Shown in pieces: positions 1-64,000 of a stretch of DNA of 64,000 bases. The stretch comes from Actinomyces sp. zg-332 (GTDB taxonomy: Bacteria > Actinomycetota > Actinomycetes > Actinomycetales > Actinomycetaceae), in NCBI RefSeq assembly GCF_011751945.2, contig NZ_CP064951.1:1-64000 (forward strand). The letters run 5' to 3'. Positions within the stretch are counted from its first letter, which is position 1. The number at the start of each line of letters is the position of its first letter. The notes under the pieces are model-generated. The model saw only the letters and a program-made list of their open reading frames with translations, had not been told where the DNA came from and did not search any database. Made by a program: the position numbers and the translations under genes.

Positions 1-175
1 TCCACAGGAATTACAAAAATGTAGTTTTTTGAAATATCAATGTTTCCGAAATTATCCTTGAAATTACAGCAATGAAAGTATTTATCCACACCTGTTAATA
101 AACTTGTGTATAACTTTTTTTCCAACTAATATTTGTTAGACGATAAAAACAATATGGTAGAAATTAGGAGAAGTT
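1..175. other. dnaA upstream region, part of oriC
   Basis: This is the AT-rich leader of dnaA. It carries one exact DnaA box, TTATCCACA, at 82-90, a one-mismatch box in reverse (TGTGTATAA, 105-113), and a truncated box tail (TCCACAGG) at the left edge. The dnaA Shine-Dalgarno AGGAGAAG lies just before the ATG at 176. The region probably continues to the left of the window, so the origin cannot be fully judged here. Confidence 0.75.
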
Positions 176-1609
176 ATGTCAGAACTGTCTTTATCTGAAA
201 TCTGGGATGAATACATTAAAATACAATCTCCTACTATCGGCCTAAAAGAAACAGGATTCCTTAACCTTTGTCGTCTAATAGGTGATATAGCCACAGAAAG
301 CATCGTCTTACTCACACCTAATGACTATATTAAAGAACATATTGAAAAAAACTATAAAGAATCAATAATTATATTTATAACCTCAAGAATAAACTCTCAA
401 ATTTCTGTATTTTCAATACTTGTAGATAAAGCAATATCGTCTATTCCTTCTGTTCAGCCAGACTCTGAATTACATTTAGATACGCTAGACTTTGAACCAA
501 AAGAAGAATCAAAAATATTGGAAGAAATAGATAATAATCTTGAGAATTCTCAAAGTAGTGAAGTTATTTACTATGATAAGGACTCACATTTAAATCTTAA
601 ATATACTTTTGACCATTTTATTATTGGAAATTCAAACAGATTTGCTCAAGCAGCCGCAATTGCTGTTTCGGAAGAACCAGGTAGTGCTTATAATCCCCTA
701 TTCATTTATGGAGGAAGTGGATTAGGAAAAACTCACTTATTGCATTCAATTGGAAACTCAGCACAAGCCTTGCAAGAAAGCTACGTAATTAGATATGTCA
801 GTAGCGAAGAGTTCACAAACGAATTAATAAACTGCACAAGAGAAAAAAGAATGCACGAGTTTAAAGAAAAATATAGAAAAGTGGATATTCTTTTAATTGA
901 TGATATACAGTTTTTGAAAAATAAAGTTGAAACAATGGAAGAGTTTTTCCATACATTCAATACCTTATACAACGATCAAAAACAAGTTGTATTAACTTCT
1001 GACGTACATCCTAAAAAATTAGAAGGCATTGAAGAACGTTTACGCACACGATTTGAATGGGGATTAATCTGTGATATCCAATCTCCAGAGTTAGAAACTA
1101 GATGTGCAATTCTAAAACATAAATCACGTGTAGATAATATTGATGTTCCTGACGATGTTATAAACTTTATAGCCTCACTAATAACAAGAAACATACGTGA
1201 GCTCGAGGGCGCTTTAACACGTGTAGTTGCTTTTGCAAGTCTAACTAAACAAAATATTACTGTTGATTTAGCAAGAAATGTTCTAAAAGAATTATCGGAT
1301 AATATAACAAATGAACCATTATCTTTAGAAGCTATTATTGAATTAACAGCCACATACTTTAACATCACTTTAGATGATATACATTCAAACAGTAGATCTA
1401 AAAATATTTGTTATCCGAGACAAATAGCTATGTATTTGTGTAGAACATTCACAGATTATTCTTTACCTAAAATAGGAAAAGCATTTAATAAAGATCATAC
1501 AACAGTAATGCATTCTTTTGAAAAAATAGAAAAATCAGTAAAAACTGATCCAGAAATATATAACCATATACATGATTTATCTAAACAAATTAATAGACAT
1601 AAAATTTAA
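176..1609 (+). CDS. dnaA: chromosomal replication initiator protein DnaA
   Basis: DnaA is the AAA+ ATPase that binds DnaA boxes and opens the origin. The protein has 477 residues. A short N-terminal domain and an acidic linker (about 90-135) precede the AAA+ core. Walker A (GGSGLGKT) is at about 179-186 and Walker B (IDDIQ) at about 241-245. The C-terminal DNA-binding helix-turn-helix carries the signature-like NKDHTTVMH, a variant of the usual RDHSTVxHA. The start is the ATG preceded by AGGAGAAG. It is the first gene of the dnaA-dnaN-recF-gyrB-gyrA order, and DnaA boxes on both sides imply autoregulation. It is shorter than DnaA of many high-GC actinobacteria because the linker is short. Confidence 0.98.
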   Translation: MSELSLSEIWDEYIKIQSPTIGLKETGFLNLCRLIGDIATESIVLLTPNDYIKEHIEKNYKESIIIFITSRINSQISVFSILVDKAISSIPSVQPDSELHLDTLDFEPKEESKILEEIDNNLENSQSSEVIYYDKDSHLNLKYTFDHFIIGNSNRFAQAAAIAVSEEPGSAYNPLFIYGGSGLGKTHLLHSIGNSAQALQESYVIRYVSSEEFTNELINCTREKRMHEFKEKYRKVDILLIDDIQFLKNKVETMEEFFHTFNTLYNDQKQVVLTSDVHPKKLEGIEERLRTRFEWGLICDIQSPELETRCAILKHKSRVDNIDVPDDVINFIASLITRNIRELEGALTRVVAFASLTKQNITVDLARNVLKELSDNITNEPLSLEAIIELTATYFNITLDDIHSNSRSKNICYPRQIAMYLCRTFTDYSLPKIGKAFNKDHTTVMHSFEKIEKSVKTDPEIYNHIHDLSKQINRHKI

Positions 1610-1936
1610 TGCATTTTAATGTGGAAAATAATAATTTTTTTGTTATTTAACTTGTGGATAACTTTCTACTATCTGTTTATAAGTTTTATACTAAATTTAT
1701 AAACATTTTTATCCAAAGAATATGTAGCTTTTATAAACAAGTAAAAGTGTTTATATTTCAATGAAAAAATAAGTTATCCACAATATCAACAACCTCTACT
1801 ATTACTTTTAAATTAAAAAGAGAAAATAATTTTATAAATAATCTGCAGTGGCTTTTGTCAAAAACTAAAAAAATCTTGAAAAAAATAGATAAAGTAAATA
1901 ATCTTAGTTATAGAAAAATATCATCGGAGGAATAGC
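1610..1936. other. dnaA-dnaN intergenic region with DnaA boxes (candidate oriC)
   Basis: This 327-bp A-rich spacer contains two exact DnaA boxes, reverse at 1654-1662 (TGTGGATAA) and forward at 1774-1782 (TTATCCACA), and AT-rich stretches suited to unwinding. The dnaA-dnaN spacer is the usual oriC position in actinobacteria. Box density here is much lower than in the cluster at 11.4-11.8 kb. Confidence 0.7.
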
Positions 1937-3058
1937 GTGAAATTTACAGTAGATCGTGACATATTGGCAAATTCAGTATCGTGGACTTCACATACATTAC
2001 AGTCAAAAAGTACATCGCCGGTAAGAATGGGTGTGCTATTAAATGCTAAAAATGAGACATTAACCTTACAAGCAGTAGGAGATGACTCTTCCTCTAAGAG
2101 TGTAATCGAAGCAAAAGTTGATGAAGAAGGAACAATACTTGTTTCTGGAAAATTATTAGCAGATATATGTAAAGCTCTTCCTAATAAACCAGTACATGTA
2201 AGTCTTGAGGATAAAAAAGTACTTATAAAATGTGGATCATCTCGTTTCACACTAATAACAATGAATATTGATGAGTATCCTGAAATAAATCAGATGCCTC
2301 AAACATTCGGTACCGTTGATTCCCAAGAATTTTATAATGTTATAAATCAAATTAAAATAGCTGCGTCCAAAGATGATATGATTCCAGTTTTGTCTAGTAT
2401 AAAAATGGATTTTATTGGTAAAAAAATCTACTTGACAGCTACAGATAGGTTCCGTTTAGCAAAAGGTGAATTAGATTGGACACCAGAGGACGAAAATATA
2501 AATGTATCTGTTTTAATCAAATCTAAGAATTTATATGATATAGCTAGATCATTAAACCACGGTGGAACTATAAGTTTAGGTTTAAATAGTACAGAAAATA
2601 GTACTTTAATCGGATTTGAATGTGTTGGATATCAAGTGACATCTTCACTAAGAGAAGGCGATTATCCAAAAGTTGATGGAATTTTCCCACAAGAAACTCC
2701 AATAACTGCTCTTGTTGAAACTAAAGAATTAATTGAGTCAATTAAACGTGTAGGCCTAGTTTTGAATCCAAATGAACCAATAAGGTTTAATTTTGATGAA
2801 GAAGGTTTGACCCTAGAAGCAGGAAAAGGAAACGACTCTCAAGCAACAGAAAGCTTATCAGCAAACCTTAACGGTGAAGATATAGTAGTTGCATTCAATC
2901 AAACTTTCTTAATTGAAGGACTAAGTGTTTTAGAAACAAAATATGTAAAGTTCTTCTTTAATCACCCAACAAAAGCTATCTTACTAAAAGGTTGGGATGA
3001 TAAAAATAATGATGTAGTTGAAGAATTCAAATATCTACTAATGCCAGTAAGAGTATAA
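1937..3058 (+). CDS. dnaN: DNA polymerase III sliding clamp (beta subunit)
   Basis: The beta clamp encircles DNA and tethers polymerase III. The protein has 373 residues, the normal clamp length, with three successive clamp folds. The N-terminal KFTVDRDILANSVSW, the central DRFRLAKGEL and the C-terminal YLLMPVRV ending are typical. The start is a GTG preceded by CGGAGGAA at a good distance. It follows the origin-like spacer and runs into recF with a 2-bp gap, so the two are probably co-transcribed. Confidence 0.98.
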   Translation: MKFTVDRDILANSVSWTSHTLQSKSTSPVRMGVLLNAKNETLTLQAVGDDSSSKSVIEAKVDEEGTILVSGKLLADICKALPNKPVHVSLEDKKVLIKCGSSRFTLITMNIDEYPEINQMPQTFGTVDSQEFYNVINQIKIAASKDDMIPVLSSIKMDFIGKKIYLTATDRFRLAKGELDWTPEDENINVSVLIKSKNLYDIARSLNHGGTISLGLNSTENSTLIGFECVGYQVTSSLREGDYPKVDGIFPQETPITALVETKELIESIKRVGLVLNPNEPIRFNFDEEGLTLEAGKGNDSQATESLSANLNGEDIVVAFNQTFLIEGLSVLETKYVKFFFNHPTKAILLKGWDDKNNDVVEEFKYLLMPVRV

Positions 3059-3060
3059 AA

Positions 3061-4254
3061 GTGTATATATCTGATCTTGCCCTGAATGATTATAGATCTT
3101 ATAAAGAACTAGTCATATCTTTTACTAAAGGAATAAATATTTTAGTGGGAGAAAATGGGCAAGGTAAAACAAATTTAGTGGAAGCAATTGGCTATTTATC
3201 AACGTTTACTTCACATCGAGTAAAAAATGATAACACTTTAATTCGATATATTTTAGAAGAAAAACATTCAGCTCCGGGTGCAATAATAAGGGCTAGAAAT
3301 ATAAATAAAAATCACAATATTCTAATAGAATTAGAATTAATACAAGGTAAACCAAACAGGGCTAGAATAAATAAAAATAATGTAAAGAATAAAGAAATAT
3401 TAGGACATATAAAAACAGTTATATTTGCTCCAGAAGATTTACAAATAATAAGATCAGAACCTAACATTCGAAGAAATTTCCTTGATGAGTTAATAACCCA
3501 AATTTATCCAACATATATGGGTATAAGAAATGAAATTGAAAAAGTTTTAAAACAAAGAGCAGCAGTTTTAAAACTAATGCAAATAAATATGAAAAAAGGC
3601 ATTAAAACAGATCAAACAATGGTTCAGATTTGGGATGAAAAACTAGCTGAATTGTGTGCAAAAAGCTTAAAAGAACGAATTAAAATAATTAACCGTTTGT
3701 CAGAGCCACTAAAAAAATCATATAACAAAGTAACCAATGAAAATAAAACACTTACAATTGCTTATAAAAACTGTTTAGAAAAATATAATATTGAAATAAA
3801 AGATCCAGAAGATATTTCTCTTACAAAAAAACAGTATTTACAAGCATTTGAAGAAAATAAACAAATTGAAATTGAAAGAGGAATAAACCTAATAGGAGTT
3901 CATAGAGATGATATCGAGTTTTTCCTAAATGACATACCAGTAAAAGGCTATGCAAGTCATGGAGAAACTTGGTCTGTTGTCTTATCTTTAAAAGTTGCCA
4001 GCTATGAAATAATAAAGGAAATTTTTGAAGAAGATCCAATCCTAATATTAGATGATGTATTTGCTGAATTAGATACAAATAGAAGAAATAGTTTAATAAA
4101 ATTAATAAAAAATACAGAACAAGTGTTTATAACAGCTGCAGTAAATGAAGATGTCCCAGAAGAGTTAGAAGCTAAAAAATATTATGTTAAAAATATTGAT
4201 GGTATAACTAAAATATTTGATAATCCACATATAGAAAGTGAAGAAAATGAGTAA
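3061..4254 (+). CDS. recF: DNA replication and repair protein RecF
   Basis: RecF is an SMC-like ATPase that helps load RecA at gaps. The protein has 397 residues. Walker A (GENGQGKT) is at about 30-37, the motif APEDL is near 120, and an ABC-type Walker B (ILILDDVFAELD) lies near the C-terminus. The GTG start is 2 bp after the dnaN stop without a clear Shine-Dalgarno, which suggests translational coupling. The 3' end overlaps the next gene by 8 bp. Confidence 0.96.
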   Translation: MYISDLALNDYRSYKELVISFTKGINILVGENGQGKTNLVEAIGYLSTFTSHRVKNDNTLIRYILEEKHSAPGAIIRARNINKNHNILIELELIQGKPNRARINKNNVKNKEILGHIKTVIFAPEDLQIIRSEPNIRRNFLDELITQIYPTYMGIRNEIEKVLKQRAAVLKLMQINMKKGIKTDQTMVQIWDEKLAELCAKSLKERIKIINRLSEPLKKSYNKVTNENKTLTIAYKNCLEKYNIEIKDPEDISLTKKQYLQAFEENKQIEIERGINLIGVHRDDIEFFLNDIPVKGYASHGETWSVVLSLKVASYEIIKEIFEEDPILILDDVFAELDTNRRNSLIKLIKNTEQVFITAAVNEDVPEELEAKKYYVKNIDGITKIFDNPHIESEENE

Positions 4255-4786
4255 AAATGTGGATATAAATGATGAAGAAAATGTAGAAAAAAGATTAGTA
4301 AAAGTAATAGAAGAAACATTTACACGCTTAAAATTAGATGAAAACTTATACAAGTTAAAAGAAAAATATAAAACTAAAAAGAAAAAAGAAAATTCAAAAA
4401 CTAATGATAACAGCGTATTTGCTAAAGGATATAAAGATCCTGTGTCATTTGGTGAATGTATGAACCAAGTATTAAATGATAATGATTGGGATGAAAAATT
4501 ACTTTATGGAAAAATTATTTCTAATTGGGAAAATTTAGCTGGAATAAACAATGCTAAGCACGCAAAAATTGAAAAAATTGAAGATAAAACACTATATTTG
4601 AGAGTAAGCTCTACTAATTGGGCTACAACATTGAGAATGTTGCAAGATAAAATTCAAAGAAACATAGATATTGAAATAGGGCACGGTATTATAAAAAAGA
4701 TAGTTATTATACCTCCATCAAAACCAAGTTGGAAAAAAGGAAAATATCATATAAATGGAAGAGGTCCCAGAGATACGTATGGATAA
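4247..4786 (+). CDS. DUF721 (DciA-like) protein
   Basis: DUF721 proteins include DciA, the loader or operator of the replicative helicase DnaB in most bacteria. Actinobacteria keep a DUF721 gene between recF and gyrB, as here. The protein has 179 residues from the ATG at 4247, a better start than the GTG three codons upstream. A charged, Lys/Glu-rich N-terminal half is followed by the domain at about 65-160, with the hallmark W-x-x-LAG (SNWENLAGINNAKHAKI) and LYLRVSSTNWATTLRML. It overlaps the recF stop. The family call is firm. The helicase-loading role rests on family knowledge. Confidence 0.88.
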   Translation: MSKNVDINDEENVEKRLVKVIEETFTRLKLDENLYKLKEKYKTKKKKENSKTNDNSVFAKGYKDPVSFGECMNQVLNDNDWDEKLLYGKIISNWENLAGINNAKHAKIEKIEDKTLYLRVSSTNWATTLRMLQDKIQRNIDIEIGHGIIKKIVIIPPSKPSWKKGKYHINGRGPRDTYG

Positions 4787-4978
4787 AACCAATAAAATAA
4801 AAAAATATACGAAAATAAGGGTTAATGTGCTTATAAATAGGGACTCACAGCAGAGCATGTTAAAATCGTTATAAAGCAAATATATGCATAATTACAGTAA
4901 ATTATATGAAAAAAAGTGTTTTAAATGTAAAATAGTGTATAGTCTATGTATTTTCAGTAGAGAACGGGAGACTCACAC

Positions 4979-6988
4979 GTGACAGAACATGACGAGAATG
5001 TAAATGCTGAAAAAAATGATTATGGTGCAGCCAACATTACAGTCTTAGAAGGACTGGAAGCTGTACGCCAAAGACCAGGTATGTATATTGGTTCTACAGG
5101 TGAACGAGGATTACACCACTTAGTTTATGAAGTGGTAGATAACTCAGTTGACGAAGCACTCGCAGGTTATTGTACAGAAATTGAAGTTTCCTTACTTAAA
5201 GACGGTGGAGTTAGAGTAGTAGACAACGGTAGAGGTATTCCTGTAGAAGAACATCCTACCGAGAAAAAACCAGCTGTTGAAGTTGTATTAACGATTCTAC
5301 ACGCAGGTGGTAAATTCGGTGGCGGCGGATATGCCGTATCAGGTGGTTTACACGGTGTAGGTGTATCAGTAGTAAATGCATTAAGTAAAAAACTTGCTGT
5401 TGAAGTATGCCGTGACGGATACAAATGGGAAATGGACTTCGTAAACGGTGTACCAACTGGACCACTACGTCAAATTGAAAAAACAGATAAAACTGGTACT
5501 ACAGTCACATTCTGGGCAAATGAAGATATTTTTGAAACCACAACATACTCATACGAAACATTAAGGACAAGATTCCAGCAAATGGCTTTCCTTAACAAAG
5601 GATTGAGAATTACTTTAACAGATGAACGTCATGACTCAAATGTTGGTGACGAAATTGTTGGAGAAAAAGAGACTGAAAGTAATTTAAATAAGGTTTCATA
5701 CTGCTATGAAGGCGGTTTGAGGGACTACGTAAACTTTATAAATACGACTAAAAAATCTGAAGTTGTAAACTCTGATATTATAAATTTTGAAGCTGCAAAT
5801 GAAGATAATACTTTGAGTCTAGAAATAGCTATGCAGTGGACAACCGCATATTCTGAATCATTATACACTTATGCTAATACTATCAATACCACAGAAGGTG
5901 GTACTCACGAAGAAGGCTTTAGAACAGCTTTGACAAGTATTACTAATAAATATGGTCGTGAGAAAAATATTATTAAAGAAAAAGATGATAACCTCACGGG
6001 TGATGATATTCGAGAAGGATTGACAGCTGTTATATCAGTTAAGCTGACAAATCCACAGTTTGAAGGTCAAACAAAAACAAAGCTAGGTAATACAGAAGCT
6101 AGAACTTTTGTTCAACAACAACTATATGCTTATTTAACTGACTGGTTTGATTCTCACCCTGCTGACGCTAAAAATATTATTTCAAAAGCACAATCTGCTG
6201 CTGCTGCTAGGGTTGCTGCTCGTAAAGCACGTGAAGCAACTAGGCGTAAGGGTGTGTTAGAGTCAGCATCAATGCCTGGTAAACTACGTGACTGCTCAAG
6301 TAGAAAACCTGAACACTGTGAAATATTCATCGTTGAGGGTGACTCTGCTGGTGGTAGTGCTGTTGGTGGACGAGACCCAGAACATCAAGCAATTATGCCA
6401 ATTCGCGGTAAAATTTTGAACGTCGAAAAAGCTAGACTAGATAAAGCATTGTCCAACAACGAAATTGGTGCTTTGATAACAGCTTTTGGAACCGGTATTG
6501 GTGAAGAATTTGATGTGAATAAACTCCGCTATCATAAGATTGTTCTTATGGCTGATGCCGATGTTGATGGACAGCACATTGCGACACTGCTATTAACATT
6601 CTTATTCAGATACGCAAAACCATTAATTGAAAATGGTTACGTATACTTAGCAACACCACCTTTGTACAGAATAAAATGGATGAATTCTTCTCATGAATTT
6701 GTTTACTCTGATAAAGAAAAAGATGATTTTGTTGAAAAAGGTTTAGCTAGTGGTAAAAGACTACCAAAAGAAAGTGGTATTCAAAGATACAAAGGTCTTG
6801 GTGAAATGAATGCTAATGAACTTTGGGAAACCACAATGAACCCACAAACACGTATTCTAAAACAAGTGACATTAACTGATGCTGCTTCAGCTGACGAAAT
6901 ATTCACAACACTAATGGGTGAAGATGTTGAATCAAGACGCGGGTTCATACAAAGAAATGCTACAGACGTACGATTCTTGGATATCTAA
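4979..6988 (+). CDS. gyrB: DNA gyrase subunit B
   Basis: GyrB is the ATPase subunit of gyrase, which introduces negative supercoils. The protein has 669 residues. The GHKL ATPase start ([15 protein letters not shown]), the ATP-lid glycine-rich loop ([14 protein letters not shown]), the TOPRIM motif (EGDSAGGSA) with downstream DADVDG, and the C-terminal [13 protein letters not shown] are all present. The start is a GTG after ACGGGAGAC. It follows a 192-bp A-rich spacer that probably holds its own promoter, and gyrA follows after 24 bp. Confidence 0.98.
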
Positions 6989-7012
6989 TTAGAATAAAAG
7001 ACGGGGAAAAAA

Positions 7013-9592
7013 GTGACAGAAAAACCACCTAGCGTGACAGACGACGAAAAAGAAGAATACAACCACGGATATATTGAACAGGTTGATTTAGAAGCAGAAA
7101 TGCAAAGGTCATATCTTGACTATGCCATGAGTGTTATTGTTGGTCGTGCATTACCAGAGGTACGAGATGGCTTAAAACCAGTGCACCGTCGTGTTATATA
7201 TGGTATGTATGATGGTGGATTTAGACCAACCTCAGGTTTTTCAAAGTGTGCACGTGTTGTTGGTGACGTTATGGCTAACTATCATCCGCATGGTGACGCA
7301 GCAATTTATGATGCCCTAGTTCGTTTAGCTCAACACTGGTCTATGCGCGCCCCACTTGTTGCTGGGCAGGGAAACTTTGGATCTCCAGGTAACTTAGGTG
7401 CTGCTGCATCGAGGTACACTGAATGTAAAATGGCTCCATTAGCAATGGAAATGGTCAGAGATATTGATGAAGACGCTGTTGACTTTATTGATAACTATGA
7501 TGGTAGAAACCAAGAACCAACAGTTTTACCATCACGTTTCCCTAACTTATTAGTAAACGGTAGTGAAGGTATTGCTGTCGGTATGGCGACACGTATACCA
7601 CCACATAATTTACGTGAAGTAGCTGAAGGCGTTCAATGGTATTTGGAAAACCCTGAAGCAACACGTGAAGAACTACTAGAAGCACTAATTAAAAGAGTTA
7701 AAGGTCCTGATTTCCCAACCGGTGCAACTATTTTAGGTTATAGAGGAATTGAACAAGCATACCGTACAGGTAAAGGCTCGATTGTTCAGCGAGCAATTGT
7801 TAATGTTGAAGAAATTCAAGGTAGACAATGTTTAGTTGTTACCGAACTTCCATATCAAGTAAATCCTGATAATCTTGCATCAAAAATTGCTCAACTAGTA
7901 AAAGATGGACAAATCCAAGGTATTGCTGACATTCGTGACGAATCATCTGAACGTGGTGGACAGCGACTAGTTATTGTTCTAAAACGTGACGCTATACCAA
8001 AAGTTGTACTGAACAACTTGTACAAGCGAACACAGCTACAAGACTCGTTCCCAGCGAACATGCTAGCCATAGTCGACGGTGTGCCACGCACACTTTCCTT
8101 AGACGGCTTCATACACTACTGGGTACGACATCAAGTAGATGTCATTGTACGTCGCACAAACTTCCGTCTAAGGAAAGCTGAAGAACGCCTACATATATTG
8201 CGAGGCTACTTGAAGGCTTTGGATGCTTTGGACGAAGTTATTGCACTCATTAGGCGTTCTCCAACCGTCGACGACGCACGCTCTGGACTCATGGATCTTC
8301 TTGACGTTGACCAAGTCCAAGCCGACGCAATTTTGGCTATGCAGTTACGTCGTCTTGCTGCATTGGAACGTCAGAAGATCATCACAGAGTACGATGAGCT
8401 AGAAGCAAAAGCTCGAGGTTATCGCGAGTTACTTGCTAGTGAAAAGTTGCAGTATGAAACAATTTCTAAAGAATTGAAGGAAATTGTTGATAAATATGGA
8501 GATGAGCGTAAAACAACTATTCTTCCTTATGAGCAAGAAATGTCTATGGAAGATTTGATTCCTGAAGAAGAGTGTGTTGTTACAATTACACGTTCAGGAT
8601 ATGTAAAGCGTACAACAGCCGATATTTATCGTTCACAACATCGTGGTGGTAAGGGTATAAAGGGTGCTTCTTTGCGTGAAGATGACATTGTAGAGCATTT
8701 CTTTGTTACTTCAAGCCATAGCTATTTGTTGTTCTTCACTAACTTCGGTAAAGTTTATCGTATTAAATGTTACGAACTCCCTGAAGGTAGCCGTAATTCA
8801 AAGGGACAGCATGTTGCTAATGTGTTAGCTTTCCAGCCTGATGAAACTATCGCACAAGTTTTGGCAATTGAAGGATTTGAAGAAGAAAAGTCTTTGATTT
8901 TAGCTACAGCCAGAGGTTTAGTAAAGAAAACTCCTTTGGTAGCATATGGTTCAAATCGTGCTGCTAGTGGTATTATCGCCATTACTTTGCGTGAAGATGA
9001 AAATGGTTTACCTGATAAGCTAGTTGCTGCCGCATTAGCTGAAAATGAAGATGATTTGATATTTATCACTAAGAACGGTCAGTCTTTGCGTGTATCAGCT
9101 AGTGAAGACGCATTACCATCTCGTGGACGTACAACTCAAGGTGTACGTGGTATTCGTTTGAAGGAAGACGACGAATTATTAACTATGCAAGTTGTTGATA
9201 ACTCTTGTGATCTTTTAACTGTTACTGAAGGTGGTTTTGCGAAACGTACTCAAATTGGTGAGTATAGGAGACAAAATCGTGCTGGTTCTGGTGTGAAAGT
9301 AGCTAACTTTGTTGACGAAATTGGTTGCTTAGCTGGTGCTGTGAGTGTAAACCAAGATGACGAAGTTATGCTTATCATGGAAAGTGGCAATATTGTACGT
9401 GTAGCTGTCAGTGAGGTTAACAGGACTGGTCGTGTCACTAAAGGTGTCATTTTCGTGAAACTATTTGAAGGTGATAGAGTCATTGGTGTTACTAAATACC
9501 TAGAAATTGATAATGGTGACGCTGACGAAACAGCTCCTTCAGAGGAAAATACTGGTGAATCTGTTTCAGATGAAAGTTCTTCAGAAGAGTAA
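7013..9592 (+). CDS. gyrA: DNA gyrase subunit A
   Basis: GyrA is the breakage-reunion subunit of gyrase. The protein has 859 residues. The catalytic tyrosine lies in [12 protein letters not shown], and the quinolone-resistance-determining loop reads [17 protein letters not shown]. The C-terminal pinwheel carries a GyrA-box-like sequence ([10 protein letters not shown]) and ends in an acidic Ser/Glu tail. Alanine occupies the position of E. coli Ser83, as in Mycobacterium GyrA. The GTG start follows GGGGAAAA. Base composition on the coding strand changes inside the gene: the first half is A/C-biased and the last third T/G-biased. Confidence 0.98.
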
Positions 9593-9611
9593 TTAACGTT
9601 TAGGAAAAAAT

Positions 9612-10001
9612 ATGCAAAGAAATCTTTCCCATAATGACGAGGAAATCCTTGAATCACAGATTTGTGTTTCAAAAGTAAATATTTTATCTGTGATGAAATT
9701 TAGTTTCCTTGTCTCTGTTGGATTAGGGATTGCTTTTGTTGTAATGGTGTGTTTGTCGTGGTTTGTTTTAGACTCCATGCACGTTTTTTCATCTTTCCAA
9801 GAATTTGCTGGGGATATTGGTACTGGCCGTGTTACTGGATTTGTCCAGTACCTTTATTTCTCAAGAGTTTTAGCGATAAGTATTATGTTAGCAATATTAG
9901 GAACTGTTGTTTTAACAGCAATTTCTGTTTTGTACGCATATATTTATAACGTTGTTGCTCATTTAGTTGGTGGTATTAAAATCACTATTACTAATGAGTA
10001 A
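9612..10001 (+). CDS. DUF3566 membrane protein
   Basis: DUF3566 proteins are small membrane proteins found almost only in actinobacteria, usually right after gyrA as here. The protein has 129 residues, with two clear transmembrane segments at about 28-53 and 86-110, and ends in the family-like YIYNVVAHLVGGIKITITNE. Many relatives have a long disordered N-terminal extension that is absent here. The gene lies 19 bp after gyrA and is probably co-transcribed. Its function is not established. The homologue in mycobacteria (CwsA region) is linked to the growth pole, but that link is not demonstrated here. Confidence 0.85.
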   Translation: MQRNLSHNDEEILESQICVSKVNILSVMKFSFLVSVGLGIAFVVMVCLSWFVLDSMHVFSSFQEFAGDIGTGRVTGFVQYLYFSRVLAISIMLAILGTVVLTAISVLYAYIYNVVAHLVGGIKITITNE

Positions 10002-10089
10002 TTTCTCGTGAATTTTATCCATTTGTAAAAAGTGTTGCTTTTTTACTAAATACCATGTAAAATTTTTCGAGTGTTCATATTGAACAGTT

Positions 10090-10163
10090 GGGACTATAGC
10101 TCAGTCGGTTAGAGCACTACACTGATAATGTAGGGGTCGCTGGTTCGAGTCCAGCTAGTCCCA
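10090..10163 (+). tRNA. tRNA-Ile (GAT)
   Basis: The 74-nt cloverleaf has a perfect 7-bp acceptor stem (GGGACTA/TAGTCCC), D-arm AGCTCAGTCGGTTAGAGC and anticodon stem CTACA/TGTAG. The loop CTGATAA gives anticodon GAT, and the T-arm contains GGTTCGAGTCC. CCA is not encoded. The pair tRNA-Ile/tRNA-Ala after gyrA-DUF3566 is a conserved actinobacterial arrangement. Confidence 0.97.
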
Positions 10164-10248
10164 CGTCATAAAAATAATTATAAATAGTTTTCAAAAACTT
10201 ATTGATTAATGATATTTTATGATGTATCCTTGAATACGTTGTTCGCTA

Positions 10249-10324
10249 GGGGATATGGCGCAATTGGTAGCGCACCTGCTTTGCAAGCAGGGGGTTACGG
10301 GTTCGAGTCCCGTTATCTCCACCA
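10249..10324 (+). tRNA. tRNA-Ala (TGC)
   Basis: The 73-nt cloverleaf is followed by an encoded CCA. The acceptor stem is GGGGATA/TATCTCC with one G-U pair, and the anticodon arm CCTGC-TTTGCAA-GCAGG gives anticodon TGC. The T-arm contains GGGTTCGAGTCCCG. It sits 85 bp downstream of tRNA-Ile. Confidence 0.97.
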
Positions 10325-10329
10325 AAATT

Positions 10330-10358
10330 ACTCTCCAGTTTGGAGAGTTTATTTTTTT
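10330..10358 (+). terminator. Rho-independent terminator after tRNA-Ala
   Basis: An 8-bp stem (ACTCTCCA/TGGAGAGT) with loop GTT is followed by a run of T. It lies 6 bp after the tRNA CCA. Confidence 0.85.
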
Positions 10359-10556
10359 AATTTTTTTGTTATTAATCAACTCTAAAAACTATATTTTCAA
10401 TTATTTGGAATTTTATTTTCAAATCTATATTCTTTTATATAAATAACGATTAAAATCACTTATAGTCTAAATTTTAGTGTATGTTTATCCGTGCAATTGA
10501 TATTATTGTACGTGTAAATAAATATTTCTTTTTTGAGTAACAACAAGGGAGTTGTT

Positions 10557-11243
10557 GTGATAAAATACGCAGATTTTGTTGAAAGATATACTTTTCCTGA
10601 AGGCATAAATCTTTCCGATGACATTAAAGAGGAAATTCTTTCCTCTTCCTGGGAATATCTCATTACTTTGCCTAATATTGAAGACATAATTTGCTGTATT
10701 CAAGACTTACTTGAAGATAGTGAGTACTCAATTTCTGAAGAAAATATTGAAATCATAGCTAAATCAATAATTGAATGTAGACGTAAACAAATTGCTGATT
10801 ATAAAAATTCACCCGAGTATAAACCATCACGTTTAACAGCTGCTTTTAAAGAACTTAGGGAAAATAATGTTTTAGCACTTGAAAACTTTAGTTGTTGTGG
10901 AACTTGTGCATCCAGCGAAGCTTACGACTTGATGTATGAGGAAGAAGAGTGGTTTGCTTACATATATTTTCACCAGCAAGATACTGAAATATTAGTTGAA
11001 GATGGAAGAACTTATTTAGGTTACGAGTGCAAATGGACAAAAATTTGCTCTGAAGAAGACTATGATGCTATGGCAGAGGAAGAGCGTCATGGAGTTTATT
11101 TGAATGAATGTAAAAAATTAGCTGACGAGATCTTGAAACCTACCTTTAATAAACATGGAATTGAATTTACATGGAATTATGATTTGGGTACTAGAATGCA
11201 TATCAGTAACGCTGATTTTTTCGCAGATATTGAAGACGAATAG
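10557..11243 (+). CDS. DUF6891-like protein
   Basis: The protein is soluble, acidic and about 228 residues long. The second half resembles the DUF6891 family: LTAAFKELRENNVLALENF, the cysteine motif CCGTCASSEAYD, and YFHQQDTEILVEDG. No signal peptide or membrane segment is visible. Its biochemical function is unknown. Such domains often occur as orphan genes next to polymorphic-toxin immunity families, which is family context and not evidence here. I chose the GTG at 10557 because GGGAG lies 5 nt before it. An in-frame TTG at 10533 would add 8 residues but lacks a Shine-Dalgarno. It is a stand-alone gene with its own terminator. Confidence 0.7.
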   Translation: MIKYADFVERYTFPEGINLSDDIKEEILSSSWEYLITLPNIEDIICCIQDLLEDSEYSISEENIEIIAKSIIECRRKQIADYKNSPEYKPSRLTAAFKELRENNVLALENFSCCGTCASSEAYDLMYEEEEWFAYIYFHQQDTEILVEDGRTYLGYECKWTKICSEEDYDAMAEEERHGVYLNECKKLADEILKPTFNKHGIEFTWNYDLGTRMHISNADFFADIEDE

Positions 11244-11260
11244 TTTTCCTATTTTATATA

Positions 11261-11292
11261 AAGCTCAAGGTTATATGTCTTGGGCTTTTCTT
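11261..11292 (+). terminator. terminator after the DUF6891-like gene
   Basis: A 9-bp stem (AAGCTCAAG/CTTGGGCTT, one G-U pair) with a 9-nt loop is followed by TTCTTT. It begins 18 bp after the stop codon. Confidence 0.75.
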
Positions 11293-11426
11293 TATAAGTG
11301 CTGCTGTTTTTAGATTTGACACCCTTAGGGAAAACCTGTGTAAAACTTTTAAAATATTTATATAAATTAGGTTTACCTTAGTTATAAAGTGTAAATTTTT
11401 TCTCTATAAACTTTTTCTCCCCATGC

Positions 11427-11815
11427 TTATCCACAAAAACTGTGGATAAAATGTGTATAAGTTAATGTAATCTTAAATACCAAGTTGAAAGTTAATCCAC
11501 AAATTACATATTTGTAATATGTGAATAAGTATCCACAGGTTTTTCCACAGGATGTGAATAAAAAATAAATTACATTTTTGTACTTTTCCACAAAGTTATT
11601 AACAGTGTGTGAAAAAGTCCTATTTTTCAGTTTTTCTAAAGATAAAAATTTTTATTTTACGTAAATATACTTTTTCACAAGAGAATTTTTGTTTTGTGGA
11701 TTAACTTTCAAGTTATTAACAGATTTATTTGAGTTGTGGATAAAACTGTGTATAAATTCTCTTAATAATCGTAATGTTGTGTGAAAACCTGTGTAAAAGT
11801 GCTTAATTATCCACA
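11427..11815. other. dense DnaA-box cluster (candidate origin or DnaA-titration site)
   Basis: This AT-rich, gene-free segment has four exact DnaA boxes: 11427-11435 (+), 11441-11449 (-), 11735-11743 (-) and 11807-11815 (+). It has seven one-mismatch boxes at 11452-11460, 11493-11501, 11529-11537, 11541-11549, 11584-11592, 11695-11703 and 11747-11755. The first two exact boxes face each other 5 bp apart. The cluster sits in an 808-bp gap (11244-12051) with no credible ORF. Box density is well above that of the dnaA flanks visible in this window. It could be the functional oriC, a second origin module, or a datA/DARS-like control site. Confidence 0.8.
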
Positions 11816-12051
11816 AGCTATGTGATTTAAATCAACTATTTAATAATGAGCGAAGATAATTTATATCTATATTTAGTTGCAGTACACATTATTTATGATT
11901 CTTGTTGGATAAAGTTTTTGTAAGACATATATTCAAACTAAAATATTAGAAACAGTGTAAAGGTATGCACTTGTTAGTTACGATAGCTAAAACACGTAAA
12001 GCTTTCATCAACGAGACACTGGAACATAGCATATAAATTAAAATTTCAAAG

Positions 12052-12459
12052 TTACTTGTAACCGTAAATGCAATAAGTGTTGTTTTCTACTTCATAATTT
12101 ATATTGTATTTATTTAGTATTTCTTGCAATTTTTTACTAGCATCAACTAGTTCACTTTCAACCAAAGTACCTATATGTTTTAGATACCTAGGTCTAATCT
12201 TTATCCATTCAATAGATATAGTGCCGTTAGGGAAACAACAGCAATCACAACGATACCAAGTCCCAAAATTACTATCATCATCTTCAAGTTTAGGAACAGA
12301 ATTCTCATCTTCAAATAAGTACTTAACAACATAAGGTGGAGGAAAAGGCATTTCTTCTAGCATGGCTTGTGATAATTCGTTCCACTTCGTGTTATTCATA
12401 TAACTACATAAGTTTCTTTCAGATATTATCGCTAAAACTTTTTCTCTTTCAGATTTCAT
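12052..12459 (-). CDS. DUF6678-like protein
   Basis: The protein is soluble, about 135 residues, and resembles DUF6678: SYMNNTKWNELSQAM, EEMPFPPPYVVKYL, WYRCDCCC and IEWIKIRPRYLKHIGTLV. No signal peptide or membrane span is present. The function of the family is unknown. The ATG at 12459 is preferred because family similarity begins there. An ATG 12 codons upstream (12495) is also possible, and neither has a good Shine-Dalgarno. It is a monocistronic gene transcribed toward the DnaA-box cluster. Confidence 0.65.
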   Translation of the reverse strand: MKSEREKVLAIISERNLCSYMNNTKWNELSQAMLEEMPFPPPYVVKYLFEDENSVPKLEDDDSNFGTWYRCDCCCFPNGTISIEWIKIRPRYLKHIGTLVESELVDASKKLQEILNKYNINYEVENNTYCIYGYK

Positions 12460-12510
12460 AGTAGGTACTTTCTGTAAGTGAAGTATAACAATCATATTAA
12501 AATATTCTTA

Positions 12511-12537
12511 AAGAAAAAGCACCTCTAATGAGGTGCT
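12511..12537 (-). terminator. terminator of the rhomboid gene
   Basis: An 8-bp stem (AGCACCTC/GAGGTGCT on the plus strand) with a TAAT loop is followed on the minus strand by TTTTTCTTT. It lies just past the rhomboid stop codon. Confidence 0.85.
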
Positions 12538-12565
12538 AGTTCAAAACATAAAAAGTTAGATTTTA

Positions 12566-13330
12566 TCAGTAAAATCCAAAACATAAAAGTAGTTCAACTA
12601 TAATCACAGGTAAAGCACTGAGTATAGTTGCTGAGGTTGATTTGTAAACCTTAGGACGGCTCAAAATATAAGTCATAGCTGTTCCAAATACTAAACCACC
12701 AATATGTCCCATTACTGCTATGTCAGGTATAATGAACGTCATTGCAAGGTTTAGCCCTATCAAAGTAAGCATAGGTGTTGTTGAAATCCCTTGTCGTTTT
12801 TGTAGCACGTAAATTGCTCCAAATATACCGAATATGCCTCCAGAAGCTCCTAAAGTAAAAGCATTTGCCCCTATGGAAGTGAGCATATAGTAGGCTGCGG
12901 TTAAAGCTGAACCACCTATTATAGAAACGATATACACTATCCCAGTTCTTAGAGAACCTAACATTTTTTCAAGCTCGCCACCTATGTAATACAAGGTGAT
13001 CATATTGAATAATATGTGTAGAAAACCTATGTGTATAAACCCAGAAGTTAAAACTGTCCAAGGATTGAACATGGTCCAAAATGGATGGTAAGCAAGTTTG
13101 AAACTGATATGAGGGATAAATAACTGTAAAATGTAAAGAAATACACAAATTGCAACTATTGCTTTAGTAAAAGGGGTGTGACTTTTCTTAAGTCTAATAA
13201 CTGAATGTGAAATATTGTAATTTTTATTGCCCAGCGAAAATTTTTTCACATTATTAGATTGTTGGTAAGAATTTTTATTCCATTCATGCTTATAGGCATC
13301 AAAATCATTAATTGGTGATATGTCTGACAT
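12566..13330 (-). CDS. rhomboid family intramembrane serine protease
   Basis: Rhomboids cleave membrane proteins within the bilayer. The protein has 254 residues: a hydrophilic N-terminus of about 55 residues and then six or seven transmembrane segments. The catalytic serine lies in GASGGIFG, the paired histidine in GHIGGLVFG, and the HILFN motif (oxyanion Asn region) is present. It lies in the conserved actinobacterial neighbourhood of cyclophilin, CrgA and sortase genes. Its substrate cannot be read from the sequence. A hairpin and a parS site separate it from the upstream cyclophilin gene, so it probably has its own promoter. Confidence 0.9.
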   Translation of the reverse strand: MSDISPINDFDAYKHEWNKNSYQQSNNVKKFSLGNKNYNISHSVIRLKKSHTPFTKAIVAICVFLYILQLFIPHISFKLAYHPFWTMFNPWTVLTSGFIHIGFLHILFNMITLYYIGGELEKMLGSLRTGIVYIVSIIGGSALTAAYYMLTSIGANAFTLGASGGIFGIFGAIYVLQKRQGISTTPMLTLIGLNLAMTFIIPDIAVMGHIGGLVFGTAMTYILSRPKVYKSTSATILSALPVIIVELLLCFGFY

Positions 13331-13350
13331 ACTTAATTCCTTGTTTTAAA

Positions 13351-13392
13351 GAAATAATATTGGTAAACACTAGAATTTACCAATATTATTTC
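13351..13392 (-). terminator. 17-bp perfect hairpin after the cyclophilin gene
   Basis: The left arm at 13351-13367 pairs perfectly with 13376-13392 around an 8-nt loop. On the minus strand it follows the cyclophilin stop and leads into a T-rich stretch, so it fits a terminator. It also sits directly upstream of the rhomboid start. Confidence 0.7.
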
Positions 13393-13395
13393 CAA

Positions 13396-13411
13396 TGTTT
13401 CACGTGAAACA
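13396..13411. promoter_or_regulatory. parS: parS site (exact)
   Basis: TGTTTCACGTGAAACA is an exact match to the near-universal ParB-binding palindrome. It lies between the cyclophilin stop codon and its hairpin, in non-coding DNA. parA/parB are not in the window. Confidence 0.95.
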
Positions 13412-13412
13412 A

Positions 13413-13940
13413 TTAATCTTCGATGATTTCGATTGACTTTATTACAACGTCGTCTAGTGGACGGTCACGCATATCTGTAGGAACAGTAGCAATCTTATCA
13501 ACAACAGCTTTTGACTGGTCATTAGTAACTTTACCAAAAACAGTGTGCTTGCCATGTAGCCATTCAGTAGGTACAACAGTTATGAAGAACTGTGAACCGT
13601 TAGTTCCGTGACCATCACGTTTTCCAGCGTTAGCCATAGCTAAGACATAAGGGTCGTTAAAGTTATATTCAAGATCAATTTCATCGTCAAAGGTGTAACC
13701 TGGACCGCCCATACCAGTACCGGTTGGGTCACCACCTTGAATCATAAAACCATCTATAATTCTATGGAAAATTACGCCGTCATATAGAGGTGTATCTACC
13801 ATAGTTTTACCAGTATTAGGATCAACCCATTCGCGTTCACCCTTTGCTAGTTCAACAAAGTTTTTTACGGTAACGGGTGCGACATGAGGAAAAAGTTCTA
13901 TGCGAATGTCGCCTTCGCTTGTATGCATAATAGCTTCCAT
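13413..13940 (-). CDS. cyclophilin-type peptidyl-prolyl cis-trans isomerase
   Basis: The enzyme catalyses cis-trans isomerisation of prolyl bonds. The protein has 175 residues from the ATG at 13940. An upstream ATG would add 19 residues with no homology. Core cyclophilin motifs are present: FHRIIDGFMIQGGDPTGTG with the catalytic arginine, NGSQFFITV, WLHGKHTVFGKV. No signal peptide or lipobox is seen, so it is probably cytoplasmic. Its position beside a rhomboid gene and crgA is conserved in actinobacteria. GGAAG within its first codons could also serve a second ATG four codons later. Confidence 0.93.
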   Translation of the reverse strand: MEAIMHTSEGDIRIELFPHVAPVTVKNFVELAKGEREWVDPNTGKTMVDTPLYDGVIFHRIIDGFMIQGGDPTGTGMGGPGYTFDDEIDLEYNFNDPYVLAMANAGKRDGHGTNGSQFFITVVPTEWLHGKHTVFGKVTNDQSKAVVDKIATVPTDMRDRPLDDVVIKSIEIIED

Positions 13941-14141
13941 AGTATTAATTCTTACATAATGATATAAACTAAACAAATAGATAATAATAACTTTCACTAA
14001 TAGCCAAATAAGAAAAGAAATATTAATATTAAGTAAATAAGGAAATAGCAGATGTTTTATGGGTGCTAATGCATTAAAATAGAAAGAAGTACAAATAAAA
14101 CTAGAGCTAATTCTTTAGAGTAACTATCATAGGAGACCAAA

Positions 14142-14648
14142 ATGACTTGTTGCCGCAAACGTATAGATAAAGAAAAACTTAAGACAAATGTAGCTAACGC
14201 AAAACAGTTAGCACAAATTCATGGTCAAGCATACAAAGAATATGCACAGGACCTATTCGCAAATGGCAAAGAATGGGCAACTCCTCGTGCAGAAAAGGCT
14301 TGGAAAGAAACAGTTAAATTCACAGCCCCACGCTTATCTTTAGCTGCTAATAAAGTAGCTCCAGTGCTAGAAAATGCACACACAAAACTAGTTCAAGACT
14401 ATATTCCACGAATCGATTCACTAACAAAGGAAGAAACAATGTCAAATAAAACTCATAAAGTACGTAATATCGTACTAATTTTCACAGGGCTTGTCACAGC
14501 TGTCGTTGCTGGCGTTTTGGTATGGCGTCGTCTACAGCCTGTTGATGACCCATGGGCAGAAGAATACTGGGAAGACTTTGAAGAGGAATGTGGCGAAGAC
14601 TGTGATTGCGCTGCAGTAGCTGATGAAGTAGTTGAATCTGAGAAGTAA
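14142..14648 (+). CDS. single-span membrane protein, function unknown
   Basis: I cannot assign this to a characterised family. The 168-residue protein starts MTCCRKR after AGGAGACC. Its long amphipathic, Lys/Ala-rich N-terminal half (about 10-100) looks helical, one transmembrane segment follows at about 109-127, and the tail is strongly acidic (DPWAEEYWEDFEEECGEDCD). The DPWAEEYWED-like end recalls small actinobacterial YtxH-like membrane proteins. It has its own strong terminator. Two N-terminal cysteines and the acidic Cys-containing tail could bind metal, which is speculation. Confidence 0.75.
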   Translation: MTCCRKRIDKEKLKTNVANAKQLAQIHGQAYKEYAQDLFANGKEWATPRAEKAWKETVKFTAPRLSLAANKVAPVLENAHTKLVQDYIPRIDSLTKEETMSNKTHKVRNIVLIFTGLVTAVVAGVLVWRRLQPVDDPWAEEYWEDFEEECGEDCDCAAVADEVVESEK

Positions 14649-14659
14649 TTTTTATCAGA

Positions 14660-14692
14660 AGAGGGTGTGGATAACCTCCACACCCTCTTTTA
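14660..14692 (+). terminator. strong terminator after the 14.1-kb membrane protein gene
   Basis: A 12-bp perfect stem (AGAGGGTGTGGA/TCCACACCCTCT) with loop TAACC is followed by TTTTATTT. It lies 12 bp past the stop, between convergent genes, and may work in both directions. Confidence 0.9.
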
Positions 14693-14701
14693 TTTAAAAC
14701 G

Positions 14702-15715
14702 CTATCGCCTAGAAATAAGCTTAAGGATAAGCTGTTTGGTTTTATAAGCTACAGAAAATAAAAAATATAATCTCGAGTTACAAACAATATCACGGCTTGG
14801 TGCAACATCAACTATTTCTTTAGAAAATTTAGTTTTAAACTCGTTCAATCCTAGTAATTTTGGTGAAAAATCTGATCCTATTGCCATTAAATCAAAATTT
14901 GCAATACCCATGTCGCGTAAATAACAACAACAGAAATATATTAACTGGTCATAACAATTTTTTGAACGTGCTATTTTACTAGTAGCCGCATAGTATTGGA
15001 CTGCTAATCCATCATGGATAGTTGTTATACTCCAACAAACTGCTTGACCATCTATTCTTCCAACGAATACCTTACATTTTTCACCAAGAGTTGAAATCAT
15101 ATTTTTATAAAAATCTGCGTCATTAGGTACGAAATTATCACGATTTGCTGTTTCAACCATTATTTCGTAAAGTTCGTCAAAGTTACCTAAGATAGTTTTA
15201 GATTCTTCAAAACATTCCATCCCCGATACCCGTAGACCTTTACGTACATCACGACGTCCACGTGGTTTCATTCTAGATAGAATATCTTCATCACTACCCT
15301 GAATATTTAAAATCACAGTTTTATCATAAGGAATTATACGTACGACTGGACGTGTAAAAGTAAAGTTTTCAGTAATGTTTAAACGCAAAAAGATAACTTT
15401 TGAATCATGTTTACGGACAAAATCGCGCAAAGCTAGACAAACTTCTTTTTCATAACTCTTTGAATTATCAGAAAATACAGGAGAATTTCTTGCCCATAAA
15501 TATTTAAAGCCACCAGCATGATATTCATATAAACTAGTTACAGCAATAGGAAAACTATCATTTGTTATAACTAAACGTTTCCATAAGCTGTGTCCACGGG
15601 ATAAAGAAAAGCTTTCCCACTCAACGCTTTGTTCAATGGGAAGGCTTATGTTATTTTCTTTACAAAAATTAATATAAGATTTTTCATCTACTTCTATGAT
15701 GGATAAAGAAGACAT
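14702..15715 (-). CDS. FemAB/FemX-like peptidoglycan peptide-bridge aminoacyltransferase
   Basis: Fem-type enzymes use aminoacyl-tRNA to add residues to the lipid II stem peptide. The 337-residue protein shows the tandem GNAT layout of the family: QSVEWESFSLSRGHSLWKR near 28-46, LKPRGRRDVRKG-like (SRMKPRGRRDVRKG) near 150, and a second GNAT half with VGRIDGQAVCW and YYAATSKIARSKNCYDQLIY. The C-terminal EFKTKFS motif is typical. No coiled-coil arm is evident. No Shine-Dalgarno precedes the ATG. It lies next to crgA, in keeping with an envelope role. The amino acid it adds cannot be predicted. Confidence 0.82.
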   Translation of the reverse strand: MSSLSIIEVDEKSYINFCKENNISLPIEQSVEWESFSLSRGHSLWKRLVITNDSFPIAVTSLYEYHAGGFKYLWARNSPVFSDNSKSYEKEVCLALRDFVRKHDSKVIFLRLNITENFTFTRPVVRIIPYDKTVILNIQGSDEDILSRMKPRGRRDVRKGLRVSGMECFEESKTILGNFDELYEIMVETANRDNFVPNDADFYKNMISTLGEKCKVFVGRIDGQAVCWSITTIHDGLAVQYYAATSKIARSKNCYDQLIYFCCCYLRDMGIANFDLMAIGSDFSPKLLGLNEFKTKFSKEIVDVAPSRDIVCNSRLYFLFSVAYKTKQLILKLISRR

Positions 15716-15736
15716 GACTTTAATAAAACTTGGGGC

Positions 15737-16003
15737 TTATCGCCATCTAAGTGCCATCATAAAACCAGAAAAAGAAATAAGCGTACCTATGCCTAAGTTC
15801 CAGTTACCAATACCAGGAATAGGATAAGAACCGCTAGAAATGTAGTAGACAACGATCCAGAATAGCCCTGTTAACATTAGTGTAACCATTACTGGTGCCC
15901 ACCAAGATGGACTCATCTTAACGTTGTCAACCCAAGATGGACGGATATCAGTATCAGAATGAACAGACTGTCCATTACTCTTACGCCTCTTTGATTCTGG
16001 CAT
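15737..16003 (-). CDS. crgA: cell division protein CrgA
   Basis: CrgA is a small actinobacterial divisome protein that interacts with FtsZ and PBPs at the septum. The protein has 88 residues from the ATG at 16003, chosen because AGGAG lies 6 nt upstream. The reading frame extends further but without a start signal. A basic N-terminus (MPESKRRK) is followed by PSWWAPVMVTLMLTGLFWIV (first span), SSGSYPIPGIGNWN and a second span ending in GFMMALRWR, all typical. The femAB-like gene follows 21 bp downstream, so the two may be co-transcribed. Confidence 0.95.
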   Translation of the reverse strand: MPESKRRKSNGQSVHSDTDIRPSWVDNVKMSPSWWAPVMVTLMLTGLFWIVVYYISSGSYPIPGIGNWNLGIGTLISFSGFMMALRWR

Positions 16004-16302
16004 AAAAACTCCTCGTAAAATAGATAGACGTACTAATTCTAACGAAAATGTGGAACTAAAACAAAATACATTCACAATGTGAAATAAAATTTTAATTAAT
16101 ATAGACTAACTACGCTAATAAGCCACAATAAATTATCAAACTTCAAAGACTATGAAATAAGAAAGTTATTAAAAACTTTATCAATATTATAAATTCATAA
16201 TGAAAAATAACTCAAAAACTACTATAACCATCTAATTAGATAGTAAAATATACGAAGTGTACTTTAAATAAATATGTAAACAATCTAGGAATGTAGAAAA
16301 GA

Positions 16303-17067
16303 ATGGGCGAAGTAAAAAGCGAAAAAAATATGAGACATCGCAGACATAAAAAACCATTTAGTATATACACTTTAATAAATATTATTGGTGAGTTATGTAT
16401 AACTTTGTCTGTAATATTAGGTTTATTCATAGTTTGGCAAGTTTATTACACAACTTGGGAAGTTGAAGATCAGAAGAGAATAGCAGTTGAACAATTCCAC
16501 AAAGATGCTCCAATCTTGTCAGAAAAAATTGCTAAAGACTTACATTATGATCAACCACCAACAATAGAACGTCCAAATGTAGGTGAAGTATTTGCCGCTT
16601 TATATGTACCTACTTGGAAGAAAGATCCAATGCCAATAGGTGAAGGTGAATACCCAGCAGTCATAGACAGAGGATATGCTGGGCACTATAGAGAAACAGC
16701 CTTACCAGGAACAATTGGTAACTTCTCACTAGCTGGACATAGATTGACTTATGGAAATAACTTTGACCAACTTCCAGAACTTAAAGATGGGGATCCTGTT
16801 ATAGTTGAAACTAAAGATACATGGATTGTTTATAAAGTTACAGGTCACCAAATAGTTTTACCAGAAAGAGTTGATGTTATTGCACCAGTACCGAATAAGC
16901 CTGGTGAAGCACCAACTGAACGAGTCATGACTATGACAACTTGCTCAACTTCAACTGGTGGAAGATGGGGAAATAGTCACAGATGGATAACTCACGCTAA
17001 ATTCCACCACTGGGTAAAGAAATCCGATGGTATACCAGCAGAACTAGCAAGCACATATAAAAAATAA
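16303..17067 (+). CDS. class E-type sortase
   Basis: Sortases cut a C-terminal sorting signal and attach the protein to peptidoglycan. The 254-residue protein has a basic N-terminus, one membrane anchor at about 22-47 and an extracytoplasmic catalytic domain. The active residues are visible: His in LAGHRLTYG, Cys in TMTTCSTSTGGRWG and the following Arg in NSHRW. Its position between crgA and the FHA/kinase cluster matches the conserved housekeeping SrtE locus, whose family recognises LAxTG-type signals. No sortase substrate is encoded in this window. Confidence 0.92.
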   Translation: MGEVKSEKNMRHRRHKKPFSIYTLINIIGELCITLSVILGLFIVWQVYYTTWEVEDQKRIAVEQFHKDAPILSEKIAKDLHYDQPPTIERPNVGEVFAALYVPTWKKDPMPIGEGEYPAVIDRGYAGHYRETALPGTIGNFSLAGHRLTYGNNFDQLPELKDGDPVIVETKDTWIVYKVTGHQIVLPERVDVIAPVPNKPGEAPTERVMTMTTCSTSTGGRWGNSHRWITHAKFHHWVKKSDGIPAELASTYKK

Positions 17068-17109
17068 CTTCAGAAGTAAGAGACTTTATAAATAAGCGAG
17101 GTCAAGAAA

Positions 17110-17262
17110 ATGTACTCAGCTCTTTGGAAAATTCTTCCAGGGCCTAAATGGTTGAAGGCAATAGAAGCTTTAATCTTATTTGGCTTAGTCGTAATGTTCC
17201 TATTTGAATGGGGATTTCCATTTATGGTGAACTATCTAGGACTATTCAAAGCAACAGTATAG
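17110..17262 (+). CDS. 50-residue membrane protein downstream of the sortase gene
   Basis: This short ORF starts with an ATG preceded by GAGG 8 nt upstream, 42 bp after the sortase stop. It encodes MYSALWKILPGPKWLKAIEA, one hydrophobic span (about 20-37, rich in Leu/Val/Phe) and a short tail with WGFPFMVNYLG. A similar tiny one-span protein often follows srtE in actinobacteria. The sequence P-G-P-K-W-L-K-A and the placement support a real gene. Its function is unknown. Confidence 0.8.
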   Translation: MYSALWKILPGPKWLKAIEALILFGLVVMFLFEWGFPFMVNYLGLFKATV

Positions 17263-17293
17263 TTCTATTACTGTCAATATTTTTGCAGAACAA

Positions 17294-17345
17294 AAGGACT
17301 TTAGCTGTAAATTTCACTTCTTGCATTTTAACAGCTAAAGTCCTT
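17294..17345. terminator. 15-bp inverted repeat between convergent genes
   Basis: The arms at 17294-17308 (AAGGACTTTAGCTGT) and 17331-17345 are perfectly complementary around a 22-nt AT-rich loop. It lies between the sortase unit and the convergent DUF4299 gene and may be a bidirectional terminator. T-runs beside it are weak. Confidence 0.55.
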
Positions 17346-17378
17346 ATCGTGCTTAAAAACCACAACAACTATGAAAAC

Positions 17379-18311
17379 TTAAATTTCAATTCCCATGAAA
17401 TCCAATATTTCTTGCTTAGAAAAAGGCTCCACAACTATATTATTAGCGTCTATGAAACTATATTTTTCCTTAGGTAGTTTTTCTATAAAATCTGTATAAG
17501 GATACTGAGTATTACCAACCTCATCAGTAAAATAAAAATAAATATTCCACTCTACTTGTTTATCTTTACAAGCAACATAATTCTCAAAAGATAAGACAGG
17601 TTTAAAAGGTAAAACTGTTCTCACATCCTCACTTAAAACATAAATACCTACTACTTCAGTTTTTTCATCAATATCACTACCTTTATCATCTTTTGATGAA
17701 AATAACATTTGCTGAGCAAAATACGCATCTATATTTTGTACTTCAACTAGAAAATCACTAAAACTTTTAACGCTGTCTTCTGAAGTATAAATTTTTTTAA
17801 AAAGCTCTTTATTAATAGTGCAATCATGGTTCACACCTTGTAATACTAAATCAGTTAGTTCCTCTGAATTAATATGCTTATGAATATTTTTCAAACCAGC
17901 CAGAATATCAGCATTATAATCAAAAATATCTATGGTTTCTGCAGAGTAAACCTCGCCATTTTCACAAATTATATTGCTATTAAACTTATAAGATAAAGCT
18001 TTTATTACTTCAATCGCAGTTTGCCAATCATAACTAGTTGCAGGAGTATTAACTCTTACAACATAAGAATTTATGTCATTTTCGTAAGAAAGCTCAAATC
18101 CACGTCCACTTTTACCACGAATACCTAAAAGTAAACAGTCAAAATTTTTTATTGAAGAAGCATAAAACTTTTCAATATCAATGTTTTCATCAGTTTCATT
18201 AAAGTTAAACTGCTCAAGACTATCAAGTAATTCAAGACAATCTTGCACAGATATAGGCTTTGCATAACCTAATAGTTTCTTTTTATTCTGAATGGAAAAA
18301 CTAACACTCAT
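17379..18311 (-). CDS. DUF4299 family protein
   Basis: The 310-residue soluble protein matches DUF4299 in its N-terminal half: SVSFSIQNKKKLLGY, LLGIRGKSGRGFELSYE, and FDYNADILAGL. DUF4299 is known to me mainly from streptococci and other Firmicutes, so presence in an actinobacterium suggests transfer. This is inference and needs a tree. No catalytic motif, signal peptide or membrane segment is visible. The gene stands alone, convergent with the sortase unit. Its function is unknown, and its base composition is not obviously unlike its neighbours. Confidence 0.78.
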   Translation of the reverse strand: MSVSFSIQNKKKLLGYAKPISVQDCLELLDSLEQFNFNETDENIDIEKFYASSIKNFDCLLLGIRGKSGRGFELSYENDINSYVVRVNTPATSYDWQTAIEVIKALSYKFNSNIICENGEVYSAETIDIFDYNADILAGLKNIHKHINSEELTDLVLQGVNHDCTINKELFKKIYTSEDSVKSFSDFLVEVQNIDAYFAQQMLFSSKDDKGSDIDEKTEVVGIYVLSEDVRTVLPFKPVLSFENYVACKDKQVEWNIYFYFTDEVGNTQYPYTDFIEKLPKEKYSFIDANNIVVEPFSKQEILDFMGIEI

Positions 18312-18535
18312 TACTTCACAATCTCATTTGAGTAACATGTACATCTTAAATTGTAACACAGTTCTTATAAATGTATGAGAATATACAAATAAAATGAAAC
18401 CTATTTGCATGATATACAAAAAATAACTTATAAATTTTTAAAGACACTTTTATAAAATATTGAAAATATTTGGCAATGATAAAAATAACTCATACAATAA
18501 TCCAATAAAGAATGTAACGTTTAGGTAAAGGTAAG

Positions 18536-20008
18536 ATGCAAGCTGCTGAGAAAATTCAAGAATGTCACCAACTAGGTGTACATGACATGTTTAGGATTGG
18601 CATAGGTCCATCTTCTTCCCACACAGTTGGGCCAATGAGAGCAACGAATGCTTTTATACAAGAATTACAAACTATAAACAATTTTGTTTTAAAAGAACTA
18701 AACGTAGAACTATATGGTTCATTAGCAGCAACAGGAAAAGGCCACTACACTGATAAAGCTTCAGTATTAGGTTTATGTGGTCACGACCCTAAGACGGTAC
18801 CAACTAGCGAACTCGAAACTATATTAGAAAAAATTCAAGAAAGTGGTGTCATAGTTACACCTGCTGGGACAGTAGAATTTAGCTTAGAAAAAAATGTTAA
18901 ATTTATGTCACACATAGTTCCAGATTTTCATGTAAATGGGATGAAAGTTACAGCTTTAAATAGCGATGGCAAAATAATTTTAACTAATACTTATTACTCA
19001 GTCGGTGGTGGGTTTGTCATGGTAGAACCTACCTCAGGTGAAATTTATTCACTAGATGAAAGTAACTTGAGAGATAGAAAAAAACCAATACCTTACCCAT
19101 TTACTACAGGTGGAGAGCTTTTAAAACAGTGCGAAACATCAGGGTTGTCAATCAGTAAAATTGTTTACGAAAACGAACTAAGTATGTATGATGAGCAAGA
19201 GATTGATAGCTACCTAGATGAAGTATTAGAAGCTATGAATGATTGCATTAAGACAGGCTGCAAAACAAAAGGTATACTACCCGGGGGGCTGAATGTTAAG
19301 CGCAGGGCTAGGCAACTTTTCGAACAACTCTGCGACCGCAAACACAATGCTGAAAAATGCGATCTGCATGAAAGCACCGAACAGTATGCTTGGGCTGGAA
19401 CAAATATAGATCCGCTTAGAGCTATGGATTGGGTGAATTTATTCGCGCTCGCTGTGAACGAGGAAAATGCTGCTGGGCACAGAATAGTGACAGCCCCTAC
19501 AAACGGCGCAGCTGGTATTATTCCAGCAGTTCTAGGCTACTATAAGGTATTTGTGCCAAATGCTAGTTTGCAGGGCTGTAAGGACTTCTTACTGACAGCA
19601 ACAGCGATAGGCTCGATAATTAAAACCAACGCTTCAATTGCTGGAGCTGAAGTGGGCTGTCAGGGTGAAGTCGGCTCAGCAGCAGCGATGGCAGCAGCTG
19701 GTCTTGCTCAAGTCTTCGGGGGAAACCCGCAGCAAGTAGAATACGCTGCTGAAATAGCGATGGAACACAACCTTGGGCTAACTTGCGATCCTGTAGCTGG
19801 TTTAGTCCAGATACCATGTATTGAACGAAATGCTATAGCTGCAGTCAAAGCAATTAATGCTGCTCGTATGGCTTTATGGTCTGATGGAAACCATAATGTA
19901 AGTCTTGATGTAGTTATTGAAACTATGCGACAAACAGGTAAAGATATGCTTTCAAAGTATAAAGAGACTTCAGAGGGTGGTCTTGCCGTAAACGTTGTAG
20001 AGTGTTAA
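18536..20008 (+). CDS. sdaA: L-serine ammonia-lyase (iron-sulfur, single chain)
   Basis: The enzyme converts L-serine to pyruvate and ammonia with a [4Fe-4S] cluster. The 490-residue protein fuses the beta domain (GIGPSSSHTVGPMRA near 28-42) and the alpha domain. Three cluster cysteines fit the motifs EVGCQGEVGSA and TCDPVAGLVQIPC. Length is normal for the one-chain bacterial form. The ATG follows AGGTAAAGG. It is a single gene with no terminator evident. A segment around 19250-19800 is more GC-rich by eye than the gene's ends, possibly a recombination patch or constrained region. Confidence 0.95.
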   Translation: MQAAEKIQECHQLGVHDMFRIGIGPSSSHTVGPMRATNAFIQELQTINNFVLKELNVELYGSLAATGKGHYTDKASVLGLCGHDPKTVPTSELETILEKIQESGVIVTPAGTVEFSLEKNVKFMSHIVPDFHVNGMKVTALNSDGKIILTNTYYSVGGGFVMVEPTSGEIYSLDESNLRDRKKPIPYPFTTGGELLKQCETSGLSISKIVYENELSMYDEQEIDSYLDEVLEAMNDCIKTGCKTKGILPGGLNVKRRARQLFEQLCDRKHNAEKCDLHESTEQYAWAGTNIDPLRAMDWVNLFALAVNEENAAGHRIVTAPTNGAAGIIPAVLGYYKVFVPNASLQGCKDFLLTATAIGSIIKTNASIAGAEVGCQGEVGSAAAMAAAGLAQVFGGNPQQVEYAAEIAMEHNLGLTCDPVAGLVQIPCIERNAIAAVKAINAARMALWSDGNHNVSLDVVIETMRQTGKDMLSKYKETSEGGLAVNVVEC

Positions 20009-20351
20009 CTTGCTTGCATAGTCTCGCAGATAGTTGATATTTCAATGGTTTTACGTTTTAAGTATTTTAACTGATTTAGGTTTATTGATTAGAGAAGTTT
20101 TTGGCTACTTGAAATATTTAGTCTAACTTTGTTCAAATTAGAAAAATTACAAGAAATATGCGTAAAATAGTGAATTTTCATTGATGTATTAAAAACAAAG
20201 TGAGTGCGATACTTTTACGACAGAGTTTTCCACAATTTTAATATCCGCTTCTTGTAAGCCGAATATTATTGCTACACTATAAATCAGAGCAGGTACTAAA
20301 ATGTTTAATATAACTGTGTAAAATCACTGTTATGCAAGTAGTGGAGAAGTA
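20009..20351. other. 343-bp gap, no gene seen
   Basis: This is AT-rich spacer between sdaA and the nucleosidase gene, with no ORF of note. It holds one DnaA-box-like TTTTCCACA at 20226-20234 and should contain the promoter of the next gene. No clear terminator for sdaA was found. Confidence 0.6.
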
Positions 20352-21056
20352 ATGAGTGCAGAGACAAATAAATATAAAGCCCTTGTTAGTGTAGCTATGA
20401 AACAAGAAGCTCAGCCTTTCTTGGATTTAGCTGATGTAAAGCGTGAGTTCAAAATTAATAATGTTGCTACTGGTTGGGAACTAGAACACGAAGGTGTTAG
20501 GTTTATTTTAGTACAAAGCTGTGTGGGGCTGGTCAATGCAACTGTTGCTGTTTCTAGTGTCTTGGCTCAATATGACGTTGAGTACGTTTTTTCTGCTGGT
20601 TCAGCTGGTGGTATGGGTGCTGATATACGTGTAGGTGACATAGTTTGTGGTACTGATTACACTTACAACGGTGCTGATGCACGTATTTTCGGTTACGAAT
20701 TAGGTCAGCTACCACATATGCCTGTGAAATACTTTGGTGATGAAAAACTTTTAGATGTTGCTAAGTCTATTCTAAATGAAGACCGTATTTTTTATGGTCA
20801 AATAATTTCTGGGGATAGCTTTGTTACAGAGGCTAATATTGGTACTAAACGTGAAGATTACCCTGAATGTTTGGCTACAGACATGGAAACAACAGCTATA
20901 GCTCAAGTTTGTTATGTAAATGATATTTCTTTCTTATCAGTTAGGTGTATTTCAGATTTATGTGGTCCTAGTGCTGATAAAGATTTTTACATGGATCTTG
21001 ATCGTGTAGTTTTGCGTAGCGCTAAGACTGTTTTAAATATTTTGTCTGCTTTATAA
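20352..21056 (+). CDS. mtnN: 5'-methylthioadenosine/S-adenosylhomocysteine nucleosidase
   Basis: The enzyme removes adenine from MTA and SAH, recycling methionine and relieving SAH inhibition. The 234-residue protein has the PNP/UDP phosphorylase fold. An acid residue sits in VAMKQEAQPF, VFSAGSAGGM and the VGDIVCGTDYTYNGAD segment are typical, the substrate-binding glutamate is in ATDMETTAIAQVC, and the catalytic aspartate is in RCISDLCG. GGAGAAG lies just upstream of the ATG. It is monocistronic. Without LuxS in view, an AI-2 role cannot be judged. Confidence 0.93.
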   Translation: MSAETNKYKALVSVAMKQEAQPFLDLADVKREFKINNVATGWELEHEGVRFILVQSCVGLVNATVAVSSVLAQYDVEYVFSAGSAGGMGADIRVGDIVCGTDYTYNGADARIFGYELGQLPHMPVKYFGDEKLLDVAKSILNEDRIFYGQIISGDSFVTEANIGTKREDYPECLATDMETTAIAQVCYVNDISFLSVRCISDLCGPSADKDFYMDLDRVVLRSAKTVLNILSAL

Positions 21057-21927
21057 AGTGATTATTGGGAGTAAAAATTATTCCTACTTAGTTTTTCTCA
21101 CTTTCATTTACAGAGTTTGTAGTTTGCAATAAGCAGTAAGCAGATATGTGATGATGTGAGAAAAACTTAGCTTTATCTTAGAGTTTTGTTCAAAACAGTT
21201 ATGGCAGTAGTAACGCTATTGTTGCTATTGTTATTACTTCAACTTTGCCCTCGCATTGGGGTAAATGAGTGAGTGTTTGCCAATAGTGTTAGTAGTGTCT
21301 ATGAGCTTTGTTTAACTTGCGTTTTGAGTTTATAGCTTACTATGTGAGTCATTTATTTTGTATTTACAGAATAACTTTCAAGGAAACAGGCAAATGTGTT
21401 TTTGGCTAATGATAGAACTAAGCTAGTTATATCATCTGTTAGATGTATTTGGTTGTCTTTTTATTTTTGATATAGGTTATAGTAAAACTACTTGTCACTT
21501 GGCTGTGACAACAATACGCTTATTTACTAGTTATTGTATCTACGAATCTAGCATTCTTGTCTTTATAAATTTATTTCACAGATTATCAGGTAAGTACTAC
21601 TTTTACGCTATAAGTTTTATTTTTTAGAAACTGTTTTGTGGTGGTATTTAATCTTTATATAAGCTATGCTTTACAATTTTGAATTATTACGTGGCTACTT
21701 AGTTTAAAATTAGAGCTCTGATTCCTTTACAAATAAAGTTGCTGAATTAGTTACCATGTCTTTTGGGGAAATTATTGAGCATTAGTTATAAAAACTCTAT
21801 TTCTGTCAAAAATTTATTTACATCGTTATATATGTGTAGGTGAGCAATAAAATCACATTCAGGTACTTGAAAATGCAGGAAAGTAAGTATATTGAGGATT
21901 GGATAATTATTAATCTATTTTATAAAT
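21057..21927. other. gene-free T/G-rich spacer with an inverted repeat
   Basis: No credible ORF is seen on either strand. A 15-bp inverted repeat with one mismatch (21087-21101 and 21156-21170) lies 30 bp after the nucleosidase gene and may end its transcript. The rest is low-GC and T/G-biased on the plus strand, unlike the A-biased DNA just before nrdH. Confidence 0.55.
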
Positions 21928-21985
21928 GAGTATGCGACTTATATTAACCAAGCAAACCATTAATATAAGTCGCGATACTCTTTAT
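21922..21985. repeat. long imperfect hairpin
   Basis: A perfect 14-bp stem (21934-21947 with 21960-21973, core GCGACTTATATTAA) surrounds a 12-nt loop. It is extended by a further 6 bp (21928-21933 with 21975-21980) past one bulged base and then by five A-T pairs past another bulge. Its purpose is unknown: terminator, structured RNA or relic of a small mobile element. Confidence 0.6.
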
Positions 21986-22011
21986 TGTGCCACTGTTTCC
22001 AGCAAGTTTAT

Positions 22012-22206
22012 TTAGTAGTGTCCACCGTAATGGATGTATATTTTTGTCTGCTCTACATCACTTATGACTTTGTCCATAGCTTTTCTGTCAACATCACTTG
22101 TCATTGTGTCACGTTTTTTCTACAAATAGTTTCGTAGGCTATATCTCATTGGAACTAAGCATAGTGTAGCGATTATTCCACCAGTTAAGTACGCTGTCCA
22201 ATCCAT
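22012..22206 (-). pseudogene. small membrane-protein ORF interrupted by an in-frame stop
   Basis: On the minus strand an ATG at 22206 follows a strong AGGAGG. It opens a 28-residue one-span peptide beginning MDWTAYLTGGIIATLC and ending at a TAG (22120-22122). The same frame then stays open for another 35 codons, including an ATG at MTSDVDRKAMDK, to a TAA at 22012-22014. Either the first 28 residues are a complete micropeptide, or this is a 64-residue gene broken by a nonsense change. I recognise no family. It overlaps the end of another open frame (22185-22481). Confidence 0.4.
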
Positions 22207-22481
22207 AATTCCTCCTGAGTTATATTAATTGTATGTATGGGGTTATATAGATTAGGTCTACATAAACCTGCCCATAAGCCACATACATATTTTTTCCAAA
22301 GAGGAATTTGAGGTTGTGTAAATATTCCTATACACGTGTTTCTATTTGGAAACCAATCCCTATATGGTGCTCCAGTTATTGGTTTTCCTTCATAAACACA
22401 TAATTTTCTATTCCGTTGACTGAATCTATGAATTAGTATTCGTGTAGGATAGAAAGTAGCAAGAATAAAATTACTTACAAC
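22185..22481 (-). pseudogene. start-less open frame, probable gene remnant
   Basis: This open frame of 98 sense codons lies between a TAG (22482-22484) and a TAA (22185-22187). It has no ATG, GTG or TTG start in good context but a protein-like composition: KPITGAPYRDWFPNRNTC, then IPLWKKYVCGLWAGLC. Aromatic, Cys and Pro residues are regularly spread, unlike translated AT-rich spacer. Its end overlaps the AGGAGG/ATG of the next small ORF, as in a translationally coupled pair. It is probably the 3' part of a decayed gene. Chance is not excluded. Confidence 0.35.
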
Positions 22482-22623
22482 CTATAATTAAATTATAAAT
22501 TAAATTAATGGAATTATTCAAGATTAATGATGTGGATATTATTTCTTTATAAAAATGATATTTAATAAATCTTAAGACAAGATATTGTGGTTCGACACGC
22601 CAAAGAGAATAAATCTAAAAAAG

Positions 22624-22760
22624 TTTTCCACATTTTTCTGAATATTTTTTCAGAGGTTTTACACAGCTTATTTACCTGAAAACTCGCATAAATACTAACG
22701 AAAAATATTTATAGATTTTTTAAAACAAAAGTTATCTACATACTTTCCACAAATTTTCCA
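22624..22760. other. cluster of DnaA-box-like sites upstream of nrdH
   Basis: TTTTCCACA at 22624-22632, TTATCTACA at 22732-22740, and degenerate copies near 22743-22762 (CTTTCCACA, TTTTCCACG) occur 150-280 bp before nrdH. None is exact. DnaA control of ribonucleotide reductase genes is known in E. coli, so these sites could link nrd expression to replication. Confidence 0.45.
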
Positions 22761-22784
22761 CGAAATATACACATTATATGGTAG

Positions 22785-22800
22785 ACACAATATATAGTGG
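22785..22800. promoter_or_regulatory. NrdR box
   Basis: ACACAATATATAGTGG matches the NrdR consensus (ACACWATATMTWGTGT) at nearly every position, 108 bp before the nrdH start. A weaker copy, ACACATTATATGGTAG, directly precedes it (22769-22784). NrdR represses nrd operons when dATP is high. Paired boxes are usual, although the spacing here is shorter than typical. Confidence 0.7.
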
Positions 22801-22907
22801 TTATAGACATATTTGAATACAACAGCTAGTATTATCTAGTAACAAAAAAAGAATTACATAAATGAAATTAACACGGTAGTAACCGTTAGGGAAATAAGAG
22901 GGAAAAG

Positions 22908-23156
22908 ATGAGCATCACAGTCTACACAAAACCAAGATGCGTACAGTGTGACGCCACAAAACGTGCTTTAGATAAAAAAGGAATTAATTACGAAACAGTA
23001 GATATTGCTGAAGATATTCAAGCACTAGAGTACGTAAAATCCCTAGGCTATCAGCAAGCACCAGTTGTAGTTACAGACAACGATCATTGGGCAGGTTTTA
23101 GGCCAGATAAAATTTCAATGATAACTGAAGCTGCATTAGCTGTCGCAAACGCATAA
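22908..23156 (+). CDS. nrdH: glutaredoxin-like NrdH redoxin
   Basis: NrdH supplies electrons to the class Ib ribonucleotide reductase NrdEF. The 82-residue protein has the redox pair in CVQCDATKRALDKKG, the cis-Pro segment APVVVTDNDHWAGFRPDKI and a thioredoxin fold by length. The ATG follows AGAGGGAAAAG. It is the first gene of nrdHIEF, downstream of the NrdR box. Confidence 0.96.
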   Translation: MSITVYTKPRCVQCDATKRALDKKGINYETVDIAEDIQALEYVKSLGYQQAPVVVTDNDHWAGFRPDKISMITEAALAVANA

Positions 23157-23238
23157 GCTTTCGTAAACGATGGCAACACTTTTCTATATAGTGTTGCCAT
23201 TAATTTATGTGTTAATAAATTATTTAGGAGTGATAAAC

Positions 23239-23640
23239 GTGGGAAATATAGTTTATTTCTCATCAGCCTCTGAGAACACAGCTCGGTTCGTAGAAAAACT
23301 CGGGTTGCCGGCTCGTCGTATACCGCTACTTCCAAAAGATCCTTTTTTGGAAGTTGATGAAGAGTATGTTTTGATAGTTCCGACATATGGTGGCGGAAAT
23401 ATAAAGGGAGCAGTACCTAAACAAGTAATTAAATTCCTAAATAATGAACACAATCGTTCGCTATGTAAGGGAGTAATAGCTTCTGGTAATACAAATTTTT
23501 CAGAAGCATATTGTATAGCGGGCGATATTATTGCACAAAAACTTGGTGTACCTTTCCTATATAAATACGAATTACTAGGTACTCCACAAGATGTCGAAAA
23601 AGTACGTGAAGGATTGGAAAAGTTTTGGCAGAAACACTAA
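23239..23640 (+). CDS. nrdI: class Ib ribonucleotide reductase flavodoxin NrdI
   Basis: NrdI is the flavodoxin-like protein that helps build the manganese-tyrosyl radical of NrdF. The 133-residue protein begins at the GTG at 23239 ([21 protein letters not shown]) with GGAG 8 nt upstream. The frame extends 23 codons further upstream, but that part is hydrophobic without homology. Flavin-loop motifs VPTYGGG and [15 protein letters not shown] are clear. Its end overlaps the nrdE start by 16 bp. Confidence 0.95.
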
Positions 23641-25778
23641 CCGACACAGGTTTAGAAGAAACAAACGAACAAACTGACTATCATGCATTAAACGCAAAGC
23701 TAAACTTGTATGATGCTCAAGGCAAGATTCAGTTTGATGCTGACAGACAAGCAGCTCGTCAATATTTCTTGCAGCACGTTAATCAAAATACAGTGTTCTT
23801 TCACAATTTACGTGAAAAAATAGATTACTTGCTAGAACATAAATACTATGAAAAAGAACTGTTTGACAAATACTCATTCGAGTTCATAAAGTCACTATTC
23901 AAGAAAGTCTATGCTAAAAAATTCCGTTTCCCTACTTTCTTAGGTGCTTTCAAATATTACACATCTTATACCCTAAAAACTTTCGATGGAAAACGTTACT
24001 TGGAAAGATTTGAAGACCGAGTAGCGATGGTTTCACTATACCTAGCTGATGGTAACGAAAAACTAGCTGAACAGATTATGGAAGAAATAATCTCGGGTCG
24101 CTTACAACCAGCAACACCAACTTTCTTGAACGCTGGAAAAGCTCAGCGCGGTGAACTAGTTTCATGTTTCCTCCTTCGCATAGAAGATAACATGGAATCA
24201 ATTGCTCGTGCTGTAAACTCATCACTACAGTTATCAAAACGTGGCGGAGGCGTTGCTTTATGCTTAACAAACTTGCGTGAAGCTGGAGCTCCTATCAAGA
24301 AGATTGAAAACCAGTCATCAGGTGTAGTTCCAGTAATGAAAATGCTCGAGGACTCCTTCAGCTATGCTAACCAGTTAGGTGCAAGGCAAGGTGCTGGAGC
24401 TGTTTATATTAATGCACACCATCCGGATGTTATGGAATTCCTTGATACAAAGCGTGAAAATGCTGATGAAAAAATCCGCATTAAAACACTATCATTAGGC
24501 TTAGTTATACCAGACATAACATTTGAAATCGCTAAGAAAAACGAAGATATGTACTTGTTCTCACCATACGATGTTGAGCGAGTATATGGAAAACCAATGT
24601 CAGATATCTCAATTACTGAAAAATATTATGAGATGGTAAATGATGGTCGTATCCGTAAAAAGAAAGTAAATGCTCGTCGTTTCTTCCAGACTATCGCTGA
24701 AATTCAATTTGAATCAGGCTATCCATATATTGTATTTGAGGATACAGTAAACCGTGCAAATCCAATTGATGGTCGTATTTCGATGTCAAACTTGTGTAGC
24801 GAAATTTTGCAGGTATCTGAGCCAAGTGAATATGAGCCAAACTTAAACTACAAAGTTATAGGTAAAGATATTTCATGTAACTTGGGTTCAATGAATATAG
24901 CTAAAACAATGGAATCGCCTGACTTTGGTAAAACAGTTGAAGTAGCTATACGTTCCCTAACAGCTGTTTCTGATAAATCAGACATTGAATGTGTGCCATC
25001 TATTGAACGTGGTAACAAGATGAGTCATGCTGTTGGTCTAGGACAGATGAACTTGCATGGATATTTAGCTAAAGAAAAAATCCATTACGGAAGTGAAGAA
25101 GCTCTAGATTTTACAAACATATATTTCTATTGCGTAAACTATTATGCAATCTTAGCTTCAAGCAAAATTGCTGAAGAAAGAAATGAAACTTTTGCAGGTT
25201 TTGAAAAGTCTAAGTATGCTAGTGGCGAATACTTTGAAAAATACATTAGCAAAGAGTGGAAACCAGAAACTGAACGAGTTCAAGGACTATTCGAGCAAGC
25301 AGGTATTGAAATCCCAACAGTTGAGGACTGGAAAATACTTGCCGAAAGAGTTGCTAAATATGGAATGTATAACCAGAACTTACAAGCAATTCCACCAACA
25401 GGTTCGATTAGCTACATAAATAACTCGACATCTTCAATACACCCTATAGTTTCACGCATTGAAATTCGTAAAGAGGGCAAAATTGGACGTGTATACTATC
25501 CAGCTCCATACATGGATAACGATAACCTAGAATATTACAAAGATGCTTACGAAATTGGTCCTGAAGCAATAATTGATACGTATGCGGTAGCAACACAGCA
25601 CGTTGATCAGGGATTGAGTTTGACTTTGTTTTTCCCAGATACAGTTACAACTCGTGACTTGAATAAAGCACAAATTTACGCATGGAGAAAAGGTATAAAG
25701 ACTTTGTATTACATTCGTTTGCGTCAATTAGCTTTAGAGGGAACGCAAGTTGAAGGTTGTGTATCTTGTATGCTTTAG
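23625..25778 (+). CDS. nrdE: class Ib ribonucleoside-diphosphate reductase, alpha subunit
   Basis: NrdE reduces ribonucleoside diphosphates to deoxy forms. The 717-residue protein contains [23 protein letters not shown] (active-site Cys), the NLCSEI motif with the radical-site cysteine, [11 protein letters not shown] and the C-terminal redox-active tail GCVSCML. The start is a TTG inside the end of nrdI, suggesting translational coupling. It acts with NrdF downstream. Confidence 0.97.
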
Positions 25779-25825
25779 AGCAACTTTAGTTGTATGCTTG
25801 AAGTATAACTAGTTATAAGTAATAA

Positions 25826-26824
<999 letters not shown>

Positions 26825-26871
26825 AGATTGCGAATAAAATTTATAAATTCCTATATTTATAGCTAGATTTA

Positions 26872-26910
26872 TTAGGGTGTGAGCAATGTTTCACACCCTA
26901 ATAATTTTTT
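26872..26910 (+). terminator. terminator of nrdHIEF
   Basis: An 11-bp perfect stem (TTAGGGTGTGA/TCACACCCTAA) with an 8-nt loop is followed by TAATTTTTT, 48 bp past the nrdF stop. Confidence 0.9.
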
Positions 26911-26922
26911 AAAAACAAATAA

Positions 26923-26938
26923 TGTTTCACGTGAAACA
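26923..26938. promoter_or_regulatory. parS: parS site (exact)
   Basis: This is a second exact copy of TGTTTCACGTGAAACA, just beyond the nrdF terminator in non-coding DNA. Confidence 0.95.
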
Positions 26939-27078
26939 ACAGCATTTTATAAATTTCTTTCGTCATATGTTGCAAAGATGTGAAATTTTATAGCTTTGTA
27001 TACTTGGCGATAGATTTTCAAAATTAATTTTTCAAGGCAAATATTCGCTTATTTTACTTGTTTTTTGGCTCAAAAGTT

Positions 27079-27110
27079 TAGGGCTACAATATTTAGAAAT
27101 TGTAGCCCTA
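27079..27110 (-). terminator. terminator of fhs
   Basis: A 12-bp stem (TAGGGCTACAAT/ATTGTAGCCCTA) with an 8-nt loop lies 40 bp past the fhs stop on the minus strand. The following T-run is weak, so efficiency is uncertain. It may also stop read-through from the nrd side. Confidence 0.65.
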
Positions 27111-27149
27111 TATTGAATGCTGAAAGTAATTAGGTTGATTATTTAAACC

Positions 27150-28808
27150 TTAAATCATTCCTAAAATGTTTCCATCATCGTCAATATCGATATCTAAAGC
27201 TGCTGGTAGTTTTGGAAGTCCAGGCATTGTCATAATATTACCCACTTCTAAGACGACCATTCCAGCTCCGGCTGATAAACGAACCTTACTGACAGTTATT
27301 GTAAATCCTGAAGGAGCTCCTAAGAGCTTGGCATTATCTGAGAAAGAGTAAGGAGTTTTAGCGACACAAATAGGTAAGTTACCGCACCCCATTTTCTCTA
27401 TTTCTACCATGCTTTTACGAGCAGCACTTGAAAATTCCACATTGCTAGCTCCGTAGAACTTTGAGGATAACTTTGAGATTTTTGTCTCAACAGTATCTTC
27501 TAAATCGTAAGGATAGAAATTAAGTTGCTCTTTACCTTCTGATAAATCTTCACCAGAAGTAATTTTTACGACAGTTTCAGCTAAATCAACAGTACCTTCA
27601 CCGCCTGCACTAAAACCATCACAAATATCACAAGGAACTTCAAGCTTCTTACATAAATCTTTTAGTAGCTCTACTTCTTTATCTGTGTCACTAGAGAAAC
27701 GGTTTATTGCTACACATACAGGCTTGCCGAATGATTTCATGTTTTTTACATGGCGTTCTAGGTTTACGAAACCAGTTTCAAGAGCCTGCAAGTTTTCTTC
27801 AGTCAACTCTGTCTTGTCGACTCCTCCGTTGAATTTCAAAGCTCTAATGGTTGCTACTATTACCACAGCGTCAGGGTATAGCCCACTAGTTCTACATTTG
27901 ATATCGAAGAATTTTTCAGCCCCAAGATCTGCCCCAAATCCAGCTTCTGTTATAGCATATTCGCCAATTGATAGAGCCGTGCGAGTTGCTAGAACACTAT
28001 TGCAACCATGAGCAATATTAGCAAAAGGACCACCGTGGACTACAGCTAAATTACCTTCGGTTGTTTGAATGATATTAGGTTTGAAAGCTTCAACGAGCAA
28101 AGCCATCAATGAGCCGACTATTCCTAAATCTTCAACTCGTACAGGTTTATTATCAAAGGTATAAGCAACGATTATATTATTTAGACGTTTACGCAAGTCA
28201 TTTAAATCAGTTGCTAAACAAAATACTGCCATAATTTCAGATGCAACACTAATCATAAAGCCATCTTCGCGAGTTAGCCCATTTGTATGCGGACCTAAAC
28301 CTATTACGATATCGCGCAAAGGACGATCATTCATGTCTAAAACACGTTTCCACAATATACGCTTAGGGTTTATATTCAGAGAATTACCTTGATGAAGAGT
28401 ATTATCTAAAACAGCTGCTATTAGGTTATTTGCTGAAGTTATTGCATGAAAATCACCTGTAAAATGTAGATTTAAGTCATTTTCAGGTATCAAGCAAGAC
28501 TTTCCGCCACCGCTAGCTCCGCCTTTCATTCCAAAACATGGACCTAGAGAAGGTTCACGCAAAGCAGCAACTGCTTTTTTGCCTATTTTGTTTAACCCTT
28601 GAGTTAAAGATATGGTAACTGTTGTTTTACCCTCTCCTGCAGGTGTTGGGTTAATTGCAGTTACAAGGATTAATTTGCCTTTTTTCTTGTCTTTATAAGT
28701 ATTTTCTTTTATGAACTTGTAAGACAACTTTGCTTTATATTTGCCATATAGTTCTAAATAATCGTCTTTGATCCCAAAACTATTGGCAACTTCACTGATA
28801 TGTTTCAT
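27150..28808 (-). CDS. fhs: formate-tetrahydrofolate ligase
   Basis: The enzyme makes 10-formyl-THF from formate, THF and ATP, feeding purine synthesis. The 552-residue protein is normal length. The nucleotide loop PTPAGEGKTTV is near 52-62, followed by LREPSLGPCFGMKGGA(SG)GGG and HGGPFANIAHGCNS. The C-terminus is of the MPGLPKLPAA type. AAAGG precedes the ATG. It is monocistronic. Together with serine dehydratase it suggests one-carbon units may come from formate here, though the glycine pathway is not in view. Confidence 0.97.
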   Translation of the reverse strand: MKHISEVANSFGIKDDYLELYGKYKAKLSYKFIKENTYKDKKKGKLILVTAINPTPAGEGKTTVTISLTQGLNKIGKKAVAALREPSLGPCFGMKGGASGGGKSCLIPENDLNLHFTGDFHAITSANNLIAAVLDNTLHQGNSLNINPKRILWKRVLDMNDRPLRDIVIGLGPHTNGLTREDGFMISVASEIMAVFCLATDLNDLRKRLNNIIVAYTFDNKPVRVEDLGIVGSLMALLVEAFKPNIIQTTEGNLAVVHGGPFANIAHGCNSVLATRTALSIGEYAITEAGFGADLGAEKFFDIKCRTSGLYPDAVVIVATIRALKFNGGVDKTELTEENLQALETGFVNLERHVKNMKSFGKPVCVAINRFSSDTDKEVELLKDLCKKLEVPCDICDGFSAGGEGTVDLAETVVKITSGEDLSEGKEQLNFYPYDLEDTVETKISKLSSKFYGASNVEFSSAARKSMVEIEKMGCGNLPICVAKTPYSFSDNAKLLGAPSGFTITVSKVRLSAGAGMVVLEVGNIMTMPGLPKLPAALDIDIDDDGNILGMI

Positions 28809-28945
28809 TTTTTAGCCTTTTCGTAGAGGTGGTTAAAAGTGTAACATTCAGCGCCTATTATCTGTATAAACAACTCATATTTATTTTAAAAATATTTATT
28901 TTATTTGTGTGGTATTCGGGTGAAATTTTACTTTTGATTACTTAG

Positions 28946-29578
28946 TTATTCAGTTATATTTTGAGTCGTTGCTTTTAGGATTTTAGGAAATATACTTTTA
29001 GCCAGTCTGGCTGGGTAATTTTGTGCGTCCTCTGTGAGAATTACATTGTGCATTGTTATGTTTATAGTTGCCATTATTGTGTCGATTATGTTACTCATGC
29101 TTATTGTTGGTCTTAGATTCATTTTATCTAAGTACTCAATTAATGTCTGTGAGAAAGCATTTTTAGTGTAACGCATTGCATCTTTATATGGTTGTATACA
29201 TTCAGGTGTGCGTATTGCGTACAAGTAAAATTCGGTTCTAATTATGTGGAAATCTAGGTCTAGGGGTACTTTGGTAAGGATTAGCTCTATTACTTGTTCT
29301 GGGTCAAGGCGTTCAGTGTTTTCTTTAGTGGTTTCGAACAAGTTTTGTGAGTACGCTTTTACTAAGTTGGCAAATTCTTCATGCATTAGTATTTGTATTA
29401 ATTCGTCTTTTGATTCAAAAGTTGAGTAAAAAGCTCCACGTGTGTAACCAGCGTTCTTTGTTATATTTTCGATAGTAGTACTAGCAATACCGTGTTTTAT
29501 AAAAAGTTCTTTAGCTGATGACAGCAAATTTATTTTTGTATTTTCTTTGTTTCTTTTACTCATTTGTTTGTTTGTCAT
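28946..29578 (-). CDS. TetR family transcriptional regulator
   Basis: The 210-residue protein has an N-terminal TetR helix-turn-helix: LLSSAKELFIKHGIASTTIENI followed by AGYTRGAFYSTFESKDEL. A ligand domain without clear family follows. It is divergent from the YhgE/Pip-like gene. Three ATAC-N6-GTAT palindromes lie in the shared intergenic region, so it probably represses itself and the neighbour. The ligand is unknown. Confidence 0.92.
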   Translation of the reverse strand: MTNKQMSKRNKENTKINLLSSAKELFIKHGIASTTIENITKNAGYTRGAFYSTFESKDELIQILMHEEFANLVKAYSQNLFETTKENTERLDPEQVIELILTKVPLDLDFHIIRTEFYLYAIRTPECIQPYKDAMRYTKNAFSQTLIEYLDKMNLRPTISMSNIIDTIMATINITMHNVILTEDAQNYPARLAKSIFPKILKATTQNITE

Positions 29579-29648
29579 ATATATCCCTTTTTCCTTTAAT
29601 ATATTCTTGCATATTTAAACTTTAAAAGGTATCTTAAGTGTATATAAG

Positions 29649-29662
29649 ATACGTAAATGTAT
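29649..29662. promoter_or_regulatory. operator-like ATAC-N6-GTAT site near the tetR start
   Basis: ATACGTAAATGTAT is a near-palindrome 71 bp upstream of the tetR start codon. It shares its core with the two sites before the YhgE-like gene, so it is a likely autoregulatory site. Confidence 0.6.
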
Positions 29663-29797
29663 TTTATATACATACATTTAGTTCAACTACGTATTTAAAT
29701 GCTGTGTCGAACTAGTTGAAGTGTTTGGAGGTTGTTTTCGTGAGATTCATAACCTCTAGATATTTTCTCACACTTCAAAGGAGTAATCACTGATGCT

Positions 29798-29896
29798 ATG
29801 AGGTGCGAGTTTTCGTACCTCATGGTTGTTATATTTGTCATGTTAGCATGTTTGAAAATTTTGAATAAAATCGAGTGTATTTTTTGCTGTATTTGA
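29798..29896 (+). CDS. possible 32-residue hydrophobic micropeptide
   Basis: A short frame (begins MRCEFSYLMVVIFVM, ends CIFCCI) has one hydrophobic stretch and four Cys. AAAGGAG lies upstream. The first ATG after it opens only two codons (ATG CTA TGA), whose stop overlaps the ATG of this frame. The first 26 nt form an 11-bp hairpin (29798-29808 with 29813-29823, loop GTTT). It could be a regulated leader or chance. Evidence is thin. Confidence 0.2.
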   Translation: MRCEFSYLMVVIFVMLACLKILNKIECIFCCI

Positions 29897-29925
29897 AAAA
29901 TGATGTATTCTTTACTTGTAATTAG

Positions 29926-29971
29926 ATACATGTTCGTATCTAAAATAGATTAATTAGATACGCAACCGTAT
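29926..29971. promoter_or_regulatory. tandem ATAC-N6-GTAT operators before the YhgE-like gene
   Basis: Two sites, ATACATGTTCGTAT (29926-29939) and ATACGCAACCGTAT (29958-29971), lie 32 bp apart centre to centre and end 12 bp before the ATG at 29984. Both are extended by AGATAC on the left side. They are the probable binding sites of the divergent TetR regulator. Confidence 0.7.
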
Positions 29972-29983
29972 TAAGGATGTTTT

Positions 29984-32284
29984 ATGACTGTAAGCGATAT
30001 AACTAAGTCAAAACTTAAATTAGTGACAATCATAGTAACACTAATAGCGATTCCATTAATGTATGTATATTTAGGAACGCTACTTTTAAATGGTTCAGAT
30101 CCAGCTGAAAAATTAAAGAATATAAATGCAAGTATTGTTAACCTAGATCAAGGTATTACTCAAGATGCCGAAAAGGTTAATATAGGTGAAAAAATTGAAA
30201 AAACCCTTTTAGAAAGTGATAAAGGGTTTAATTGGATAAAAGAAGATAACTTAGCCAAGGCGAAAACAAATTTAGAAAATGGTAATCACAAAGTAGTTCT
30301 AACAATACCAAAAGACTTCACAAAAAATATATCTAATTTACCAAAAAATGCTTCTACAGAACCAAAAATGGAACACATAACACTACAAACTAATGATGCA
30401 ATTAACTACAACACTGGAACAATTGCAGATACAGTTAGTAAAGTAATCCAGGCAGAAGTTAGAGCAGATATTACTAAAAAGATGAGCAGTAAAATGCTTA
30501 GCTCTATAACAAAAATCAAAGAGTCATTAGTAAAAGCTACAGATGGTACTGGACAATTATCAGAAGCTACTGAAAAACTAAATGGCGGTATAAACAAACT
30601 AAAAGCAGGAACAGATCAGCTAGTAAATAAAATTCCAGACCTAACTAAAGGAACAAGCCAACTAAACGATGGTGCAAATAGACTATCACTAGGCTCAGAA
30701 AAACTAGAAAGAGGTCTACAAGAACTAAGTGCTAAAGCTCCTCTTATTCCAGAAAACATAGGAAAAATCAACACAAATCTAAAATCTTTAGCAAATAACA
30801 CTCAAGCATTATCAGGAAGCATAGCACAACTAGCCCAAGGCATAAGCTCTGTAAAATACGGATTAAATTCAGTTAACTCATCACCTAATGGAAATGTAAA
30901 TGTGCTAAAAGACAGTATCGGAGCATATACGCAAGGTGTAGACAGCATAATTGCAAACAAAGAAGGACTAAAACAAGCAGGACAAGGTTTGCAAAATATA
31001 ACTCGTCTATTGGATGGCACAAATCAGAAAATTACACAAACACAACAAATAATTGAAGAAATGTGTCAGACAGCACCAATGGCAGGAAGCCAAACTTGTA
31101 CACGTTTGCAAGCAACAAAGCTACAGCCTCAAGAACTAGGTGCGTTACAAACATCAAGCCGTCAAACAGAAAAAATAGCACAAAGCCTACTACAAATATC
31201 AGAAGGATTTGCAAAACTAGAAGGCAAATCAGCTCCGCTAAACCAAGGTATTACAAAGATAGCTGGTGCAGTAAAACAATTAAACGATGCATCAGTAAAG
31301 CTTGAAAATGGTGCAACTAAACTAAATCAGAGCGCACCAAAGCTAAACGAAGGCACAAATAAGTTATCACAAGGAGCAAACGAACTATACTTAAGCTCAC
31401 AAAAACTACCATTGGGTATTGCTAGTGCGTATCAAGGTTCAGCTCAGCTAAACGCTGGTCTACACACGTTGAATAACGGCACAAGCAAACTAAACCAAGG
31501 TGTAAGTTTATTGAGTGGTAAAGTGCCTCAGCTCACAGATGGTGTAAATAAACTAGCAGATGGTAGTGGCAAAATAAACGATGGAGCACACAAACTAGAT
31601 GAAAGTTTGACTGAAGGTGCTGAAAAGATTCCATCTTATGACGAGGCTACTTCTCAAGCAATAGGTACACATATAGCTAAGCCTATAGAGGCTAAAATTG
31701 AGCGTATACACCCAGTTATGCATAGTGGTATCGGAACTTTGCCATACTACCTATCACTAGGTTTGTGGTTACTACCATTGCTAGTGTTCTCATTAATCCC
31801 AGCACTATCACGTAACGAAAATAACCAGATTAATCTAGCTAAATCTCTAGGATTAGCAGGTGTGGTTGGCATAGTAGAAGGTTTATTCGTCGGGATAATA
31901 ACAAATACATTGTTTGGACTATCACTGGCAAACCTAGGTGGATTTATTCTAGTAATCACTTTATCAACCCTAGCATTTACACTCGTAAATCAAGCATTAA
32001 TTGCTTTGTTCTCAAGAAAAGGTAAAGCGATTTCCATTTTGCTTCTAGTTTTACAGATGGTAGCAACAGGATTAACTTATCCAATGGATATAATGCCAAG
32101 CTTCATACAGACAATAAGCTCATGGCTACCACTAACCTACACAACTGAAGCAATCAGAATATACACTTCAAATGCTGGACAGAGCTTAGCAGTTCACATG
32201 ACTGTACTAGCAATAACAGCATTTGTAGGAATACTAGGAACGATTTTGGCGACAAAGTATGCTTCTGAGAAAAATAAAGCATAA
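29984..32284 (+). CDS. YhgE/Pip-type membrane protein (ABC-2-like export domain)
   Basis: The 766-residue protein has one N-terminal span (about 15-35), the YhgE-type segment KNINASIVNLDQG, and a very long extracytoplasmic region (about 40-585). This region is rich in repeated LNxGxxKLxxG-like units (KLNGGINKLKAGT, QLNDGANRLSLGS, KLNEGTNKLSQGA), which should form coiled-coil or beta-helix-like rods. Five or so C-terminal spans (about 590-760) belong to the ABC-2 permease superfamily. YhgE/Pip proteins include the phage infection protein and the EsaA-like type VII components. No ESX genes are nearby. It probably forms a stress- or drug-induced unit with the divergent TetR gene. Confidence 0.88.
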   Translation: MTVSDITKSKLKLVTIIVTLIAIPLMYVYLGTLLLNGSDPAEKLKNINASIVNLDQGITQDAEKVNIGEKIEKTLLESDKGFNWIKEDNLAKAKTNLENGNHKVVLTIPKDFTKNISNLPKNASTEPKMEHITLQTNDAINYNTGTIADTVSKVIQAEVRADITKKMSSKMLSSITKIKESLVKATDGTGQLSEATEKLNGGINKLKAGTDQLVNKIPDLTKGTSQLNDGANRLSLGSEKLERGLQELSAKAPLIPENIGKINTNLKSLANNTQALSGSIAQLAQGISSVKYGLNSVNSSPNGNVNVLKDSIGAYTQGVDSIIANKEGLKQAGQGLQNITRLLDGTNQKITQTQQIIEEMCQTAPMAGSQTCTRLQATKLQPQELGALQTSSRQTEKIAQSLLQISEGFAKLEGKSAPLNQGITKIAGAVKQLNDASVKLENGATKLNQSAPKLNEGTNKLSQGANELYLSSQKLPLGIASAYQGSAQLNAGLHTLNNGTSKLNQGVSLLSGKVPQLTDGVNKLADGSGKINDGAHKLDESLTEGAEKIPSYDEATSQAIGTHIAKPIEAKIERIHPVMHSGIGTLPYYLSLGLWLLPLLVFSLIPALSRNENNQINLAKSLGLAGVVGIVEGLFVGIITNTLFGLSLANLGGFILVITLSTLAFTLVNQALIALFSRKGKAISILLLVLQMVATGLTYPMDIMPSFIQTISSWLPLTYTTEAIRIYTSNAGQSLAVHMTVLAITAFVGILGTILATKYASEKNKA

Positions 32285-32335
32285 GCTGAAGTCTTTATAG
32301 TATTTGTTCACACCCCTAATAAAATAACACAAAAA

Positions 32336-32375
32336 TTATGAGAGCTATGTAAAACCGTGGCTCTCATAAATTTTT
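32336..32375 (+). terminator. terminator after the YhgE-like gene
   Basis: A 10-bp stem (TTATGAGAGC/GCTCTCATAA) with a 14-nt loop is followed by ATTTTT, 52 bp past the stop. The rest of the gap to hrpA (to 32637) is A-rich and shows only the hrpA promoter region. Confidence 0.8.
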
Positions 32376-32637
32376 AAACGAATACTGGCAATTGGAGTAC
32401 AATTTCTAAATTATTAGCCAATTTAAGAAACCTTATAAGTAAAATCCAACCTAAAATCAGCAAATAAACGTTTTAACAATTAACTTTTTTCAGAACTCTA
32501 ATAAAACTTCATTTGATCTAGCTTGTACACTTTTGAAAAATATGACACTTTAATAATTAATGAACTTATCCGCTAACGCACATATATAAAATTCACAGTA
32601 AACAGAAAAATAAAAGAAAATACTATAAAATAGGTGT

Positions 32638-35600
32638 GTGCAAACTAATAAGAATCTTATAAATCCAAATACAATAACTTATCCAGATAACCTTCCTGTA
32701 ACTGCACTAAAAACTGTGCTAAAAAATACTATACAAGAAAACCAAGTAACTATAATTTCTGGAAGTACAGGCTCAGGTAAAACAACACAAATACCTAAAA
32801 TATGCTTAGAATTAGGTAGAGGTGTAAACGGTGTAATAGGTCATACTCAGCCCCGCAGATTAGCAGCACGCACAGTTGCATCTAGAATAGCTCAAGAATT
32901 AAGAGTAGAACTTGGTGAACAAGTTGGATACCAGATAAGATTCACAGATCACACCAATGAAAATACACAAGTAAAACTAATGACGGACGGTATTTTACTG
33001 AATGAAATTCAAACCGACCCTCTTTTGAAAAAATATGACACCTTAATAATTGACGAAGCACATGAAAGATCTCTAAATATTGACTTTATACTTGGGTATT
33101 TGTCTACTCTAAAAACAAAACGTCCAGATTTAAAAATAATAATAACTTCTGCCACAATCGACTCACAAAAATTTGCTAAACACTTTGCTACAAATGGAAA
33201 ACCAGCCCCAATAATTGAAGTAAGCGGTAGAACATATCCAGTAGAAATTAGGTACAGACCACTCGTTGTAAATGTGGAAGAAAACGAAAGTAACAGAACA
33301 ACTAAGCTTGAAGAACAAGTTGACCAAGTTTTTGGCATAATACAAGCCTGTGACGAACTAATACAGTGTGGCAGAGGCGATATATTAGTATTTTTAGCTG
33401 GAGAAAAAGATATACGTGACACTCAAAATGCTTTAGAAGATTACTATGGTGAAAAATGTGAGATTTTACCAGTATTTTCAAGGCAATCAACAACCCAGCA
33501 GATGAAAATTTTCAAACCAAACCACACAAAGACTCGTATAGTTTTAGCTACAAATATTGCTGAAACTTCTTTGACTGTGCCAGGAATAAGATATGTGGTT
33601 GACCCCGGTTTGGCTAGGATATCAAGATACTCTAATAGAACAAAAGTACAACGCCTACCGATTGAACCTATATCACAAGCCAGCGCTAACCAAAGATCTG
33701 GGCGTTGTGGACGAGTCCAAGACGGTATAGCGATTAGACTTTACAGTGAAGAAGACTATAAAAATAGACCAGAATACACGCAACCTGAAATACTGAGGAC
33801 TTCTCTAGCTGCAGTAATTCTAAAAATGGTATCTATAGGTTTGAATAATATAGAAGACTTCCCATTTATAGATAAACCAGACATTAAAGCCTTAAAAAAT
33901 GGTTTACAGCAACTGAAAGAGATCGGGGCTTTTAGAAGTGTTGATGTGAAAAATACTGGCTTAGCTACTTCTAAAACTCCCACAAACTTATCTGGTACTT
34001 ATAAAATAACTAAGCTTGGAAAACAAATAGCTAAGATGCCTATTGATCCTCGCTTGGCAAGAATGCTAGTTGAAGCTGATAAAAACGGCTGCTTAAGTGA
34101 AGTTATTGTTATAGTTGCTGCCTTGTCAATGCAAGATGTCAGAGAAAGACCTTTAGAATATCAAGAGGCTAGCGACCAATGTCACAGCCGTTTTAACGCT
34201 TCCACATCAGACTTTTTGACCTACCTAACTTTGTGGAGATACTTGCGTTTACAGTCAAATAACCTCTCCGGCTCAGCTTTTCGTAAAATGTGTAAGAATG
34301 AGTTTTTCCACTATTTACGTATTAGAGAGTGGATTGACATAGTTAACCAGTTAATTGAGCTTACAGAAAACTTAGGATTTAAAGCTGACTATATTTCGCT
34401 ACCAGAAATTTCTAAAAAAGAACATGCGACTAAGAGTAATGACGAAATAGCTAGCTTATGTGTCAGTTATGGTAAGAGTAAAGACACTCCTGATAGCGAT
34501 CAAATACATTGTTCTTTGTTAGTGGGGTTATTGTCAAACATTGGATATTATGACTCTAAACATGGTGAATATAGTGGTACGAGAGGGTCGAAATTCATTA
34601 TATGGCCTGGATCTAGCTTATATGGGGTGAAACACGAATGGGTTATGTGCGCTGAAATAGTTGAAACTTCAAGAGTTTTTGCTCGTACAGTGGCTAAAAT
34701 AAACCCTGAGTGGATAGAAAAATATGCTCGATTTTTAGTGAAATATAATTACTCTGATCCAATTTGGTCGAAAAAATCTGGAGCTACTTTAGTTAAAGAA
34801 AAAGTACTGCTATACGGTTTGCCAATTATTAGTGATAGAACAGTTCTTTTGGGAAGATTAGACATAGAATTTGATGGAGTTCAAGCTCGTGAGTACGCTA
34901 GGGAATCATTTATTAGAAATGCTTTAGTTGAAGGTGAATGGTTTACACACCATAAATTCTATAAAGCTAATGAATCTCGTCTAGGCAGAGCTATTGATTT
35001 ACAAAATCGTCAGCGAGATTTTGGTTTAGTTGTGGACGATCAAGATATATTTGACTTCTACGATGAAAAGCTACCTGACAATATTATTTCAGCGAAACAT
35101 TTTGATTTTTGGTGGAAAAAACAAAAAGATAAAAGTATTTTGGACTTTGATAATAAGTTTTTGTTCAAAGGTCAAGTTTTCAACTCTGATTATCCTAAAA
35201 CGTTAGAAGTTGACGGACATAAACTAGACTTAAAATACGTTTTTAATCCTCAAAGTGAACGTGATGGCATTACTGTAAAAGTTCCTGTTGCCGTAGCTAA
35301 AAATTTGAGTTCAGAGCGTTTCGAATGGTTAGTAGAAGGTTTGCTTGAGGAGTTAATATATAATTTGCTCAAGAATTTGCCGAAAAACATTAGAAAGTTT
35401 TTAGTGCCTATACCTGATTTGACAGGTAAACTTTTGGAATTTTTCCATACTCCAGCTGAACAATACAATGTTGAAACTGTTGATAGTACACAAGTAATTG
35501 ATACTGAAGAAATAGTTGATGTGACTTCTAAACTCAAAAACTTTAGTGGAAAGTTTGATGATTTTAAAGATTTACATAGGCAACTTTTAAATGAAGCTGT

Positions 35601-37194
35601 AATGAAAGAAAAACTTAGTGAAAAGAAAAAGCAGTCTGTAAAAACTACAAATCAGAGAGCTGGTGAAAATACTAAAGTAGGTAAGAGTCAAGATAATCCA
35701 GCTATTTCAGAGACTTCTAGTAAAAATACTACTACTTTAAAAAATGATAAGAAAAACTATTACCTAAATCAGCCAATGTTTGAGGCTTTCAGAAAAGGTG
35801 TTTTGCTGCTGAAAAACATAGATGTGACCTTTGAAAACTGGCAGGAAGCTACCTCAAAGTTACCTAAGCATCTGCTGATGAATTTCAAAGTAGTGAATGA
35901 AAAAGGTTTGACTATATGTGAAGGACGTAATCTTCAGGCTTTGCAAAATTCTTTACTTGAACGCGAAAGTAAAATACAAGCTACTCAGAAAAATCTGGAC
36001 AGTGGAACTGAAACTCCTCAAGATAACTACTCTTTGGGAATAGTTGAAGAAATAAAGTCTATGCGTAAGAAATATGAAGAGTACGGTAAAGACTTTTACG
36101 AATATCCTAATAACTTTGATACAACTCCTGTGAAATATAAAGATTTGTTGTTGTATCCGGCTTTAACTTTGTCTTCAAAACATAAACTTCCTTTAGTTGA
36201 TTTATCTACTACCTTTGCCTCAAAAAATCACTATGGCAAGCAAAACTTAAAACAGCTACTCAACAATTTGTTTAAGCACAATCCTTTTATGAGTTTTTCT
36301 ACGCCTTTCATGAAAGAAAATGATAATAAGAATAAACTAGAGGATTTTTCTGAAGATGAGCTACTTCAAGAAGACTTCAACGTAAATGTAACTTTAGTTG
36401 CTGACCCTAAGTTACAAAAATGGTTACACAAAAATGCAACTATGCATTTGCTTACTAAAAAATTGTCTTTGTCTACAAAGAGAATAACGACAAGATGGAC
36501 AGGAAAAGAAGCAACTATTTTGGCTTTAAATCCGTATAAAGATATTGATAGTTTTGTTTCAGATGCACAGTATTTAGCTGTGAGAACATTATTTGACTCT
36601 CATGAAGAAAATGTTTTTGACAGCACTTGTGAAACTTGCGAAAAGCTATACCCATCTACCAAAGATGAATATGACACTTTAGAAAAATACATTTATAACA
36701 ATTTAGAGGATAAAGTTTATGAGATTTTAAAGATTTGTGTTGAAATCTTTGAAACAGCAAAGTCCCTAAATGATGAAATGAAGACAAGTAATAATATCGC
36801 CATTTTGCATACAATAACTGATATTAAACAAGAATTAGACATCTTAATATATGACGGATTTTTACGTAATAATGATTTATCGGGGCTAAGTCGTTTCCAT
36901 AAGTATATTCAAAGCAATATTTACAGACTAATGAAAGCAAAGCAGAATCCGTCACAAGACCAGACTTTAGTTTGGAAATTTAACAGTGTGAAAGATAGAA
37001 CAGCTACTTTCTTGAAAGCAAATTCTACTGCTTTAGCTGATAAGCAAGAAAACTACTCGAATTTATATCAAATACTACAAAATATAAGATATTTAATATA
37101 CGAATACCATATATCTTTGTTTGCTCAGCATTTAGGGACTACAGTAAAAGTTTCAGATAAACGAATAACAAAATATTTGGAGGAACTTATCTAA
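32638..37194 (+). CDS. hrpA: ATP-dependent RNA helicase HrpA (DEAH box)
   Basis: HrpA is a DEAH-box helicase that works on mRNA and stalled ribosomes. Walker A (GSTGSGKT) is at about 42-49, the DEAH box at 139-142 and SAT at 171-173. The helicase C-terminal motifs IAETSLTVPGIRYVVDPGLAR and QRSGRCGR follow, then the ratchet/OB region and the long HrpA-specific C-terminal domain. At 1518 residues it is longer than the 1300 of E. coli. A hydrophilic Lys/Thr/Ser-rich linker at about 995-1040 accounts for part of this. The GTG start has a -10-like TATAAA 9-14 nt upstream and only a weak AGG, so the mRNA may be leaderless. Confidence 0.94.
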   Translation: MQTNKNLINPNTITYPDNLPVTALKTVLKNTIQENQVTIISGSTGSGKTTQIPKICLELGRGVNGVIGHTQPRRLAARTVASRIAQELRVELGEQVGYQIRFTDHTNENTQVKLMTDGILLNEIQTDPLLKKYDTLIIDEAHERSLNIDFILGYLSTLKTKRPDLKIIITSATIDSQKFAKHFATNGKPAPIIEVSGRTYPVEIRYRPLVVNVEENESNRTTKLEEQVDQVFGIIQACDELIQCGRGDILVFLAGEKDIRDTQNALEDYYGEKCEILPVFSRQSTTQQMKIFKPNHTKTRIVLATNIAETSLTVPGIRYVVDPGLARISRYSNRTKVQRLPIEPISQASANQRSGRCGRVQDGIAIRLYSEEDYKNRPEYTQPEILRTSLAAVILKMVSIGLNNIEDFPFIDKPDIKALKNGLQQLKEIGAFRSVDVKNTGLATSKTPTNLSGTYKITKLGKQIAKMPIDPRLARMLVEADKNGCLSEVIVIVAALSMQDVRERPLEYQEASDQCHSRFNASTSDFLTYLTLWRYLRLQSNNLSGSAFRKMCKNEFFHYLRIREWIDIVNQLIELTENLGFKADYISLPEISKKEHATKSNDEIASLCVSYGKSKDTPDSDQIHCSLLVGLLSNIGYYDSKHGEYSGTRGSKFIIWPGSSLYGVKHEWVMCAEIVETSRVFARTVAKINPEWIEKYARFLVKYNYSDPIWSKKSGATLVKEKVLLYGLPIISDRTVLLGRLDIEFDGVQAREYARESFIRNALVEGEWFTHHKFYKANESRLGRAIDLQNRQRDFGLVVDDQDIFDFYDEKLPDNIISAKHFDFWWKKQKDKSILDFDNKFLFKGQVFNSDYPKTLEVDGHKLDLKYVFNPQSERDGITVKVPVAVAKNLSSERFEWLVEGLLEELIYNLLKNLPKNIRKFLVPIPDLTGKLLEFFHTPAEQYNVETVDSTQVIDTEEIVDVTSKLKNFSGKFDDFKDLHRQLLNEAVMKEKLSEKKKQSVKTTNQRAGENTKVGKSQDNPAISETSSKNTTTLKNDKKNYYLNQPMFEAFRKGVLLLKNIDVTFENWQEATSKLPKHLLMNFKVVNEKGLTICEGRNLQALQNSLLERESKIQATQKNLDSGTETPQDNYSLGIVEEIKSMRKKYEEYGKDFYEYPNNFDTTPVKYKDLLLYPALTLSSKHKLPLVDLSTTFASKNHYGKQNLKQLLNNLFKHNPFMSFSTPFMKENDNKNKLEDFSEDELLQEDFNVNVTLVADPKLQKWLHKNATMHLLTKKLSLSTKRITTRWTGKEATILALNPYKDIDSFVSDAQYLAVRTLFDSHEENVFDSTCETCEKLYPSTKDEYDTLEKYIYNNLEDKVYEILKICVEIFETAKSLNDEMKTSNNIAILHTITDIKQELDILIYDGFLRNNDLSGLSRFHKYIQSNIYRLMKAKQNPSQDQTLVWKFNSVKDRTATFLKANSTALADKQENYSNLYQILQNIRYLIYEYHISLFAQHLGTTVKVSDKRITKYLEELI

Positions 37195-37546
37195 AATTAA
37201 CTAAAGAATATATAAATATAAGCATTACAAAAAATTTAATGATAATGTTTCCAAATATATTCCAAAATTTTACTTATATAGAGCATATGTGAGTTTTATG
37301 TGCGCTGAAGTCCTAAAACTAATTAAACATTTAGAATTTAGAAGTTTCGTTTATATATCTATTGTTTAGGGTTTTAAAAGTGCTTACGAAGAGGTAGAAA
37401 TTGATTAAAAATGCTGAAAAATTAAAAAAGACATGACTAATAGTAGCAAAAACGCCGTAAATACGTTAATTTGAAGAAATAAAATGTAAAATACGTATTA
37501 TGTATAACTATTTTAAAATACGATTATATTAGAGTAGGGGATAAGC
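37195..37546. other. 352-bp A/T-rich gap with the fhaA promoter region
   Basis: No ORF or convincing terminator is seen. The A-rich end just before 37547 carries AGGGG as ribosome binding site of fhaA and must contain the promoter of the seven-gene cluster. Confidence 0.5.
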
Positions 37547-38251
37547 TTGGGATACCTAAAGAAGATTGAAAAAGGCTTGGAAAGAGCGATAAAAACCCCA
37601 TTTAATAAGCATTTTAAGACAGAAGTAAAAGCTGTTGACATAGTTAGTGCAATAAAACAAGAAATGGACGATAAAGTAGCAGACGTATCTAAAACAAGAA
37701 CTATTGCACCAAATGATTTTATTATTTCCTTATCGAGTAGTGACATGGAACAGCTCGAACAATGGGGAATCGACACTATGGCTGAAGAAGCCGTACAGTC
37801 AGCTACAAACCACGCTATGAATCAGCGTTATTCCTTTGTAGGTCCAGTGAACGTTAACTTTACAGTCGATGACGTGTTGCCAACAGGAACATTGCAAGTA
37901 GTTTCAACAACTAGGCGTGGTGCAATAGCTCCAGCAACAACGAGTTCTTCAGCACAGCATCCTATACTTGAAATAGATGGAACACGCTATTTACTAACAG
38001 GTGCAGTAACAGTGTTAGGTAGGGGTAGTGACTGTGACATTGTTATAAATGACACAGGTATTTCTCGTAGGCATTTGCAAATTCAAATCACTCCAGAGCG
38101 TGTTGTCGCAAAAGATCTTGGCTCAACTAACGGAACGTATATAGAAGGTCACAGAACAGACATCGCTACACTTGTAGATGGTAACCAAATTACAATTGGA
38201 CGTACTCGAATATTGTTTTGGGCATCACCTGATGACGAGAATTATCAGTAA
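37547..38251 (+). CDS. fhaA: FhaA-like protein (DUF3662 + FHA domain)
   Basis: FhaA reads Ser/Thr-kinase phosphorylation, in mycobacteria at the MurJ homologue. The 234-residue protein has an N-terminal DUF3662 domain (GYLKKIEKGLERAIKTPF..KAVDIVSAIKQEMDD, about 1-110), a short linker and a C-terminal FHA domain with VLGRGSDCDIVINDTGISRRHLQI and DLGSTNGTYI. It is short compared with mycobacterial FhaA because the long disordered linker is reduced. The TTG start follows AGGGG. It is the first gene of the cluster. Confidence 0.93.
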   Translation: MGYLKKIEKGLERAIKTPFNKHFKTEVKAVDIVSAIKQEMDDKVADVSKTRTIAPNDFIISLSSSDMEQLEQWGIDTMAEEAVQSATNHAMNQRYSFVGPVNVNFTVDDVLPTGTLQVVSTTRRGAIAPATTSSSAQHPILEIDGTRYLLTGAVTVLGRGSDCDIVINDTGISRRHLQIQITPERVVAKDLGSTNGTYIEGHRTDIATLVDGNQITIGRTRILFWASPDDENYQ

Positions 38252-38261
38252 GTATTTATAT

Positions 38262-38277
38262 AGTTTCACGTGAAACA
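38262..38277. promoter_or_regulatory. parS: parS site (one mismatch)
   Basis: AGTTTCACGTGAAACA differs from the exact palindrome only in the first base. It lies in the 58-bp gap between fhaA and fhaB, inside an operon. Confidence 0.88.
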
Positions 38278-38309
38278 AAACAGGTAACAGGCAGACAGGA
38301 AATAATCCT

Positions 38310-38762
38310 ATGGACAGTGAATTAACAATAACGCTAATCAGACTTGGTTATCTAGCGTTACTGTGGATCATGGTTTTAGCTTGCGTCATAGTAATCAAAA
38401 GTGACCTTTATGGAAAAGTTTTCAGCAAGAAAACACCCAAAGGTGTTCAAGAACAATATGACAGTGACACTAATAGAAGCCTTGTGATAACTGAAGGATC
38501 TATGGTTGGTATGACCATTCAGCTATTACCTGGAAATACTGTTACTATCGGGCGTTCCCCTACCTGCACAATTGTAATTAACGATACTTATGCTTCTAGT
38601 TTACATGCCAAAGTTTTCAATGATGGTAATAAATGGGTAGTTGAAGATTTAGGATCCACAAACGGTACTTTCCTAGGTCAAGAAAAGGTTAAATCACCGA
38701 TGATATTACGCCTCGGTGATACTATAAGAATCGGACAAACAGTTATGGAACTGCGAAAGTAA
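38310..38762 (+). CDS. fhaB: FhaB/FipA-like FHA-domain membrane protein
   Basis: The 150-residue protein has one N-terminal transmembrane segment (about 8-28) and a cytoplasmic FHA domain (about 60-148) with TIGRSPTCTIVINDTYASSLHAKV and DLGSTNGTFLG. In actinobacteria FhaB binds phosphorylated kinase or cell-wall partners. It lies between fhaA and the phosphatase gene, 12 bp from the latter. Confidence 0.93.
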   Translation: MDSELTITLIRLGYLALLWIMVLACVIVIKSDLYGKVFSKKTPKGVQEQYDSDTNRSLVITEGSMVGMTIQLLPGNTVTIGRSPTCTIVINDTYASSLHAKVFNDGNKWVVEDLGSTNGTFLGQEKVKSPMILRLGDTIRIGQTVMELRK

Positions 38763-38774
38763 GGTACTGAAAGC

Positions 38775-40040
38775 ATGAGTAAAACCAAGTTACGTTTCGC
38801 TGCTCGTTCAGACATAGGCATGATAAGGAAACAGAACCAAGATTCTGGCTATGCTGGCGAGAACCTATGTGTGCTTGCTGACGGTATGGGAGGACCAGCT
38901 GGAGGTGACATCGCTTCTAGTGTAGCTATTTCACACTTGAAGGAGCTGGATGCCCCGGATATTGCTGTAGAAGAAATGATACCTCTCATACGCGAAAAGG
39001 TGGCTGCTGCTCATGAAGAGCTGATTGAACGTTCGTCTAATAACTCTGAACTCGTGGGACTAGGTACTACCTGTATTGCTGTTTTGAAATCTGGTGACAA
39101 GTTAGCAATGGCGCATATTGGAGATTCCAGAGCATACATTTTACGTGATGGAGTAATTCAGCAAATAACAGTTGACCATTCTTTTGTTCAGTATCTAGTT
39201 CAGACAGGACAGCTTACACCTAAGGAAGCTGAAAATCACCCTCGTAGATCAATGTTGTTACGAGTGCTAGGTGACTCGATAACAGATGTAACCTTAGATG
39301 AATCAATGCGAGAAGCAGTAATTGGAGATAGATATCTATTATGCTCAGATGGGTTATCAGGTGTAGTCAGTAGTCAAACAATGCAAGATGTGATGAATAC
39401 TGTGAAAGACCCTGATGAGTGCTGTGAAAAGCTTATTTCCTTAGCATTGCGTGGTGGCGGACCTGATAATATTACTTGTGTTATTTTCGATGTCATCAGC
39501 GCTGATGAGCAAGACGAAAGTCAAACACGCATTGTAGGAGCTGCTTCTACTGATCGTCTAGAAAAAATCAGAAGAGAACAGACACCGGCAGCAATGGCTG
39601 CTGAACATTTCGATAAGACTAGTGAAAAACTAAACGAAAAGAAAAAGAAAACCCCTACAGTTACTAAACCTAAAAAGAGCCACAAAAAAGGTATAATTGC
39701 GACTTTAGTAACTTTGTTTATACTGTGTGGAATTTCTACTGGATTATTTTTTGCTTATAGTTGGACACAAGGCAAATATTTTATTACCCAAAACAATAAA
39801 GGACAAGTTGTTCTCTATAAAGGAATACCTCAGACAGTAGTTGGTTTCGATTTATTTGAACCGCAATATATTACTGACATTGATACTCATGACTTACCTC
39901 ATGCTTATCAGCAAACCTTGAAAGATAACATTTCTTTCGATAACTTGTCAGAGGCTAAAAAATATATAAACCGTTTAGATAATATACAAAAAGAATATAT
40001 AGAGAAGAAATCCTCTGATAACAAAGATTCTAAAGAATGA
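38775..40040 (+). CDS. pstP: PP2C-family Ser/Thr phosphatase PstP
   Basis: PstP dephosphorylates the PknA/PknB kinases and their substrates. The 421-residue protein has the PP2C catalytic domain (about 1-240) with metal motifs NQDSGYAG, LADGMGGPAGGD, AHIGDSRAY, LLCSDGLSG and GGPDNITC. A charged linker, one transmembrane segment (about 308-333) and an extracytoplasmic tail of about 85 residues follow. It is co-transcribed with its antagonist kinases downstream. Confidence 0.95.
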   Translation: MSKTKLRFAARSDIGMIRKQNQDSGYAGENLCVLADGMGGPAGGDIASSVAISHLKELDAPDIAVEEMIPLIREKVAAAHEELIERSSNNSELVGLGTTCIAVLKSGDKLAMAHIGDSRAYILRDGVIQQITVDHSFVQYLVQTGQLTPKEAENHPRRSMLLRVLGDSITDVTLDESMREAVIGDRYLLCSDGLSGVVSSQTMQDVMNTVKDPDECCEKLISLALRGGGPDNITCVIFDVISADEQDESQTRIVGAASTDRLEKIRREQTPAAMAAEHFDKTSEKLNEKKKKTPTVTKPKKSHKKGIIATLVTLFILCGISTGLFFAYSWTQGKYFITQNNKGQVVLYKGIPQTVVGFDLFEPQYITDIDTHDLPHAYQQTLKDNISFDNLSEAKKYINRLDNIQKEYIEKKSSDNKDSKE

Positions 40041-40093
40041 ACACAGGTTAAATACTTGAGAACTCTAATTGTAAATAAAATTCAGGTGCAAAA

Positions 40094-41590
40094 ATGAAAA
40101 ACGAAGACTTAGTTGGATCAAAACGAGGACTTGAATTCGTTCTACTAATTATAGCTTTAGCTATAGGTATTGGTGGGTACGTAATTGTTGCTCTAAATAG
40201 GACTGGACAACTTCCATCAAAGTTATTTTTGCATGCATCAATTCTGATTTTAGTAACCTTTGGTGTTCACTTCATAATTCGCCGTTTTGCTTCTTATGCT
40301 GATCCTATTATTCTACCTATAGGTGTAGCTTTAAATGGGCTTGGTTTGGCAATGATTTATAGGCTTGATTACTCATATAAAGCATTGGGACAAACTGGGT
40401 TTATTGTTGATAGTAGACAGTTAGTTTGGTCGTTAATTGGTATTAGCGCTTGTGTTTTTGTTTTCATAGTAATACGTGATCATCGTGATTTACGTAACTT
40501 TACTTATACAGCTGGTTTGCTTTCAATTATCTTACTATTATTACCGATGATTCCAGGTTTAGGTTTAAATATTTATGGTGCTAGAATTTGGATTCATCTA
40601 GGATCTTTCTCTTTCCAACCTGGAGAAATAGCTAAGCTTTGTCTTGTATTATTCTTTGCTGGATATTTTATGCAGACTAGAGAAAAGTTAGCTTTAGGTG
40701 GACGTAAAATTTTAGGTATACGCCTACCTAGGATAAGAGATTGTGCTCCTTTGATTATCGCTTGGATAGCCTCCATTGGTGTACTTGTATTACAACGTGA
40801 TCTAGGAACTTCATTACTAATTTTTGGTTTATTCGTAGCAATGCTATATCTAGCTACTGACAGAGTTTCTTGGATAATCATGGGACTAGTAATGTTTGCC
40901 CCAGGTGCGGTCGTAGCTGCAAAGATTTTCCCTCACGTTGGTGCTAGGTTTAATATTTGGTGGAACGCTTTTGATAACCAGATTTACAACCAAGATCCTG
41001 GTGGTTCAGGACAGCTAGTTTCAGGGCTTTTCGGTATGGCAAATGGTGGTTTGACTGGTACTGGCTGGGGTAAAGGATTCCCACAACTTGTACCTTTTGC
41101 AAACTCTGACTTTATAATTGCTTCAATTGGTGAAGAACTTGGTTTGACTGGTTTTATGGCAGTTATCTGTTTGTATGCTATTTTCGTGCAACGTGGCTTG
41201 AAAGCAGCTCAAATGCTGCGTGATGATTTTGGTAAACTATTCACAGCCGGTTTGTCATTCATTGTTGCCTTGCAAGTATTTGTAATAGTTGGAGGTGTTA
41301 CTCGTCTAATTCCTCTAACAGGTTTAACTACCCCATTCTTAGCATCTGGTGGTTCTTCGCTGGTTTCTAACTGGATAATATTAGGCCTGTTGATTAGGTT
41401 GACCGACAGTGCTAGACGTAATTGTATTTTTGAAAAAGAAATTGTTTTGATGGAATATGAACCAGTGCGAGAAGTAGTAACAGTTGCTGGTACAGGTTCT
41501 ATTGGAGATGACGATTTAGTGGAGAGAACAGATAAGCCTAAATGGTTGAGAAAAATAGATGTATCTAGTAATGATTTGGAGGAAAAGTAA
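40094..41590 (+). CDS. rodA: FtsW/RodA/SpoVE-family peptidoglycan glycosyltransferase
   Basis: SEDS proteins polymerise lipid II with a class B PBP partner. The 498-residue protein has about 11-12 hydrophobic spans and SEDS motifs GARIWIHLGSFSFQPGEIAKL, LQRDLGTSLL, NSDFIIASIGEELG and TPFLASGGSSLVSNW. The C-terminal tail is hydrophilic, as in actinobacterial RodA. Its stop overlaps the pbpA start by one base. Confidence 0.95.
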   Translation: MKNEDLVGSKRGLEFVLLIIALAIGIGGYVIVALNRTGQLPSKLFLHASILILVTFGVHFIIRRFASYADPIILPIGVALNGLGLAMIYRLDYSYKALGQTGFIVDSRQLVWSLIGISACVFVFIVIRDHRDLRNFTYTAGLLSIILLLLPMIPGLGLNIYGARIWIHLGSFSFQPGEIAKLCLVLFFAGYFMQTREKLALGGRKILGIRLPRIRDCAPLIIAWIASIGVLVLQRDLGTSLLIFGLFVAMLYLATDRVSWIIMGLVMFAPGAVVAAKIFPHVGARFNIWWNAFDNQIYNQDPGGSGQLVSGLFGMANGGLTGTGWGKGFPQLVPFANSDFIIASIGEELGLTGFMAVICLYAIFVQRGLKAAQMLRDDFGKLFTAGLSFIVALQVFVIVGGVTRLIPLTGLTTPFLASGGSSLVSNWIILGLLIRLTDSARRNCIFEKEIVLMEYEPVREVVTVAGTGSIGDDDLVERTDKPKWLRKIDVSSNDLEEK

Positions 41591-43053
41591 TGAATCGCCA
41601 AATCAGACGTTTAAGTATTATTGTAGTTTTGATGTTTATTGCTCTCATGGTTTCTGCTACATATATTCAAGTAATAGCTGAACCGTCACTAAGTGCTGAT
41701 AGCAGGAATGTGAGAAGCATATATAACTCATTCAATAAACAGCGTGGGCCGATTATTGTTGATGGAGCTGAAATTGCTGCCTCTGATCCAGCTGATGATA
41801 CCTTTAAATGGCAACGCAAATACAATGATTCGAACTTGTATTCCCACATAACAGGTTATTTATCAGTAGTCTCTGATGCTTCTACTGGACTAGAAAAAGC
41901 TTACAATGAAGTGTTAAATGGCCGTTCACATTCGCAGACTTTGGCTCAAATCAATAGCATTATTACAGGTGAGAAACCTAAGGGCGGGGCTATTGAACTT
42001 ACACTAAATCCTGCAATGCAACGTGCAGCTGCTGATGGGCTAGGAAAACTGCGTGGTTCTGTTGTAGCTCTTGACCCTAAAACAGGGGCAGTTTTGGCAA
42101 TGTACTCTACACCAAACTATGATGCCAATAGCATTGCTTCACATGATAGAAAAACTTCATTGTCAGCTTTTGATACGCTCAACAAAGATAAGCATCAGCC
42201 TCTAGTTCCTAAAGCTACAGCTGATAATTTCCCTCCAGGCTCCACTTTCAAAATCATTACAGCTGCTGCAATGCTATCTAATGGTATAACTCCTGAAACT
42301 ATTTTAGATGCACCACAATTCTTAGCATTGCCAGATTCTGATAAAAAACTGCCTAACTATGCTAATAGACCATGTGGTAGTGGTCGTGTTCCTCTAAGAT
42401 ATGCTTTTGGTATGTCGTGTAACACACCTTTTGCTAAATCAGCGATGGAGCTGGGGGCTGACCAGATTCGTAAGTTTGCAAAAGACTTCGGATTCAATGA
42501 AACTACTGATTTATCTCGTTTGAATGTAGCTAAAAGTAATTTCCCAAATAAACTATACTTACCACAGTTAGCTTATTCAGCAATTGGACAGTATGAAGTT
42601 CGTGCTACTCCTCTACAAATGGCTGTAGTCGCAGCAACTATTGCTAATGATGGTGTGCGTATGAAACCTTATGTTGTAGGTGCAGAACTTGATTCAAATC
42701 TAAAACCTGTTTCACAAACTACTCCTGAAATAGCAGCCAATGTTTTGACTCCGCAAGTGGCTAAAGATTTGAAAGGTATGATGGAATACGTGGTAACTTC
42801 ACGTTTTACGACTAATGTTCATTTGAAAGATGTGAAAATTGCTGCGAAAACAGGTACAGCTCAAACAGGTATAGATGGTCAGGATCCTCATGCGTGGCTA
42901 GTTGGTTATGCTCCAGCTGATAATCCTCAAATTGCTTTTGCTGTGTTGATTGAAGGTGTAGATCAAGGTCATCACGACGAAAATGCTAATAGGGCTGCTC
43001 GTATAGCTGAGTCGTTGATAACTGCTGGTTTGTCATCTAGGAAGGCTGGTTAA
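41590..43053 (+). CDS. pbpA: class B penicillin-binding protein (PbpA)
   Basis: PbpA is a D,D-transpeptidase that crosslinks glycan made by the SEDS partner. The 487-residue protein has an N-terminal signal anchor (about 8-28), a short pedestal domain with the conserved KQRGPI, and a transpeptidase domain with PPGSTFKIIT (catalytic Ser, SxxK), SCN in GMSCNTPF and KTG in AAKTGTAQTG. It overlaps rodA and the next kinase gene by one base each, so expression is tightly coupled. Confidence 0.95.
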   Translation: MNRQIRRLSIIVVLMFIALMVSATYIQVIAEPSLSADSRNVRSIYNSFNKQRGPIIVDGAEIAASDPADDTFKWQRKYNDSNLYSHITGYLSVVSDASTGLEKAYNEVLNGRSHSQTLAQINSIITGEKPKGGAIELTLNPAMQRAAADGLGKLRGSVVALDPKTGAVLAMYSTPNYDANSIASHDRKTSLSAFDTLNKDKHQPLVPKATADNFPPGSTFKIITAAAMLSNGITPETILDAPQFLALPDSDKKLPNYANRPCGSGRVPLRYAFGMSCNTPFAKSAMELGADQIRKFAKDFGFNETTDLSRLNVAKSNFPNKLYLPQLAYSAIGQYEVRATPLQMAVVAATIANDGVRMKPYVVGAELDSNLKPVSQTTPEIAANVLTPQVAKDLKGMMEYVVTSRFTTNVHLKDVKIAAKTGTAQTGIDGQDPHAWLVGYAPADNPQIAFAVLIEGVDQGHHDENANRAARIAESLITAGLSSRKAG

Positions 43054-44873
43054 TGAAAATTGAAGCTGGTCTTGTCCTTGCAGACCGTTACCGTTTACTC
43101 TCACGCATAGCCATTGGAGGTATGGGTGAAGTTTGGCGTGCCAGAGATACTCACTTGAACATTATTGTTGCTGTCAAAATTTTGCGTGATGAACTTGTTG
43201 GACAAGAACAGTTTTTGAACCGACTACGTGTGGAAGCTGAGAATGCTAAAAAAGTAATGCACCCTAACTTGGCTCGTGTATTAGATCATGACGAGACTAA
43301 TGGACGTGGCTGGATAGCTATGGAATTTGTGCAGGGGCAGCCGTTATCTAAGCGACTAGTTTCAGGCTCTACTATACGTGTGCGTGAGCTGTTGCCTATA
43401 CTTATACAGATTTCTAACGCACTATTTGCTTTGCATTCAGTTGGTGTTGTACATAGAGATGTGAAACCAGCTAATATTCTGGTTACTGATGAGGGCGTTG
43501 TTAAACTAACTGATTTTGGCATTTCAAAGTCAGATTCTCAGCCTAATATGACCGCTGTAGGTATGGTAATGGGGACTGCTCAATATTTAGCACCTGAGCA
43601 AGTTTTAGGTGAAGCAGCTTCTCCTCGTGGTGATATTTATGCTTTGGGTATTATTGCTTATGAAGCAGTTGTGGGCAATAGACCTTATACCGGTAAAACT
43701 CAAGTAGATATTGCTTTTGCGCATGTTAATGAGACTTTGCCTCCTTTACCAGCGTTTATTCCACCAGCTTTGTCTACTGTTATAGAGAAAATGCTAGCCA
43801 AATCTCCTGAGGATCGTTTTGAAAACGCTGATGTTTTAGCTAAGCAACTACATAAAGTAATGTTACAGATATGCCCTGATGTGGTTGTGCCGAATGCTGA
43901 AATTACAACTTTTGAGCGTCCTTTGACTCGTCGTGAAACACTTAAAGTTCCAAAGATTTCAGCTGATCCTGATACTGCTTTGCAACAAATCAGTGAGTCG
44001 TCAAGCTTTGCTGAGCATGAAAGTCCAGCTGAAAATGTTTCACAGCTTTCAGATATGTATCAAAACATTACAAACACTTCTAGCTCTTCAGAGTTAGGCC
44101 ATCAGCCTAATGATTCAGAAAATATTGATGTTTTATCTTCTAATCCTGTTGAGGTAGATGAACAGCCTACTCAAAATGATGAGCGTATTTCTGAAAAAGT
44201 TGTAAAAAAGACTAAAAAAATGAAAGTTTATCGCCGTGGTGGGCTAAATCACAACTTGAAAACAATTCAAAAACAAAGCGGTAAAGATAGCTCAGATAAA
44301 TCTGAAATTAATCTTTCATCTAAACTTAATCAAAAGTCTTCTTCTTTGAGTAATATGTATCCGAACTTAAACACTACATCAATTAAGAAAATTAAAAATG
44401 TTAAAAAATATTTTTCTCGAGATAAATTTCTCGGAAAAACTTTTGATGAAATTATTCGTGGTGAGTCGGATGAAAATAGTAAACAAAAGATTTCGAATAC
44501 TACTTTACTAGCTTTGTGTATTGGAATATTGCTATTTTTTGCTCTATTTTTCTATTTTGTTTTCACAGGTTTTTCTTCACTTTTAAATGCTCACTCGCAT
44601 GATTTTATGAATAAAGATTTGTATGTAGAACATTTTGGAAATATTTTTTCATCCAATTACTTAAAAGATTTTGAAATGTTATTTGTTTTAACTGTTGTGC
44701 CTAGTCAAGGTACAATGTATAAAGACAAGATTTCTCTATCTAATCGTATGAATTTTGTTTCTACTATTTCATGTCGTAGTGTGTATAGTAGAAAAAATTT
44801 GTTTATGGGGATAATGGAAAAACTATTTTGTTTTTTCAAACAAAAAGTTAGTCATGGACTAAGAAGGAAATGA
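43053..44873 (+). CDS. pknA: Ser/Thr protein kinase PknA-like
   Basis: The Hanks-type kinase controls division and cell-wall synthesis. The catalytic domain (about 1-275) has glycine loop IAIGGMGEVW (first Gly replaced, as is common in PknA), Lys42, HRD at 134-136, DFG at 154-156 and the GTAQYLAPEQ activation segment. A long Ser/Asn-rich juxtamembrane linker (about 290-480) precedes one span (about 493-517). An unusual extracytoplasmic tail of about 85 residues follows, ending in a basic Phe-rich stretch. No PASTA repeat is present. The ATG overlaps the pbpA stop. Confidence 0.93.
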   Translation: MKIEAGLVLADRYRLLSRIAIGGMGEVWRARDTHLNIIVAVKILRDELVGQEQFLNRLRVEAENAKKVMHPNLARVLDHDETNGRGWIAMEFVQGQPLSKRLVSGSTIRVRELLPILIQISNALFALHSVGVVHRDVKPANILVTDEGVVKLTDFGISKSDSQPNMTAVGMVMGTAQYLAPEQVLGEAASPRGDIYALGIIAYEAVVGNRPYTGKTQVDIAFAHVNETLPPLPAFIPPALSTVIEKMLAKSPEDRFENADVLAKQLHKVMLQICPDVVVPNAEITTFERPLTRRETLKVPKISADPDTALQQISESSSFAEHESPAENVSQLSDMYQNITNTSSSSELGHQPNDSENIDVLSSNPVEVDEQPTQNDERISEKVVKKTKKMKVYRRGGLNHNLKTIQKQSGKDSSDKSEINLSSKLNQKSSSLSNMYPNLNTTSIKKIKNVKKYFSRDKFLGKTFDEIIRGESDENSKQKISNTTLLALCIGILLFFALFFYFVFTGFSSLLNAHSHDFMNKDLYVEHFGNIFSSNYLKDFEMLFVLTVVPSQGTMYKDKISLSNRMNFVSTISCRSVYSRKNLFMGIMEKLFCFFKQKVSHGLRRK

Positions 44874-44874
44874 T

Positions 44875-46725
44875 ATGGTAGATAAGATGCCACGCTTGTT
44901 AGCTAACAGATATGAGGTACGTGAACTTATCGGTCGTGGAGGAATGGCTGAAGTTTACATTGGTTTTGACAAGAGATTATCCAGAACTGTTGCTATTAAG
45001 ATGTTACGTGTTGAATTAGCTCGTGACGCTATTTTTCAAACCCGTTTTCACCGTGAAGCTCAGTCTGCTGCATCTTTAAATCATCCAACTATTGTTGCTG
45101 TATATGATACTGGTGAAGAGCCAGCAATTACTGGTGATGGTAAGGAAATACTTGTTCCTTACATTGTGATGGAATACGTTGATGGTCATACAGTTAAAGA
45201 TTTGTTGGCTGATGGTCAGCCTGTCCCTATAAATGAAGCTGTTGAAATTGTTGTTGGCGTTTTGAATGCTTTGGAGTATTCGCATAAAGCTGGTTTGGTT
45301 CACCGTGATATTAAACCAGGTAATGTCATGCTTACTCGCGCTGGAAAAATTAAGGTCATGGACTTTGGTATTGCTCGTGCTATGACTGACTCTCAAATAA
45401 CTATGACTCAAACTGACGCAGTTGTAGGTACTGCACAGTATTTATCTCCGGAGCAAGCTAAAGGTGAAACTGTTGATGCTCGTAGCGACTTGTATTCTAC
45501 GGGTTGTTTGTTGTTTGAGCTTTTGACTGCTCGCCCACCTTTTAAGGGTGATACTGCTGTTTCTGTTGCCTATCAGCATGTTTCACAGTTACCACCTTTG
45601 CCATCATCTATAAAAGCTGATATACCATCTGCTTTAGATAGAGTTGTTTTGAAAGCTTTGAGTAAGAGTCGTGAAGAGCGCTACTTGAATGCTGCTGAAA
45701 TGCGTAATGACATACTAGCAGCTGTGGGTGGGCATAAAGTTTCTGCTCCTCCAGTTGGTGATGCAACACAGATGATTACAGCAGTAGATAGTGATGCTAC
45801 TAGCGTGATGAGTGCTACTAAAGTTACTCCTAATTGGCGTGATACAGGGGTAAGCTCTTTTGAACCTAAGCACTCTGAAGAAGAACCTAAATCTAACAAA
45901 ATGAAATGGATTTGGGCTAGCATAATTGCTTTAATTGTTATTTTGGGTGGTGTTACAACTTATTTGGTCCTAGGTAATCAGGCTCCTAGCCAAATTGAAG
46001 AACAAGTGACCGTGCCTAAGAATCTTGAAGGTTTGAAAGAAGATCAGGTTGCTGAAGCTTTGAAGGCTGCTGGTTTGATAATGAAGGTTGGAAAACCTGT
46101 AGAGTCTGCTACTGCACCGAAAGATACTTTTGTTTCTTCCAGCCCAGCCGCTGGAACTAAGGTGAAAAAAGGTACTGTTGTTACTGTTCGTTTCTCAGCA
46201 GGTCCAAATGAAAAGATTATGCCAGATGTCTCAAATATGTCGCAATCTGATGCTATAGCTCGTTTGAAGAGTCTGGGATTAGAACTTGATAGTGTGGTTA
46301 CTCAAGATAGTGGAAAAGTTGAAGAAGGTAAGGTAATTAATACTGATCCAGCTCCTGGTTCTAAAGTGACTAAAGGCATGAAATTCCGCTTGTATGTATC
46401 TTCAGGACGTGTAGCTGTTCCTGCTGATTTAGTTGGTAAATCAAAGGATGAAGTTACTAAATTCCTATCAGACAATGGACTAAATTTTGAGGTTGTCTCT
46501 GTTGCAACTAATCAAGAAGCACCTAACACAGTATTGTCTATATCTCCTTCAGGTGTTGTTTCTAGAGGAACTGTTATAAAGGTAGTTGTAGCTACTGATC
46601 CTGGTCCTGCTGCACCTAATAGTGGTAATGGTAATAGCAATGGAAACGGAAACGGTAATGGCAACAATAATAACAACAATAATGGTGGGAATACTGGAGG
46701 TAGTTCTTCTACTTCTCCCAACTAA
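44875..46725 (+). CDS. pknB: Ser/Thr protein kinase PknB with PASTA domains
   Basis: PknB senses muropeptides or lipid II and controls wall synthesis. The 616-residue protein has a kinase domain with GRGGMAEVY, Lys42, HRD 143-145, DFG 163-165 and GTAQYLSPEQ. One span lies at about 345-366. Three PASTA repeats follow (about 375-440, 441-507 and 508-573), then a low-complexity Asn/Gly tail of about 40 residues. Three PASTA units are fewer than the four of M. tuberculosis PknB. The Asn/Gly tail may span the wall. It is the last gene of the cluster, followed by a terminator. Confidence 0.96.
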   Translation: MVDKMPRLLANRYEVRELIGRGGMAEVYIGFDKRLSRTVAIKMLRVELARDAIFQTRFHREAQSAASLNHPTIVAVYDTGEEPAITGDGKEILVPYIVMEYVDGHTVKDLLADGQPVPINEAVEIVVGVLNALEYSHKAGLVHRDIKPGNVMLTRAGKIKVMDFGIARAMTDSQITMTQTDAVVGTAQYLSPEQAKGETVDARSDLYSTGCLLFELLTARPPFKGDTAVSVAYQHVSQLPPLPSSIKADIPSALDRVVLKALSKSREERYLNAAEMRNDILAAVGGHKVSAPPVGDATQMITAVDSDATSVMSATKVTPNWRDTGVSSFEPKHSEEEPKSNKMKWIWASIIALIVILGGVTTYLVLGNQAPSQIEEQVTVPKNLEGLKEDQVAEALKAAGLIMKVGKPVESATAPKDTFVSSSPAAGTKVKKGTVVTVRFSAGPNEKIMPDVSNMSQSDAIARLKSLGLELDSVVTQDSGKVEEGKVINTDPAPGSKVTKGMKFRLYVSSGRVAVPADLVGKSKDEVTKFLSDNGLNFEVVSVATNQEAPNTVLSISPSGVVSRGTVIKVVVATDPGPAAPNSGNGNSNGNGNGNGNNNNNNNGGNTGGSSSTSPN

Positions 46726-46750
46726 CTAATTATTTGATATCTTAGAATTT

Positions 46751-46785
46751 ATCCCCTTTGTCTTTATAGATAGAGGGGATTTTTA
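46751..46785 (+). terminator. terminator of the fhaA-pknB cluster
   Basis: A 7-bp stem (ATCCCCT/AGGGGAT) with a 16-nt loop is followed by TTTTT, 25 bp after the pknB stop. Confidence 0.75.
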
Positions 46786-46858
46786 TGGATATTTTATTTC
46801 GTTTTTTATTTATCTTCTGATTTTACTTTGCTTATAAATTTATTTTTATTGTTGGTTA

Positions 46859-46874
46859 TGTTTCACGTGAAACA
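46859..46874. promoter_or_regulatory. parS: parS site (exact) inside a 30-bp palindrome
   Basis: This is an exact TGTTTCACGTGAAACA. Symmetry continues outward so that 46852-46881 is a perfect 30-bp palindrome with TTGGTTA arms. It lies in the gap (46726-47071) between pknB and the ABC transporter, which holds no ORF. Confidence 0.93.
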
Positions 46875-47071
46875 TAACCAATGAAAGTAAATAAGCAAGA
46901 TTTATGTTCTTTATATCATGTGTTATATGTATTTTTATTACTAAAAACTATAATGTTTAATATAAATACTTATTTGTGTTTAGAGCGAATAATCAATATT
47001 TCTGATTATTTATGTTACAGAAGCCTTTAAAAATTTTGTTTTTACTCAGTTAAAGATGTAGATTTTAAAAT

Positions 47072-47932
47072 ATGATTAATATAAAAAATTTGCAAGTATC
47101 TTACGGTAAAAATATTGTTTTAAATATTGGTACTGAGGTCAAGATTGATGACTCAGACATAGTGGGTGTTATTGGTTCCAATGGTGCTGGAAAAACAACA
47201 CTTATAAATGCTTGCTTAGGATTGGTTCCTTATAAAGGTAAAATTGATTTTTCTGTTCCTCGTAGTGATATTGCAGTACATTTACAAGAAAATCATTACA
47301 TGGGAACTGTTAATGTGAAAAACGTTCTCAAAGGTTTGTTAGGTGTTACTCCAGGCAAAGATGCAAAATTGGACGAACTAGTAGATTATTTTGATTTCAA
47401 AACTTGTCTTTCTAAAAAATATAGCGAACTATCTGGTGGACAGCAACAACGTTTAACGCTAATAATGGTTCTTTATAAAGATGCTCCAATTACTTTTTTC
47501 GATGAAGTTACAACCGGTTTAGACTTTGAAACTCGTCAACAATTAATGGAAAAAATTAGTAATTGGTACGCTAATAAAGATGCTAGTGTTTTGATGGTTA
47601 CACATTACTATGATGAAATTGAACGTTTGGCTAATAAGCTTTTAATTTTAGATAAAGGTCGTTTAGTTAAATACGGTAAAATTGACGATTTATTTGCTGA
47701 ATATATAGGTTATAGTGCTGTAATTGTTTCAGGATTAAAAGACTCAGACTTTAAAGATTTCAATGTCATAGTTGCTCCGGAGAATAAGGTTGCTGTGCGT
47801 TGTGATAGTCCAGAAGATGAAAAGCGCATTTACGATTACTTACTTCAAAAACAAGCTAACTTTGAACGTACAAATCGCGATATTGAACTGATTTATTTGA
47901 ATGTATTAGCATCTGAAAAGGCTGGAGTATAG
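47072..47932 (+). CDS. ABC transporter ATP-binding protein
   Basis: The 286-residue ATPase belongs to the ABC-2 exporter type. Walker A GSNGAGKTT is near 36-44, the signature is LSGGQQQRL, Walker B is ITFFDEVTTGLD, and the switch histidine lies in MVTHYYDE. A C-terminal extension of about 80 residues is present. The overall pattern resembles multidrug or lantibiotic-immunity exporters. There is no good Shine-Dalgarno. The permease gene starts 2 bp later. The substrate is unknown. Confidence 0.92.
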   Translation: MINIKNLQVSYGKNIVLNIGTEVKIDDSDIVGVIGSNGAGKTTLINACLGLVPYKGKIDFSVPRSDIAVHLQENHYMGTVNVKNVLKGLLGVTPGKDAKLDELVDYFDFKTCLSKKYSELSGGQQQRLTLIMVLYKDAPITFFDEVTTGLDFETRQQLMEKISNWYANKDASVLMVTHYYDEIERLANKLLILDKGRLVKYGKIDDLFAEYIGYSAVIVSGLKDSDFKDFNVIVAPENKVAVRCDSPEDEKRIYDYLLQKQANFERTNRDIELIYLNVLASEKAGV

Positions 47933-47934
47933 AT

Positions 47935-48684
47935 ATGAAGTTTAACTATCTAGTGCTAGAAATTAAAAACGTTTTAGGAAATTTTATTGGTTTATTCTTC
48001 AGCTATATTTTCCCTATAATGCTTGCTAACATAATAATTTTCTCTAGAAAAGGAGAGATTCCAGCCCAAGCAGTACCAGAGTTCAAAACTAGTGTGTTCC
48101 TTTTGCTAATATCTGTTATTCCTATATCGTTAGCTTTAGTCGGTTTTCCAGCTTTATTTTCACAGGAAACTGATAAAGGCGTGACTAAACGTATGATTTT
48201 ATTTGGCTATACGATTGAAAAGCAACTTATAAATAAACTGATTGCTAATGTATTAGTTATATTCTCAGCAGTTGGAGTTTATTTTCTATGTGTTGGTTGG
48301 GTAAACGAGATTAATAAGCCATCAGCTTTTAGCATTATATTCTTATTATTTGGTATATTATTCATTAGTATAGATTTTTTCCTTATTACTTTTACTCTAA
48401 CGCTTTGGTTGAGAAAGTTTAGTCGAGTTTATGGTGTAACAATGACGTTGTATTTCCTAGTTATGATTTTGACAGGAATGTTTGGTGTATCACCAGATAA
48501 GTTCGGAAAAATAATAGAAACTATTGCGAACTGTATACCTATAACTTTGTTGACTAAACTAACTACTGAACACTGGGGAGAAAGCTTTTACAGTTTAGGT
48601 AACTATCCTTACGTTTTGATAGGATTTACTGCTTTTAGCATCGTTTGTTATTTCCTAGGAACTCGTAGTTTTAAGAAACAATAG
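47935..48684 (+). CDS. ABC-2 type transporter permease
   Basis: The 249-residue membrane protein has six predicted spans: near 15-35, 50-75, 102-122, 135-160, 170-190 and 222-242. It is the partner of the ATPase immediately upstream, forming a two-gene exporter. The family is ABC-2. The short, Firmicutes-like sequence does not reveal the cargo. Confidence 0.87.
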   Translation: MKFNYLVLEIKNVLGNFIGLFFSYIFPIMLANIIIFSRKGEIPAQAVPEFKTSVFLLLISVIPISLALVGFPALFSQETDKGVTKRMILFGYTIEKQLINKLIANVLVIFSAVGVYFLCVGWVNEINKPSAFSIIFLLFGILFISIDFFLITFTLTLWLRKFSRVYGVTMTLYFLVMILTGMFGVSPDKFGKIIETIANCIPITLLTKLTTEHWGESFYSLGNYPYVLIGFTAFSIVCYFLGTRSFKKQ

Positions 48685-50413
<1,729 letters not shown>

Positions 50414-50416
50414 TCA

Positions 50417-50450
50417 TTTAGCTTCGCTTTATATGAGCGAGGCTAAAAAA
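50417..50450 (+). terminator. terminator of purA
   Basis: A 12-bp stem with one G-U pair (TTTAGCTTCGCT/AGCGAGGCTAAA) and a 7-nt loop is followed by a short A/T run. It lies directly after the purA stop. Confidence 0.7.
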
Positions 50451-50633
50451 TTATTAAAGTTGATTATGGTTGTTTGTGCGAGCTGTAATAATAAATTTAG
50501 TTATATGAGTTTTATTTAGATTTCCAGCTAAGAACAGACATTGTAATCAATAAGAATGTAATTGATAAAAATAAACTGATTAATGAAGAGCAAAATAAAA
50601 GTAGACTAGAAATACTATAAATAAGGAAAATAT

Positions 50634-52691
50634 ATGTTGCATTGGAGTGAACTAGATAAGAAAGCTGTTGATACAGCTCGAGTATTAGCTGCAGATGCAG
50701 TGGAAAAAGTTGGTAATGGTCATCCAGGTACTGCTATATCAGTTGCACCATTAGCTTATATGCTTTATCAAAAAGTCATGAAAATTGATCCTCAGGATGA
50801 CAGGTGGCTTGGTAGAGATAAGTTTATCTTGTCAATTGGTCACTCTTCACTAACACAGTATACTCAAATGTTTTTAGCTGGTCTGGGATTAGAACTAGAT
50901 GATTTGAAATCTTTGCGTACATGGGGTGCTTTGACTCCAGGCCATCCAGAATACGGTCACACTCAATTCGTTGAGACAACGACAGGTCCTTTGGGTGCTG
51001 GTGTTGCTAATGCTGTTGGTATGGCTATGGCAGCACGCCGTATACACGGTATGTTTGACCCTAACACTCCAGTTGGTGAAAGCTTGTTCGACCATAACGT
51101 TTACGTTATTTTGGGCGATGGCTGTATGCAAGAAGGTGTTGCTGCTGAGGCTGTGAGTTTGGCTGGAACACAAAAGCTTGGTAACTTGATAATGTTTTAT
51201 GATGACAACCATATTTCTATTGAAGGTGACACTAAGATTGCTTTCAATGAGGATATTAATAAGCGTTTTGAAGCCTATGGTTGGCACACACAAACTGTTG
51301 ACTGGACTAATGGTGGTACTGGCTACGCTGAGGACATCGACGCTATATACGAAGCTGTTTTGAATGCTCAGAAAGTAACTGATAAGCCTTCTCTTATTCG
51401 TGTTCGCACTTTAATGGCTTGGCCTTGTCCAACCATGCAAGGTAAACACAACTTACATGGTAATAAACTAGGAGCTGAAGAATTAGCTGGTTTGAAAGAA
51501 GCTGTTGGTTTTGATCCTGATAAGAGTTTCGATGTTGATGAAGCTGTTTTGAGTTATTGCCGTAAAAATGTTGCTGAACGTGGTGCAAGTTTCCGTAAAG
51601 AGTGGGAAGAAAAGTTCGCTACTTGGAAGCAAGAAAACCCTAAAGAGTTTGCTTTGTACGAGCGTTTGGTCGCTGGTGAATTACCAGAAAGCTTGAATGA
51701 TGCTTTGCCTGTGTTTGATGGTGAGAAGATGTCAACACGTAAAGCTTCTGGCGAAGTTCTATCAGCGTTAGCTGATGTTATGCCTGAGCTTTGGGGTGGG
51801 TCTGCTGACTTAGCAGGTTCTAACTGTACTACTATGAAAGGTCAGCCTTCTTTCATTCCTGAAGAGTTGTCCAGCGATGATTTCCAAGGACATCAATTTG
51901 GTCGTACGCTACACTTTGGTATTCGTGAACACGCAATGGGTGGTGTCATGAATGGTATGGCTCTTACTGGTTTGACACGTCCTTATGGTGGTACTTTCTT
52001 AGTATTCTCTGACTATATGCGTCCAGCTGTCCGTTTAGCTGCTTTGATGGGAATACCTAGCGTTTTCGTCTGGTCACACGATTCTATTGGTGTAGGTGAA
52101 GATGGTCCTACTCATCAGCCTATTGAACATCTTGCTTCTTTGCGCGCTATTCCTAACCTAGATGTGGTACGTCCAGCTGATGCTAACGAAACTTCAGTTG
52201 TGTGGGGAGAAATTTTGCGCCATCAGACCCACCCATCAGCTTTGATTCTATCTCGTCAAGATTTGCCTATACTAGATCGCTCTAGCTTAGCAGGTGCTGA
52301 AAATGCTATATACGGTGGATACGTATTAGCAGACTCTGACCGTAAAGCTGATGTTATTTTAGTTGCTACAGGTTCTGAGATTGCTTTAGCTTTGAAATCT
52401 AAGGAATCTTTAGAGTCTGAGGGTATTGCTACCCGAGTTGTGTCCATGCCTTGTATCGAATGGTTTAAAGCTCAATCTCAAGAGTACCGTGATAGCGTAT
52501 TACCAACTGATATTCCAAAGGTTAGCGTAGAAGCCGGTATATCTATGGGCTGGAAAGACTTGCTCGGTGCAGAATCTGGTCATGTTTCGATTGAACATTT
52601 TGGAGCTTCAGCTGCTGCGAATGTGTTATTTGAGAAATTTGGCTTCACAGCTGAAAACGTTGTGAAAATTGTCAAAGATACTATTGAATAA
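50634..52691 (+). CDS. tkt: transketolase
   Basis: Transketolase is a thiamine-diphosphate enzyme of the pentose phosphate pathway. The 685-residue protein has GNGHPGTAISVAPLAY, the ThDP motif GDGCMQEGV..N (ending DDNHISIEGD), GPTHQPIEHLASLRAIPN and the C-terminal domain with VSVEAG. The ATG follows AAGGAAAA. It is a single gene with a terminator. Confidence 0.97.
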   Translation: MLHWSELDKKAVDTARVLAADAVEKVGNGHPGTAISVAPLAYMLYQKVMKIDPQDDRWLGRDKFILSIGHSSLTQYTQMFLAGLGLELDDLKSLRTWGALTPGHPEYGHTQFVETTTGPLGAGVANAVGMAMAARRIHGMFDPNTPVGESLFDHNVYVILGDGCMQEGVAAEAVSLAGTQKLGNLIMFYDDNHISIEGDTKIAFNEDINKRFEAYGWHTQTVDWTNGGTGYAEDIDAIYEAVLNAQKVTDKPSLIRVRTLMAWPCPTMQGKHNLHGNKLGAEELAGLKEAVGFDPDKSFDVDEAVLSYCRKNVAERGASFRKEWEEKFATWKQENPKEFALYERLVAGELPESLNDALPVFDGEKMSTRKASGEVLSALADVMPELWGGSADLAGSNCTTMKGQPSFIPEELSSDDFQGHQFGRTLHFGIREHAMGGVMNGMALTGLTRPYGGTFLVFSDYMRPAVRLAALMGIPSVFVWSHDSIGVGEDGPTHQPIEHLASLRAIPNLDVVRPADANETSVVWGEILRHQTHPSALILSRQDLPILDRSSLAGAENAIYGGYVLADSDRKADVILVATGSEIALALKSKESLESEGIATRVVSMPCIEWFKAQSQEYRDSVLPTDIPKVSVEAGISMGWKDLLGAESGHVSIEHFGASAAANVLFEKFGFTAENVVKIVKDTIE

Positions 52692-52702
52692 TTTAGTTGA
52701 TT

Positions 52703-52733
52703 AGGGGTGGGACTTTTATGCTCACCCCTTTTA
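52703..52733 (+). terminator. terminator of tkt
   Basis: A 7-bp GC-rich stem (AGGGGTG/CACCCCT) with a 13-nt loop is followed by TTTTATTTACTTTTT, between the convergent tkt and ispD genes. Confidence 0.82.
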
Positions 52734-52792
52734 TTTACTTTTTAAAAAATCATTTTTGTGAGTGTTCGTTGTAAAATCACGCATTTTCAGTT

Positions 52793-53920
52793 CTAGCTGT
52801 GGTTTGTACTGTATAAGTTACGTGCATATATTAAATCGGCAGGAGTAGTTATTTTGAAAGCTAATTCATCTCCGATTATGTGATATATTTTCCCATTTGA
52901 ATTTTCTATCATAGAACTATCGTCTGTGAAAGCTGTCTTTTCGTTTTCTCCATTTTTTTCGTACTTTTCATGTAGATTTATCATGTTTTTTAGATTAAAA
53001 ATTTGTGGAGTTTGTACTCTATAGTATTTGCTTCGATTCACAGTTTTAGATGTCTGATTTCCTATAGTGTTGAAATTAGTAATTTCTTTTAGAGTGTCTA
53101 CTACGGGTAGAACAGGTATTACTCCGTAATTTTCGTTTGTACTTAGATTTAGGTAGAAGGTTTTTATTAGATTTGTTACGAGAGTGTTTGGTGTAAAACA
53201 TCTGGCAGCATCATGTATTAAAACTGCGAAATCTGAATATTTTTTATTCTCTGTATTGCTATTTAATTTTGTATAAGAGGTTTCACTATAGCTTATATCT
53301 CGTGTTAGATTATTTTTAATGAACTGCAAAGCTTTATGTATAGAGTTTTGTCGCGAATTTCCGCCAATTACTAAATGAATTTTTTGTAAGTTACTAACAT
53401 TTAGAGTTTTGTTGGATTTTATTATATTTTCAAATTGCTCCTTATTTTTTTCTGGAATTGTAACTACTATATGTCCTATTTCTTTTATAGATAAAAGCGA
53501 TTCTAACGCGTATTCAAGTATTGTTATTTTTGGTTTATTCGTGTGTTTATTTAGGTTATTTTCTAAATTTGTACCTCCATTATTTGTGGCTTTTAGTAAG
53601 TTTATTTTCTCTTGTAAAAGGGTATCAATTTTATCATTAATGATATCTATAATTTTTTCTTTATTTGCTTCTAATTTAGGTATTTCATTGTATATGCTTT
53701 GAATATTTACATGGGTATCAAAAAAGGTATCATTAATATGTGTTTTTTCTATAGAATTTGTGTTATAGACAGTTGTAGTAATCTTATCTATATTAGTTTG
53801 TTTATTTGTACTATAAAAAACGTTTGGGTCTGTAAGCGGTATTAACGCTTTAGGTAAATTTTCTCCCAAACGTTTTCCTGAACCCGCAGCAGTTAATATA
53901 GCTACAACTGTCTTTTCCAC
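52793..53920 (-). CDS. ispD: 2-C-methyl-D-erythritol 4-phosphate cytidylyltransferase with large insertion
   Basis: IspD makes CDP-methylerythritol in the MEP isoprenoid pathway. The CTP-binding loop LTAAGSGKRLGENLPKALIPL (about 9-29) is intact. So are IVVTIPE, LVIGGNSRQNSI, the catalytic LIHDAARCF, YRVQTPQIFN and TDDSSMIE. The protein has 375 residues against about 230 usually. Most of the excess is one insertion at about 30-129, between the CTP loop and the helix ILEYALESL. It is rich in Asn, Ile, Lys and Thr with a possible coiled coil (about 80-112). A smaller insertion lies near 203-228. The GTG start has AGGAG 5 nt upstream. It is 8 bp behind gpmA, so co-transcribed. Confidence 0.9.
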   Translation of the reverse strand: MEKTVVAILTAAGSGKRLGENLPKALIPLTDPNVFYSTNKQTNIDKITTTVYNTNSIEKTHINDTFFDTHVNIQSIYNEIPKLEANKEKIIDIINDKIDTLLQEKINLLKATNNGGTNLENNLNKHTNKPKITILEYALESLLSIKEIGHIVVTIPEKNKEQFENIIKSNKTLNVSNLQKIHLVIGGNSRQNSIHKALQFIKNNLTRDISYSETSYTKLNSNTENKKYSDFAVLIHDAARCFTPNTLVTNLIKTFYLNLSTNENYGVIPVLPVVDTLKEITNFNTIGNQTSKTVNRSKYYRVQTPQIFNLKNMINLHEKYEKNGENEKTAFTDDSSMIENSNGKIYHIIGDELAFKITTPADLIYARNLYSTNHS

Positions 53921-53928
53921 AAAATCTC

Positions 53929-54666
53929 CTATTTACCTTGGTTAGCTACTGCTTCCATAGCAATTTTTGCAGTTTCGGGATCTAGGTATTTCCCACCTTT
54001 TGTTATTGGCTTGAAGTTTTCATCCAACTCATACAATAAAGGTATACCCGTTGGAACATTTACGCCTGCAATATCGTCATCACTAATGTTGTCCAAATGT
54101 TTTATTATGGCTCTTAGAGAATTACCGTGTGCTGCAACCATAACTGTTTTATTGGTAGCTAAGTCTTTGCAAATTTCGTTTTCCCAGTAAGGCATTAAAC
54201 GCTCTAGTACATCTTTTAGGCATTCAGAGCTAGGGATAGGTTCGCCAGCGTAACGAATATCATTACCTTGTGAGTAAGGGTCGTCATCCTCGATTGCTGG
54301 TGGAGGTACATCGTAGGAGCGACGCCATAACATAAACTGTTCATCACCATATTCGTCGCGTATAGCTTTTTTGTCTTTACCCTGCAAAGCGCCATAGTGG
54401 CGTTCATTCAGTCTCCAAGAACGCTTGACTTCAATCCAGTGTCGATCAGCGTTATCTAGTGCTAGATTTGCTGTCATAATTGCCCTACGTAGCATTGAAG
54501 TATGTAATATATCAGGTAGGATGTTTTCTTTTTTCAATAGTTTTCCAGCATTTTTTGCTTCTTCAATTCCTTTATCAGATAGGGCTACATCGACCCAACC
54601 TGTAAATAAATTTTTTGCATTCCATTCACTCTGACCATGACGAACTAGTATTAGCTTGTATACCAT
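53929..54666 (-). CDS. gpmA: 2,3-bisphosphoglycerate-dependent phosphoglycerate mutase
   Basis: This glycolytic enzyme interconverts 3- and 2-phosphoglycerate. The 245-residue protein is normal length, with the phospho-acceptor motif [20 protein letters not shown] near 6-25, [11 protein letters not shown], and the second histidine in [12 protein letters not shown]. It is the first gene of a two-gene unit with ispD. Confidence 0.97.
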
Positions 54667-54763
54667 GACCCACCGCCTTAATAAGATTCTAAATAGTTTA
54701 GATATGTTTTTAACGATACTTAAATAATAAACGTAAAATAGTGGAATACACTAAAAGTTTTGT

Positions 54764-54804
54764 AATTGTGGATAACTTATCTAAAAAAGGAGTTATCCAC
54801 AATT
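54764..54804. promoter_or_regulatory. 14-bp inverted repeat formed by two exact DnaA boxes
   Basis: AATTGTGGATAACT (54764-54777) is repeated as its exact reverse complement at 54791-54804, across a 13-nt spacer. Each arm contains one exact DnaA box (54767-54775 and 54793-54801). It lies 98 bp before the gpmA start codon and 458 bp before pckG, in non-coding DNA. It may be a DnaA-regulated promoter element or a titration site. Confidence 0.75.
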
Positions 54805-55261
54805 TTTAAAATTATAAAAATCCTATCTTGCAATTTATATAAACTATTTTTGATGGATTTGATAGAAAGCAGTTTTTTCTTTTACAAGCATAGGAGGTAG
54901 TATGTGTATTTATATTTGAAATTGTTGCTTTGTTATTGTCTAAGCTAATCTTGGTAATGTATGTTTAGAATTTGAAAATAGTTAATTTTGAATAAAAGTA
55001 AAGTTATATATTTAAAAATATAGAGAAAATATTGTAAATTTATTGAGTTATTTTTAATTAAATTTTAAATTGGATATAGAATATTAAATGTGTCAGCAAT
55101 GAATCATTAAGAGAATGTAATTATTTATTTGTTGTATATATTTGGACTTTGCCTGTAGTGGTTGAAAAGTAATTGTTGAGCACAATCTGGGCTATTTGTG
55201 ATGATTGTTAGAAAGAGCCTGCAAAGATTTTATTAACAAAATATTACAGGAAGGGGCAGTT
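54805..55261. other. 457-bp pckG leader region
   Basis: AT-rich, without a convincing ORF. At 54892 an AGGAGGT precedes an ATG (54902) that opens only five codons (MCIYI). The pckG Shine-Dalgarno AGGAAGGGG lies at the right end. Confidence 0.5.
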
Positions 55262-57100
55262 ATGACTGTCACAGAAAGCGCTATACGGGAAGTTGCACCG
55301 TCTAACGTTCCAGAAGATGTCATTAAATGGGTAAGTAAGATTGCTGAATTAACTAAGCCTAATAATGTTTATTTTGCAAATGGCACAGAAGTTGAATGGA
55401 AAAATTTGACTGATGAAATGGTTAATTCAGGAACATTAATTCGCCTAAATGAAAATAAACGCCCTAATTCGTTTTTAGCACGTTCTTTGCCATCTGACGT
55501 TGCCCGTGTTGAGTCTCGTACGTTTATTTGTTCAGAAAAAGAAGAAGATGCAGGACCAACTAATAACTGGGCAGATCCTAAAGAGATGAAAAATACTTTA
55601 AATTCAGTATTTGATGGTTGTATGCGTGGACGCACAATGTATGTAGTTCCGTTTTCAATGGGACCTTTGGGTGGACATATTTCTAGACTAGGTATTGAGA
55701 TTACTGACTCTCCATATGTTGTATGTAATATGCGAATTATGACGCGTATGGGCGAAAAAGCTATGGATCTTATTAATGAGGGGCAGTATTGGGTTCCTGC
55801 TGTGCATTCAGTTGGGTATCCTCTTGTAGATGCTGAAGGTAATGAACGTCCAGATGTATCGTGGCCATGTAGTGAAGAAAAATATATTACTCACTTTCCG
55901 GAGACACGAGAAATTTGGTCTTACGGTTCAGGATACGGTGGTAACGCACTTCTGGGTAAGAAATGCTATGCTTTGCGTATAGCTTCAGTTCTAGGTCGTG
56001 ATGAAGGCTGGATGGCTGAGCATATGCTGATTCTACGTCTCATTAACGAAAAAACGGGTAAGAAATATCACGTCACAGCTGCATTTCCATCAGCGTGTGG
56101 TAAGACAAATCTAGCTATGCTACAGCCTACAATCCCAGGGTGGCGCGTTGAAACCATAGGTGATGATATTGCTTGGATGCGTCCAGGTCCAGATGGTAGA
56201 TTGTATGCTATTAACTCTGAAGCTGGTTTCTTTGGTGTAGCTCCGGGTACGGGTCTTGGAACTAACCCAATTGCTGTTAATACGTTGAATGAAAATGTTT
56301 TGTTTACAAATGTTGCTTTGACAGATGATGGAGATGTATGGTGGGAAGGATTAACAGATGAAAAGCCATCTCATCTAATCGACTGGTTAGGAAATGATTG
56401 GACTCCAGAGAGTGAGACACCGTCTTCCCATCCAAATAGTCGTTTTACAGCGCCTGCTTCACAGTGTCCAATTGTTTGTCCAGATTGGGAAGATCCTATG
56501 GGTGTTCCAGTTGATGCCATTTTATTCGGTGGACGTAGAGCTACAAACGTTCCTCTTGTTGCTGAATCTTATGATTGGGAACATGGTGTATTCATTGGTG
56601 CTACTGTTTCTTCTGAACAAACTGCAGCAGCTGAAGGTTCTGTGGGTTCATTACGCCGTGACCCATTTGCTATGCTACCTTTCTGTGGCTATAACATGGC
56701 TTCTTATTGGCAGCATTGGCTAGACATGGGTGAAAAACTTGGTGACAAAGCTCCGCGTATTTATCAGGTTAACTGGTTCCGTAAAGATGATGAAGGTAAT
56801 TTCTTATGGCCAGGATTTGGGGATAACTCGCGCGTAATTGATTGGATTCTACGTCGTATTGAAGGTGAAGTTGAAGCTATTGATGGCGTAACTGGACGTT
56901 ATCCTAAGAAAGAAGATATGAACTTTGACGGCTTAGATATTACTGATTATCAATTTGAGCAGTTATTTAAAGTTGAACCAGATCGTTGGGCAGTTGAAGC
57001 TGATATGACAGAGGAATATTTCGCTCAATTCGGAGATAAAGTTCCATCTGAATTAAACCAACAATTAGCTAAACTACGTGAACGTGTAAGTAATAGCTAA
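55262..57100 (+). CDS. pckG: phosphoenolpyruvate carboxykinase (GTP)
   Basis: The enzyme interconverts oxaloacetate and PEP using GTP, either in gluconeogenesis or in PEP carboxylation during fermentation to succinate. The 612-residue protein has the active-site kinase loop [16 protein letters not shown]-site [19 protein letters not shown], and the nucleotide motif [20 protein letters not shown] use the ATG at 55262, after AGGAAGGGG. A TTG 19 codons upstream in frame gives no homologous sequence. It is monocistronic. Confidence 0.97.
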
Positions 57101-57189
57101 GTTTTAGCTGTTGACTACTACTTTGTTGCTTACACTTTATTTCTAATATTTTGTAGGCAAAGGTGGTTGCTCAATTTTCTGTATCTATT

Positions 57190-57255
57190 GAAGTGGCTAA
57201 ATTGTGTAATATTACATATTAAAATTTATATTACCGTATAGAGTTTAGCCACTTC
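57190..57255 (+). terminator. 12-bp inverted repeat after pckG, probable terminator
   Basis: GAAGTGGCTAAA (57190-57201) pairs perfectly with 57244-57255 around a 42-nt AT-rich loop and is followed by AATTTTTTATAT, 90 bp past the pckG stop. The loop is long for a terminator. Confidence 0.55.
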
Positions 57256-58137
57256 TGAACAATTTTTTATATATACTTCACTGAGTATTTTTATAGTTTA
57301 ACGTATGTGTATGCACATCACGTGTTTGTTATATTCGATAGTTTATTAGTGGATTGTTTATAATGGTGAATTCTATATTCCATATTAATCATCTATTTTT
57401 TGCTTGATATTGTAATTTGCGGAATATTATTACCAGTTACTTTTATTTTCTAGCCTGATTGCGAAGTTCAATTTTATGTTTAGCTTAAATCTTAGAATAT
57501 GCTTACTGTAAGTTGTGGCTGATAAATATTGAATGTGTGTTTATAAAATAACAAGTGGAGGTAAAAATTGATAGTACGGTAATTAAAATACTTTATTCTA
57601 TAGTGCTTAAAATATTACTCAATATACTTGTTGGGGTTATATTTATGTAGGTCTCGAGGAAATTATTTTGAAAGTTTATATACAAGGTGGCTAATTAACT
57701 ACAGTAATTATCTGTGTAAACTCTTGTAATAATGGAATATTAGTCATCGTATTTACTTTGTTTCTAATTTGTGGGGCTTGGAATTTGTAAATGTCCGAAA
57801 GTTGTATTGTAGTTTGTTTTTATGCTTATTGTTTTCTTAGCAATTGTTAGTTTAAATAGATTGGAGGGTACTTAAAGGTTTTTGTGAAGCTTAGTAAAAG
57901 TTGTGCCATTTTTACTTTTAGTGCTGATAGTATTTGTTTTTGCCTTGTTGTTCATATATTTTTAGATAATGGAAAGTTTATTTATGGGTACTCTTTAGGT
58001 TTGAAAAGGCTATGTAATTACAATTATTTAGATAAGTGTTGAACAATAAGTTTATGTATTATGTTGTTAGTTGTTATAAAAAATGACAATTTATAGTACA
58101 TAAACATACAATAGATACAATTATGTAGAAAAAATGC
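57256..58137. other. gene-poor T/G-rich gap
   Basis: No gene can be supported. The best candidate is a 52-codon frame from a GTG at 57884 (AAAGG 5 nt upstream) to 58042, with a Cys/Phe-rich hydrophobic sequence that resembles translated T-rich spacer. The end of the gap holds the MFS promoter. Confidence 0.5.
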
Positions 58138-58164
58138 TATGATAACATACATTGTTGTATGTTA
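58138..58164 (+). promoter_or_regulatory. MFS-gene promoter element with operator palindrome
   Basis: A -10-like TATGAT (58138-58143) abuts the palindrome TAACATACA-N4-TGTATGTTA (58143-58164). The palindrome's core, ATACATTGTTGTAT, fits the ATAC-N6-GTAT pattern of the TetR/YhgE locus. It lies 31 bp before the GTG start, an ideal repressor position. Confidence 0.65.
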
Positions 58165-58194
58165 AAGCGTTTAGTCTGGAAGTAAGGGGAAGCT

Positions 58195-59541
58195 GTGAAG
58201 AATAGTGACACAAAAATTACAGACACAAATAACAAGAAGTCAATTTTCAATAAACAAGTTTTATCTTGGTGTTTATGGGACCTAGGAAGTGCTGCTTTCA
58301 ACTCAGTGGTCACAACTTTTATTTTCACAGTCTATTTAACATCTAAGCCTTTTGGTGACTCTTCTGACACGTCAACGGCTGTTGGGTATGGTTTTACAAT
58401 TGCAGGTTTTCTAATTGCACTACTTGCCCCACTTACTGGGCAAAGAGCTGACAAAGCTGGAAAAGGAACATTCTGGCTGGGAGTAAACTCGATGATAGTT
58501 GTTGCCTGTATATTTGGGCTTTTCTTTGTGAAACCGCACCCAAGTTATTTACTGTTAGGCATTATTTTACTATCAGTTGGAAACGTCTTTGCTGAATTTG
58601 CTGGAGTTAACTACAACGCAATGATTACTCGTGTTTCCAATTCTAATAATATAGGCTTAATATCTGGAATTGGTTGGGGTAGCGGATATGTAGGTGGAAT
58701 CGTTTTGCTACTCATACTGTTCATAGGTTTTATTAGCCCGGAAGTTGGATGGTTCGGAGTAACTAGTGCAGAAGGACTAAACGTTCGAGCAAGTATGCTA
58801 GTAGCTGGCCTTTGGATGCTTCTTGCTTCAATACCAGTACTGTTATTTGTTCCAGGCAAAAAACATGATTCGCAACTGCCACCTAAAGTAAGTTTGTTCC
58901 AGTCATACAAAGAACTATGGTCGACTTTAAAGCTAATCAGAAAAGAAGCTCCTCAAACTTTCCTATTTTTAGCAGCTTCAGCTGTGTTCCGTGATGGATT
59001 AGCTGCAGTATTTACGTTTGGTGCGGTTATAGCTGCTGGAACATTTGGTTTTGAAAAATCTGAAGTAATTCTATTTGGAATTATAGCTAATTTAGTTGCA
59101 GGTATTGCTACTATGCTGTTCGGCTTCTTTGATGATTTGCTAGGTCCAAAGATAGTTATAATTGTATCTCTAATATGTATGTGCATATCAGGAACTTGCG
59201 TGTTTATATTTGCTGGATATGGACCAATCTATTTCTGGGTTTTCGGTCTGATACTATCGGTATTCGTAGGTCCTACACAGTCAGCTTCTCGTACTTACTT
59301 GGCTCGTATGATACCAGAAGGTAAAGAGGGTGAAGTATTTGGATTATACGCTACTACTGGACGTGCAATTAGCTTCATAGCTCCAGCTGCATTTACTCTA
59401 TTTGTAAGTACAGCAAAAAGTTTCCATTCTGAATACGCACAAAGCTGGGGAATACTAGGAATTGCTTTAATATTGCTAATAGGTTTAGTTATGATGATTT
59501 TTGTAAAAGGTGATCCTAAGCATAAAACATTCGACAACTAA
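58195..59541 (+). CDS. MFS transporter, UMF1 (Atg22-like) family
   Basis: The 448-residue membrane protein has about 12 spans. The UMF1 N-terminus (VLSWCLWDLGSAAFNSVVTTFIFTVYL) is diagnostic, and GQRADKAGKG matches the loop 2-3 motif. The family is linked to amino acid or drug efflux without firm substrates. The GTG start follows AAGGGGAAG. It is monocistronic behind an operator-like palindrome. No clear terminator follows. Confidence 0.92.
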   Translation: MKNSDTKITDTNNKKSIFNKQVLSWCLWDLGSAAFNSVVTTFIFTVYLTSKPFGDSSDTSTAVGYGFTIAGFLIALLAPLTGQRADKAGKGTFWLGVNSMIVVACIFGLFFVKPHPSYLLLGIILLSVGNVFAEFAGVNYNAMITRVSNSNNIGLISGIGWGSGYVGGIVLLLILFIGFISPEVGWFGVTSAEGLNVRASMLVAGLWMLLASIPVLLFVPGKKHDSQLPPKVSLFQSYKELWSTLKLIRKEAPQTFLFLAASAVFRDGLAAVFTFGAVIAAGTFGFEKSEVILFGIIANLVAGIATMLFGFFDDLLGPKIVIIVSLICMCISGTCVFIFAGYGPIYFWVFGLILSVFVGPTQSASRTYLARMIPEGKEGEVFGLYATTGRAISFIAPAAFTLFVSTAKSFHSEYAQSWGILGIALILLIGLVMMIFVKGDPKHKTFDN

Positions 59542-59772
59542 GATTGCGTTGTGTTACAAAGTTTATCAAAACACCTAGTAGCAATGTAGAATTATTTATA
59601 ATCCAAGCTTTATGGAGTCTTATTATTTCTCTTCATCTTAGGCGTGTACTCCACTACAACTTATTGTGAGATACATTGCTTGGAAATAAAGAAGGTTGAA
59701 ATATGGATATATGTAAAGATTGATAGATTTAAAATGTATATTTGTCTGCTACTTTGGTAGGGTGTGGATGCA

Positions 59773-60336
59773 ATGCGTAAACTTTACGAAGAACTATGTC
59801 ATAAATACGATTTGATAAGTACTGAACGTGTAAAAAAAGCAAGTGCTGAAAATAAAGTTACGATATACCGTTCTGGTATAGGAATTGACGTCCATCCCTA
59901 CTCTAAAACTACTAAACCTTGTATGCTCGGGTGTCTAGAATGGGATAACACTACTGGTATTGAAGGGCATTCCGATGGAGACGTTATTGCCCATGCTATA
60001 TGTGATAGTCTATTGTCGGCTTCTCGTCTTGGTGACTTGGGTGTTGTTTTTGGTGTTGATAACGTTGAGATGAAGAATGCTAGTGGCGAATCGATGCTTA
60101 AAAAAACTTTGGAAATGCTTAATGGTGCTGGCTGGTTTATTGAAAATGTATCTGTTCAGTTATGTGCAAAAACCCCTAGAATAACACCTAGACAGTTTGA
60201 GGTTGCTTATAAAATGACTGAGATTTTACTAGCTCCGGTGTCTTTTGGAGCTACAACTACTGACGGGTTGGGATTTATTGGTAAAGGTGAAGGTTTATGC
60301 GCAATTGCTACTGCCCAAATATCTAAGATTATGTAA
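59773..60336 (+). CDS. ispF: 2-C-methyl-D-erythritol 2,4-cyclodiphosphate synthase
   Basis: IspF closes the cyclodiphosphate in the MEP pathway. Metal ligands and active-site motifs are clear: GIGIDVHPYS (DxH), LGCLEWDNTTGIEGHSDGDVIAHA, and TTTDGLGFIGKGEGLCAIA. The core of about 157 residues is preceded by an extension of about 30 residues (MRKLYEELCHKYDLISTERV) that is hydrophilic and not in standard IspF. I give the ATG at 59773. A GTG three codons earlier (59764) is possible. It is not adjacent to ispD, 6 kb away on the other strand. Confidence 0.93.
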   Translation: MRKLYEELCHKYDLISTERVKKASAENKVTIYRSGIGIDVHPYSKTTKPCMLGCLEWDNTTGIEGHSDGDVIAHAICDSLLSASRLGDLGVVFGVDNVEMKNASGESMLKKTLEMLNGAGWFIENVSVQLCAKTPRITPRQFEVAYKMTEILLAPVSFGATTTDGLGFIGKGEGLCAIATAQISKIM

Positions 60337-61019
60337 TTTTAAGCGTATTTGTACCTGACAAAATTTAGTTATCAAAAAAAGGTTTTTAATTAAGTCTTTA
60401 TTTTGTGAATAAGTGTTTGCTATTTATTGTGTAGTTATTTTATATATTTGCTGATTGATCTGCCTATGACTAGCTTTGATAAATTCTTTAGACTGTTTTA
60501 GAATGTGATATATTCCAGTGTTACTTAGCTTTATTATTAATTTCTAAGCTAATTTTTGTAGTAATATTTGACTTTGGTTTTATGTCTGGTTTTATTTACG
60601 CATATTTTAATTGCATTAAGTGATTGCGTAGTTTTTAAATACTCTAGTTTGATATTTTTATAGCTATTTTTAGAGTTTTAGTAGGATAGTTATATTTTAG
60701 TTTTGCTAGTTTGGTCATATTTATTTTTGCATATTTGCGAGTGATATTTGTTGTGTTTTCAAGTATAGCTACGTAACATTTGTATTTGCTACGTAGCTAT
60801 AAATAGCCAGTGAGACTATAAGGTTTCATTTGTATGACATTATTGCTAACTTGTCAAATGTTATGTTATTCGAGTTTGCTAATATGTTTACAAATGGGGG
60901 TATTAAAGAAATTGTAAATTAATATTTTATTAAAGTAAAAACTTTAATAAAAAAATAGTAAAAGTTAATGTTTTTGGTATTTATTTGTCATTTTTATAAT
61001 TCATAAAGGTTTTCTATGT
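60337..61019. other. T/G-rich gap with a 12-bp hairpin
   Basis: There is no ORF of note. TATAGCTACGTA (60764-60775) pairs perfectly with 60790-60801 around a 14-nt loop. The hairpin lies 430 bp after ispF and has no T-run, so it is not an obvious terminator. Confidence 0.5.
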
Positions 61020-61112
61020 ATGAAAGTATTTTTATTTAGTGCGAGCTTATTATTTATAGGACTTTACTACGTGTCAATAAACACTATATACATTTCAAGT
61101 ATGTTTGGGTAA
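61020..61112 (+). CDS. possible 30-residue membrane micropeptide
   Basis: The ORF begins MKVFLFSASLLFIGLYYVS and forms one hydrophobic helix with a short polar end. AAAGG lies 10 nt upstream of the ATG, slightly far. It is too short for routine annotation and isolated in a gene-poor region. I recognise no family, and chance is possible. Confidence 0.3.
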   Translation: MKVFLFSASLLFIGLYYVSINTIYISSMFG

Positions 61113-61888
61113 AGTCTGAAAATATTTTAATTAAGTTACCAAAGCTGCAAAATAGTTATTAATACTCAGAAATGCTTTATATAATATTTTGCCCTTAAGT
61201 GTATTTTCATTTTTTATAAACGAGAGTGATTAGTAACTTTAGTTAGGGTCTCTTGATAAAAAAACTAAGATGAACGCACTAAGAATAAAAGGATTTTTCG
61301 GAATTGATGGTATGCAACAAGACAAAGTAGCTGAAACGTGTTAAGTAATAAGTTGTTACCTCAAGCAGTGAAAGTTAAATGACGGAAAATGAATAGAGTT
61401 AAGTTTATGAGTGCCTAACTCATTGTTCACTTACTCACTCCCCACTTACTTACCTTACTTGCCATTCACTCATTTGCTCACTCAGGTATTACTTCTTAGC
61501 AAACTTTCATACCAAAGGAACTCACAAAAACGACACTACTTGAAATATGAAAAGTGTAAGTTATTAAAATTTCTGAATATGTAGGCTACAAAATAGAGGA
61601 ATATATCTTGAACCTAACTATAACTCATTAACTAATAAACTAAACAAACTATAAAATTTCGCTTACCTAAAACTATGAAAAGGCTATTATTTATCTCAAA
61701 TGGTCGAAATGAGTTGGTAAAGTGAGATTTTACTTCTTATTAGTTTCTAATCTTGTAGTTTTGCCTAACCTAAAATTCCGATGAAATTGTCGCTATGCTG
61801 GTTATTTTTCTAAGTTTTAGACTACTGTTTTGTTTCTAGTAGATAGGATTTTGGATAGCCACCTCCATAAAGAAAACATTACATTGCT
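61113..61888. other. gene-poor spacer with a C/T/A-rich degenerate repeat
   Basis: No supported gene. At 61420-61490 a stretch nearly free of G is made of degenerate ACTC/ACTT-like units (CACTTACTCACTCCCCAC, ACTTACTTACCTTACTTG, TCACTCATTTGCTCACTC). A 24-codon frame from an ATG at 61270 lacks a ribosome binding site. The plus strand changes from T/G-biased to A/C-biased near 61250. Confidence 0.5.
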
Positions 61889-61959
61889 CGAAACAAGCGG
61901 TAACGCCAATTCGCTAACCTTGATTTATAAGCATTAGTTTCACGTTACCACTTGCTCCG
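61889..61959 (-). terminator. 17-bp hairpin after the 83-residue membrane protein gene
   Basis: The arms at 61889-61905 and 61943-61959 pair over 17 bp with three positions that need G-U pairing, around a 37-nt loop. It begins 5 bp past the stop codon of the minus-strand gene at 61965. The T-run after it is modest. Confidence 0.55.
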
Positions 61960-61964
61960 TAACT

Positions 61965-62216
61965 TTATGTATGCAGAAAAAGTGGCCATGCTACAAATAC
62001 TACTTGCATTACAATGAGTGGGGCTAATATGTGTATGTAGCTTAGTATTAGTGGTATGGTGCGTTTTTGTGCGATGTTGATTCCTGTGAATATACCGCCT
62101 AGTATGAATGCGTAGCTTAGTGCGTAGTATTCGTTGGGTGCTGTGAAGCAGATAATTATAGATACAATAATTGATAGTGTTATGAGTAAGCTGAAAGTTT
62201 TGTTAGAAAGTTTCAT
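61965..62216 (-). CDS. small membrane protein, function unknown
   Basis: The 83-residue protein has three hydrophobic segments (about 9-25, 31-48 and 55-79) with short polar loops (APNEYY, AQKRTIP). The ATG follows AAGGAGGGG at ideal spacing, which strongly supports translation. I recognise no family. It appears to be the last gene of a small unit that starts at the promoter near 62460 and contains one or two micropeptides. Confidence 0.75.
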   Translation of the reverse strand: MKLSNKTFSLLITLSIIVSIIICFTAPNEYYALSYAFILGGIFTGINIAQKRTIPLILSYIHILAPLIVMQVVFVAWPLFLHT

Positions 62217-62318
62217 TGCCCCTCCTTAAATTTTAATGTATTGCATTTATAATCTGAAAAGCTACTATGGCATTTTTTCATATTTGTATTTGAGTAGGTT
62301 TTTGCCTATTTATTTGCA

Positions 62319-62390
62319 TTAGTTACACTTAACTCTTTGAATGGGAATAGGGTAAGTATAGAGAAAATTATTGTCAGTTTTTTTAAACAT
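62319..62390 (-). CDS. 23-residue micropeptide with strong ribosome binding site
   Basis: An ATG at 62390 follows AAAGGAGG at 4-nt spacing and opens 23 codons beginning MFKKTDNNFLYTYPIPIQR and ending in Cys-Asn. A promoter (62434-62462) and a hairpin lie directly upstream. It could be a leader peptide for the downstream membrane protein or a secreted or acting peptide itself. No family is recognised. A second 22-codon frame (MKKCHSSFSDYK...) runs from 62282 and its stop overlaps the ATG of the 83-residue gene. Confidence 0.5.
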   Translation of the reverse strand: MFKKTDNNFLYTYPIPIQRVKCN

Positions 62391-62404
62391 ATTTCCTCCT
62401 TTGG

Positions 62405-62439
62405 AATGAGTGAGAAAAGTATCTCACGCTCTCATTTTA
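62405..62439 (-). promoter_or_regulatory. hairpin at the start of the micropeptide transcript
   Basis: Plus-strand AATGAG and TGAGA at 62405-62415 pair with TCTCA and CTCATT at 62422-62436, past a 4-nt bulge. In the transcript the hairpin precedes AAAGGAGG by a few bases. It may affect translation or RNA stability. Confidence 0.45.
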
Positions 62440-62462
62440 AAGTTTTATAAAAGAAAGTGCAA
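62434..62462 (-). promoter_or_regulatory. sigma-70-type promoter of the micropeptide unit
   Basis: On the minus strand TTGCAC (62462-62457), exactly 17 bp and TAAAAT (62439-62434) form a good -35/-10 pair. Transcription would begin near 62427, within the hairpin. Confidence 0.55.
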
Positions 62463-62960
62463 ATAGTTCGTAATGTAAAAATCGAATAGATTCCTAAAAA
62501 GAATTCTATCTATATTGAATGGTTGAAATGAATTAGTAAACTAACGCTTTGGACTGTACAATGCACTAGCTAAGTTCAGCTTTTAATTAGAAAAGCAAAA
62601 TTTCAAAATATCCATAGGTGTATAGGTTTCGATAAACTAACAAATGCAGAGCAAAATCTTAAACCTACATCTAAGAAAATCAAAGTTATATCAAAGTGAT
62701 GCTAAAAATTAACGAAATAGTTTAAATAATATTACTAATATATATACTTAAAAATAACTCAGAAAATACTACATGCTACCTGAACGACTCTAATTTAACG
62801 CCCAGCTTAGACATAAAGTAACAATAAGAATCCTGCCTAGCTATAGTCAAAATTTATGCGCCAAGAATATCACAGTAAATCGCCTAAAATCTCGTAAATT
62901 CACCTCTCATAAAACTAAAAACCGTAAACAAACTATAGGTATATGTTGTAATATATATAC
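62463..62960. other. A/C-rich gap before cysS
   Basis: No ORF is supported. A 25-bp segment at about 62514-62538 resembles 61695-61720 (TGGTYGAAATGARTTRGTAAA). A TAATAT at 62949-62954 is placed as the -10 of a leaderless cysS transcript. Confidence 0.45.
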
Positions 62961-64000
62961 ATGGCTTTACATTTATACGATTCGGCAACAAAACAAGTCC
63001 GAAAATTTGAACCTTTAAAAGAAAACGAAGTGTCGATTTACCTATGTGGTGCAACAGTACAAGGTAGTCCGCACATAGGACATATGCGTTCTTCCCTAGT
63101 TTTTGACGTACTAGTGAGATGGCTACGTAGACGCAAATACAATGTTACTTTAGTTAGAAACGTCACTGATATTGACGATAAAATCCTTGTTAAGTCTGCT
63201 GAAGCTGGCGAAAACTGGTGGGTATGGGCTTTGAAGTTTGAACGTGAGTTCACTGAAGCTTACAATGCTTTGGGTGTACTTCCTCCAACTTATGAACCAC
63301 GTGCAACTGGTCATGTGACAGACATGATTGAGCTAATCCAAATCCTTATCGATAGAGGCCATGCATACAGCAACGACGATGGAAATGTTTACTTTAGCGT
63401 AAGGTCGCTGAAAGACTACGGAACGCTGACAAACCAAAATATTGACGATCTTGCAACAACTGAAGATGACTCACAGATTGACGGTTTAGTTGAATCCGGA
63501 AAGAGGGATGCTTGTGACTTTGCTTTGTGGAAAGCTGTAAAGCCAACTGAACCTCAAACTGCTTCATGGGATACCCCATGGGGAAGAGGAAGACCGGGCT
63601 GGCACTTAGAATGCTCAGCAATGTCAAAGCGTTACCTAGGTGAAAGTTTTGACATTCACGGTGGCGGAATTGATTTGCGTTTCCCTCACCACGAGAATGA
63701 GCAAGCACAGTCTCACGGAGCTGGTTGGGGCTTTGCTAACCATTGGATTCATAATGCTTGGGTGACAATAAAGGGTGAAAAAATGTCTAAATCTCTAGGC
63801 AATTCACTTATTGTTTCACACCTTTTAGAAGAAACCCCAGCGCCAGTTTTGCGTCTAGCACTTGGCACTGTGCATTATCGTTCAACTGTTGAATTTTCTG
63901 AGCAATCCTTACATGACGCACAGCTAACTTGGGATAAATTCACTAATTTCGTTGAAAGAGCAGCTAAGTTTGCTGGGCAAGTTGAAGATATCGAGTTAGA
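62961..64000 (+). CDS. cysS: cysteinyl-tRNA synthetase (5' part, runs off the window)
   Basis: CysS charges tRNA-Cys with cysteine. About 346 residues are present. The zinc-site cysteine is in [10 protein letters not shown], the HIGH motif is [17 protein letters not shown] and [17 protein letters not shown] give the zinc ligands, and KMSKS is in [11 protein letters not shown]. The C-terminal anticodon-binding part lies beyond the window. No Shine-Dalgarno precedes the ATG, and a -10-like TAATAT ends 6 nt upstream, so the mRNA may be leaderless. cysS after ispF is the usual actinobacterial order, here with a 2.6-kb insertion between. Confidence 0.96.

What the first reader, a model, noticed from the sequence alone, without database searches (positions are those of the whole stretch)
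11427..11815. DnaA-box cluster denser than the visible dnaA flanks
Four exact and seven one-mismatch DnaA boxes lie in 389 bp of gene-free DNA 10 kb from dnaA. The dnaA-dnaN spacer and dnaA leader show only three exact boxes in the window. The cluster may be the true origin, a bipartite origin partner, or a datA/DARS-like DnaA reservoir.
Basis: partly seen in the sequence, partly recalled or inferred. Interest (0 to 1): 0.7.

Follow-up and report, generated by a model that had tools for sequence, protein, structure and literature searches.

The report
DnaA control site beside the origin
A dense cluster of binding sites for the replication initiator DnaA, about 10 kb from the real origin, turns out to be one copy of a DnaA site that nearly all actinomycetes carry in the same gene neighbourhood, and whose counterpart in the tuberculosis bacterium is known to bind DnaA and affect the cell cycle.

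Summary
It is not the origin. The GC-skew minimum lies inside dnaA, and the only exact box followed by a DnaA-trio run within -10 to +64 kb is in the dnaA-dnaN spacer.

Comparison shows what it is. Relatives carry a DnaA-box cluster at the 3' end of the rhomboid/crgA genes. Across 85 crgA loci of the class there are 219 boxes in the 500 bp 3' of crgA, against 6 in the 500 bp 5' and 9.6 expected. Boxes sit in a fixed head-to-head layout (same-strand spacing 12-13, convergent 10-11 and 23) not seen at oriC. A 19-bp palindrome search of 118 genomes hits 17, each once, all 38-106 bp from crgA. In this genome and some Actinomyces the cluster lies with an inverted rhomboid-ppiA block, away from crgA.

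The M. tuberculosis counterpart (Rv0010c-Rv0011c) binds DnaA, and its mutants resemble weak dnaA alleles (Hicks 2020). The layout resembles the E. coli DARS core.

Best reading: an extra-oriC DnaA-control site, DARS-like by architecture; titration remains a close rival. The class-wide conservation and layout appear undescribed in the papers I could search.

The parts
11427..11815 (.). DnaA-box cluster, 4 exact and 9 one-mismatch boxes
11415..11460 (.). Palindromic four-box array (11415+ with two mismatches, 11427+, 11441-, 11452-); the last three are spaced 0/14/25, close to the E. coli DARS1 core 0/14/26
11529..11561 (.). Three-box core (11529+, 11541+, 11553-; spacing 12/12), most like the family core (12/11)
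11735..11755 (-). Tandem box pair, spacing 12
1774..1810 (+). Probable oriC unwinding element in the dnaA-dnaN spacer: exact box followed by five DnaA-trios CTACTATTACTTTTA
82..113 (.). DnaA boxes in the dnaA leader, a +-- triplet spaced 11/12
10533..11243 (+). DUF6891 gene, left neighbour
12052..12495 (-). DUF6678 gene, right neighbour, lying between the cluster and rhomboid
12566..13330 (-). Rhomboid gene; the conserved box site lies at its 3' end in relatives
13413..13997 (-). ppiA (cyclophilin), inverted together with rhomboid
15737..16075 (-). crgA; in most of the class the box site is at its 3' end, here it is not

Best explanation
The cluster is an extra-oriC DnaA-control site, the local form of an element that Actinomycetota keep at the rhomboid/crgA 3' ends close to oriC. 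DnaA binds a head-to-head core (two convergent boxes plus a third box 12-13 bp outward in the same orientation as one of them) and the extra boxes around it, and so adjusts how much active DnaA reaches oriC. Shown here: the boxes, their conservation, their fixed architecture and the position of oriC. Shown by others for the mycobacterial counterpart: DnaA binding in vitro and in vivo, and cell-length phenotypes of site mutants. Inferred: that this copy binds DnaA, and that the head-to-head core works as E. coli DARS does, bringing two ADP-DnaA molecules face to face so that they lose ADP and reload ATP (about 0.45 on its own). The expanded box array here would also titrate DnaA.
For: 13 boxes against 0.13 expected. 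3.5 boxes/kb 3' of rhomboid against 0.57 elsewhere in 36 loci. 219 against 6 boxes 3' and 5' of crgA in 85 loci, 9.6 from shuffles; 35 against 0 in 23 loci outside the class. Fixed convergent spacing absent at oriC; triplets in 65 of 85 sites, 0.0 from shuffles. Palindrome search of 118 genomes: 17 hits, all 38-106 bp from crgA. The cluster stays with rhomboid when that block is inverted. Published DnaA binding and phenotype at Rv0010c-Rv0011c (PMC7738170). DARS definition: box I opposed to II and III at fixed spacing (PMC5742627); DARS1 layout read from E. coli DNA. DnaA residues D269, L290, R285 and R334 conserved.
Against: No binding data for this organism. Most actinomycete cores have an inner gap of 1-2 bp, not the 5 bp of DARS. 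E. coli DARS sites are not next to oriC. The residue aligned with E. coli Gln208 is Asn here. The M. tuberculosis mutants kept a normal initiation rate. Reviews describe repressive, datA-like clusters near oriC in Streptomyces and Bacillus.
Confidence: 0.75

Rival explanations
1. A datA-like sink: the cluster only titrates DnaA, or promotes ATP hydrolysis, after the fork has passed, so it represses re-initiation.
For: It is close to oriC and doubles early after initiation; this copy is expanded to 13 boxes; box clusters in S. coelicolor and B. subtilis repress untimely initiation according to reviews.
Against: Pure titration does not need the strict convergent spacing seen across the class. 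Mycobacterial site mutants resemble hypomorphic, not hyperactive, dnaA alleles.
Confidence: 0.4
2. The cluster is the true origin or one half of a bipartite origin.
For: Box density is higher than at dnaA.
Against: Skew minimum in dnaA, trio run only in the dnaA-dnaN spacer, global skew; the dnaA-dnaN spacer is box-rich in relatives too.
Confidence: 0.03
3. The boxes regulate transcription of neighbouring genes by DnaA.
For: DnaA is also a transcription factor, and the boxes lie between genes.
Against: The site is at 3' ends of convergent genes here and in many relatives; neighbours differ while the boxes stay; expression of Rv0010c and Rv0011c is unchanged in M. tuberculosis dnaA mutants.
Confidence: 0.06
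4. A chance accumulation of AT-rich 9-mers in a low-GC genome.
For: The window is 34.8% GC, which raises the number of near-matches.
Against: 13 boxes against 0.13 expected; same place in GC-rich relatives.
Confidence: 0.01

Closest known systems
M. tuberculosis Rv0010c-Rv0011c DnaA site (Hicks 2020, PMC7738170)
   Same: Same neighbourhood (crgA is Rv0011c, from established annotation), origin-proximal, cluster of DnaA boxes with a palindromic pair.
   Different: The mycobacterial site is small (core with few strong boxes) and upstream of Rv0010c; here 13 boxes, moved with rhomboid away from crgA. Only the mycobacterial sites have binding data.
E. coli DARS1/DARS2 core
   Same: Box I opposed to boxes II and III at fixed spacing; 11427/11441/11452 is 0/14/25 against DARS1 0/14/26.
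   Different: Most actinomycete cores are 10-11/12-13; no IHF or Fis sites tested; close to oriC; ADP release not shown.
E. coli datA
   Same: Non-coding DnaA-box cluster outside oriC.
   Different: E. coli datA boxes in this scan are spread and mostly one-directional (3178+, 3233+, 3245+, then 3407+/3419-), with no triplet by my definition; it works with IHF.
Streptomyces coelicolor DnaA-box clusters (Smulczyk-Krawczyszyn 2006)
   Same: Actinomycete extra-oriC box clusters near oriC; Streptomyces scabiei has 4 boxes 3' of crgA.
   Different: Paper not readable here. That its cluster H69 is the crgA site is only my recollection of cosmid names.
B. subtilis DnaA-box clusters (Okumura 2012)
   Same: Box clusters near oriC that repress untimely initiation (cited).
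   Different: Not compared by sequence here.

Membership tests
crgA/rhomboid-linked DnaA site of Actinomycetes | DnaA-box cluster at the 3' end of rhomboid and/or crgA | tested here: met
   Cluster on the 3' side of rhomboid, with DUF6678 between
crgA/rhomboid-linked DnaA site of Actinomycetes | Head-to-head triplet core (convergent pair plus third box 11-14 bp outward) | tested here: met
   11529+/11541+/11553- and 11415+/11427+/11441-/11452-
crgA/rhomboid-linked DnaA site of Actinomycetes | Convergent inner spacing 10-11 | tested here: not met
   Inner spacing is 12 and 14 here
crgA/rhomboid-linked DnaA site of Actinomycetes | Bound by DnaA in the cell | not testable with these tools
   Known for mycobacteria only
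DARS | Box I opposed to boxes II and III, spacing as in DARS1/DARS2 | tested here: inconclusive
   One triplet 0/14/25 against 0/14/26; topology met, spacing one base off, and relatives differ
DARS | Stimulates ADP release from DnaA and promotes initiation | not testable with these tools
   Needs biochemistry and deletion
datA | IHF-assisted DnaA-box cluster that promotes ATP hydrolysis | not testable with these tools
   No IHF-site or hydrolysis test made
oriC | GC-skew minimum | tested here: not met
   Minimum at about 498; global skew
oriC | DnaA box followed by DnaA-trios | tested here: not met
   Exact box with trios only at 1774 in the dnaA-dnaN spacer; a weaker match at 44806; none in the cluster

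The most novel reading that the evidence does not exclude
Actinomycetota share an ancient, positionally fixed DnaA-reactivating element (a Gram-positive counterpart of DARS) at the rhomboid/crgA 3' ends. It has its own palindromic head-to-head box geometry and controls DnaA's nucleotide state, and it may couple initiation to division; mutations selected in the mycobacterial copy would tune this switch.
Probability: 0.35. Interest if true: 0.85.

Novelty: new variant of a known kind. Interest (0 to 1): 0.66.

Why it matters
How actinomycetes restrain or reset DnaA is poorly known, and the mycobacterial site was called cryptic because its mode of action is open. Showing that it belongs to a class-wide, probably phylum-deep element with a fixed DARS-like layout turns it into a testable control module, one that can be studied in harmless laboratory actinomycetes. 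It also gives a sequence signature (TTRTCCACA-n-TGTGGAYAA next to crgA) to look for in other genomes.

Tried and rejected
True or bipartite origin: rejected on skew and trios. Chance in AT-rich DNA: rejected. The two exact boxes at 54767/54793 were suspected to be the dnaB-upstream site, but the neighbours look like phosphoglycerate mutase and PEP carboxykinase (named from their sequence, not searched); the dnaB-upstream cluster is at about 1.519 Mb. A look for E. coli DARS2 first used the wrong spacers and was repeated upstream of mutH, where boxes at 1136+/1150-/1162- (14/12) appear only at one to two mismatches each, so my triplet filter does not flag DARS2. Papers: the Streptomyces cluster paper is not held; no held paper links crgA by name to extra-oriC DnaA boxes, and D78 and H69 find nothing. 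The spacing-11 palindrome is not specific to crgA: 7 of the places found in 118 genomes are at crgA and the others lie elsewhere.

Full report
What is there. One search finds 13 DnaA boxes with at most one mismatch in 11427-11815, four of them exact. A Markov model of nearby intergenic DNA predicts 0.13. The chromosome has 48 exact boxes (27 for the reversed control pattern), and no other place has more than two within 400 bp. The cluster sits in an 808-bp gap between convergent genes of unknown function (DUF6891, DUF6678), downstream of gyrA-DUF3566-tRNA-Ile-tRNA-Ala and to the left of rhomboid(-), ppiA(-), a FemAB-like gene(-) and crgA(-). The genome is a single 1.54-Mb contig; its GyrA is closest to Actinomyces and related Actinomycetaceae, and the window is 34.8% GC.

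It is not the origin. The cumulative GC-skew minimum is at about position 498, inside dnaA. The only exact box followed by a run of DnaA-trios (CTACTATTACTTTTA, five trios) from -10 kb to +64 kb is at 1774-1810 in the dnaA-dnaN spacer; one weaker match (one-mismatch box, four trios) is at 44806. Skew is positive in samples from 0 to about 0.5 Mb, near zero at 0.6-0.7 Mb, and negative from 0.77 Mb to the end.

It is conserved. In relatives with long enough contigs, a box cluster lies at the 3' end of the rhomboid gene, usually between rhomboid(+) and crgA(-). Over 36 loci (the window included) the 3' flank of rhomboid holds 3.5 boxes/kb against 0.57 elsewhere, oriC included. Among 85 crgA loci, most of them drawn across the class and none chosen by boxes, 219 boxes lie within 500 bp 3' and 6 within 500 bp 5' of crgA; shuffled 3' flanks give 9.6. 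Control flanks of gyrA, DUF3566, dnaN 3' and recF 3' have about 0.1 box per 500 bp. In 23 crgA loci from outside the class there are still 35 boxes 3' and none 5'. In nine relatives and the window the rhomboid-ppiA block is inverted. In the seven of these (six relatives and the window) where crgA could be checked it has no boxes within 500 bp 3', while the cluster stays with rhomboid. I read this as an inversion after which the element was kept. L009 shows none within 1 kb of rhomboid, but has three one-mismatch boxes slightly further out.

It has a fixed build. Box pairs at crgA sites peak at same-strand spacing 12-13 (41 pairs), convergent spacing 10-11 (24) and 23 (21). Divergent pairs are rare, and oriC spacers lack these convergent peaks. 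This is a whole or partial four-box palindrome. A triplet of this kind occurs in 65 of 85 sites, 0.0 expected from mononucleotide shuffles, and in 11 of 62 oriC spacers. Searching 118 whole genomes for TTRTCCACANTGTGGAYAA with up to one mismatch gave one place in each of 17 genomes, every one 38-106 bp from the 3' end of the crgA match. The window has a family-like triplet at 11529-11561 (12/12) and a larger palindromic array at 11415-11460 whose last three boxes, 0/14/25, nearly match E. coli DARS1 (0/14/26; TTATCCACT-ATTCC-TGTGGATAA-CCA-TGTGTATTA against TTATCCACA-AAAAC-TGTGGATAA-AA-TGTGTATAA).

What is known of it. In M. [quoted passage not shown] smegmatis ChIP-seq found the same five (PMC7738170). 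That Rv0011c is crgA is established annotation (my knowledge); the CrgA of locus L137 matches the solved M. tuberculosis CrgA, so the mycobacterial site is represented in my sample. The paper reports that mutants of the Rv0010c-Rv0011c site have longer cells, like hypomorphic dnaA alleles, with unchanged initiation rate, and leaves the mechanism open between titration and nucleotide exchange. The present genome has counterparts of at least four of the five sites: oriC, the dnaA leader (82-113), this cluster, and a six-box cluster upstream of a dnaB-like gene at 1519426-1519563 of the genome (DnaB named from its sequence).

How it most likely works. DARS in E. coli is defined by box I opposed to boxes II and III at fixed spacing, giving head-to-head contact of ADP-DnaA and ADP release (PMC5742627; PMC8682772). 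The actinomycete element has the same topology with a tighter inner gap, and its mutation in mycobacteria resembles reduced DnaA function, so I favour a DARS-like role over a datA-like sink, by a small margin. DnaA residues D269 and L290 are conserved here, while the position of Gln208 (which I recall as needed for DARS head-to-head contact) is Asn. Against DARS: origin-proximal position, the different inner spacing in most species, and reviews that describe repressive box clusters near oriC in Streptomyces and Bacillus. The expanded array in this genome probably titrates DnaA as well. Binding and effect in this organism are inferred, not shown.

Novelty. The mycobacterial site and the idea of extra-oriC box clusters are known. 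The class-wide and probably phylum-deep conservation at rhomboid/crgA, the strict head-to-head spacing, the retention through inversion and the likeness to the DARS core were not found in any paper I could search. The library lacks most subscription papers, including the 2006 Streptomyces paper, so priority is not certain.

Noticed in passing
genome G000:C1:1519426-1519563 (locus L214), outside the window: Second box cluster of the genome (two exact and four one-mismatch boxes), upstream of a dnaB-like gene; counterpart of the M. tuberculosis dnaB-upstream DnaA site.
   Followed up: partly
dciA-gyrB spacer, window 4787-4978 and relatives: DnaA boxes are also enriched between dciA and gyrB in relatives (0.76 and 0.60 per 500 bp against about 0.1 at control flanks), possibly another DnaA site.
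   Followed up: no
54767-54801: Two exact boxes 26 bp apart, pointing away from each other, between divergent genes that look like phosphoglycerate mutase and PEP carboxykinase.
   Followed up: no
14666-14674: Single exact DnaA box between the 3' ends of convergent genes (ORF 14142-14648 and the FemAB-like gene), near crgA.
   Followed up: no
L003, last 1.5 kb (upstream of dnaA): A parS-like palindrome TTTCACGTGAAA close to oriC.
   Followed up: no
10533-11243 and 12052-12495: DUF6891 and DUF6678 genes flank the cluster and were not detected near this place in the relatives examined; they look like late insertions.
   Followed up: no
whole genome G000: The window is 34.8% GC and the genome 1.54 Mb, while the fetched loci of relatives are mostly 47-73% GC, with one 41% fragment; no other genome of its genus turned up among the relatives searched.
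   Followed up: no
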